A stretch of 32,894 nucleotides of DNA from Dehalococcoidia bacterium (GTDB lineage: Bacteria; Chloroflexota; Dehalococcoidia; UBA2979), in assembly GCA_009379925.1 (NCBI GenBank), contig WHSU01000038.1, positions 1 through 32,894 of the forward strand. The letters run 5' to 3'. How positions within the stretch are numbered: the first letter of the stretch is position 1; each line of letters starts with the position of its first letter. Below the pieces are notes generated by a model. That model was given only the letters and a program-made list of their open reading frames with translations. It made no database searches and was not told the origin of the DNA. The translations under genes and the position numbers were made by a program. Shown piece after piece: positions 1 to 32,894 of this stretch.

Positions 1-4
1 CGAT

Positions 5-982
5 GTGGACGTGGACCAGCTGCGCGAGCTGCTGGGCGACGACGCCGTGAACACCTTCGAGGAGTTGAAGGAGCTGCTGGAGGTGTTGGAGAACGCCGGG
101 TACATCCGCAAGGAGGGCGACACCTGGGAACTGACGCCCAGGGGCACGCGGATGATCGGCCAACGAGCGTTGGACGAGATCTACCGCCAACTCAAGCACC
201 AGGGGATCGGCACCCACCCCTTGCCGGAGTCCGGCCGCCACGGTGAGCGCATCGACGACACGAAGGAATATGAGTACGGCGACCCGTTCCACCTGCACAT
301 GCAGCGGACGATCATGAACGCCCTGGAGCGCGAGGGGCCGTCGAGCCCGGTGCACCTCTCGCCGGACGACTTCGAGATCTACCGCAGCGAGCAGGTGACG
401 CAGACCACCACGGTGCTGATGGTGGACCTCTCCTGGTCCATGGCGCTGCGCGGCTCGTTCCAGGCGGCCAAGAAGGTGGCGCTGGCGCTGCAGAACCTGA
501 TCAAGGCGCAGTATCCGCGCGACAGCCTGTACATCATCGGGTTCTCCGCCTACGCGCGGGAGCTGAAGTCGCACGAACTGCCGTACGTACGCTGGGACGA
601 GTCCGTGCTGGGCACGAACATGCACCACGCGTTGCTGCTCGCCGAGAAACTGCTCGCCAAGCATCGAGTCGGCACGCGGCAGATCCTGATGATCTCGGAC
701 GGTGAGCCCACGGCGCACCTCGAGCGAGGGCGATCGCAGTTCGCCTACCCGCCGAGCCCGATCACGATCCGCGAGACGCTGAAGGCGGTGAAGCGGGTCA
801 CGCAGCAGGACGTCACGATCAACACCTTCATGCTGGACCGCAACTACTACCTGAAGGAGTTCGTGAACCAGCTGGCCAAGATCAACGGAGGCCGTGTCTT
901 CTACACCACGCCCGACAAGCTCGGCGAGTACATCCTGGTGGACTACGTGGAGCACAAGCGGAAGCGGCTGACGGCGCGGTAA
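5..982 (+). CDS. VWA (von Willebrand factor A) domain protein, 5' end probably outside window
   Basis: The frame is open to the window edge, so the GTG at position 5 is probably internal and the gene is 5'-truncated. Residues 1-65 look like a helical, winged-helix-like segment (LKELLEVLENAGYIRKEG). A VWA domain follows from about residue 135, with a complete MIDAS metal site: DLSWS (D141, S143, S145), T204 in GTNMHHALL and D232 in ISDGEPT. In the family, such intact MIDAS sites bind Mg2+ and mediate protein-protein contacts, often beside a MoxR-type AAA ATPase or as a Mg-chelatase-D-like subunit; no partner is visible here. The product is probably cytoplasmic, as no signal peptide or membrane segment is seen. 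It converges on the next gene across a short hairpin. Family is certain; the exact role is unknown. Confidence 0.85.
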   Translation: MDVDQLRELLGDDAVNTFEELKELLEVLENAGYIRKEGDTWELTPRGTRMIGQRALDEIYRQLKHQGIGTHPLPESGRHGERIDDTKEYEYGDPFHLHMQRTIMNALEREGPSSPVHLSPDDFEIYRSEQVTQTTTVLMVDLSWSMALRGSFQAAKKVALALQNLIKAQYPRDSLYIIGFSAYARELKSHELPYVRWDESVLGTNMHHALLLAEKLLAKHRVGTRQILMISDGEPTAHLERGRSQFAYPPSPITIRETLKAVKRVTQQDVTINTFMLDRNYYLKEFVNQLAKINGGRVFYTTPDKLGEYILVDYVEHKRKRLTAR

Positions 983-1031
983 CATCGACAGAGCGGTAGC
1001 GGGCGGGGAACCCCGGCTACGGCCAGGAAGA

Positions 1032-1049
1032 GGCGGTCGCGAGACCGCC
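1032..1049. terminator. Short GC hairpin between convergent genes
   Basis: The 7-bp arms GGCGGTC and GACCGCC enclose a GNRA-type GCGA loop. It lies between the convergent VWA and VOC genes and could act for both. There is no proper T tract, so termination efficiency is uncertain. Confidence 0.4.
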
Positions 1050-1120
1050 CCTTCGGCTGCCTCGACGCAGCCACGAGCCGCGGCGCGCGTCGTCCGAGGG
1101 GCTCGGGACGGGCCGAGGTG

Positions 1121-2116
1121 TCAGATCCAGACGCCGGGCCGCGCCTGCCAGAAGAATTGCACCAGCAGCCCACCGGTGTGCCGAGGGTGCACAAACGCCT
1201 CCCGCCAGCGCACGCCATCCGTCTCGCCCGCGCGCTCTCCGAAGATCGGGACGCCATGGTGCGAGCAGGCATCGATGGCGCGCTGCCAGTCGCCTACCTC
1301 GAATGTCACGTGGTGGACTGACGTGCCGCGCTGTTCCAGGAAGCGCTGGACGAACGACGTCGGCCCGGCGGGTTGCAGGATCTCCCAGCGCATCTGGCCC
1401 CCGGGCACCTCCAGCACCGACGTCAGGAAGCCGTCCGGGTTGCCGTGCAGGGGGGAACGGAAGATCGGGCGGTAGCCCAAGACACGTTCGTACCATAGCG
1501 CCAGTTCGTCACGGTCGTGGTGGGCGTGGGCCAGGTGGTTGACCGCGATGATGCCGAGCGAGTGCTCGCCGTCGTCCTCGAAGGCCTGTTCCGTGTACCA
1601 GGGGTTGCCTGCGTAGATCTGGAAGAGGAAGCCGTGCCCGCCCTGTCGAGGGTGGACGTAGGTCACGCCACGCGTGCGGTCGCCGGCGGGCCGCCCCTCT
1701 GGCGCCTGCCTGGGGGCGCCGTCTTCCGCGCGCTCCTCCGTGTCGTCACCGTCGCCGTCCGCGCCGTCCGCGTCGCGCGGGTCGCGCTCGCGGTAGCCCC
1801 ACGGCTGGATGCCGCGCTCGCGGAGCGCCGACGCGGCCGCGCGGACATCCGGTACCTGCACGGCGATGTGATGCAGGCCTGGCCCGTTCTCGCTCGTCAG
1901 GAAGCGGTGGATGTACGAGTCCGGACCGTCCGGCATCAGCAGTTCCCAGCCCAGCCCGGAGGACCCGGGGACAGCCAGGTTCGTGCCGACGTAGCCCGGT
2001 TCGGTGAACTTCCCCAGTGACCGGAACCCGAAGAGTGCCTCCAGGATCTTGACCTGGGGATCCAGTTCCGCGACCGCCATGCTGATGTGGTCGATGCGGC
2101 TGATATCGATCAACAT
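1121..2116 (-). CDS. Two-domain VOC (glyoxalase/ring-cleavage dioxygenase-like) protein
   Basis: This 331-residue protein has two vicinal-oxygen-chelate modules. Module 1 begins RIDHISMAVAEL (H10) and includes LHHIAVQV (residues 81-88). Module 2 begins at VNHLAHA (about residue 192) and includes VHHVTFEV (268-275). This resembles methylmalonyl-CoA epimerase, 4-hydroxyphenylpyruvate dioxygenase-like and extradiol dioxygenase proteins; the substrate cannot be deduced. Module 1 is interrupted at about residues 111-148 by a hydrophilic Asp/Glu/Arg-rich insert before its last strands (GVTYVHPRQGG). The start is the ATG at 2116, with GAGGAGG just upstream and a TAGAAT -10 box at 2139-2144; an in-frame ATG at 2167 would lie upstream of both. 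It diverges from the lipid kinase gene. Confidence 0.85.
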   Translation of the reverse strand: MLIDISRIDHISMAVAELDPQVKILEALFGFRSLGKFTEPGYVGTNLAVPGSSGLGWELLMPDGPDSYIHRFLTSENGPGLHHIAVQVPDVRAAASALRERGIQPWGYRERDPRDADGADGDGDDTEERAEDGAPRQAPEGRPAGDRTRGVTYVHPRQGGHGFLFQIYAGNPWYTEQAFEDDGEHSLGIIAVNHLAHAHHDRDELALWYERVLGYRPIFRSPLHGNPDGFLTSVLEVPGGQMRWEILQPAGPTSFVQRFLEQRGTSVHHVTFEVGDWQRAIDACSHHGVPIFGERAGETDGVRWREAFVHPRHTGGLLVQFFWQARPGVWI

Positions 2117-2138
2117 CGCCTCCTCGGGCTCACTGAGG

Positions 2139-2144
2139 ATTCTA
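2139..2144 (-). promoter_or_regulatory. -10 box (TAGAAT) for the VOC gene
   Basis: On the minus strand TAGAAT lies 22 nt before the ATG at 2116, leaving a leader of about 15 nt that contains the Shine-Dalgarno sequence. No good -35 box is visible. Confidence 0.45.
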
Positions 2145-2193
2145 GCGGAGCCAGTGATAGCGCCCACCTTGCGGCGAATTGGCGGAGTAGGCG

Positions 2194-2199
2194 TACGCT
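2194..2199 (+). promoter_or_regulatory. -10 box (TACGCT) 6 nt before ATG; likely leaderless promoter
   Basis: TACGCT ends exactly 6 nt before the ATG at 2206, so transcription would start at or next to the A of the start codon. No Shine-Dalgarno sequence is present, which fits a leaderless mRNA. Confidence 0.5.
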
Positions 2200-2205
2200 T
2201 TATGC

Positions 2206-3186
2206 ATGCGGGATGGCCCTGACCGCTTCGTGATGATCGTGCGCAATCCGCGTGCGCGGCACGCGCCGAGTCTGCGCGCCATCTGGGAAGGCGCCGCGCC
2301 GCTGCGCCGAGGGCGGTGGCGCGTCGAGGTCGCGGACACGCACGCGGCGGGCGACGCGACAGCGCTCACCCAGCAGGCGGCCGAGCGTGGCGCCTCCGTG
2401 GTCGTCGCCTGCGGCGGCGACGGCACCCTCAACGAGGTGCTCAACGGCCTTTCCGGACGGGCCACGGCGCTCGCTGTGCTGCCGGCGGGCACCGCCAACG
2501 TCTGGTCGCGCGAGGCGTCGATCCCCCGCGACCCGGTGCGCGCGCTGGCGCTGCTGGACGAGGGCCGGCGCGTGCGTGTCGACGTTGGCGTCGCCTCGAT
2601 CGGCGCGCAACCATCGCGACGCTTCCTGTTGATGTGTGGCGTCGGCCTGGATGCGGACGCCGTGCGCGAGGTGGAGGAGCATCCGAGGCTCAAGCGCCTG
2701 CTGCGGCAGGCGGCCTTCGCATGGCCGGCCGCACGCGCCATCGCGAGTGCGCACCCGGTGCGCGTGAACATCGCGAGCGACGACGTGAATGCCGCACCGC
2801 AGGACATCGTGCTGGCCGTCGCCGGCAACACCCGGCTGTACGGTGGCGTCGCTCGCATCGCCGGCGAAGCGCGCATCGACGACGGCCTGCTGGACCTCGT
2901 GACCTTCGAGGGCGACGTGTCGGGGTGGCGGGCGCCGCTCCGCTACTCGGTGGCCGCTTCGCGCGCCCTGCGCGGAGTGACCGCGGGCACCGATGCCCCG
3001 GGGGTCACCTATCGCCGGTCGCCCGGGTGGGAACTGACGCCGGAGCGGCCGCTGCCCGTGCAGGTGGACGGTGAGTACCTGGGTGAGGCCGGTCCCGAAG
3101 CCCCGCTCCGCCTTGCCGCGCTGCCGGAGGCGATCGAGGTCGTCATCGGACGGCAGCCAAACGCGCTCCTCGGCGAGCCCGCGTAG
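2206..3186 (+). CDS. Diacylglycerol kinase family lipid kinase
   Basis: This 326-residue protein has the DAGK catalytic fold: an N-terminal VMIVRNPRAR strand-turn, the glycine-rich nucleotide loop GGDGTLNE at residues 70-77 and LPAGTANVW at about 92-100. The C-terminal beta-rich half ends with PVQVDGEYLG, typical of the YegS/BmrU/DgkB superfamily. Members phosphorylate diacylglycerol, sphingosine-like or other lipid alcohols with ATP at the membrane surface. Length is normal for the family (about 300). The precise lipid substrate is unknown. The ATG lies 6 nt after a -10-like box with no Shine-Dalgarno sequence. It converges with recF, 33 nt downstream. Confidence 0.9.
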   Translation: MRDGPDRFVMIVRNPRARHAPSLRAIWEGAAPLRRGRWRVEVADTHAAGDATALTQQAAERGASVVVACGGDGTLNEVLNGLSGRATALAVLPAGTANVWSREASIPRDPVRALALLDEGRRVRVDVGVASIGAQPSRRFLLMCGVGLDADAVREVEEHPRLKRLLRQAAFAWPAARAIASAHPVRVNIASDDVNAAPQDIVLAVAGNTRLYGGVARIAGEARIDDGLLDLVTFEGDVSGWRAPLRYSVAASRALRGVTAGTDAPGVTYRRSPGWELTPERPLPVQVDGEYLGEAGPEAPLRLAALPEAIEVVIGRQPNALLGEPA

Positions 3187-3219
3187 CGCGCGGGGACCGA
3201 TTTCGCTGAGCCGGCCCGT

Positions 3220-4389
3220 TTAAGACAGCAGCGTGAGCGCGCCCGACCGCAGGTGGTAGCGACGCGCCCCCGGCAACTCGACCTGGGAGGGGTGCGCCTC
3301 GTCGGGGGAGGTGATGATGACCTGGTCCACGCCGTAGGCCGCCTGCATGACTCGCTCACGGCGCTGCGGGTCCAACTCGGAGAGGATGTCATCGAGCAAC
3401 AGCACGGGCGCCTCGCCGGTGCGCTCAGTGGACAGCGCCACCTCGGCCAATCGCAGCGCCAGCCCCGCCGTCCGTTGCTGGCCGCGTGAGGCGGACGCGG
3501 CCGCCTCACGGCCGTCGATGAGGAAGCCCACGTCGTCACGGTGGGGTCCGATGCGAGTGAGCCCTCGGAGGATGTCGTCGCGCCGGCCGTCCTCCAGCGC
3601 GGCGCGGAAGCGGCCGGCCAGGTCGTGTTCGCGGAAGGCCTCCGCGACATCGTCCGGGACCGCCGGGCGGTAGCAAACCTCCAGCGGCTCTTCCGGGCTG
3701 GTCAGCTCGATGTACCGCTCGGCAGCGTGGGCCCCGAGTTGCTGCAACGAGCGCGCGCGGCCGGCGAGCAGTACCGCGCCGGCCACCGACAGCTCCTCGT
3801 CCCAGAAGTCCAGCTCGTCCGGCTTCGCCCGCCGCTCCTGCAGGCGCCTCAGCAGACTGTTGCGCTGCTGGAGCACGCGCGCGTAGCGCTGCGAGGCGCG
3901 CACATACGCCGGGTCCAGCTGCGCGTTGGTGATGTCCAGGTAGCGCCGCCGGTTCGCCGGTGGGCCATCGATGATGCGCAGGTCGTCCGCGGAGAACATC
4001 ACGACGCGCAGCTGCCCGATGAGGTCGGACGCCCGCCGCGCGATGCCGTTGACCCGGAAGCGACGCGAGGTCGCCAGCGGAGCGTCCATGCGCGGACGCT
4101 CGCCGCCGATCACCGCGATTTCCAGCGTGACCTCCCCGGCCCTCGCTTCGACCTCCGCGGCGAGGCGGGCGACCGGCGTGAGTTCCTCGGCGGAGGCGTC
4201 CCACGAGATGAGGTCGGCGTCCGGGCCCGGCCGGCTGCTGCGTGTGGTCGCCAGCAGGGCGATGGACTCGAGCAGGTTCGTCTTGCCCTGCGCGTTGTCG
4301 CCCGCGATGACGTGCGCGCCCGGCCGGAGGTCCAGCTCCAGTTTGCGGAACGTGCGCACGTTGGTGAGGGAGAGATGCGCAAGGTGCAT
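3220..4389 (-). CDS. recF: DNA replication and repair protein RecF
   Basis: This 389-residue SMC-like ATPase loads RecA onto gapped DNA with RecO and RecR. It starts MHLAHLSLTNVRTFRKLEL, with Walker A GDNAQGKTN (residues 30-38), an ABC-type signature SRGQQRTAGLALRLAE and Walker B PVLLLDDILSELD near the C-terminus. All functional motifs are intact and the length matches the family. It is not next to dnaA, dnaN or gyrB as in many bacteria; instead it lies downstream of a histidine kinase gene (55 nt gap). A CATAAT -10 box sits 9 nt before the ATG, so it may have its own promoter with a leader of 2-3 nt. Confidence 0.96.
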   Translation of the reverse strand: MHLAHLSLTNVRTFRKLELDLRPGAHVIAGDNAQGKTNLLESIALLATTRSSRPGPDADLISWDASAEELTPVARLAAEVEARAGEVTLEIAVIGGERPRMDAPLATSRRFRVNGIARRASDLIGQLRVVMFSADDLRIIDGPPANRRRYLDITNAQLDPAYVRASQRYARVLQQRNSLLRRLQERRAKPDELDFWDEELSVAGAVLLAGRARSLQQLGAHAAERYIELTSPEEPLEVCYRPAVPDDVAEAFREHDLAGRFRAALEDGRRDDILRGLTRIGPHRDDVGFLIDGREAAASASRGQQRTAGLALRLAEVALSTERTGEAPVLLLDDILSELDPQRRERVMQAAYGVDQVIITSPDEAHPSQVELPGARRYHLRSGALTLLS

Positions 4390-4398
4390 GCGCCCTCG

Positions 4399-4404
4399 AT
4401 TATG
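4399..4404 (-). promoter_or_regulatory. -10 box (CATAAT) for recF
   Basis: CATAAT on the minus strand ends 9 nt before the recF ATG at 4389, which would give a nearly leaderless mRNA. No -35 match is visible. Confidence 0.4.
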
Positions 4405-4444
4405 GCATCGTGCGGGTGATTACGCGGGACAGGACGGCAACGCA

Positions 4445-5920
4445 CTACTCCTGCGCACCGGAGGCGGGCAACTCCACGCAGAAGCGGGCGCCGCGTGTGT
4501 CGCCCTCCTCGACCCAGATGTGGCCGTGCTGCAGTTCCACCAGCCGCCGCGCGACGGCGAGCCCGAGTCCGGAACCGGGTACCGCCGGAGCGCCGGGGCG
4601 CTGCACGCGGTAGTACGGCTCGAAGACGCGCTCGCGGTCGGCCGCGGCAATGCCCGGCCCGGAGTCCTCGACCTCGATGCGCACGAAGTCGCCGTCGCGC
4701 CAGGCGCGGACCGTCACGGCCCCCTCGGTGGGCGTGTGGCGGTTGGCGTTGGAGAGCAGGTTGAGCACGACCTGCTCCAGGTGGCGACGGTCGGCCAGCG
4801 CGGTGAGGCGAGTCTCGGGCAGGTCCAGTTCGAGCGCCTGCTGCCGGAGCATGAAGGCCGGCCGCAGCAGGTTCTCGCCTTCTCGCAGCACCCGCGTCAC
4901 ATCGAGCGGTGCGAGGTCCGCCTCCATCTGGCCGTCCTGCACCTTGCCCAGGTCCAGCAGGTCGTTCACCAGGCCGCTCAGCCGGTCGACCCCCTGTCCC
5001 AGCGATGCCACGAGCTGTTCGGCCGTCTCGCCCAGGGACTCCTCGTCCAGCGCCAGCAGCTCCGCGAACGCGCGGATCGAGGTGAGCGGGGTGCGGATCT
5101 CGTGGGAGATGGCGGCCATGAACTCACGGCGGCGGGTGTCCAGCTCCTCCAGGTTGCGCTCTCGGGCGTACGCGGCCTCGTACAGCGCGGCGTGGTCCAG
5201 CGCGCCCGCCAGCTGCTCGGCGAGCGCGGCCAGCAGCGGACGGTCTGCCAGCAGCCCCTGTTGTCTCGCGGCGAGCATGAGCAACCCGATGCTCTCGCCG
5301 CCACTCACCAGTGGTACACGGGCCACCCACGGACGTTCGGCGACGCGCCTCGTGAGCGGGAGCACCCACGGATGCCGTCCTTCGTCCCGCGCCACCAGGG
5401 GCGCCGAGCCCGGCCGGGGCAGGGAAATCGGGGGCGCGCTATCCGCCCAGCCGGCCGGGTAACCGGCCGTGGCCGTGGGCGTCGCTTCGCCGCCGTCCTG
5501 CGCGATCGCGATCAGCCCGGCGTCCGCGACGCCGGTTGCCGCCAGCAGTTGCAGCGAGGCCTGAGCCGTCTCCTCGATGCTGCGCGGCACCAGCAGGACA
5601 CCCGGCAGCACGGACATGGCCGCGTGGCGCTGCCGCTCTCGGGTGACCGTGCCGATCCAGCCGGAGGCGGTGTAGAAGAGGACGATGCCCAACCCAACGA
5701 TGACGATGACGAAGCCCGCATCGAGGGTGCCGAAGCGCGCCCACGCGACGGCTAGCTGAGCGGCCACGATGGCGACCAGGGCGACTGCCACCAGGACGCG
5801 CAGACGCACCGCACGCCTGCGAATGCGTGCGAGCACCGGGACATCACCGTGGGGCGGAGCGGCGGCCAGTTCGCCACCGGGAATCGCGTCGATGGCCCGG
5901 CCTCCTGCCCGGCGCGACAT
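4445..5920 (-). CDS. Membrane-anchored sensor histidine kinase with GAF-like sensor
   Basis: The 491 residues hold two membrane helices (about 41-61 and 66-90) with almost no extracytoplasmic loop, and a GAF-like domain (about 110-250). HisKA follows with the phospho-acceptor H273 in AAISHEIRTPLTS. HATPase_c has the N box VVLNLLSNANRHTP (about 383-396), the G1 box VEDSGPGIA and the G2 box GSGLGLAVARRLV. The protein is therefore catalytically complete and probably senses a cytoplasmic or intramembrane signal. No response regulator is adjacent, so its partner is encoded elsewhere. The start at 5920 lies 42 nt after the upstream low-complexity gene, so the two may be cotranscribed. Confidence 0.92.
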   Translation of the reverse strand: MSRRAGGRAIDAIPGGELAAAPPHGDVPVLARIRRRAVRLRVLVAVALVAIVAAQLAVAWARFGTLDAGFVIVIVGLGIVLFYTASGWIGTVTRERQRHAAMSVLPGVLLVPRSIEETAQASLQLLAATGVADAGLIAIAQDGGEATPTATAGYPAGWADSAPPISLPRPGSAPLVARDEGRHPWVLPLTRRVAERPWVARVPLVSGGESIGLLMLAARQQGLLADRPLLAALAEQLAGALDHAALYEAAYARERNLEELDTRRREFMAAISHEIRTPLTSIRAFAELLALDEESLGETAEQLVASLGQGVDRLSGLVNDLLDLGKVQDGQMEADLAPLDVTRVLREGENLLRPAFMLRQQALELDLPETRLTALADRRHLEQVVLNLLSNANRHTPTEGAVTVRAWRDGDFVRIEVEDSGPGIAAADRERVFEPYYRVQRPGAPAVPGSGLGLAVARRLVELQHGHIWVEEGDTRGARFCVELPASGAQE

Positions 5921-5962
5921 GCGCGGATGATGCAGCGCCCGGCATTGCGGCGCGGGCAGGGG

Positions 5963-7951
5963 CTAGCCGAGCGCGACGCTCATCGTGCGCTCGGCGCTCG
6001 ACACCTCGCGGAGCCGCACCGGCTGGTTCAGCCGTTCCGACAGCGCGGTGGCCAGTGGGCCGGCGCCGGTTTCCTGCCCCAGCCGGATGCGCAGACGCGC
6101 TTCGCCCTGAGAGTACGCTTCCACGGACGCTTCGCGCACGGACGAGACCCGCGCGAGTGCATCCTGGACGCGCATGAGGCCCTGGAAGCCTGAGATCGGC
6201 GAGATCCGTAGCACCACCGAACCCGCTTCCGCCGCGAACCGCACTCGCTCGGGCGCCAGCATCGACGGCGGAAGGGCCGAGGCGGGCACAGGCGCCAGCG
6301 CCGCCGGCTCCTCCAGGCGCACCTCCGGCGCTACCTCGACGGCCGGCGCGTCGGCAGCCGGCTCCGTGACTTCCGAGGGCGGCGCGACCGGCGGGGCCAC
6401 TTCAACCACGAGGTCCGGGGTCTCCGCCACGAGGTCCGGGACTTCTGCAACCTCCACCGCTTTGAGCGCCTCTACCGCTTCGTGCACCTCGAGCAGGGCC
6501 TCGGCAGACTCGACTTCGACGTCGGGTTCTCCCTCCGCGGCGACCTCGTCCGCGGGCGCTGCGACCCCTGGCCATGCCGCGAGCGCGGAGCGAGGCTCCG
6601 TCACCTCGATGGGTGCGGGTTCATCGGGCAACTCGACCGGCGCGGGGGTCGAGGGCGCGCGGCCCCAGTCGGCGAGCGCGCCCGTGCGGTGTGGCGGCTC
6701 GGCCGCCGCCTCGGGCTCGGCGACCTCCGTGGCGGCCTCGACGCGTGGGGACTCGGCGTCGTCCAGCACTTCGGCGGGTGCCCACTCGGCAACGGGCTCG
6801 GGCAGGTGGTCTTCGGCCGTCTCTGCGAAGGTGGCGGCCGTCTGGGCGTGCGCCTCGGCCAGCTCGGCGAGCGCTTCTGCGACCGGCTCGTGCGCGGTGG
6901 ACACCAGGTCTCGCACCTCGGGCGCTGGGGGTGCGAGGTCGACCGGTGTGAAGTCTTCGACCGGAGCGCCAATGACCGGCGTGACAGGGGCGACAACGAC
7001 CGCCGCCGTGTCGTCGAGGACCTCCACCGTTGCCTCAGGTTCATCGAGCGGGCGGCGCAGCGGTGGGAGTGCGGTGCGAGGCATGGGCGGCGCAACGCGA
7101 TGCCGCGCGCCTCTAGCCGGCAGCACGCTGGCGATCGAGGGGTAGCCCAACTCGGCCGGTTCCGCCGTCCGTTGCTCCGACACGGACACCGAGGGCACGC
7201 GGCCCTCGAGGCTCTCGCGGAGCAGCGCCTCGATGCGGTCCAGCCGCTGCTGTACCGCTCGCACGTCCGTGCTGAGGTTGTTGACGCTCAGGTCGAGGCG
7301 CTCCAGGCGCTGGTCCAGGTGTTGCCCCAGTGACCGCTCACGAGGGGCGCGCGCGCGGAGCAGCGTCTGCGCCTGCCGCACTGAGTCGTCGATAGCGCTG
7401 TGCGCGCGCCGGCGCGCGTCCTCCAGTAGCAGTTCGATTTCCTGCATGTCGTCGTCTTCCGAGTCAGGGCGCAGGTCGTGGGCCGGGCCAAACGCGGTCG
7501 GCGCGGTGGCCGTGTCATCTTCGCGCGAGCGATCGGGCGCCTCGCCAGCGACCGGCTCGCGGTCGTGCTCGGCGGGCTGGCGCCGGTGGCCGGAGGTGCC
7601 GTTGAGCCACGGCTCGCGGGCGCCCTCGGTGGTGGGTTCGGTAGGGCGAGTGACGGGGGGCGCAGCCGGCGCCGCTGCGCGCACCGGCGGGACCGCCGTG
7701 GCGGGCAGCGTGGCGTCGCGGTCGCCTCGCGGCTCGGGTGCGCGGCGAGGCGGCTCGGGAGGTTCCGGGCGCACTGCGGGCGGGGGGAGCGGAGTGCGCG
7801 CGGTGCGTTGCTGGGGGCTGACGGAGGAGACGAGCGAGCCGACCGCACGGAGCATCGCGCCGATGCCTTCCTCGGCGGAATGAGCGATGCCGGAAGCGCC
7901 GAGCGACAAGTCGCGCCCGGGGCGAGAGGAACCCCCGCCGTTCTGAGACAT
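5963..7951 (-). CDS. Large Pro/Ala/Glu-rich coiled-coil protein of unknown function
   Basis: I do not recognise a named family. From the ATG at 7951 (MSQNGGGSS) the product has 662 residues. Residues 1-165 are Pro/Arg/Ala-rich and disordered-looking. About 169-250 form a coiled coil (IELLLEDARRRAHSAID, then LDQRLERLDLSVNNLSTD). About 250-560 are an acidic Val/Glu/Pro/Ala-rich linker. The last 95 residues look like two small alternating strand-helix modules (VVLRISPISGFQGLMRVQDA and ARLRIRLG onward). The coiled coil followed by a long linker and a terminal globular domain suggests a scaffold or envelope/septum-associated protein, but this is inference. The frame is also open upstream to 8122, and an ATG at 8080 would add 43 residues. 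No transmembrane segment or signal peptide is visible. Confidence 0.75.
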   Translation of the reverse strand: MSQNGGGSSRPGRDLSLGASGIAHSAEEGIGAMLRAVGSLVSSVSPQQRTARTPLPPPAVRPEPPEPPRRAPEPRGDRDATLPATAVPPVRAAAPAAPPVTRPTEPTTEGAREPWLNGTSGHRRQPAEHDREPVAGEAPDRSREDDTATAPTAFGPAHDLRPDSEDDDMQEIELLLEDARRRAHSAIDDSVRQAQTLLRARAPRERSLGQHLDQRLERLDLSVNNLSTDVRAVQQRLDRIEALLRESLEGRVPSVSVSEQRTAEPAELGYPSIASVLPARGARHRVAPPMPRTALPPLRRPLDEPEATVEVLDDTAAVVVAPVTPVIGAPVEDFTPVDLAPPAPEVRDLVSTAHEPVAEALAELAEAHAQTAATFAETAEDHLPEPVAEWAPAEVLDDAESPRVEAATEVAEPEAAAEPPHRTGALADWGRAPSTPAPVELPDEPAPIEVTEPRSALAAWPGVAAPADEVAAEGEPDVEVESAEALLEVHEAVEALKAVEVAEVPDLVAETPDLVVEVAPPVAPPSEVTEPAADAPAVEVAPEVRLEEPAALAPVPASALPPSMLAPERVRFAAEAGSVVLRISPISGFQGLMRVQDALARVSSVREASVEAYSQGEARLRIRLGQETGAGPLATALSERLNQPVRLREVSSAERTMSVALG

Positions 7952-8341
7952 ATCCCCACCCGCCGCATGTGGGGGCACGGTCAAGCGACCGCTTAGCGTC
8001 GAAGGCCCCAGGGCGCGGGCCGGCGCTGCCCCGACTGCGGCGTGAGTGTAAGCCGTGGAGGGCCGCCGTGCGTCGGTCATCACAAAATTTCTTACGTTTG
8101 CGGTTGCCCCAGCGGGCGACATTGGCTATCAGGTAATACCATAATGACTGGAGCCTACCGCTCCCGCGGCTCTGGTGAGGGGATTCGCCGACGGCGTTCG
8201 CCGGGCGGTCAAGGAGGCGCCGGGGGGGCGGTGTAGCCGCGCCTTCCGTTTCCGACCGTTTCGTGTAGACTGCCGCCAGTTTCCCCTGGGCGTTCGCGAG
8301 GGGCCGTCCGGCGTCCGCCGGATTCCTGGGTTGGAGAGTGC
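7952..8341. promoter_or_regulatory. Divergent intergenic region with dppB leader
   Basis: This 390-bp region lies between the minus-strand low-complexity gene and dppB. I see no convincing gene in it. It contains an AT-richer island at about 8081-8150. A possible plus-strand -10 box TAGACT is at 8266-8271, with TTCCGT at 8244-8249 as a weak -35 (16-nt spacer). Two possible leader hairpins follow: CCCCT/AGGGG around 8283-8303 and CCGGCG/CGCCGG at 8308-8321. A GGAGAG ribosome site precedes the dppB ATG. The assignments are tentative. Confidence 0.4.
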
Positions 8342-9295
8342 ATGCAGAAGTACGTCATTCGGCGGCTCATCCTGATGATCCCGACGTTGTTCGGGCTCAC
8401 ATTCCTGGTGTTCGCGATGGTGCGGCTAGTGCCGGGCGACATCGTCGCCCTGATCGCCGGCGACTTCGGCGCCACCAGTGCGGAGACACGGCAGGCGATC
8501 CTGGCCGACTTCCAGCTAGATAAGAACATCCCAACTCAGTACGTGCTGTGGTTGGGTGACCTGGCTCGGTTCGACCTGGGATCGTCGCTGATCAGCGGCC
8601 GTAGCGTGACGAGCGAGCTGTCGACGCGCCTGCCGGTGACGATTGAACTGGGCGTCATGGCGCTGTTCTTCAACATCGCTATCGGCATCCCCATCGGCAT
8701 CATCTCCGCGGTGAAGCAGAACACCGCGGCGGACTACGCCGGGCGCAGCATCGCCATTGGCGCGCTGGCGGCGCCCAACTTCTGGATCGCCCTGGTGCTC
8801 ATCGCCCTCGCGGGACGCTACTTCCGCTGGGGTGTGCCACCGACGACGTACGTCGGCATCACCGAGGACCCGATCGCCAACCTGAAACTCATGGTCGTGC
8901 CAGCGTTGATCCTCGGGGCTTCCGGGGCCGGTGGTGTGATGCGCTTTACGCGCACCGCCATGCTGGACGTGTTGCGCCAGGACTACATCCGGACGGCGCG
9001 CTCGAAGGGTCTGACCAGCCGCGCGGTGATCATCAGGCACGCCCTGAAGAACGCGCTGATCCCCGTTGTCACGATCATCGGCCTGAGCGTCCCGAACATC
9101 GTGGGCGGCTCGGTCATCATCGAGTCTGTCTACTCCATCCCGGGGATGGGGCGGTACTACATCTCCTCCATCAATCAGCTCGACTTCCCAGTCGTGCAGG
9201 CAATCAACCTGGTATCGGCACTGGTAGTGGTCTTCGCCAATCTCGGCGTGGACCTCGCCTACTCGTGGCTGAACCCGCGGATCAGGTACTCCTAA
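8342..9295 (+). CDS. ABC transporter permease, DppB/OppB type
   Basis: This 317-residue membrane protein starts QKYVIRRLILMIPTLFGLTF, the standard first helix of the DppB family, followed by a large periplasmic loop and about five more helices. The EAA loop that contacts the ATPase is near the C-terminus (YIRTARSKGLTSRAVIIRHA, then LKNALIPV). It ends VDLAYSWLNPRIRYS, a typical DppB tail (VYxxLDPRIRY). It forms the channel with the next gene's product; substrates in this family include di- and oligopeptides, nickel and sugars and cannot be resolved from the permease. The start has GGAGAG upstream and the stop is one base before the next ATG. Confidence 0.94.
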   Translation: MQKYVIRRLILMIPTLFGLTFLVFAMVRLVPGDIVALIAGDFGATSAETRQAILADFQLDKNIPTQYVLWLGDLARFDLGSSLISGRSVTSELSTRLPVTIELGVMALFFNIAIGIPIGIISAVKQNTAADYAGRSIAIGALAAPNFWIALVLIALAGRYFRWGVPPTTYVGITEDPIANLKLMVVPALILGASGAGGVMRFTRTAMLDVLRQDYIRTARSKGLTSRAVIIRHALKNALIPVVTIIGLSVPNIVGGSVIIESVYSIPGMGRYYISSINQLDFPVVQAINLVSALVVVFANLGVDLAYSWLNPRIRYS

Positions 9296-9296
9296 G

Positions 9297-10244
9297 ATGG
9301 CAACGCAAACTCAGACTCTCGACCAGGGAATCCTGCTCGGCCCGGAGCTGCCGTTCTGGCGACGCATCCCGCGCTCGATGTGGAAGTTCACCCGGCGCTA
9401 TCCGCTGGGCGCCGTCGGCGCGGTGTTCGTCGTGCTGCTCGTCGCGATGGCGGCCGTGCCGGCGCTCTTCACGCCGATGGAGGCGCAAGACGCATTGCAG
9501 CAGAACCTCGGCGACCGACTGCTGGGGCCAAGCTGGACGCACTGGTTCGGGACGGACGAACTGGGCCGTGACCTCTATGCGCGCATCATCTACGGCGCGC
9601 GGACCTCAATCATCATCGGCTTCGGCGTAGTGGTGGTGACCCAGGTACTCGCGATTCTCTTTGGGACGATCTCCGGCTACTACGGCGGCTGGTTCGACTC
9701 GTTCTTCCAGCGCATCATCGACATCGGGATCGCGGTGCCCGGGCTGGTCTTCATCATCCTGGTGGTGCAGACGCTCTCCCCGCGGATGCCTCAGGTCCTT
9801 TTCCTGAAGCCGGACATGATGGCGCTCATCCTCTCGCTCTCCCTGCTGATTGCAGCCAGCTCGTCGCGCACCATCCGAGGCGTGGCGTTGTCGCTGAGCA
9901 CGGAGCAGTACGTCGAGGGCGCGAGGTCGCTGGGCGCGCACGACATCCGCATCATGTGGCGGCACATCGTGCCGAACCTCTTCTCGATCGTGATCGTGAG
10001 CGCCTCAATCCTCGTGGGTAGCGCGGTCCTCATCGAGTCGGCGCTCTCGTTCCTCGGCTATGGCGTGCAGCCGCCGACGCCGAGCTGGGGCCGCATGCTG
10101 AACGACGCGCGGACGCAGCTGACCCGGGCGCCGCACATGGCGATCTTCCCGGGCCTGGTGATCTTCGTGACGGTGTACAGCTTCAACATGCTGGGCGACG
10201 CCCTGCGCGACAAGCTGGACCCGCGCCTCCGAGGGGCGAACTAG
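9297..10244 (+). CDS. ABC transporter permease, DppC/OppC type
   Basis: The 315-residue partner permease has an N-terminal OppC_N-like segment (FWRRIPRSMWKFTRRYPLGA) and a first membrane helix at about 40-60. The HWFGTDELGRDLYARIIYGA motif is diagnostic of DppC. The EAA loop is YVEGARSLGAHDIRIMWRHI and the C-terminus is LGDALRDKLDPRLRG. It starts one base after the dppB stop, so translation is coupled. No binding protein or DppD/DppF ATPases follow; a strong hairpin ends the unit, so the remaining subunits must come from elsewhere in the genome. Confidence 0.94.
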   Translation: MATQTQTLDQGILLGPELPFWRRIPRSMWKFTRRYPLGAVGAVFVVLLVAMAAVPALFTPMEAQDALQQNLGDRLLGPSWTHWFGTDELGRDLYARIIYGARTSIIIGFGVVVVTQVLAILFGTISGYYGGWFDSFFQRIIDIGIAVPGLVFIILVVQTLSPRMPQVLFLKPDMMALILSLSLLIAASSSRTIRGVALSLSTEQYVEGARSLGAHDIRIMWRHIVPNLFSIVIVSASILVGSAVLIESALSFLGYGVQPPTPSWGRMLNDARTQLTRAPHMAIFPGLVIFVTVYSFNMLGDALRDKLDPRLRGAN

Positions 10245-10271
10245 CCCCCGATGGCCCCTGCCTGAGCAGAG

Positions 10272-10301
10272 ACGGGGCGGGACCGTGCGGTCCCGCCCCG
10301 T
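10272..10301 (+). terminator. Strong hairpin terminator after dppBC-type operon
   Basis: There are perfect 13-bp GC-rich arms (ACGGGGCGGGACC and its complement) around a GTGC loop, 27 nt after the stop codon. Only a short, poor T tract follows. The position and stem strength fit an operon terminator. Confidence 0.75.
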
Positions 10302-10397
10302 TCACTATCCCGCACCGGTGCGGCCACCGCCGGCGCTCGTGGTAGCGCCCGACGGTTCATGGCATGATGCCGGCCTGATCACGAAAGGACGCACCGC

Positions 10398-12062
10398 ATG
10401 CAGATGACCGGGGGCCAGGCCCTGGTGCAGTCGCTGAAGATCGAGGGCATCGAGACGATCTTCGCGTTGCCGGGCATCCAGCTGGACTTCGCATTCGACG
10501 CGCTGTGGGAGGAGCGGGACCACTTCCGCATCCACCACACGAGGCACGAGCAGGCGACCGCGTACATGGCGGACGGCTTCGCTCGCACGACGGGCAGGGT
10601 CGGCACCTCTTTCGTGGTGCCGGGGCCCGGCCTGCTGAACGCCGCCGCCGGCCTCTCGACGGCGTACGCGTGCTCCGCGCCCGTGCTCTGCATCACCGGG
10701 CAGATCCAGTCCGACCTGATCGGCCGCGGCCGCGGCGCCCTGCACGAGATCAACGACCAGCTCGAAGCGATCTCCTCCGTGGTGAAGCACGCCGAGCGCG
10801 CGATGACGCCCGAGGAGATCCCCGGCATGGTGCGTCGCGCCTTCCGCGAGCTGCACACGGGCCGCCCCCGCCCCGTTGAGATCGAGGTCCCACCGGACGT
10901 CCTGGAGCGCGTCGCCGACGTGACGTTGCTGGAGCCAGAGTCGTGGACTCGTGCGGTGGAGCACGCGGCGGACTCGGACCTCATCGAGCAGGCGGCGGAG
11001 ATGCTGGGACGCGCGGAGCGTCCGCTGATCTGCGCCGGTGGCGGCGTGCTCTCCGCCGGCGCTTGGGAGGAACTGCGGGAACTGTCGCGCATCCTGGAAG
11101 CGCCGGTGCTGATGACCAGCAACGGGCGTGGCGCCGTCTCGGACCGGGAGTACCGAGCGCACTCCTGGCAGACCGCCGCACGCGAACTGCTGCCCAACGC
11201 CGACGTGATCCTGGCGGTCGGCACGCGCTTCCTGATCGCCACCGACCCGCGCATGGGTAGCACCGGCGATGGCGCGAAGGTGGTCCAGCTCGACATCGAC
11301 CCGGAGGAGGTGGGGCGGAACCGCGAGCCCGACCTCGGCATCGTGGGCGACGCGAAGCAGGGCCTGGGCGCGCTGGTGGAGCGCGTCCCCGCGCACAACC
11401 GCTCGCGGGACTCACGTGAGGCGGAGCTGACCGCGCTCAAGGAGGAGGCGCGCCGGCGTTGGTCGCAGGCGGAAGTGCAGTCCTCGTACGGCATGGCGAT
11501 CCGCGAGGAGCTGCCGGAGGACGGGATCCTCGTCAGCGAGAGCACGCAGGTGGGCTACTGGTGCAACGGGGGCGCCTTCCCCGTGTACGAGCCGCGCACC
11601 TTTCTCACCTCGGGCTACCAGGGGACGCTGGGCTACGGCTTCGCCACCGCGCTGGGCGCGCAGGTCGGGAATCCCGACAGGAAGGTCGTCTCCATCAACG
11701 GCGACGGCGGCTTCATGTACAACGTGCAGGAGCTGTCGACGATGGCGCAGCAGGACATCCCGCTGGTGACCGTCGTCTTCAACGACAACGCCTTCGGCAA
11801 CGTCCGCCGCATCCAGACGCTGCGCTACAACGGCCACACGATGGCGACCGAGCTCCAGAACCCGGACTTCCTCAAGCTGGCGGACTCGTTTGGCGTCGCG
11901 GGCTACCGTGCCGATGGCGTCGACCAGTTCCGCAAGGTGCTGCGCGAGGCGCTGGCGAACAACGCCCCAGCGCTCATCGAGGTGCCGATGCCGCCGGCCG
12001 CCGAGCTGTCGGGTGCGTTCACGATGGAGCCGCTGCCGCCTCGGCCGGTGCTCGACCTGTAG
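10398..12062 (+). CDS. Thiamine diphosphate-binding enzyme (acetolactate synthase/decarboxylase superfamily)
   Basis: The 554 residues follow the PYR-central-PP layout of the ThDP decarboxylase superfamily. The activating glutamate is E51 in HTRHEQATAYMADGFAR. The central domain (about 190-330) carries LAVGTRFLIATDPRMG. The ThDP/Mg motif runs from GDGGF (435-439) to NDN (462-464). Family members cleave or form C-C bonds next to a carbonyl (acetolactate synthase, oxalyl-CoA decarboxylase, benzoylformate decarboxylase and others). No regulatory subunit is adjacent, so a catabolic decarboxylase or lyase seems likelier than valine/isoleucine biosynthesis. The start is supported by GAAAGGA 9 nt upstream. 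The Gfo/Idh gene follows after 37 nt, suggesting a shared pathway. Confidence 0.9.
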   Translation: MQMTGGQALVQSLKIEGIETIFALPGIQLDFAFDALWEERDHFRIHHTRHEQATAYMADGFARTTGRVGTSFVVPGPGLLNAAAGLSTAYACSAPVLCITGQIQSDLIGRGRGALHEINDQLEAISSVVKHAERAMTPEEIPGMVRRAFRELHTGRPRPVEIEVPPDVLERVADVTLLEPESWTRAVEHAADSDLIEQAAEMLGRAERPLICAGGGVLSAGAWEELRELSRILEAPVLMTSNGRGAVSDREYRAHSWQTAARELLPNADVILAVGTRFLIATDPRMGSTGDGAKVVQLDIDPEEVGRNREPDLGIVGDAKQGLGALVERVPAHNRSRDSREAELTALKEEARRRWSQAEVQSSYGMAIREELPEDGILVSESTQVGYWCNGGAFPVYEPRTFLTSGYQGTLGYGFATALGAQVGNPDRKVVSINGDGGFMYNVQELSTMAQQDIPLVTVVFNDNAFGNVRRIQTLRYNGHTMATELQNPDFLKLADSFGVAGYRADGVDQFRKVLREALANNAPALIEVPMPPAAELSGAFTMEPLPPRPVLDL

Positions 12063-12099
12063 CGAGGCGCCCATGGAGGCGAGTCGAAGGAGACCGTAG

Positions 12100-13146
12100 A
12101 TGACCTCGGGACAGCCCATCCGCGTCGGTGTCATTGGTGCGGGCGCGAACACGCGCCTGCGGCACATCCCCGGCTTACAGGCGATCGACGGCGTGGAGGT
12201 GGTGGCGGTCTGCAACCGCAGCGAGGAGAGCGGCCGCGCCGTCGCCGACCAGTTCGGGATCGGCCGGGTCGAGACGGACCCCGAGGCCATCTTCGCCGAC
12301 GCGGCCATCGACGCGGTGAGCATCGGCACCTGGCCGTACCGGCACCGCGAGTACACGGTGCGGGCGCTGGAGGCAGGGAAGCACGTGCTCTGCGAGGCGC
12401 GCATGGCGATGGACGCCACCGAGGCGCGTGAGATGCTCAACGCCTCGAAGGCGCACCCCGACCTCGTAGCGCAGATCGTGCCCGCGCCCTTCGACCTCAA
12501 GAGCTGGCGCACCGTGCAGCGGCTGGTGCGCGAGGACCTACTCGGGGAGATCCGCGAGGTACACGTCACGCTCCTCAACGGGTCGAGTCTCAATGCAGAA
12601 GCGCCATTGCACTGGCGTGAGCGCACAGACTACTCCGGCATGAACACGATGATGTCCGGCATCCTCATCGAAGTCGTCTCGCGCTGGCTCGGCCCGACGC
12701 GCCGCGTCCTGGCGGATGCCCGTACCTTCATCGATAGCCGCATCGACGCGCAGACCGGCCAGGCGACAGGCATCGATGTCCCGGACAGCCTCGGCGTGCT
12801 CGCGGAGCTGGAGAACGGCGCGCGGGCGAGTTACCGGGTCTCGACGGTGCTGCACGCCGCGCCGCAGCAGAACGGCATCTCCGTCTACGGTTCGAAGGGC
12901 ACCCTGCACTGGCTCATCGGCGACCGCATGTCGTTCGCGAACCTCGGTGAAGAGGCGGCGCCGCTGGCGCCCGACCCGGGCACCGAGGGCGAGTGGCGCG
13001 TCGAGCAGGACTTTGTCGACTCGATCCGGGAGGGCGCGCCCGTCGTCCTGACGAACTTCGAGGACGGCCTGCACTACATGCGCGTCACCGAGGCGATTTA
13101 CCGCAGCCGAACCGAGGGACGTGCGGTCGACCTCAGCGAGGTGTAG
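12100..13146 (+). CDS. Gfo/Idh/MocA family oxidoreductase
   Basis: This 348-residue protein has an N-terminal Rossmann fold (IRVGVIGAGANTRLRHIPGL) followed by the helix-strand unit ending EAGKHVLCEARMA, and a C-terminal alpha/beta dimerisation domain. In most family members the second motif reads EKP, whose lysine is catalytic. Here it is EAR (E99-A100-R101), so standard dehydrogenase chemistry is doubtful or uses other residues. Natural substrates are usually sugars, inositols or related polyols. A strong GAAGGAGA site precedes the ATG. It is probably cotranscribed with the ThDP enzyme. Confidence 0.88.
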   Translation: MTSGQPIRVGVIGAGANTRLRHIPGLQAIDGVEVVAVCNRSEESGRAVADQFGIGRVETDPEAIFADAAIDAVSIGTWPYRHREYTVRALEAGKHVLCEARMAMDATEAREMLNASKAHPDLVAQIVPAPFDLKSWRTVQRLVREDLLGEIREVHVTLLNGSSLNAEAPLHWRERTDYSGMNTMMSGILIEVVSRWLGPTRRVLADARTFIDSRIDAQTGQATGIDVPDSLGVLAELENGARASYRVSTVLHAAPQQNGISVYGSKGTLHWLIGDRMSFANLGEEAAPLAPDPGTEGEWRVEQDFVDSIREGAPVVLTNFEDGLHYMRVTEAIYRSRTEGRAVDLSEV

Positions 13147-13233
13147 GGCTCAGGCAGGCAGGTCGACCTCTGCGCGCCGGGTCGAGGGCTCCATCAGACA
13201 ACTGGTCGGTTCGCCTCGACCCCCGCCCCCACC

Positions 13234-13239
13234 TAGACT
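13234..13239 (+). promoter_or_regulatory. Possible -10 box (TAGACT) for the YvlD-like gene
   Basis: TAGACT lies 23 nt before the ATG at 13263, leaving a leader of about 17 nt with a GGCGGAG ribosome site. The same hexamer occurs upstream of the dppB-type gene. The -35 region is weak. Confidence 0.35.
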
Positions 13240-13262
13240 CCTGACCAGGGGGCGGAGCATCG

Positions 13263-13685
13263 ATGCGGGAACGTGGCGTCTTCATCCGCCTCGATGGCGG
13301 CGGGCCGGACTGGTCGTGGGAGACGCTGGCGCTCCGCTTCGCGATCAATCTCCTGGGATTGTGGCTCGCGTCCGAGATTGTCCCCGGCATCGAGGTGGGC
13401 GACTGGCAGTCGCTCCTGGCCGGTACCGCCATCTTCGCGATCGTGAACATGCTGCTACGGCCGCTGGCGTACTTCCTCTCATGCTGCCTGATCCTGGCGA
13501 CGTTCGGCTTCTTCGTGCTCGTGGTGAACGCGCTCCTGCTGGCGTTCACGGCCTGGGTCTCGGGCAGCCTCGGGTTGGCGTTCGAGGTCGACGGCTTCTG
13601 GTCCGCTTTCTTCGGCGCGCTGATCATCTCGGTGGTCTCGCTGACCGCGAACGTACTCGTCCGTACCCGCGGGAGGCGGATGTGA
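13263..13685 (+). CDS. Phage-holin-like family 4 (YvlD-type) membrane protein
   Basis: This 140-residue protein has four predicted membrane helices: about 22-40 (LALRFAINLLGLWLASEI), 51-66 (LLAGTAIFAIVNMLLRP), 70-95 and 108-130. The pattern of an amphipathic IVPGIEV turn, then the IFAIVNMLLRPL motif, matches the PF04020 (YvlD) family. Despite the family's holin label, its members are mostly chromosomal, with no proven lysis role and poorly known function. No phage genes are nearby. A possible weak hairpin lies downstream at 13693-13712. Confidence 0.82.
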   Translation: MRERGVFIRLDGGGPDWSWETLALRFAINLLGLWLASEIVPGIEVGDWQSLLAGTAIFAIVNMLLRPLAYFLSCCLILATFGFFVLVVNALLLAFTAWVSGSLGLAFEVDGFWSAFFGALIISVVSLTANVLVRTRGRRM

Positions 13686-13692
13686 ATGGTGA

Positions 13693-13712
13693 GGCGTTCT
13701 CGAGGAGACGCC
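13693..13712 (+). terminator. Possible weak terminator hairpin
   Basis: An imperfect stem (GGCGT...ACGCC, extended by TCTC pairing with GAG after one bulged base) sits just after the YvlD-like gene. There is no T tract. Confidence 0.25.
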
Positions 13713-13771
13713 GCTAGCGAAGCGCTGCTGGTTGGCGCCCGACGCTGGGATCGAGGCGGCGGAGGAGCGAG

Positions 13772-14089
13772 CTACGCGCGTAGCCCGAGCGAGTAGTGCA
13801 GGGCGTCGTCCACCTCGGCCATCCGCTCGACATCGAGAGTCGCGATGTAGGAGGTGAGTTCCGCCTGGGGAATCGTGTTGATGGTATCGAGGTTCGCGAC
13901 GCAGTCTCGGGGCATGCCGTCGGCGGTGGTCAGCCGCACCTCGGCCCGGAGACCGCGAACTCTCGTTGTGATGTGGGCGACGATCACTAGGCCCCGCTGC
14001 CCGTAGGACGAGTCTCTCGCGATGAGGAGGAATGGTCTACGTCCGACCGGAGGCGGCTGGTCTGACCACCAGACATCGCCGCGCTTCAA
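13772..14089 (-). CDS. MazF/PemK-type toxin endoribonuclease
   Basis: This 105-residue protein starts MKRGDVWWSDQPPPVGRRPF, the typical first strand and loop of the MazF/PemK fold. It continues with FLLIARDS, the HITTR strand and PRDCVANLDTINTIPQAEL, the characteristic family core. The C-terminal helix is VERMAEVDDALHYSLGL. MazF toxins are mRNA interferases that cleave RNA at short sequences. The start codon overlaps the antitoxin stop (ATGA arrangement), so translation is coupled and antitoxin is made first. The Arg and Thr/Ser catalytic positions appear present (R in GRRPF, T in HITTR), so it is probably active; the cleavage site is unknown. Confidence 0.9.
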   Translation of the reverse strand: MKRGDVWWSDQPPPVGRRPFLLIARDSSYGQRGLVIVAHITTRVRGLRAEVRLTTADGMPRDCVANLDTINTIPQAELTSYIATLDVERMAEVDDALHYSLGLRA

Positions 14090-14355
14090 TCGGCGTCAGC
14101 TTCCCAGGGGTTCTCTGCCCACCCGGAACGGCTCATCGCGCTCGCCATCGCGAGTTCGTCGGCCGTCTCTGGGATGCGGCGATAGGCCTCAGCGTCCTGG
14201 CGAGCCCACTCGCGTTCCCGTTCATGGCGCAGGTACTCCCTTATCGCGAGCGCGACGAACTCGCTGCGGCTTGTTCCAAGGGTCTCCCTCTCAGATTCCG
14301 CAGCGTCGAACACGTCCTCCGGCAGACTGACCGCCACTTTCACATAGCGCGACAT
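14086..14355 (-). CDS. Ribbon-helix-helix (CopG/MazE-like) antitoxin
   Basis: The 89 residues start SRYVKVAVSLPEDVFDAAES, the ribbon strand plus first helix of an RHH DNA-binding domain, then GTSRSEFVALAIREYLRHE (turn and second helix). The charged C-terminal half (WARQDAEAYRRIPETADE and a Trp-containing tail) is the likely toxin-wrapping segment. Antitoxins of this type neutralise the partner toxin and repress their own operon. A GGAGG site lies 7 nt before the ATG, and an extended -10 promoter with repeated CATAC elements lies upstream. Confidence 0.9.
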   Translation of the reverse strand: MSRYVKVAVSLPEDVFDAAESERETLGTSRSEFVALAIREYLRHEREREWARQDAEAYRRIPETADELAMASAMSRSGWAENPWEADAD

Positions 14356-14401
14356 ACTTTGACCTCCGACGAAATCATACCATGAGCCATACCTACGTAT
14401 G
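14353..14401 (-). promoter_or_regulatory. Toxin-antitoxin promoter and candidate operator
   Basis: An extended -10 element TGGTATGAT (hexamer at 14374-14379) reads toward the antitoxin. The plus-strand sequence CATAC occurs at 14353-14357, 14376-14380 and 14388-14392, and an inverted copy GTATG at 14397-14401. Two of the steps are 12 and 23 bp, near whole numbers of helical turns. RHH repressors commonly bind such short repeats, so this is a candidate autoregulatory operator. The far end overlaps the stop codon of the NuoF-like gene. Confidence 0.5.
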
Positions 14402-15544
14402 CCCGGCGGGACTACTGGGTGGCGCTTCGCGGCTCAGCGACGCGAGGTCGGCGTCCGGGCCGAGCACGACGACGCCACCGGCGCCGAGGCGGTGCGCCTC
14501 TAACGGCCCCTCGAACGTGTCGCGTGTCACCAATCGCGCCGGCCGGCCGCCGAGCAGCAGCGCCTGCGCCCGCTGGGGGTTCGCGCCGGCCATGGCCAGC
14601 ACGCCCGTCCATGACATCGCGCCGTCCACCGGGACCTCGTAGAGCCCCGGGCGCGGCACGTCGCCCGAGAGCGACACGAGCCGCGTCGGTGGGGGCGGGT
14701 CGTCGAAGAGCGTGGTCACGGCACAGAGCGTCTCGGCGTCGTTCCTGACCGTGGCCTCGGACGGCGAGCCCGGCGGCGGGCCATCGATGTCGCCCGTGAC
14801 CCCGATGCGCACGTCGAGCCCGTGGCCGAAGGCGGAGCCGTCCAGGATGCCCGCGGCCACGGCGTCCTCCAACGCTGCTTCGAACGAGGCGCGAGCGCGC
14901 CGCGCTTCTGCGTCGATGCACACGCGGGCCTCGGTGGCGCCCGTGGCGTAGGCGGCCATGAGGACGCCCTCGATGAGGCGGTGCGGGTCACCCTCCAGCA
15001 GGTGACGGTGTCTGAAGACCTCGGGCGCGCCGTCTTTCGCGTCCACGAGCAAGACTCGAGGCTGCTCGGCCTGCGCCGACGCGCGCCACCACTCTCCGGC
15101 GACGGGGGACGCGACGCCGCCGCGGCTGGTGAGGCCGGCGCGCTCGACGGCGTCGATCAGGTCTCGCGGCCGCCCTTTGAGGGCGCGAGCGAGCGCGGCG
15201 TACGCGCCCTGCGCCCGCACGTCGCCCAGCGTCCCGTCGTTGCGGCCGAGGCGCGCGGTGAGCCCTCGAGCGCCGGGGCTGGCATACGCCTCCGCTTCGC
15301 AGATACCGGCCGCGCAGGCGAGGAGGTCGTCGAGGCCACGGTCGATGTGTGGATGCCGGTGGACGTGCGCGTGGCGCTGGACCGTCGCCGCCGGCGCGGC
15401 CCAGCACGCCCCATCGCATGCCGCCTCCACCGTCGCGGCCCGTTCGCCGAGCGCGCGGCGTAGCGCCTCGCCCGCCTCGCGGCCACCCGCGGCGTGACCG
15501 CAGGTGCCCAGGTGCAGCAGGATTCGTGCCGCATGAGTGGTCAT
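14393..15544 (-). CDS. Degenerate NuoF/HydB-like flavoprotein subunit
   Basis: The 383 residues retain the order of NuoF-family proteins. There is an N-terminal thioredoxin-like 2Fe-2S region (LGTCGHAAGGREAGEALR and a later CDGAC). An FMN/NADH domain includes HLLEGDPHRLIEGVLMAAYA, and a C-terminal SLBB-like segment includes LVSLSGDVPRPGLYEVPV. Key parts have decayed. The FMN loop normally GRGGAGFPTG reads SRGGVASPVAG. The ICGEETAL segment is absent, and the family's C-terminal 4Fe-4S domain (CGxCxPCR) is missing. It therefore probably cannot act as a normal NADH dehydrogenase subunit, yet the frame is intact. A TACACT box ends 7 nt before the ATG. Confidence 0.75.
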   Translation of the reverse strand: MTTHAARILLHLGTCGHAAGGREAGEALRRALGERAATVEAACDGACWAAPAATVQRHAHVHRHPHIDRGLDDLLACAAGICEAEAYASPGARGLTARLGRNDGTLGDVRAQGAYAALARALKGRPRDLIDAVERAGLTSRGGVASPVAGEWWRASAQAEQPRVLLVDAKDGAPEVFRHRHLLEGDPHRLIEGVLMAAYATGATEARVCIDAEARRARASFEAALEDAVAAGILDGSAFGHGLDVRIGVTGDIDGPPPGSPSEATVRNDAETLCAVTTLFDDPPPPTRLVSLSGDVPRPGLYEVPVDGAMSWTGVLAMAGANPQRAQALLLGGRPARLVTRDTFEGPLEAHRLGAGGVVVLGPDADLASLSREAPPSSPAGHT

Positions 15545-15551
15545 CGAGGCC

Positions 15552-15557
15552 AGTGTA
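15552..15557 (-). promoter_or_regulatory. -10 box (TACACT) 7 nt before ATG; likely leaderless promoter
   Basis: On the minus strand TACACT is followed by 7 nt and then the ATG at 15544. No Shine-Dalgarno sequence is present. This would let the NuoF-like gene be transcribed independently of the upstream MOSC gene. Confidence 0.5.
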
Positions 15558-15634
15558 GCCGGGCGGGTGCGGGCGTCGATCCCGTAGGGCGGCGCGGCGT
15601 GCTTCCCTGTCGCGCGAGGGCGCCGGGGCTCTCT

Positions 15635-16432
15635 CTACAGCAGCTCCACCGCGTCGCCGACGCACATCTCACCGGCGCCGCTGGCCACCGCGAGCACGCC
15701 GACCGCGGGCTCCTCCATGCCGAGCTGGCGCGTGAGCGTCGTCAGGACCTCGCGGTCGCGCTCACCCGTCTCGGGGTTGGCGTGCGTGGCGAGACAACGG
15801 ATCACAGGCCCGCTCACCTCGGCCTCGACGCTGCCGATGCGCACACGGCGGCCGATCCATTCCAGCTCCTGCCACGCGGGCAGGTCATCCAGGATGGCGT
15901 TCATGCGGAAGCGGCGCTCGTCCACGTCCTCGCCGATCGTCTCTGCGAGCGCGGCGATGCTGCTGCTCGCGACCAGCGTGATGTGGCGCGCACCGCGGTC
16001 GTGGAACGCGGGCGTCGCGCCGTCCCCTGCGAGCTGCAGCGCAAAGTCCTCCTGGCGCTCGAACTCCGGTAGGCCGGCGGCGTACGCCTCCACGGCGCCC
16101 ACGAGGCGGGCGCGGTCGCCGTCCTCGCGCACGTCGCCCTCGGCGATGGTCTCGCCGCCCAGGGAGATGGCCAGGCGGTACGTGTCGCTGTCGTAGGAGG
16201 CGCGCAGCCGGGCGAAGCCGGGGGTGTCCATCAGCTGCAAGAACTTCGCCTTCGGCCACCAGTCTACACCGTTGAACTGGCGGACGGCGTCCTGTGCGTC
16301 CCTTCCACGCATGAAGCCGAGGACGCGGTCGCCCTCGACGGCCCCGCGCTCCAGGATGCGCAGGCGGTCGACGGGCTCGGGGGTCATGCCCTTCACCGGG
16401 TAGCGGTAGAGGCGGGCGACGGTAGGTTGCAT
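15635..16432 (-). CDS. MOSC domain protein (MOSC N-terminal plus MOSC)
   Basis: The 265 residues start MQPTVARLYRYPVKGMTPEP, the MOSC_N beta-barrel opening (YPVKG). The MOSC core ends with the ligand-binding motif PVIRCLATHANPETGERD, whose conserved cysteine can coordinate molybdenum cofactor. Relatives include mARC, YcbX and YiiM, which reduce N-hydroxylated compounds or deliver sulfur/Moco. The family is firm; the reaction is not deduced. It starts 3 nt after the LLM oxidoreductase stop, so the two are an operon and probably act in one pathway. Confidence 0.92.
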   Translation of the reverse strand: MQPTVARLYRYPVKGMTPEPVDRLRILERGAVEGDRVLGFMRGRDAQDAVRQFNGVDWWPKAKFLQLMDTPGFARLRASYDSDTYRLAISLGGETIAEGDVREDGDRARLVGAVEAYAAGLPEFERQEDFALQLAGDGATPAFHDRGARHITLVASSSIAALAETIGEDVDERRFRMNAILDDLPAWQELEWIGRRVRIGSVEAEVSGPVIRCLATHANPETGERDREVLTTLTRQLGMEEPAVGVLAVASGAGEMCVGDAVELL

Positions 16433-16435
16433 GAG

Positions 16436-17431
16436 TTAGCCCACCAACTGCCGGAAGATCGCTTCGCGCTTCTTTGGGTCGCGCTCCGCGACGCCAACCG
16501 AGTGCATCTGGAAGCCTGCCTCCTCGGCCTGCTCCATGGCGTCGATGCACTCCTCGACGGTGCCCTGCGTGCCGAGGTCCTCGACCAGCTCGGCCGGAAG
16601 GGCCGCCGCGCCGGCGGCCGCGCCACCCTCGGACCAGGCGCGGCGCACGGCGTTCGCCTCGTCGGCGTAGCCCATGCGCACGAAATGTTCGAAGTAGAAA
16701 TCCCCCATGCGCGCGATGTAGAACGCGGCGGTGCCGGCCGTGCCCTGTCGCGCGCGCTCGGGGTCATCGGTGACGGTGACGCCATCGGGATTGCGCACGA
16801 TCACATCGTCCACGCTGCGGCCCGCCTCCTTGATGTACCCCTGGAAGGCATCGAGTTGCGGTTTCCAATGGTCCTTCGGGATGAAGATCGGGAACCAGCC
16901 ATCGGCGATGGCGGCGGTCTGACGCAGCGACTTCGGCGTGATCGAAGCGAGGAAGATGGGGATGTGCGGGCGCGCCGGGTTGAAACGCAGGGTGAAGCCG
17001 CGCTGGAGGTTGAAGATCTTTCCCTCGTAGTTCAGCGGCTCTTCACGCATCAGCGTGTTGATGATGTCCACGTACTCCTTGACGCGGGTCAGCGGGCGCC
17101 CGAAGTCCACGCCGTGGAAGTGCTCGATGACGTTCGGCCCGGACGACCCGAGCCCGATGATCATCCGCCCCTCTGACAGTTCATCGAGCGTCGCGAAATG
17201 TTGCGCGAGCGCGGCGGGGCTACGCGAGTAGATGTTGACGATCGACGTGCCCAGCTTGATGTGCTTCGTCTCACGCGCCAGCACCGCGAGGATGGTGAAG
17301 GCGTCCCGCCCCCACGCCTCGGCCACGAACAACGAGTCGACGCCGGCATCGTCGGCGACCTTCGCCTGCTCGACGATCTGGTCCATGTCGAAGTCGCCCT
17401 GCCAGTTGATGCCGATCGAAACGCGCCGCAT
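16436..17431 (-). CDS. LLM class (luciferase-like) F420-dependent-type oxidoreductase
   Basis: The 331 residues form a TIM-barrel starting MRRVSIGINWQGDFDMDQIV. Typical motifs follow: SLFVAEAWGRDAFT, IKLGTSIVNIYSRSP, GRMIIGLGSSGP and the IPIFLASITPKSLRQTAAIA strand. This pattern fits F420-dependent members (mer-like) more than FMN luciferases, but cofactor choice is inference. Enzymes of this class oxidise or reduce diverse small substrates. The ATG at 17431 is preferred because the barrel begins there; the open frame extends 48 codons further upstream without family similarity. It heads an operon with the MOSC gene. Confidence 0.92.
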   Translation of the reverse strand: MRRVSIGINWQGDFDMDQIVEQAKVADDAGVDSLFVAEAWGRDAFTILAVLARETKHIKLGTSIVNIYSRSPAALAQHFATLDELSEGRMIIGLGSSGPNVIEHFHGVDFGRPLTRVKEYVDIINTLMREEPLNYEGKIFNLQRGFTLRFNPARPHIPIFLASITPKSLRQTAAIADGWFPIFIPKDHWKPQLDAFQGYIKEAGRSVDDVIVRNPDGVTVTDDPERARQGTAGTAAFYIARMGDFYFEHFVRMGYADEANAVRRAWSEGGAAAGAAALPAELVEDLGTQGTVEECIDAMEQAEEAGFQMHSVGVAERDPKKREAIFRQLVG

Positions 17432-17557
17432 GTATGTGTCTCTCGCTTCCAGCGCCGCCGCCTCGCGGGGACGCCCATCGCGCAGCACCATCCCGTACCG
17501 CGTCTGCCGCGAGTATGCGCGACCACCGTCCGGCTGCCAAACCGATCGTCGTCGACG

Positions 17558-17563
17558 TACAAT
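17558..17563 (+). promoter_or_regulatory. -10 box (TACAAT) upstream of the methyltransferase frame
   Basis: TACAAT lies 36 nt before the ATG at 17600, with TGCCAA 17 nt further upstream as a poor -35 match. A small CCCC-ACAC-GGGG hairpin lies in the leader. This supports transcription of the interrupted frame that follows. Confidence 0.45.
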
Positions 17564-17599
17564 TGCCCTCCCCACACGGGGCTAGGACGTGAGCAGACC

Positions 17600-18244
17600 A
17601 TGGACATCGTGGAAGGCCGGCGGATTCGCCGCGTCGACCGGTAGATCTGAGATTCCCTCCAACAGTGCAAGGACGGGCTGACGCTCGACCTGGGTACCGG
17701 GGACGGACAGGCCGTGCTGCGTCGTGCCCGAGCCGAACCGACGCGCCTGCACTTGGGCCTCGACACGGACCGTCGAGCGCTCGCGCGCGCCTCGACGGCA
17801 GCCGCGCGACGTCCCGAGCGAGGTGGCGCGCCGAACGCGTGCTTCGTGCTGGCGGACGCGCTCGATCCGCCGTCCGAGCTGTGCGGCCTCGTCGACGCGA
17901 TGACGGTCCTCTTCCCGTGGGGTAGCCTGCTCCGCGTGGTCGCGCTGCCCGACATCGAGGTGCTGGCCCGCTGGCGCGCACTGCTGCGGCCGGGCGCCCG
18001 CTTTGGGGCCGTGCTGTCGGTCGACGGTGACCGTGACGCACGAGAGGCGGCTCGCCTGGGCCTCGATGTGTCTCGGGACGGCGCCGGACGCCGGCTGTCG
18101 GAGGCTTACCGCGCGGCAGGATTCGGCCGCGTGGGCGTCGAGTCGCTGGATCGAGAGGACCTCAAGGCGCTGCCGTCGACGTGGGCGAAGCGCCACGCCT
18201 TCGGTCGCGAGCGGCCGGTGTGGTGCGTGCGGGCCACGGCCTAG
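17600..18244 (+). pseudogene. KamB-like 16S rRNA (adenine-1408-N1) methyltransferase frame with two in-frame stops
   Basis: From ATG 17600 the frame reads MDIVEGRRIRRVDR, then TAG (17642-17644), Ile, TGA (17648-17650), then DSLQQCKDGLTLDLGTGDG in the same frame and open to 18244. The SAM motif I (DLGTGDG) lies after the stops but before the first usable start (GTG 17714). The rest matches the KamB/NpmA family: GGAPNACFVLADA, VDAMTVLFPWGSLLR and STWAKRHAFGRERPVW, with both tryptophans that clamp A1408 conserved. Family enzymes methylate A1408 in the ribosomal decoding site and can give aminoglycoside resistance. Likely a recent pseudogene, or initiation at CTG 17678 (AAGGA just upstream), or a sequence error. 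Confidence 0.75.
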
Positions 18245-18273
18245 CCCGTTGCATCGATGTCGGGAGGACGGCG

Positions 18274-18870
18274 ATGCTGTTTCTGCGTGAACACGCGCAG
18301 CCCATCGCGGACGGCCGCATCACGCTCACCTTCCGACGCTGGACGCGTCCGCAGGCGAAACCGGGCGGCCGCTACCGCGTCTGGGATGCCGGCCTGATCG
18401 AGGTCACCTCGGTCGAGACGGTCGCGGCCTCCCGCATCACCGACGACGAGGCGCGGCGAGCCGGATTCGCGGACCGCGAGACACTGCTGGGATACCTCGG
18501 CGCCGACGGTGAGGGCGCTGGCGGCGAGGCCGAGGTGTACCGCGTCGAGTTCCGTTTCGCCGGCCCTGACGACCGGCCCGGTCCGCCCGCCCATGCCGCC
18601 GAGCTCAGCGACGCCGACATCGAGACGCTCCGAGGACGCCTCGAGCGCATGGACGCGCGGAGCGGCGACGGCCCGTGGACGCTCGATACGCTGCGTGCCA
18701 TCGAGGCGCACCCGCGCCGGCGTGCGGCGGACCTGGCCGCGCAGCTCGGCCGCGAGCGCCTGCCGTTCAAGGCGGATGTCCGCAAGCTGAAGGCGCTGGG
18801 CCTCACACTGAGCCGGGAGGTGGGATACGAGCTGGCGCCACGCGGAAAGGCGCTGCTGGAGAAGTTGTGA
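18274..18870 (+). CDS. ASCH domain protein with C-terminal helical DNA-binding-like region
   Basis: This 198-residue protein starts MLFLREHAQPIADGRITLTF, with GGGAGGA 5 nt upstream; the open frame continues upstream into the preceding gene without family similarity. Residues 1-105 look like an ASCH/PUA-like beta barrel (RITLTFRRW, GGRYRVWDAGLIEVTSVE, then EVYRVEFRF). ASCH proteins are thought to bind RNA or modified nucleosides. The C-terminal part (TLRAIEAHPRRRAADLAAQLG, with KADVRKLKALGLTLS) resembles a winged helix. Clustering with an rRNA methyltransferase frame fits a translation-related role; this is inference. Confidence 0.82.
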   Translation: MLFLREHAQPIADGRITLTFRRWTRPQAKPGGRYRVWDAGLIEVTSVETVAASRITDDEARRAGFADRETLLGYLGADGEGAGGEAEVYRVEFRFAGPDDRPGPPAHAAELSDADIETLRGRLERMDARSGDGPWTLDTLRAIEAHPRRRAADLAAQLGRERLPFKADVRKLKALGLTLSREVGYELAPRGKALLEKL

Positions 18871-18934
18871 GGACGGCGCATGCGGGCGCCCGCACGTTCC
18901 GTCCTCCTGCTCCCGTCGTCCGCGGCGCGGGAGC
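18871..18934. terminator. Two tandem hairpins between convergent genes
   Basis: Hairpin 1 (18871-18904) has 17-nt arms, GGACGG...CCGTCC outside and TGCGGGC/GCCCGCA inside, broken by two mismatches and one G-T pair. Hairpin 2 (18909-18934) has GCTCCCG/CGGGAGC arms. They lie exactly between the convergent ASCH gene and the small minus-strand gene, so they probably terminate both. Confidence 0.6.
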
Positions 18935-18951
18935 GGGTTCGGGGGTGAGGC

Positions 18952-19131
18952 TCAGTCCAGCGCGTCCAGTTCGTTCTGTAGCCGGACCACCCGCTGGAGG
19001 GCCTCCCGCGCTTCGGCCGAGGGCGCGTCGCGCATCGAGAAGCTGGTCGTCTCCGTTGGCCACGTGCGCGTCAGCTCGCCGCGCGCCTCGGACAGCTCAC
19101 GCTCGATGTCCTGTCGTGATCGGTTCGTCAT
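18952..19131 (-). CDS. Small coiled-coil hypothetical protein (59 aa)
   Basis: The product starts MTNRSRQDIERELSEARGEL and ends EALQRVVRLQNELDALD. Two helical, heptad-like stretches are separated by a Thr/Ser-rich turn. No family is recognised; there is no membrane segment or signal. No Shine-Dalgarno sequence precedes the ATG. A TACGCT -10-like box ends 9 nt upstream, and an imperfect palindrome (GTACG-GCTAG-CGTAC, 19133-19147) overlaps it. Coding status rests on the amphipathic composition and the convergent terminators placed just after its stop. Confidence 0.6.
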   Translation of the reverse strand: MTNRSRQDIERELSEARGELTRTWPTETTSFSMRDAPSAEAREALQRVVRLQNELDALD

Positions 19132-19204
19132 AGTACGGCTAGCGTACACGCCGGAGCGAGCCCGTCTCACCCTTCGGCTGTGCGCTGGACGAGCGGGTAA
19201 AGGG

Positions 19205-21514
19205 CTACGAGTAGAGGTCGAGGCGTTCCCGGCGGAGGTCTTCGCCGAACTCCTGCAGGATGGTGTCGAACTCACCGAGGTCGATCTCGGAGACGAAGGT
19301 GATCGCCTTGCCGTCGCGGCCCGCCCGGCCCGTGCGGCCGATGCGGTGTACGTACTCCTCCGCGTTCTGCGGCACATCGAAGTTCACTACGTGGGTGATC
19401 TCCGGGATGTCGAGGCCGCGCGCGGCGACGTTTGTTGCGATCAGTACGTCCAGGTCGCCCTTGCGGAAGCGCTGCACCACCTGGTCGCGCTTGCGCTGGT
19501 CCATGTCGCCGTGCAGGGCGCCGACGCGCACGCCCGCGCCCTCCAGGTTGGCGGCCAGCCGGTCGACGCCACGCTTCATCTTGCAGAACACCAGCGTACG
19601 GCCCTTCAGCTCCCGCTCCACCAGCTCGCGCAGCCCTCGAGTCTTGTCCCGCGACGCCACCTCGAAGTAGATCTGCACGACGGATTCGACAGTGCTCAGC
19701 TCGGGGTCGACCGAAACGGTTTCCGGCTCGCGCATGAACTGCCAGACCAGGCGCTTGATCGTGGTCGGCATGGTCGCGGAGAAGAGCGCGGTCTGGCGGC
19801 TGCGCGGCGTGCGGCCCAGGATGCGGCGGATGTCCGGCAGGAAGCCGATGTCCAACATCTGGTCGGCCTCGTCCAGCACCGCATAGGACACGGCGCGGAG
19901 CGACAGCGTGCCGCGTTGCAGGTGGTCGATGATGCGGCCGGGCGTGCCCACGACGATGTGCGGCCTTGCATCGAGCGCCGCGAAGTCGCGGTTCAGCGCG
20001 CGTCCCCCGAGTAGCCCCACCGCCTCCAGGCCGTACGGCCGGCCGAGGTCCGCGAGCACGTCCAGCACCTGCTGGGCGAGTTCCCGCGTGGGGACCAGGA
20101 CGATGCCCTGCACCTCCCGCCGCCCGGCGTCGATGCGCTCGACCATAGGGACACCGAAGGCGACGGTCTTGCCGCTGCCGGTCTGCGCGATGCCGACGAC
20201 GTCGTCGCCTCGCAGCAGCGCCGGGATGGCGCGTTCCTGGATGGGGCTCGGGGCGACATAACCGAACGAGGTCATGGTGGCGAGCGACCGGTCGCTCAAC
20301 CCGAGCGAGCGGAACGCGTCCGGGTATTCGGCGGGGTCAATCTCGGGCCGGGCCGCCCGAGGTGCGCGCCGGCTCCGCGATGGCGCAGGCGCCGGCTCGC
20401 TCTCGCGCTCGTCATCCGGTTCACCGGCTACCGCGGAGTCGTCGTCGGTGTCCTGTTCGGTCAGGGTGCCCAGCGCGACGGCATCGAGGTCGGCCGGGGC
20501 GTCATCCTCAGCGTGCGGTGCGCCGGCTGGCGCCACGGCCGCGCCGTTGCTTTCTGCGTCGGGACGCCGGCGGCCACGGCCGCCTCGTCGCCCGCGACGA
20601 CGGCGTCGCGGCGCATCCTCGTCGCCGGCTTCGGCGTCGTCGTCATCGATGGCTTCTTCGCCCTCGCGCGGTGCGATGTCGAGCTCCTCGGCAGCAAGGT
20701 CTGCCTCGTCCGCCTCAGGCAGGTCGGTCTCGATCGCATCGATGTCGTCGGCGTGCGGGTCTTCGTGCGCGACCTCTTCGGTGACGGCCGGCGGCTCGGC
20801 GTAGCGAGCGTCGGGCGCGCCGCGGGTGTCCTCCACGGGGCGGCGGACGAAGCCGGTCAGGAGTCGGGTGCCGCCCATCAGCACGCGCTCGGTGGTGCGC
20901 AGGCCCTTCGGGCGGCGGCGGCGGGCGGGGAGGATGGTGCGGTCGCCGCCCTCGTCGGCGGCGCGGAAGGCGATGTCTTCGGGGAGGGGCTGGTCCAGGC
21001 GGTCGCGGGAGGGGCGGAATCCGCGGCGGCGACGGTCCATCTTGCGCCGGCGGTCATCGAGTTCCTGGCGAGCGTCGTTGTCGTCGCCGACCTTGCGGCC
21101 CCAGGAGTAGGCCTTCGGTTGGTCGGCGGCTGCGTCCGAGGCGCCGGCGTTTGCCTTCGATGGCCGGCCGGAGCGTCCGTTGCCGTTCGGGGTGCCGTTC
21201 TTGTTGTCGCTGTTGCGGGCGCCTCCGCGCGAGCCGCGCTGGGAGGTCTTGGAGCCCTCACGGGCTGCGGTGGGGGTGGTCGTGGTCTGGGAACTCAGTG
21301 GGTCCTGCTGCTCTCTGCGGCCATTGGCCGCGTTGGTCCCCGCCTCCGGTTCGCCCTCGCCCTGGCCGCGTCCCAGCCCGCCTCGGCGGCCGCGACGACG
21401 CTTGCGCGCCGGGTCGCCGGGCTCGGCATCGAGTGCGTCGTGGTCGACGAGGGGCGCAGGAGCGACATCGGTGGCGCCCTTGATGCGGCGGAAGAGTCCA
21501 CGAAGCGGCGTCAC
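19205..21514 (-). CDS. DEAD-box RNA helicase with ~390-residue N-terminal low-complexity extension
   Basis: From GTG 21514 the protein has 769 residues. The helicase core (about 390-765) has every motif: Q-motif GYVAPSPIQERAIP, Walker A AQTGSGKT (K449), PTRELAQQV, TPGRIIDHL, DEADQMLD, SAT, HGDMDQRKRD and HRIGRTGRAGRDG. It unwinds short RNA duplexes, probably in ribosome assembly or mRNA decay. The C-terminus stops right after the core; the accessory sequence is N-terminal instead: basic RGG-like patches (KRRRGRRGGLGRGQG), an Asn/Gly-rich stretch, then acidic runs and a second RRRRRGRRGGRGRR patch. The start is uncertain: no ATG is in frame nearby, and a TATGAT -10 box lies at 21611-21616. Confidence 0.9.
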   Translation of the reverse strand: MTPLRGLFRRIKGATDVAPAPLVDHDALDAEPGDPARKRRRGRRGGLGRGQGEGEPEAGTNAANGRREQQDPLSSQTTTTPTAAREGSKTSQRGSRGGARNSDNKNGTPNGNGRSGRPSKANAGASDAAADQPKAYSWGRKVGDDNDARQELDDRRRKMDRRRRGFRPSRDRLDQPLPEDIAFRAADEGGDRTILPARRRRPKGLRTTERVLMGGTRLLTGFVRRPVEDTRGAPDARYAEPPAVTEEVAHEDPHADDIDAIETDLPEADEADLAAEELDIAPREGEEAIDDDDAEAGDEDAPRRRRRGRRGGRGRRRPDAESNGAAVAPAGAPHAEDDAPADLDAVALGTLTEQDTDDDSAVAGEPDDERESEPAPAPSRSRRAPRAARPEIDPAEYPDAFRSLGLSDRSLATMTSFGYVAPSPIQERAIPALLRGDDVVGIAQTGSGKTVAFGVPMVERIDAGRREVQGIVLVPTRELAQQVLDVLADLGRPYGLEAVGLLGGRALNRDFAALDARPHIVVGTPGRIIDHLQRGTLSLRAVSYAVLDEADQMLDIGFLPDIRRILGRTPRSRQTALFSATMPTTIKRLVWQFMREPETVSVDPELSTVESVVQIYFEVASRDKTRGLRELVERELKGRTLVFCKMKRGVDRLAANLEGAGVRVGALHGDMDQRKRDQVVQRFRKGDLDVLIATNVAARGLDIPEITHVVNFDVPQNAEEYVHRIGRTGRAGRDGKAITFVSEIDLGEFDTILQEFGEDLRRERLDLYS

Positions 21515-21610
21515 GAAGCGATACCGCTCCGTTCGTCTGCGCCGGTCGGGATGGTCCGGGGGGTGGTCGTTCCGCGCCTGGCGGCTGCGGGAAAGGGAAT
21601 CATTGACGCG

Positions 21611-21616
21611 ATCATA
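21611..21616 (-). promoter_or_regulatory. -10 box (TATGAT) for the helicase gene
   Basis: TATGAT on the minus strand in a locally AT-richer stretch would give a leader of about 90 nt before GTG 21514. No good -35 is visible. Confidence 0.35.
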
Positions 21617-21707
21617 ACCGATCTGACGGTCCACTGCGAGCGCTGCCGATCGGGGAGCACCCTGCCGTCGGCTATCCTTGGTCGCGACGCACTGGAGGGC
21701 GCATCTC

Positions 21708-21875
21708 ATGTCTGGTATCCGCGTGCTGATCCTCACGCTCCTGATCGGAGCGGTGGTCCTCCTCGGGACGTGCACGGTGGGCCTAATGGCCTGGGGCGGC
21801 GCCGAGATCGAGTCCGGCGGGTCCGGCGCCGGGCCGGCGACGCCGGTCTCAGCGCCGGCTTCCGCCACCGACTGA
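21708..21875 (+). CDS. Small single-pass membrane protein (55 aa)
   Basis: The product starts MSGIRVLILTLLIGAVVLLG and carries one hydrophobic helix (about 4-29), followed by a Gly/Ser/Pro/Ala-rich tail. GGAGGG lies 8 nt before the ATG. The sequence LLGTC does not fit a lipobox (Thr before Cys), so it is probably a small membrane peptide rather than a lipoprotein. It diverges from the helicase gene and converges on purU. No family is recognised. Confidence 0.6.
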   Translation: MSGIRVLILTLLIGAVVLLGTCTVGLMAWGGAEIESGGSGAGPATPVSAPASATD

Positions 21876-21883
21876 ACCGCCGC

Positions 21884-22771
21884 CTACCGGAACACGACCG
21901 TCTTGTGGCCGTGTACGAACACCCGGTCCTCGATGTGCCACTGCACGGCGCGGGCGAGGACGGAGCGCTCCACCTCGCGGCCGTGGCGCACGAGGTCCTC
22001 GCGCGTGTCTCGATGCGAGACGCGCACGACGTCCTGCTCGATGATCGGGCCCTCGTCCAGCTCCTCGGTCGCGTAGTGCGCGGTGGCCCCGATGATCTTC
22101 ACGCCGCGCTCGAACGCCCTTCCGTAGGGGTCGGCCCCCGCAAACGCGGGGAGGAACGAGTGGTGGATGTTGATCACGCGGGAGGGATACTGCTCGATGA
22201 AGGCGCCGGAGAGGATCTGCATGTAGCGCGCCATGACTACCAGGTCCACCTCCGTCTCGCGGAGCTGCTCCAGCACCTCGCGCTCCTGTTCGCCCTTCGT
22301 GTCGGGCGTCACCGAGAGATGGCGGAAGGGGACGCCGAACGACTCCACGTCGCCGCGCAGCCGGTCGTGGTTGGAGATCACGAGTGGGATCTCGATGGGC
22401 AGTTCGCCGCGCCGCCAGCGCCATAGCAGGTCCAGCAGGCAGTGGTCCGAGCGCGACACCAGGATCCCGACGCGCGGCCGGCGGTCGCTCAGTGAGATGC
22501 GCCAGTCCATGTCGAAGCGGGGCGCCACCTGGTCCTCGAACAGCCGCTCCAACTCCTCGGACGGCACATCGAGGCCGCCCAGCTCGAACTCCGAGCGCAT
22601 GAAGAAACGGCCGTAGCCACCGGCCGAGGAGTACTGGTCCGCCTGCACGATGTTCGCGCCGTGCTCGTACAGAAAGCGCGACACCGCCGCGACGATGCCC
22701 GGGCGGTCCGCGCACTGCACCAGCAGCCGCGCGGTCCCGGCGTTCGAGGGCGGCGGTTCGATCTCCACCAT
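21884..22771 (-). CDS. purU: Formyltetrahydrofolate deformylase
   Basis: The 295 residues have an N-terminal ACT domain ([20 protein letters not shown], about 12-90). A formyltransferase-like hydrolase domain follows, with [38 protein letters not shown] and [17 protein letters not shown], holding the catalytic Asn-His-Asp set. PurU hydrolyses 10-formyl-THF to formate and THF, balancing one-carbon pools and feeding formate to PurT in some organisms. Length is near E. coli PurU (280). The ATG at 22771 is chosen because a TATGAT box ends 7 nt before it; an ATG at 22783 adds four residues but would lie within or upstream of that box. Confidence 0.95.
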
Positions 22772-22778
22772 GCGCCCG

Positions 22779-22784
22779 ATCATA
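22779..22784 (-). promoter_or_regulatory. -10 box (TATGAT) 7 nt before purU ATG; likely leaderless promoter
   Basis: TATGAT is followed by CGGGCGC and then ATG, placing the expected transcription start at the start codon. No Shine-Dalgarno sequence is present for either candidate ATG. Confidence 0.55.
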
Positions 22785-22859
22785 GGCGCAGCCCCGTCTA
22801 GGCGCGCTGGCCCTCGATCCGTCCGCTCCGAGGCGTCCGAGGCGTTTACCGCTCTGTCT

Positions 22860-23870
22860 CTAGGTCCGTGGCAACGGCCGGTTGAGCCGCCCAACCGGGA
22901 CCTCGAGGTGCAGCCGGTGCTCCTGCGGCAGAAAACACTGCCGGTCGTCGCACGCCTGGTAGCGCACCGTCACGTCCAGCGGCACTGTTTCACCGTCGGT
23001 GACGGTTGAGGTCAGCGGCACCGCGATCTCAATCTCCCCGTCCAGCACCTCGAAGTCCTCGTCGACGCCCGCCATCCGGAAGGGACGGGTCGGCGGGTAC
23101 TCGCTCGCGCCGACCTGGACGGCTTCCGGTGCCGCGACTTCCACCTCGGTGGCGAAGTACCCGCTCCGAACCTCGCGCCCGTAGATGTGGAGCCCGGGCT
23201 CCAGGGCGAAGCGGACATACAGGTTGACGCGCTGCTGAGGGACGAGTTGCTCGGCGGCCAGGGTGGCGGAAACGTGCGCCTGGGCCGACGACGCCTCCGC
23301 GTGCGGGTTCTCGCTCATGTCGAGCGTCGCGCCGAAGCGGCTACGTAGCACGGACTGCGCCGAGTCCCGCACCTGGTAGCGCTGGTGGAAGACCTTCTCA
23401 ACCACGACACCGTCTTCGTCCACGAGGTAAAGGCCCGGGTACGGGATGCCGTAGACGCTCTCCTCGGGCCGGACCAGCGTGTTCAGGATGCCGAAGCGAC
23501 GGATCACCTCGGAGTTCTCGTCCGACAACAGCGGGTACTCGATGCCGAACTCGTCCGAGAAGCGGCCGAGCACCTCCTGAGAGTCGTAGGACACGGCGAA
23601 GACGCGGATGCCCGCTGCGTTAAAGCCATCGAGGTAGCGCTGCAGCTGCACGAGCTGCGTGCGGCAGTACGGTCACCAGCGCGCAGAGCGGTAGAAGACG
23701 ACCAGCGCACGATGGCTCCCTCGCGCCTCGGAGAACGTGACGGTCCGTCCGTGCTGGTCGGGCAGCGTGAAGTCGGGCAGTCGCTCGCCCGCGTCCGGCC
23801 CTGAGGGCGGCTCGCCCTCCGGGTTGCGACGGCTGGGCGGAAGCTCTTGCTCGGTACGCTCGCTGGTCAT
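22860..23870 (-). CDS. Selenocysteine-containing redoxin fused to DsbD-alpha-like domain (in-frame TGA)
   Basis: Reading through TGA at 23673-23675 gives a 336-residue protein starting [20 protein letters not shown]. Residues 30-180 are an AhpC/TSA-like redoxin: [28 protein letters not shown], then U66-P67-Y68-C69, [11 protein letters not shown] and [14 protein letters not shown]. The usual active site is W-C-P-Y-C, so the TGA replaces the first, catalytic cysteine. Residues 205-330 resemble the DsbD-alpha/DsbC-corrector domain, with C307-x4-C312 in YQACDDRQC. The halves are in the same frame with no base gained or lost. It probably reduces peroxides or disulfides with its selenol. No signal peptide is seen. 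Sec machinery is not in the window. The alternative is a TGC-to-TGA mutation or error. Confidence 0.85.
23642..23658 (-). promoter_or_regulatory. Candidate bacterial SECIS hairpin downstream of the TGA
   Basis: In the mRNA, GCAGCU pairs with AGCUGC around a CGUGC loop, starting 14 nt after the UGA; the loop GU is at mRNA positions 25-26 counting U of UGA as 1. In E. coli fdhF the SelB-recognised loop GU lies at about 23-24. An alternative fold pairs CUGC/GCAG and GCAC/GUGC around the same region. Spacing and loop fit a bacterial SECIS, but this is hand folding only. Confidence 0.5.
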
Positions 23871-23890
23871 CGTGGCTGTCCCTCGCCTTA

Positions 23891-24100
23891 CTACGTTGCG
23901 TCCACGCGGTCGATGCGGTCGACGATGCCGAGGATGGCGTGCACCTCGATGGCGTCGCCGGGCCGAGGGTCGGCGTAGACCATGTCGTGCGAGAGGCGCG
24001 CCTGCTGGGACTGCTCCTGGCCATCGGGCCGGTAGATCAGCTGGTAGTACCGGGTCCCGTGCAGTTCGTACGGCATCACCACCTGCAGTTCCGCGCGCAT
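23891..24100 (-). CDS. Small hypothetical protein (69 aa) upstream of the redoxin
   Basis: The product starts MRAELQVVMPYELHGTRYYQ and continues with RLSHDMVYADPRPGDAIEVH, a compact beta-rich sequence with no membrane segment. GAGGAGG lies 5 nt before the ATG, a strong ribosome site, and a TACGAT -10-like box is at 24129-24134. The redoxin starts 20 nt after its stop, so both are probably cotranscribed. I do not recognise the family. Confidence 0.8.
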   Translation of the reverse strand: MRAELQVVMPYELHGTRYYQLIYRPDGQEQSQQARLSHDMVYADPRPGDAIEVHAILGIVDRIDRVDAT

Positions 24101-24128
24101 CGGTCCTCCTCGACTGTCTCGTGAGGCA

Positions 24129-24134
24129 ATCGTA
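24129..24134 (-). promoter_or_regulatory. -10 box (TACGAT) for the small gene-redoxin unit
   Basis: TACGAT on the minus strand would start a leader of about 22 nt that carries the strong GAGGAGG site. The -35 match is poor. Confidence 0.4.
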
Positions 24135-24174
24135 GTGCGCAGTGGCCGTTGAGGCGCCCCGCAACGATGCACCG

Positions 24175-24651
24175 TCAACGGACGCGTAACACCTCGTGGC
24201 ACTCGACCGTGGCGTCGATGCCGACGCCGTCCGCGGTCGTGCCCTCGATGGTGATGGTGGCCGTGTCGCCACGGTCGTCCACCGTGACGGTGCCGCTGCC
24301 GATTGGCTCGGCGTCCGGCAGCGTGTTGATGTCGTAGTTGTTGCCCTCGACGAACGGGCCGATGGTTGCGGTCGTGCGGAACACCGAGGTGCCCACGGCA
24401 GCGTCGGTCGTGCTCGGGACGATCAATTGGAGGCTGGTGAAGCCCTCCTGTCCGTCCCTGCTGTACTGCAGCCCGAAGCCGTCCACGCCGGTCAGCCCGT
24501 AGCTGCACCCGCCGTCCTGCGCCGTGGCGTCGTACTCGCCCTCGTGCGCGCCGCCGATGAGCGTGAGGTCCAGCGTCACGATCCCGTCGTCGTCGCCGCA
24601 ACCGGCAAGGAACGCCACCACGAGCAGCGAGCCGAGCATCAAGCGGCGCAC
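24175..24651 (-). CDS. Putative lipoprotein of unknown function
   Basis: From GTG 24651 the product has 158 residues and a clear lipoprotein signal: charged start, hydrophobic LMLGSLLVVAFLAGC with lipobox LAGC (C18), then GDDDG. The Asp after Cys would suit export or surface retention. The mature part is beta-rich and acidic (LDLTLIGGAHEGEYDATAQ) and has two more cysteines. AAGGG lies just upstream of the GTG; the open frame continues upstream to 24744 but would bury the signal peptide. The family is not recognised. It is the divergent neighbour of the Cys-rich small protein. Confidence 0.8.
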   Translation of the reverse strand: MRRLMLGSLLVVAFLAGCGDDDGIVTLDLTLIGGAHEGEYDATAQDGGCSYGLTGVDGFGLQYSRDGQEGFTSLQLIVPSTTDAAVGTSVFRTTATIGPFVEGNNYDINTLPDAEPIGSGTVTVDDRGDTATITIEGTTADGVGIDATVECHEVLRVR

Positions 24652-24745
24652 GTTGAGGCCCTTCGGAGTGGCGCCCGGCTGGTGCGGGGCGGATGGCGGC
24701 GCGGCGAGGATATGCCCGCGCCCCGCCCACGGGCGACCGGCCATC

Positions 24746-24751
24746 TACACT
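24746..24751 (+). promoter_or_regulatory. -10 box (TACACT) 6 nt before ATG; likely leaderless promoter
   Basis: TACACT then CGCTCG then ATG at 24758. No Shine-Dalgarno sequence is present. Confidence 0.5.
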
Positions 24752-24757
24752 CGCTCG

Positions 24758-24940
24758 ATGACGGTCGACCCCGGTCTCTGTGCCCGCTGCCTCTGGGCAC
24801 GTCCGATCCGGAGCGCGCGCGGCTCCGTCTACTGGCGCTGCGGGCGTTCCGACGAGGGCGCGCGCTTCCCTCGCTACCCCCGGCTGCCCGTCGTCGCCTG
24901 TGCCGGCTTCGAGGTGGGCGAGACCTCCGAGGGCCGGTAG
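24758..24940 (+). CDS. Small Cys-rich, putative zinc-binding protein (60 aa)
   Basis: The product starts MTVDPGLCARCLWARPIRSA and holds C8-x2-C11, C28 in VYWRCGRS and C47 in VVACAGFE: four cysteines in a treble-clef or zinc-ribbon-like spacing. FPRYPRLPV precedes the last cysteine. Similar short proteins with a CxxC...RG...C...YPRLPV...C layout occur in high-GC bacteria, but I know no function. It starts 6 nt after a -10 box and ends 37 nt before the haemoglobin ATG. Confidence 0.75.
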   Translation: MTVDPGLCARCLWARPIRSARGSVYWRCGRSDEGARFPRYPRLPVVACAGFEVGETSEGR

Positions 24941-24965
24941 GGAGCGCGCCTCCCGACGTGCGTGG

Positions 24966-24971
24966 GATACT
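24966..24971 (+). promoter_or_regulatory. -10 box (GATACT) 6 nt before ATG; likely leaderless promoter
   Basis: GATACT then GGGTGC then ATG at 24978, with no Shine-Dalgarno sequence. Confidence 0.5.
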
Positions 24972-24977
24972 GGGTGC

Positions 24978-25457
24978 ATGTCATCCACGCCACCCATGTC
25001 CGGCTCCGAACCCACGCTGCCGCTGCCGATGCGGTCCCCCTCGGCACGTGTGTCGCTCCTCGAGCGCGTCGGCGGCCCGGAGGTCGTGCGGCGCGTGACG
25101 TGGGAGTTCTACGACCGCATCGGGGCCGACCCGCTGCTGCGCCCGCTGTTCCCCGAGGACATGGCAAACGGACGCGAGAAGCAGGCGCTGTTCCTGGTGC
25201 AATGGATGGGCGGCGAGCCCGCCTACAGCGCCCGGTACGGCCACCCGAGGTTGCGCCGCCGCCACTTTCCCTTCGTGATCGACCAGCGTGCCGCGGGCCG
25301 CTGGCTGCACCACATGGCCGGCGCCCTGCGCGCCACCAACGTCCCCGAGCCGGAGGTTGCCGAGATCCTCGCGGCCCTCGGCCCCCTCGCGCACCAGATG
25401 GTGAACGCGGATCAGGATGTCCCGCGTGAGCCCCTCGGAGACGTACGAATGGACTAA
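24978..25457 (+). CDS. Group II truncated haemoglobin
   Basis: This 159-residue protein has a 22-residue N-terminal extension before the 2-on-2 globin fold. Key positions are Y45 (B10, in FYDRIGADPLLRPLFPED), W76-M-G-G, the HPRLRRRHFPF motif with proximal H96 (F8), and W109 (G8) in GRWLHHM. This pattern is typical of trHbO. Members bind O2 and act in oxygen or NO/peroxide handling. The ATG at 24978 follows a -10 box by 6 nt; a second in-frame ATG lies at residue 7. The next gene's -10 box overlaps its stop codon. Confidence 0.93.
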   Translation: MSSTPPMSGSEPTLPLPMRSPSARVSLLERVGGPEVVRRVTWEFYDRIGADPLLRPLFPEDMANGREKQALFLVQWMGGEPAYSARYGHPRLRRRHFPFVIDQRAAGRWLHHMAGALRATNVPEPEVAEILAALGPLAHQMVNADQDVPREPLGDVRMD

Positions 25458-25460
25458 GCT
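25455..25460 (+). promoter_or_regulatory. -10 box (TAAGCT) overlapping the haemoglobin stop; 6 nt before ATG
   Basis: TAAGCT includes the TAA stop of the haemoglobin gene and ends 6 nt before the ATG at 25467 (GCGGCT between). No Shine-Dalgarno sequence is present, so the next gene may be leaderless and separately transcribed. Confidence 0.4.
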
Positions 25461-25466
25461 GCGGCT

Positions 25467-26039
25467 ATGGCGCCCGAGACCGCCGGCCGCGCCCTCCCCG
25501 CTCGCGGGCCACTCGATGTCCGTGTGCTGCTGCTCGCGCTCGGCGGCGCCACGCTGCTGATTGCGGTGGCTGTCATGCTCGGCACGTACCTCTGGCCGAA
25601 CAATGACGCGGTGCTCGGTGTCGGCTACGTCGACCAGTTTGTCCCCGGCCAGCCCGTCCATCTCGAAGCACATGGCGTCTGGATCGTCCGCCTTGCGGAC
25701 GGCGGCGTCGTGGCGTTCGTCGACGACGATCCGCATACGGTGGCGGGGCCGCTGCAATGGGTCCCCGAGTCGGACCACACGTCGTGGATCCGGGAGTGGA
25801 TCGCCGGCACCGGATCTCCGGGCGCGTTCTACGACCCCCGCCTCGGGTCTCTGTACACGATCAACGGGGAGGGCATCTTTGGTCCCTCGCCGCGCAACCT
25901 CGACCGGTACCCTGTCGAGGTGAGTCCTTCCGGCTGGATCAGGGTCGATACGTCCTACCCGATACTCGGTGACCGCGGCCCGAGGTCGAGCGGCAACGCC
26001 ACACCGACAGCCGTCGCGGCGGAAGACCTGCCGAGGTAA
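25467..26039 (+). CDS. Membrane-anchored Rieske-fold protein lacking cluster ligands
   Basis: The 190 residues have an N-terminal membrane helix (about 18-43, VLLLALGGATLLIAVAVMLG) and a Rieske-like domain. The first cluster loop, usually C-x-H-x-G-C, reads DPHTVAG (only H90 kept). The second, usually D-P-C-H-G-S, reads FYDPRLGSLY (R125 and L126 for Cys and His). The following GIFGPSPRNLDRYPVEV is the standard Rieske C-terminal strand. The cluster therefore cannot form in the usual way, although the fold seems preserved. The globular part would sit outside the membrane. Family assignment rests on these motifs. Confidence 0.78.
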   Translation: MAPETAGRALPARGPLDVRVLLLALGGATLLIAVAVMLGTYLWPNNDAVLGVGYVDQFVPGQPVHLEAHGVWIVRLADGGVVAFVDDDPHTVAGPLQWVPESDHTSWIREWIAGTGSPGAFYDPRLGSLYTINGEGIFGPSPRNLDRYPVEVSPSGWIRVDTSYPILGDRGPRSSGNATPTAVAAEDLPR

Positions 26040-26049
26040 GGAGCGAGCC

Positions 26050-26925
26050 ATGACCGCTTCGCTGATCACCTCGTGCCAGGCGCCCGGCGTGGACTTCCTC
26101 TACCCCTCGGTCGCCGCGTACCTCACGCGCGTACTCGGGCACCCGTTCACGGCGGTGGACGACCGGCCGTGGGAGGCGCGGATGACGCTCATCGAGTCAG
26201 GCGGCGCGCTGCTTGGCCACGTCTGCGGGCCGCAGTACCTCGCGCGTGCGGAGGCGCTGGCGCCCGTGGTCGCGCCCGTACCCCTCGGAGCGCGCTACGG
26301 TGGCCGACCGGTCTACTTCTCGGACCTCGTCGTGCGCGCGGATGCGCCCTACCGCGACCTCGACGGGCTGCGCGGCGCCCGATGGGCCTACAACGAGCCG
26401 ACCTCACATTCCGGCTACGGGGCGATGGCCTGCGCGCTCGCCGGACGAGGCCTGACCTGGGCGCACTTCGATGAGGTCATCGAGGCAGGCAGCCACGACG
26501 CCGCCATCGCGATGATCCTCGCGGGCGGGGTGGACGGCGCGGCCATCGACAGCACGGTGCTTGAGATGGCAATCGAGGCAGCCCCGGCGCTCGCCGCCGC
26601 GCTGCGCGTCATCGATTCGGTGGGACCGAGCCCCAGCCCGCCGATCGTCATGCAGCGACAGGCGGATGCCAGCCTTCGGGTCGCGGTCCGCGAGGCGCTC
26701 ACCGTGATGCACGAGGACCCAGAGGGCAGTGAAGCACTGCGCCGCGCGCACATCGAGCGGCTCGCGCCGGTGGATGCCTCGGACTACGAGGTGGTCCGGG
26801 AGATGTGGCAACGAGGGCAGGCGGCGGGTGTGCCGTCAGCCATGGGCGACCGGCTTATCGGCGACGTGCAGGGCGACCGTGCCGAACATCAACTGGCGCA
26901 CCTCGCGGACGCGGAAACCGTGTGA
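26050..26925 (+). CDS. PhnD-like substrate-binding protein (no signal peptide)
   Basis: The 291 residues resemble the phosphate/phosphonate (PhnD/PtxB) binding-protein superfamily: LIESGGALLGHVCGPQYLAR, VPLGARYGGRPVYFSDLVVR, LRGARWAYNEPTSHSGYG and the helix GSHDAAIAMILAGGVDGAAID. There is no signal peptide or lipobox and no permease or ATPase neighbours, so it may be a cytoplasmic binding or enzymatic derivative (thiamine-biosynthesis-type proteins share the fold). AAGGAG lies 6 nt before the ATG. The last 90 nt overlap the 3' end of the convergent ubiE/menG gene. Confidence 0.85.
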   Translation: MTASLITSCQAPGVDFLYPSVAAYLTRVLGHPFTAVDDRPWEARMTLIESGGALLGHVCGPQYLARAEALAPVVAPVPLGARYGGRPVYFSDLVVRADAPYRDLDGLRGARWAYNEPTSHSGYGAMACALAGRGLTWAHFDEVIEAGSHDAAIAMILAGGVDGAAIDSTVLEMAIEAAPALAAALRVIDSVGPSPSPPIVMQRQADASLRVAVREALTVMHEDPEGSEALRRAHIERLAPVDASDYEVVREMWQRGQAAGVPSAMGDRLIGDVQGDRAEHQLAHLADAETV

Positions 26926-27588
26926 CCGCAGGCGCTGCGTGAACTCGGGCGGCGCCAGAAAGTGGTCGACCGAGACCGGCAGGTAGCGATAGGCGCTTCC
27001 GTGGCCGGAGACCAGGCCGCCCAGCAGCGGGACGACGCGGTTGAAGTGCACCCGGGCGAGCGGCCGCAGTGGGCTGGGCGACAGCCTCGGGATCTCGAGC
27101 ACCGCCAACCGCCCGCCCGGCCGGAGCACCCGCCACGCCTCGGCCAGTGCGGCATCGAGGTCCGGGATGTTGCGCACCACGAAGGCCGAGCACCAGCCGT
27201 CCACGCTGGCGTCGGCCAGCGGCAGTTGCGTGGCGTCGCCGAGCGCGAACGCGGCGCCGGATGCCCCTCGGTGCGTCGCCTTCTCGCGCGCCCGCGCCAG
27301 CATCGGCCGTGCGAAGTCGAGGCCGAGCACGTCGCCCGCACCGGCATCGAGGCACGCGAAGGTGAGGTCACCCGTGCCACACCCGACATCGATCACGCGG
27401 TCGCCCGGCCGCACAAGGGCGCGTGCCGCCATGCGGCGCCAGGCATGGTGCCGTCCCACGGTCATCAGGGTGTTCATCAGGTCGTAGCGCGCCGAGATGT
27501 CGCCGAACATCTCCTGCACGTAGCCTGCGCGGTCCGCGCCCGTCTCGAACAGCTCGTCTGGCCGGCGACCGGCCGGTTGGTTGGTCAT
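26836..27588 (-). CDS. UbiE/MenG-type demethylmenaquinone methyltransferase
   Basis: This 250-residue SAM-dependent methyltransferase has the UbiE opening (YVQEMFGDISARYDLMNTLM), SAM motif I DVGCGTGDLTF, FVVRNIPDLDAALAEAWRVL and RPGGRLAVLEIPRLSPS, and ends RQLMFGTVALHVADKP, a family-typical tail. It would carry out the last C-methylation in menaquinone synthesis; a ubiquinone role is unlikely in the inferred host. The ATG at 27588 follows a TATCCT box by 7 nt with no Shine-Dalgarno sequence. It is divergent from nurA and overlaps the PhnD-like gene at its 3' end. Confidence 0.92.
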   Translation of the reverse strand: MTNQPAGRRPDELFETGADRAGYVQEMFGDISARYDLMNTLMTVGRHHAWRRMAARALVRPGDRVIDVGCGTGDLTFACLDAGAGDVLGLDFARPMLARAREKATHRGASGAAFALGDATQLPLADASVDGWCSAFVVRNIPDLDAALAEAWRVLRPGGRLAVLEIPRLSPSPLRPLARVHFNRVVPLLGGLVSGHGSAYRYLPVSVDHFLAPPEFTQRLRSHGFRVREVRQLMFGTVALHVADKPVAHG

Positions 27589-27595
27589 CGGCGCG

Positions 27596-27601
27596 AGGAT
27601 A
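27596..27601 (-). promoter_or_regulatory. -10 box (TATCCT) 7 nt before ATG; likely leaderless promoter
   Basis: TATCCT then CGCGCCG then ATG at 27588 on the minus strand. No Shine-Dalgarno sequence is present. Confidence 0.5.
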
Positions 27602-27690
27602 GCAACGGCGGCCGGTACGACCGAGGGAGTCCGACGCCGGCGCGATCTTCGATGAACCGCTTGTGCGATTGCTCGGAACGCCTGTTCGGT

Positions 27691-27699
27691 TGCTATACT
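27691..27699 (+). promoter_or_regulatory. Extended -10 promoter (TGCTATACT) for nurA-herA-sbcDC
   Basis: TGCTATACT is a near-consensus extended -10 element about 50 nt before the nurA ATG. TTGCTC at 27669-27674 is a possible -35 with a long 19-nt spacer. It is the only promoter-like site I see for the whole four-gene unit. Confidence 0.6.
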
Positions 27700-27748
27700 C
27701 GCGGCTGTCGCCCCGGGACACCGTCTCCCCAGAGACAACGGACGCCGC

Positions 27749-28819
27749 ATGACCCTCCGACTGCTGCCGTGGGAGCCCGAGTACGGGACGAACCTCCGTT
27801 CCGAGAACGACGAGGTCCCCAGCGACGAGCCGCGCCCGTACGTCGACCTCGGCTGCGAGGTGGCGGCGGAGCTGTGGTCGCCACGGGAGCCGAAGACCGC
27901 GACCGGCCGCGTGCCGGTACAGATGGTGGACGGCGTCCGCCGCGCCGAGGCATACGCGATGGACGTGGACGACGAGGGCCAGCCGGTCTTCGGCCTGTTC
28001 GGGTCGTACGGCGTCGGCGCCGCTCGATGCGACGCGAAGGGTGCGCGGCTGCTGGAGGAGACGTTCGCGATCACCCGTCGCTACCTCCACACCGGCAAGG
28101 GAGGGCAGGACTGGCTGCTGGCCGCGGGCCGCACGGCGCTCGAGTTCCAGGCGCGGCCCGCCCGCGCCGCCGCGAAGCCGGGCGACCCCGCGCGCACCGC
28201 CGCCGACCTCGTCGCCACGCTCAACCGCTCGATGCTCGACGCGGAGACGGCGCTCGCACTGACGCTGTCCGAGGACGAGAGCGCGATCACGCTCGTCGAC
28301 GGTTCGCTGCGCGGGCGGGCGATGCCGGAGAACCTGCCCGGCCGCCTGATCGCCGGGTACATCAAAGGCATCCAGGAGTGGTACGTCGGCGGGAAGCAAC
28401 TCGACGTGCTGATCCAGCTCGACGTGCGCGGCAACGAGCGCTCTCCGATCTTCCTCATCGACCACGCACTGCTCTCGGACGACGCCACGCGTGAGGACCG
28501 CGCGCTCGGCCGCGACGCGCGCTACTCGTGGTACGTGCGGCTCGCGGCGCTCGACGCGCAGTTCCACCCGCTGGCCGGCCTCGCGCGCCTCGAGGCGCCG
28601 GCGAACCAGCCGTTCGAGGATGTCGTGCGGCTGGCCGACGACACCGCGATGACCCTCCCGGCGCTCGCTTCCTCGCCGATGCGCGACCCGCGCGCGCCTC
28701 AGAACCTCACGCCCGTCGGGGCACTGGAGCAGGCACTGACGCATCGCCTCGGTGACCGGCTGATGGTGCGCCGCCTGCTCAACGCCGCCGTCGGACGGCC
28801 CGCGCGAGAGGCGGTCTAG
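27749..28819 (+). CDS. nurA: NurA domain nuclease
   Basis: The 356 residues match the NurA fold: a first acidic motif QMVDGVRRAEAYAM (D61), a second VDGSLRG (D184) and the helical IAGYIKGIQEWYVGGKQLD region. NurA is a 5'-3' exo/endonuclease that acts inside the HerA hexameric translocase to resect DNA ends. The gene is first in a four-gene unit; its stop is 2 nt before herA. The ribosome site is weak. The residues before about 55 are acidic and extended. Family confidence is high from motifs plus context; catalytic details are inferred. Confidence 0.88.
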   Translation: MTLRLLPWEPEYGTNLRSENDEVPSDEPRPYVDLGCEVAAELWSPREPKTATGRVPVQMVDGVRRAEAYAMDVDDEGQPVFGLFGSYGVGAARCDAKGARLLEETFAITRRYLHTGKGGQDWLLAAGRTALEFQARPARAAAKPGDPARTAADLVATLNRSMLDAETALALTLSEDESAITLVDGSLRGRAMPENLPGRLIAGYIKGIQEWYVGGKQLDVLIQLDVRGNERSPIFLIDHALLSDDATREDRALGRDARYSWYVRLAALDAQFHPLAGLARLEAPANQPFEDVVRLADDTAMTLPALASSPMRDPRAPQNLTPVGALEQALTHRLGDRLMVRRLLNAAVGRPAREAV

Positions 28820-28821
28820 CG

Positions 28822-30597
28822 ATGACCGGGACGCCTCCGCAGGACGCCTACCGCGGCCTCGTGCTGGGCACCGACCGCGAGGCCTCGACGCCCCTCGGGT
28901 TCTCGGTGTTCGTGGACGAGCACTCCTACCTGCAACTGGACGACGTGGTGCATGTCCAGACCGGCCTGCCCGGCGTCGGTGAGACCGTAGACGTGTACGG
29001 CGTGGTCGACGAGGTGACCGCGAGGCAGGAGGGGGTCTCGCTCACCTCGGACGTGGGGCTCGTGCAGGAGGGGCTGCTGCCGGCGCGCAACGTCGTTTCG
29101 GCGCACGTCTCGGTGACGCGCGTGGAGCCCGAGATCTACGTCCCACCGATGCCCGGCCAGCGCGTCTCGTTGGCGCAGGGCGACGCGCGAGGGACGGCGC
29201 TCTACTTCGACAAGATGAAGGAGCGCATCCCCCTCGGTCTCTCGCGGACCGGCGAGCCCGTGTTCGGCAACCTGGAGTTCCTGGACGGCACCCGCGGCGC
29301 GCATGTGAACATCTCCGGCATCTCGGGCGTCGCCACCAAGACCTCGTACGCCACCTACCTGCTCTACGCGCTGTTCGAGGGGGGCGCGCTGGGCAACCGG
29401 GCCGCGAACTCGAAGGCGCTCATCTTCAACGTGAAAGGCGAGGACCTGCTGTTCCTCGACCGCCCCAACCGCGTGACCGCCGATGACCCCGAGGAGCGCG
29501 AGCGCTACGCGCACCTCGACCTCTCGGTGGGCCCCTTTGAGCGCGCGGGGTTCTTCGCACCCGTGCGCAGGGGCGGCCAGCCGATGCCGGACACCGGCTC
29601 GAGGCAGGAGGGCGTCGTCGGCTGCTTCTGGACGCTGCGCGAGTTCTGCGCGAAGGGCTACATCCAGTACCTCTTCGCGGATGCCGAGAGTGACCGCGGC
29701 CAGCTCAGCTTCCTGATCGACAACGTCGACGGCCGCCTGCGCACCGCCGCCCGCCTCACCCCGGTGGGCACGTCCAACATCGAAGTCGACGGGGAGCCGA
29801 TGACGACCTTCGATGAGCTGCTCGACGCCATCGACGCGCACGTCGACCCGGACTCCGACCTTGTGGACAAATGGACGGGCACCGGCGCGAGCGCGCTGGC
29901 GACCGGTACCGCGCGCGCCTTCATGCGCCGTCTGCGTGCCGCGGCCCGGCACGTCGGCCACCTGGTGCGCGGCGACGAGTTCGACCACCCCGAGGAGCAC
30001 CGCGTCGACCTCGACGGGCCGCACCAGGTGCTGGTCGTCGACCTGCACCGGCTACACGACCGTGCGCAGCGCTTTGTCGTCGGTGTGCTATTGCAAGAGC
30101 TGACCGACCGGCGCGAGGGCATCAGCGGCGCCGAGCGGCCCGCGCCGTTCTTCGTCGTGGTGGACGAACTGAACAAGTACGCGCCTCGGGAGGGCCGCAG
30201 CCCGATCAAGGAAGTGCTGCTCGATATCGCGGAGCGTGGCCGCTCGTTGGGCATCATCCTCATCGGCGCGCAGCAGACGGCCTCCGAGGTGGAGCCACGC
30301 ATCGTCGCCAACGCATCGTTCCGCGTGGTCGGCCGCCTCGACGCCGCCGAGGCGCAGCGCGGCGAGTACCGCTTCCTGGGCGCCGCCATGCGCGACCGCT
30401 CGGTGCTGCTCAAGCCCGGCTCGATGATCGTGCAGCAGCCGGAGATCCCCGTACCGCTGCTCGTGCAGTTCCCCCACCCCTCGTGGGCGACGCGCAAGCA
30501 GGAGGTCGCCGACACGGGCATCGGCGCGGCGTCGCCAACGGCGGTGCTGTCCAGCTTCCGCGCCGGCCGCAACGACGACCGCCGGTTCGAGGACTAG
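28822..30597 (+). CDS. herA: HerA-type DNA translocase/ATPase
   Basis: The 591 residues comprise an N-terminal HAS-barrel (about 10-130), then a RecA-fold ATPase. The P-loop region reads ISGISGVATKTSYA (K173, T174), which lacks the usual Gly before the Lys. A hydrophilic middle segment follows, then Walker B FVVVDELNKYAPREG (D448, E449), the sensor-like SLGIILIGAQQTASEV and the arginine-rich C-terminal RVVGRLDAAEAQRGEYRF. HerA forms a hexamer that pumps DNA through NurA. It ends 4 nt before sbcD. It is fully consistent with HerA/DUF87 except for the P-loop. Confidence 0.9.
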   Translation: MTGTPPQDAYRGLVLGTDREASTPLGFSVFVDEHSYLQLDDVVHVQTGLPGVGETVDVYGVVDEVTARQEGVSLTSDVGLVQEGLLPARNVVSAHVSVTRVEPEIYVPPMPGQRVSLAQGDARGTALYFDKMKERIPLGLSRTGEPVFGNLEFLDGTRGAHVNISGISGVATKTSYATYLLYALFEGGALGNRAANSKALIFNVKGEDLLFLDRPNRVTADDPEERERYAHLDLSVGPFERAGFFAPVRRGGQPMPDTGSRQEGVVGCFWTLREFCAKGYIQYLFADAESDRGQLSFLIDNVDGRLRTAARLTPVGTSNIEVDGEPMTTFDELLDAIDAHVDPDSDLVDKWTGTGASALATGTARAFMRRLRAAARHVGHLVRGDEFDHPEEHRVDLDGPHQVLVVDLHRLHDRAQRFVVGVLLQELTDRREGISGAERPAPFFVVVDELNKYAPREGRSPIKEVLLDIAERGRSLGIILIGAQQTASEVEPRIVANASFRVVGRLDAAEAQRGEYRFLGAAMRDRSVLLKPGSMIVQQPEIPVPLLVQFPHPSWATRKQEVADTGIGAASPTAVLSSFRAGRNDDRRFED

Positions 30598-30601
30598 CGC
30601 G

Positions 30602-31765
30602 ATGCGCTTCCTCCACACGGGTGACTGGCACCTCGGGCGGACCATCCGCGGACGCAGCCGCGCGGGCGAGTTCCACGACGTGCTGGCGGAAGTCCACGAC
30701 ATCGCCGTGCAGGAGCGCGTGGACGCCATGCTCGTCTGCGGCGATATCTTCGATTCCGCCTCGCCGGGCGCGGGCGCGGAGCGGCTGCTCTTCGAGGCGC
30801 TGCGGGAGTTCGTCGGTTCGGGCATCGAGGTGCTGCTACTGGGCGGCAACCACGACTCCGTCACGCGCCTCGAGGCGCTCGGGCGGCTCTCCGAACTGGT
30901 GGGCGTGCGCGTCCGCGCCGAGGTCGTGCGGCACGACGAGGGCGGCATCGTCACGTTCGAGAAGGGTGGGGAACGCGCGCAGGTCGCTGCCATCCCGTGG
31001 ATCCTCGAACGCGAGACGCTAAGCGCCCTCGAGATCCTCGAACCGGAGCACGCCGCGCGGCAGACCTACCACGAGAAGGTCGCCACCATCTACAACCACA
31101 TGGTCGACGGCTTCGAGGACGGCGCAGTCCACCTCCTCGCCGGCCACATCTTCGTCGACAATGCGCTCGTCGCGAAGGTCGACGGGTCGGAGCGCCGCCT
31201 GCACATCGACCAGGCGTACGGGATCTCGGCGGCGAGCCTCCCTTCCGCCCCGCAGTACCTCGCGCTGGGGCACGTGCACCAGCCCCAGGTGCTCACGGAC
31301 GCGCCGGCGCCGACCGCCTACTGCGGCTCGTTGCTCCAGCTCGATTTCGGCGAGCGCGGCCAGCAGAAGGTCGTGCGCATCGTCGACGCGACGCCGAACC
31401 GCCCGGTGCAGCATCGAGCGGTGGCGCTGACGAAGGGCCGCCCGCTGGTCGAACTGGCGGGCAGCCTCGACGAGGTGGTCGCGCAGGCGGACCATCACCC
31501 CGGCGCGTTCATCCGCGCCGTCCTGCGCGTGGACGCGCCCGAGCGCGGGCTGGCTGAGCGGCTGCGCGAGGCGCTGCCGGACGTCGTCGATGTCCGCCTC
31601 GACTACGACCGCGACGTGGTGGACGCCGAGGAGGCGGAGTTCTCCACGCTCGGGCCAGAGGATCTGTTCGTCCGCTACTACCGAGCACAGCACCAGCGCG
31701 AGCCGTCGCCGGAGCTGCTCGCGTTGTTCCGGGAACTGATGGAGGAAGCGACGGTCCTCGCATGA
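30602..31765 (+). CDS. sbcD: SbcD (Mre11-like) nuclease subunit
   Basis: The 387-residue metallophosphoesterase has all five motifs: GDWHLG (D8, H10), CGDIFDS (D48), GGNHDS (N83, H84, D85), LLAGHIF and ALGHVHQPQ. The C-terminal capping and SbcC-binding region follows (ALPDVVDVRLDYDRDV). With SbcC it cleaves hairpins and blocked double-strand ends in a Mn2+- and ATP-dependent manner. It starts 4 nt after herA. Length fits SbcD (about 400). Confidence 0.95.
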   Translation: MRFLHTGDWHLGRTIRGRSRAGEFHDVLAEVHDIAVQERVDAMLVCGDIFDSASPGAGAERLLFEALREFVGSGIEVLLLGGNHDSVTRLEALGRLSELVGVRVRAEVVRHDEGGIVTFEKGGERAQVAAIPWILERETLSALEILEPEHAARQTYHEKVATIYNHMVDGFEDGAVHLLAGHIFVDNALVAKVDGSERRLHIDQAYGISAASLPSAPQYLALGHVHQPQVLTDAPAPTAYCGSLLQLDFGERGQQKVVRIVDATPNRPVQHRAVALTKGRPLVELAGSLDEVVAQADHHPGAFIRAVLRVDAPERGLAERLREALPDVVDVRLDYDRDVVDAEEAEFSTLGPEDLFVRYYRAQHQREPSPELLALFRELMEEATVLA

Positions 31766-31787
31766 GCCGCACGACGAGGCCGCCGCG

Positions 31788-32894
31788 ATGAAGCCGCTCC
31801 GCCTGGAAGTGAAGGGCTTCACGGCCTTCCGGGAGCAGGCGGTCGTGGACTTCGAGGGCCGGCGGCTCTTCGCGATCACCGGACCGACGGGCGCCGGCAA
31901 GTCATCGTTGCTGGACGCGATGACGTGGGCGCTCTACGGCCAGGTCCCGCGCGTCGGTGGCTCGACACGGCAGCTCATCGCGCACGGTGAGCAGGCCATG
32001 TCCGTGCTCTTCGAGTTCTCGGTCCGCGGCAAGCGCTACCGGGTCGCGCGGCGCACGCCGGGCACTGCCGCCACGCGCCTGGAGGAGATGACCGCTGACG
32101 GGGAGTGGCGCGGGCTGGCCGACCGCGCGAGAGAGATCACCGAGCAGGTCACGCGCATCCTCGGGCTCGACTACCCGACCTTCACCAAGACCGTGCTGCT
32201 GCCGCAGGGCGCGTTCGACTCCTTCCTCAAGGGCGACCAGTCGGCGCGCCGCGAGATCATGACCCGCCTGCTCGGCCTCGGCGTCTACACCGAGGTGCGC
32301 CGGCTCGCCTCGGGCCGTGGGACGCGCGCGAAGGACCGCGCCGAGGTGATCCGCAACCAGTTGGAGCAACTCCACCTGGCGGCGCCCGACCAGATCGATG
32401 CGCTACAGACCGAGCACGCGACCTTGGCCGCCAGCGTCGAACGCCTCACCGCGCGCCGCGAGCACCTGGCGGCGCTCGGCGACCTCGCACGCGCCGACCG
32501 GGAAGCCGCGAATGCGGCGGCCGAGCGGGCCACGGCCGTCGAGGCGGCGAAGCGCGCCCTCTGCGACGCGGAGGCCGCGCTGGAACAGGCCGCGAAGGCC
32601 CTGGAGTCCGCCCGCTCACTGCACGCCACGCGCACCGAGGAGCGGTCGGCGCTCGGCTACGACCTCGACTCTCACCGTGAGCTGGAGCGGCGGGTCGCGC
32701 TCATCGTGCGCCGCGAGGAGGCGCAGGCCGCTGCGGCCCGCGCGCGGGAGGCTGCCGAGCAGGCCGCGAAGGCCGTCCAGGCGGCCGGCCGCGAAGAGGG
32801 CGCCGCGCGCAAAGCCCTCGAGGCGGCGACGAAGGGCGTCGCGCGGGCCACGGCCGCCCTCGAAGCCGCGGTCGCGAAGGCGGCCGTGGCCGCC
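31788..32894 (+). CDS. sbcC: SbcC (Rad50-like) ATPase, 3' end outside window
   Basis: Residues 1-369 are visible and the frame is open to the window edge. Walker A is GPTGAGKSS (about 33-41), preceded by KPLRLEVKGFTAFREQAVVD. LPQGAFDSFLKGDQSARR (about 140-160) is the SbcC signature. A long Ala/Glu/Arg coiled coil starts near residue 190. The zinc-hook, second coil and C-terminal ABC half lie beyond the end. GAGG lies 8 nt before the ATG, 22 nt after sbcD. It is the motor of the SbcCD nuclease and the fourth gene of the nurA unit. Confidence 0.94.
   Translation, partial: MKPLRLEVKGFTAFREQAVVDFEGRRLFAITGPTGAGKSSLLDAMTWALYGQVPRVGGSTRQLIAHGEQAMSVLFEFSVRGKRYRVARRTPGTAATRLEEMTADGEWRGLADRAREITEQVTRILGLDYPTFTKTVLLPQGAFDSFLKGDQSARREIMTRLLGLGVYTEVRRLASGRGTRAKDRAEVIRNQLEQLHLAAPDQIDALQTEHATLAASVERLTARREHLAALGDLARADREAANAAAERATAVEAAKRALCDAEAALEQAAKALESARSLHATRTEERSALGYDLDSHRELERRVALIVRREEAQAAAARAREAAEQAAKAVQAAGREEGAARKALEAATKGVARATAALEAAVAKAAVAA

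Follow-up and report, generated by a model that had tools for sequence, protein, structure and literature searches.

A reading frame interrupted by one TGA

On the minus strand of a contig from a Dehalococcoidia bacterium (WHSU01000038.1, assembly GCA_009379925.1), a redoxin gene is interrupted by one in-frame TGA. In the predicted active-site motif, W-U-P-Y-C, it takes the place that the first Cys of W-C-P-Y-C has in relatives. Is this codon a stop, or is it read as selenocysteine (Sec) in a gene that continues into a second redox domain? We addressed the question in the window, the whole 32,894-nucleotide stretch that was analysed, and in the related genomes. An earlier note, made from the sequence alone, had described two same-phase frames parted by a single TGA, and this is what we found at 23673-23675, with both flanks as claimed. 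Its prediction that standard annotation would yield a short 5' fragment and a separate 3' gene from GTG 23651 was borne out for the 3' gene by mechanical gene calling, which returned an ORF corresponding to database entry P0002. Residues are numbered here as in P0001, which begins one codon before the ATG, so that U67 is residue 66 of the protein. The start codon is likely the ATG at 23868-23870, just after an upstream 69-aa ORF and preceded by GAGG.

A Pfam scan of the read-through protein placed an AhpC-TSA domain around the TGA and a DsbD_N domain near the C-terminus, each above its curated cut-off. The second match agrees with the C-terminal DsbD-alpha-like domain proposed in the earlier note, with C308 and C313 as its C-x4-C. 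Fold comparison supported a peroxiredoxin fold for the first domain and gave a clear DsbD-alpha/ScsB fold for the second. We consider it highly probable that the gene joins a peroxiredoxin-like (Prx-like) domain, with a predicted Sec codon at the first active-site position, to a DsbD-alpha-like domain that likely supplies electrons.

Table 1. Features of the locus, in coordinates of the window.
Feature	Position	Strand	Remarks
Selenoprotein candidate gene	22860..23870	-	ATG 23868-23870 to TAG 22860-22862; 336 residues with the TGA read through
In-frame TGA, predicted Sec codon	23673..23675	-	residue 66 from the ATG; U67 in P0001
Second active-site residue, Cys of U-P-Y-C	23664..23666	-	C70 in P0001; invariant in 16 aligned rows
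Predicted bacterial SECIS hairpin	23642..23658	-	6-bp stem, CGUGC loop; loop 20 nt after the TGA
AhpC-TSA / redoxin domain	23397..23789	-	P0001 residues 29-159; Pfam PF00578, 107.9 bits (curated cut-off 26); peroxiredoxin fold
DsbD-alpha-like domain	22914..23261	-	P0001 residues 205-320; Pfam PF11412 (DsbD_N), 48.1 bits (curated cut-off 25); DsbD-alpha/ScsB fold
C-x4-C of the DsbD-alpha-like domain	22935..22952	-	C308 and C313 in P0001
ORF from GTG 23651	22860..23651	-	263 aa; output of conventional gene calling; database entry P0002
69-aa ORF	23891-24100	-	just upstream; without Pfam match
purU-type gene (ACT + formyl transferase)	21884-22783	-	directly downstream

The neighbouring genes recur in part. 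Counting the window, 8 of 30 loci have the 69-aa ORF upstream in the same orientation (66-72% identity in the other 7), and 13 of the 30 have purU downstream, also in the same orientation.

The TGA column in homologues

Homology extends across the TGA. Eleven full-length relatives with Cys (P0003-P0008 and P0010-P0014; 338-347 aa) share 51-55% identity with the read-through protein across 96-100% of its length. The protein database search returned 547 homologues, and the best 120 of these were examined for their start position: 101, including the window's own ORF, start after the TGA, 18 carry Cys and 1 carries Trp. Seventy of those 101 begin at the place equivalent to GTG 23651. Since 101 of the 120 matches listed start after the TGA, annotation hides the family, most of the listed entries being fragments cut at one place. 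The entry with Trp, P0091, reads RSARWWPYC, as if a TGA had been translated as Trp.

In genomes of the window's class, the gene was present in 29 of 393, and every one of the 29 has a copy with TGA. The codon aligned to U67 was TGA at all 30 loci from these genomes, an agreement beyond chance, and the matches begin at residue 1-25, well ahead of the TGA. In three of the 29 genomes there is a TGC copy as well (L119-L121); G110, G227 and G290 each combine Sec and Cys paralogues. The protein of L015, from a Chloroflexi MAG, is identical to that of G144 from the same family, and the window lies near Chloroflexota (Dehalococcoidia) drafts.

More distant TGA forms come from Acidobacteriota and from one Desulfobacterales MAG. 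In the Acidobacteriota class, a search at E <= 1e-40 found a relative in at least 76 of 193 genomes, 66 with TGA, at least 8 with Cys only and 2 partial; the 76 and the 8 are lower bounds because this search missed the Cys gene of G400 (L022). The codon in the Sec column was TGA at 22 of 30 Acidobacteriota loci and TGC or TGT at the other 8. The TGA was placed in the Sec column for these 22 loci, and for the remaining TGA genomes it is located only as a TGA inside the match, in a search that also shows a TAG in four rows and two TGAs in one.

The earlier note had proposed the homologue alignment at the TGA as a check, and the column holds TGA or Cys, the Trp of database entry P0091 excepted. 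When 85 rows (59 TGA, 26 Cys) were placed on a maximum-likelihood tree, its well-supported branches forced at least 10 exchanges between Sec and Cys. Repeated exchange of this kind fits a Sec/Cys pair; a decaying gene would be expected to look different.

Other genes surfaced in these searches. L026 is a different Acidobacteria redoxin (YW*PFC), matched in the redoxin part only and without a DsbD domain, from a genome that has SelA. L051, L054 and L060, from Actinobacteria and Acidobacteria MAGs, encode peroxiredoxins in which a TGA falls on the TxxC position (TSG*T, TPG*T), and they look like the known TxxU peroxiredoxin. Among plasmid records, 124 had matches and none reached 80% of the query; the family is therefore not plasmid-borne in that collection.

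Selenocysteine machinery

The earlier note had also named selA, selB, selD and tRNA-Sec as genes to look for in the same genome, and all four turned up in its draft assembly (71 contigs, 87% complete): SelA at 439 bits, SelB at 305 bits, SelD at 367 bits and a tRNA-Sec at 70.6 bits with anticodon tca (UCA). The selD gene (L013, G000 contig C55, 193809-194747) has an in-frame TGA of its own at CAG-U-AGK, which we take to be the usual Sec/Cys position of SelD.

Across the class, SelA was found in 254 of 393 genomes and tRNA-Sec in 257, the latter with stricter filters that can lose weak matches. Among the 29 genomes with the gene, 26 have SelA, 24 have tRNA-Sec and 28 have either (Fisher p 0.002 for the gene against SelA and 0.03 against tRNA-Sec, uncorrected for kinship). 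Because SelA is common in the class, the association with SelA is an enrichment and not exclusive. The sole exception among the 29 is G375 (75% complete), in which neither SelA nor tRNA-Sec was found.

The 13 genomes behind the named loci gave SelA in 11 of 11 with TGA and in 0 of 2 with TGC; the 11 include the different redoxin L026, and they overlap with the other sets, sharing four genomes with that of the class and one (L025) with that of the Acidobacteriota. In the Acidobacteriota class, 57 of the 66 genomes with TGA have SelA, compared with 3 of the 8 with Cys only. Counting either SelA or tRNA-Sec gives 63 of 66 and 3 of 8, with the tRNA-Sec search covering 22 chosen genomes. Neither was found in three TGA genomes in these searches, and G400 and G401 likewise returned no SelA and no tRNA-Sec.

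A SECIS-like hairpin behind the TGA

Limits for bacterial SECIS elements given in a passage of PMC13188914 are a loop of 3-9 nt with a G in its first two positions, a spacing of 16-37 nt and an MFE <= -7.5. The window's hairpin falls within all of them (CGUGC loop, 20 nt, -7.5 kcal/mol), the energy only just. In 31 of 35 distinct TGA sequences, a hairpin 20-21 nt after the TGA lies within every limit, and the other 4 fail on energy only. This set consists of the 39 TGA rows above 150 bits less 4 duplicates; the two TGA rows below that threshold are L025, which is within all limits, and the different redoxin L026, which has no hairpin at the equivalent place.

The 51 nt from the TGA onward align without gaps in the 35 sequences, and 92.7% of cells in stem columns 18-24/28-34 are paired. 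Shifting the partner by 1-3 columns lowers pairing to 13.5-55.5%, and RNAalifold recovers 6 of the stem pairs unprompted. Three of five measures, namely cells paired, covariation score and cells with two-sided changes, were reached by 0 of 500 shuffles, with the caveat that related rows can beat shuffles. The other two, pairs with a two-sided change (reached by 289 of 500 shuffles) and further pair types (468 of 500), were not exceptional. The pair between the wobble base of a Gln codon and the first base of a Leu codon occurs as CAG with CTG in 29 sequences and as CAA with TTG in 6, with no mixtures; these changes are not explained by the protein because both are synonymous. Another stem pair changes from G-C to C-G in three sequences.

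Cys genes served as controls. Each of the three TGC paralogues of the class has 5 of 7 pairs and no stable hairpin, so that the element is broken in 3 of 3. In Acidobacteriota, all 22 TGA loci are within every SECIS limit and none of the 8 Cys loci is, with means of 6.9 and 5.0 stem pairs of 7, respectively. Among all 13 Cys genes examined, one (L022) is within all limits. L022 has the full 7-bp stem and another Cys gene, L023, has 5 of 7 pairs; they keep stem pairs because the QLVEL codons are nearly self-complementary. The common stem is thus partly what GC-rich QLVEL codons give anyway. Folded without constraint, the window's 56-nt segment is less stable than the majority of its shuffles (z +1.8), and only with some segment lengths does the hairpin come out as the optimum. 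Scanning the window against Rfam yielded nothing above the gathering scores.

The DsbD-alpha-like domain

Searched by sequence against the PDB, the C-terminal piece alone found no match, and a profile search reached DsbD-alpha chains at E 0.016-0.05 only. In DsbD and ScsB the alpha-type domain is N-terminal, whereas the candidate's copy is placed after the redoxin. The full DsbD architecture was absent from the chain: a Pfam scan up to E 0.1 found neither the membrane beta domain nor the gamma domain. No signal peptide is evident in the protein of the window's family, which is probably located in the cytosol, unlike periplasmic DsbD. Three Acidobacteriota-type Cys relatives have hydrophobic, signal-like N-termini.

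Two further observations concern this domain and its possible partners. A clade of paralogues from the same bacterial family (L112, L113, L118 and L119-L121) carries W-U-A-F-C or W-C-A-F-C and has lost the C-x4-C; G110 has both a Sec and a Cys copy. Elsewhere in the genome there is a DsbD_TM match (L152, L153, G000 contig C49), possibly part of a reductant chain.

Alternative readings

Could the TGA be a Cys codon, TGC or TGT, lost to decay or to sequencing error? Taken by itself, a single stop in a draft contig allows both, and there are Cys relatives, but the same column holds TGA at 30 of 30 class loci and 22 of 30 Acidobacteriota loci, with TGC or TGT at the other 8. The TGA recurs in 29 of 393 genomes of one class and 66 of 193 of the other, conservation extends to either side of the codon, and compensatory changes occur downstream of it; we regard decay or error as almost certainly wrong. 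Gene callers report two separate proteins, one a short piece of the redoxin that stops at the TGA, the other 263 aa long and started from GTG 23651, and most of the best 120 matches start after the TGA, many of them at the equivalent of that GTG. Such a break would split the catalytic motif, so that neither half would have the redox pair of the redoxin domain, while the class matches begin ahead of the TGA and the Cys relatives are single chains, which makes two proteins very improbable. A genome-wide code change, with TGA decoded as another amino acid such as Trp, would give just the residue seen in P0091. TGA nevertheless ends a ubiE-family gene at 26836 and an ORF at 24175 within the window, and the ubiE-family stop means that it is not reassigned genome-wide; tRNA-Sec, SelA, SelB and a TGA-containing SelD are present, and 18 of the 19 homologues covering the column, among the matches listed, have Cys. 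We give recoding next to no credence. On the recurrence of the TGA and the Sec machinery, we rejected the pseudogene, sequencing-error, two-protein and recoded-genome readings. The translation through the TGA that the earlier note had proposed is supported by the machinery, by the TGA/Cys column and by the SECIS-like hairpin with its compensatory changes, and Sec insertion is predicted. This is very probably a real, hidden selenoprotein family.

Another alternative concerns the second domain. The Sec reading could be right and the DsbD-alpha-like domain structural or partner-binding, passing no electrons. Paralogues L112, L113 and L118 keep the TGA and have lost the C-x4-C, and the apparently cytosolic location of the window-family protein differs from that of periplasmic DsbD. 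Against this, the C-x4-C with its usual flank is present in 73 of 85 rows, and each Cys reaches at least 90% conservation across the 66 rows of alignment A3 and is invariant in the 62 rows of alignment A4, from which P0112, a protein without them, was left out beforehand. We think a domain that passes no electrons somewhat unlikely, though a serious contender.

Proposed mechanism and significance

Under the preferred reading, a Sec-containing Prx-like domain with an electron-supplying partner, the mRNA hairpin beginning 14 nt after the UGA would act as a bacterial SECIS, as its covariation and shape suggest. SelB carrying Sec-tRNA(UCA) would bind it, and the UGA would be read as Sec and not as a stop. 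The Sec of W-U-P-Y-C may then attack a peroxide or a disulfide, and a selenenylsulfide would be closed with the second Cys of the motif, which sits where peroxiredoxins have their peroxidatic Cys. The C-x4-C of the C-terminal domain could reduce this selenenylsulfide within the same chain and then be recharged from a donor of thioredoxin type, much as happens when DsbD-alpha serves thioredoxin-fold partners. A fuller version of this model seems to us evenly poised between right and wrong: a large family in Chloroflexota, Acidobacteriota and Thermodesulfobacteriota, truncated in annotation, whose Sec-Prx-like domain has its own DsbD-alpha reductant. In this version an immunoglobulin-like dithiol domain would regenerate the selenenylsulfide in cis, and the enzyme would work in the cytosol of Chloroflexota but outside the cytosol of Acidobacteriota.

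The predicted selenoprotein family occurs in 29 of the 393 genomes sampled from one class and in at least 76 of 193 from another, the latter count covering both Sec and Cys forms. Databases hold it mostly as fragments that begin after the Sec codon, and the use of selenium by environmental Chloroflexota and Acidobacteriota is therefore probably under-counted. In this fusion, the idea of a selenoenzyme that carries its own dithiol reductant can be put to the test, and the repeated Sec/Cys exchanges, together with Sec and Cys paralogues in one genome, allow a direct comparison of why Sec is kept.

Comparison with known systems

Compared with the AhpE and BCP (PrxQ) peroxiredoxins, the candidate lacks the PxxxTxxC motif: S63 replaces Pro and Sec/Cys67 replaces Thr, with C70 kept. 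It scored 46.8 bits with the model for the SelL-related redox protein (NF040769, cut-off 120), and no NCBIfam model reached its cut-off for the candidate protein or the four relatives tried.

Among the closest known systems are selenoproteins with a Sec in a UxxC motif. Prx-like UxxC (PF00578) and a UxxC redoxin family (PF08534) are listed among prokaryotic selenoprotein families in passages of the reviews PMC13188914 and PMC9312934, and the Sargasso Sea study, in the passage bearing on them, already counts Prx-like UxxC selenoproteins as known (PMC1088965). A passage of the GOS study lists several Prx-like subfamilies, including 'Prx-like 1', and describes a fusion of Prx-like 3 with a domain, Unknown_3, whose three conserved Cys include a CxxC (PMC2398784). 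The candidate has the features of a Prx-like UxxC selenoprotein: a score above the AhpC-TSA cut-off, TGA at the first position of the motif with Cys relatives, a SECIS-like hairpin and Sec genes. As Table 1 of PMC13188914 and passages of PMC1088965 and PMC2398784 describe them, the Prx-like thiol:disulfide oxidoreductase selenoproteins (PF00578, UxxC/UxxU) share with it the AhpC-TSA domain, Sec as the first residue of UxxC and a predicted bacterial SECIS. By these descriptions of a kind whose reference protein is WP_010940744.1, the candidate differs in adding a C-terminal DsbD-alpha-like domain with C-x4-C.

The PF08534 selenoprotein and the GOS case are likewise UxxC redoxins, and the GOS case is also joined to a Cys-bearing domain. 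Unknown_3 differs by its description, with three Cys including CxxC where the candidate's pair is C-x4-C, although the two may overlap. TsoB (NF045694) is also called DsbD fusion-like (rhodanese/DsbD fusion-like) in Table 1 of PMC13188914 but, unlike the candidate, has a rhodanese domain and a UxxxxU motif with two Sec. Among titles, abstract openings and passages of the literature, we found no account of an AhpC-TSA/DsbD-alpha fusion as a selenoprotein. One correction applies to the reading in the earlier note: judged against passages of PMC13188914, PMC1088965 and PMC2398784, the redox chemistry is not new because UxxC Prx-like selenoproteins are an established kind. The DsbD-alpha fusion as a predicted selenoprotein appears new, as does the extent of a family hidden by truncated annotation.
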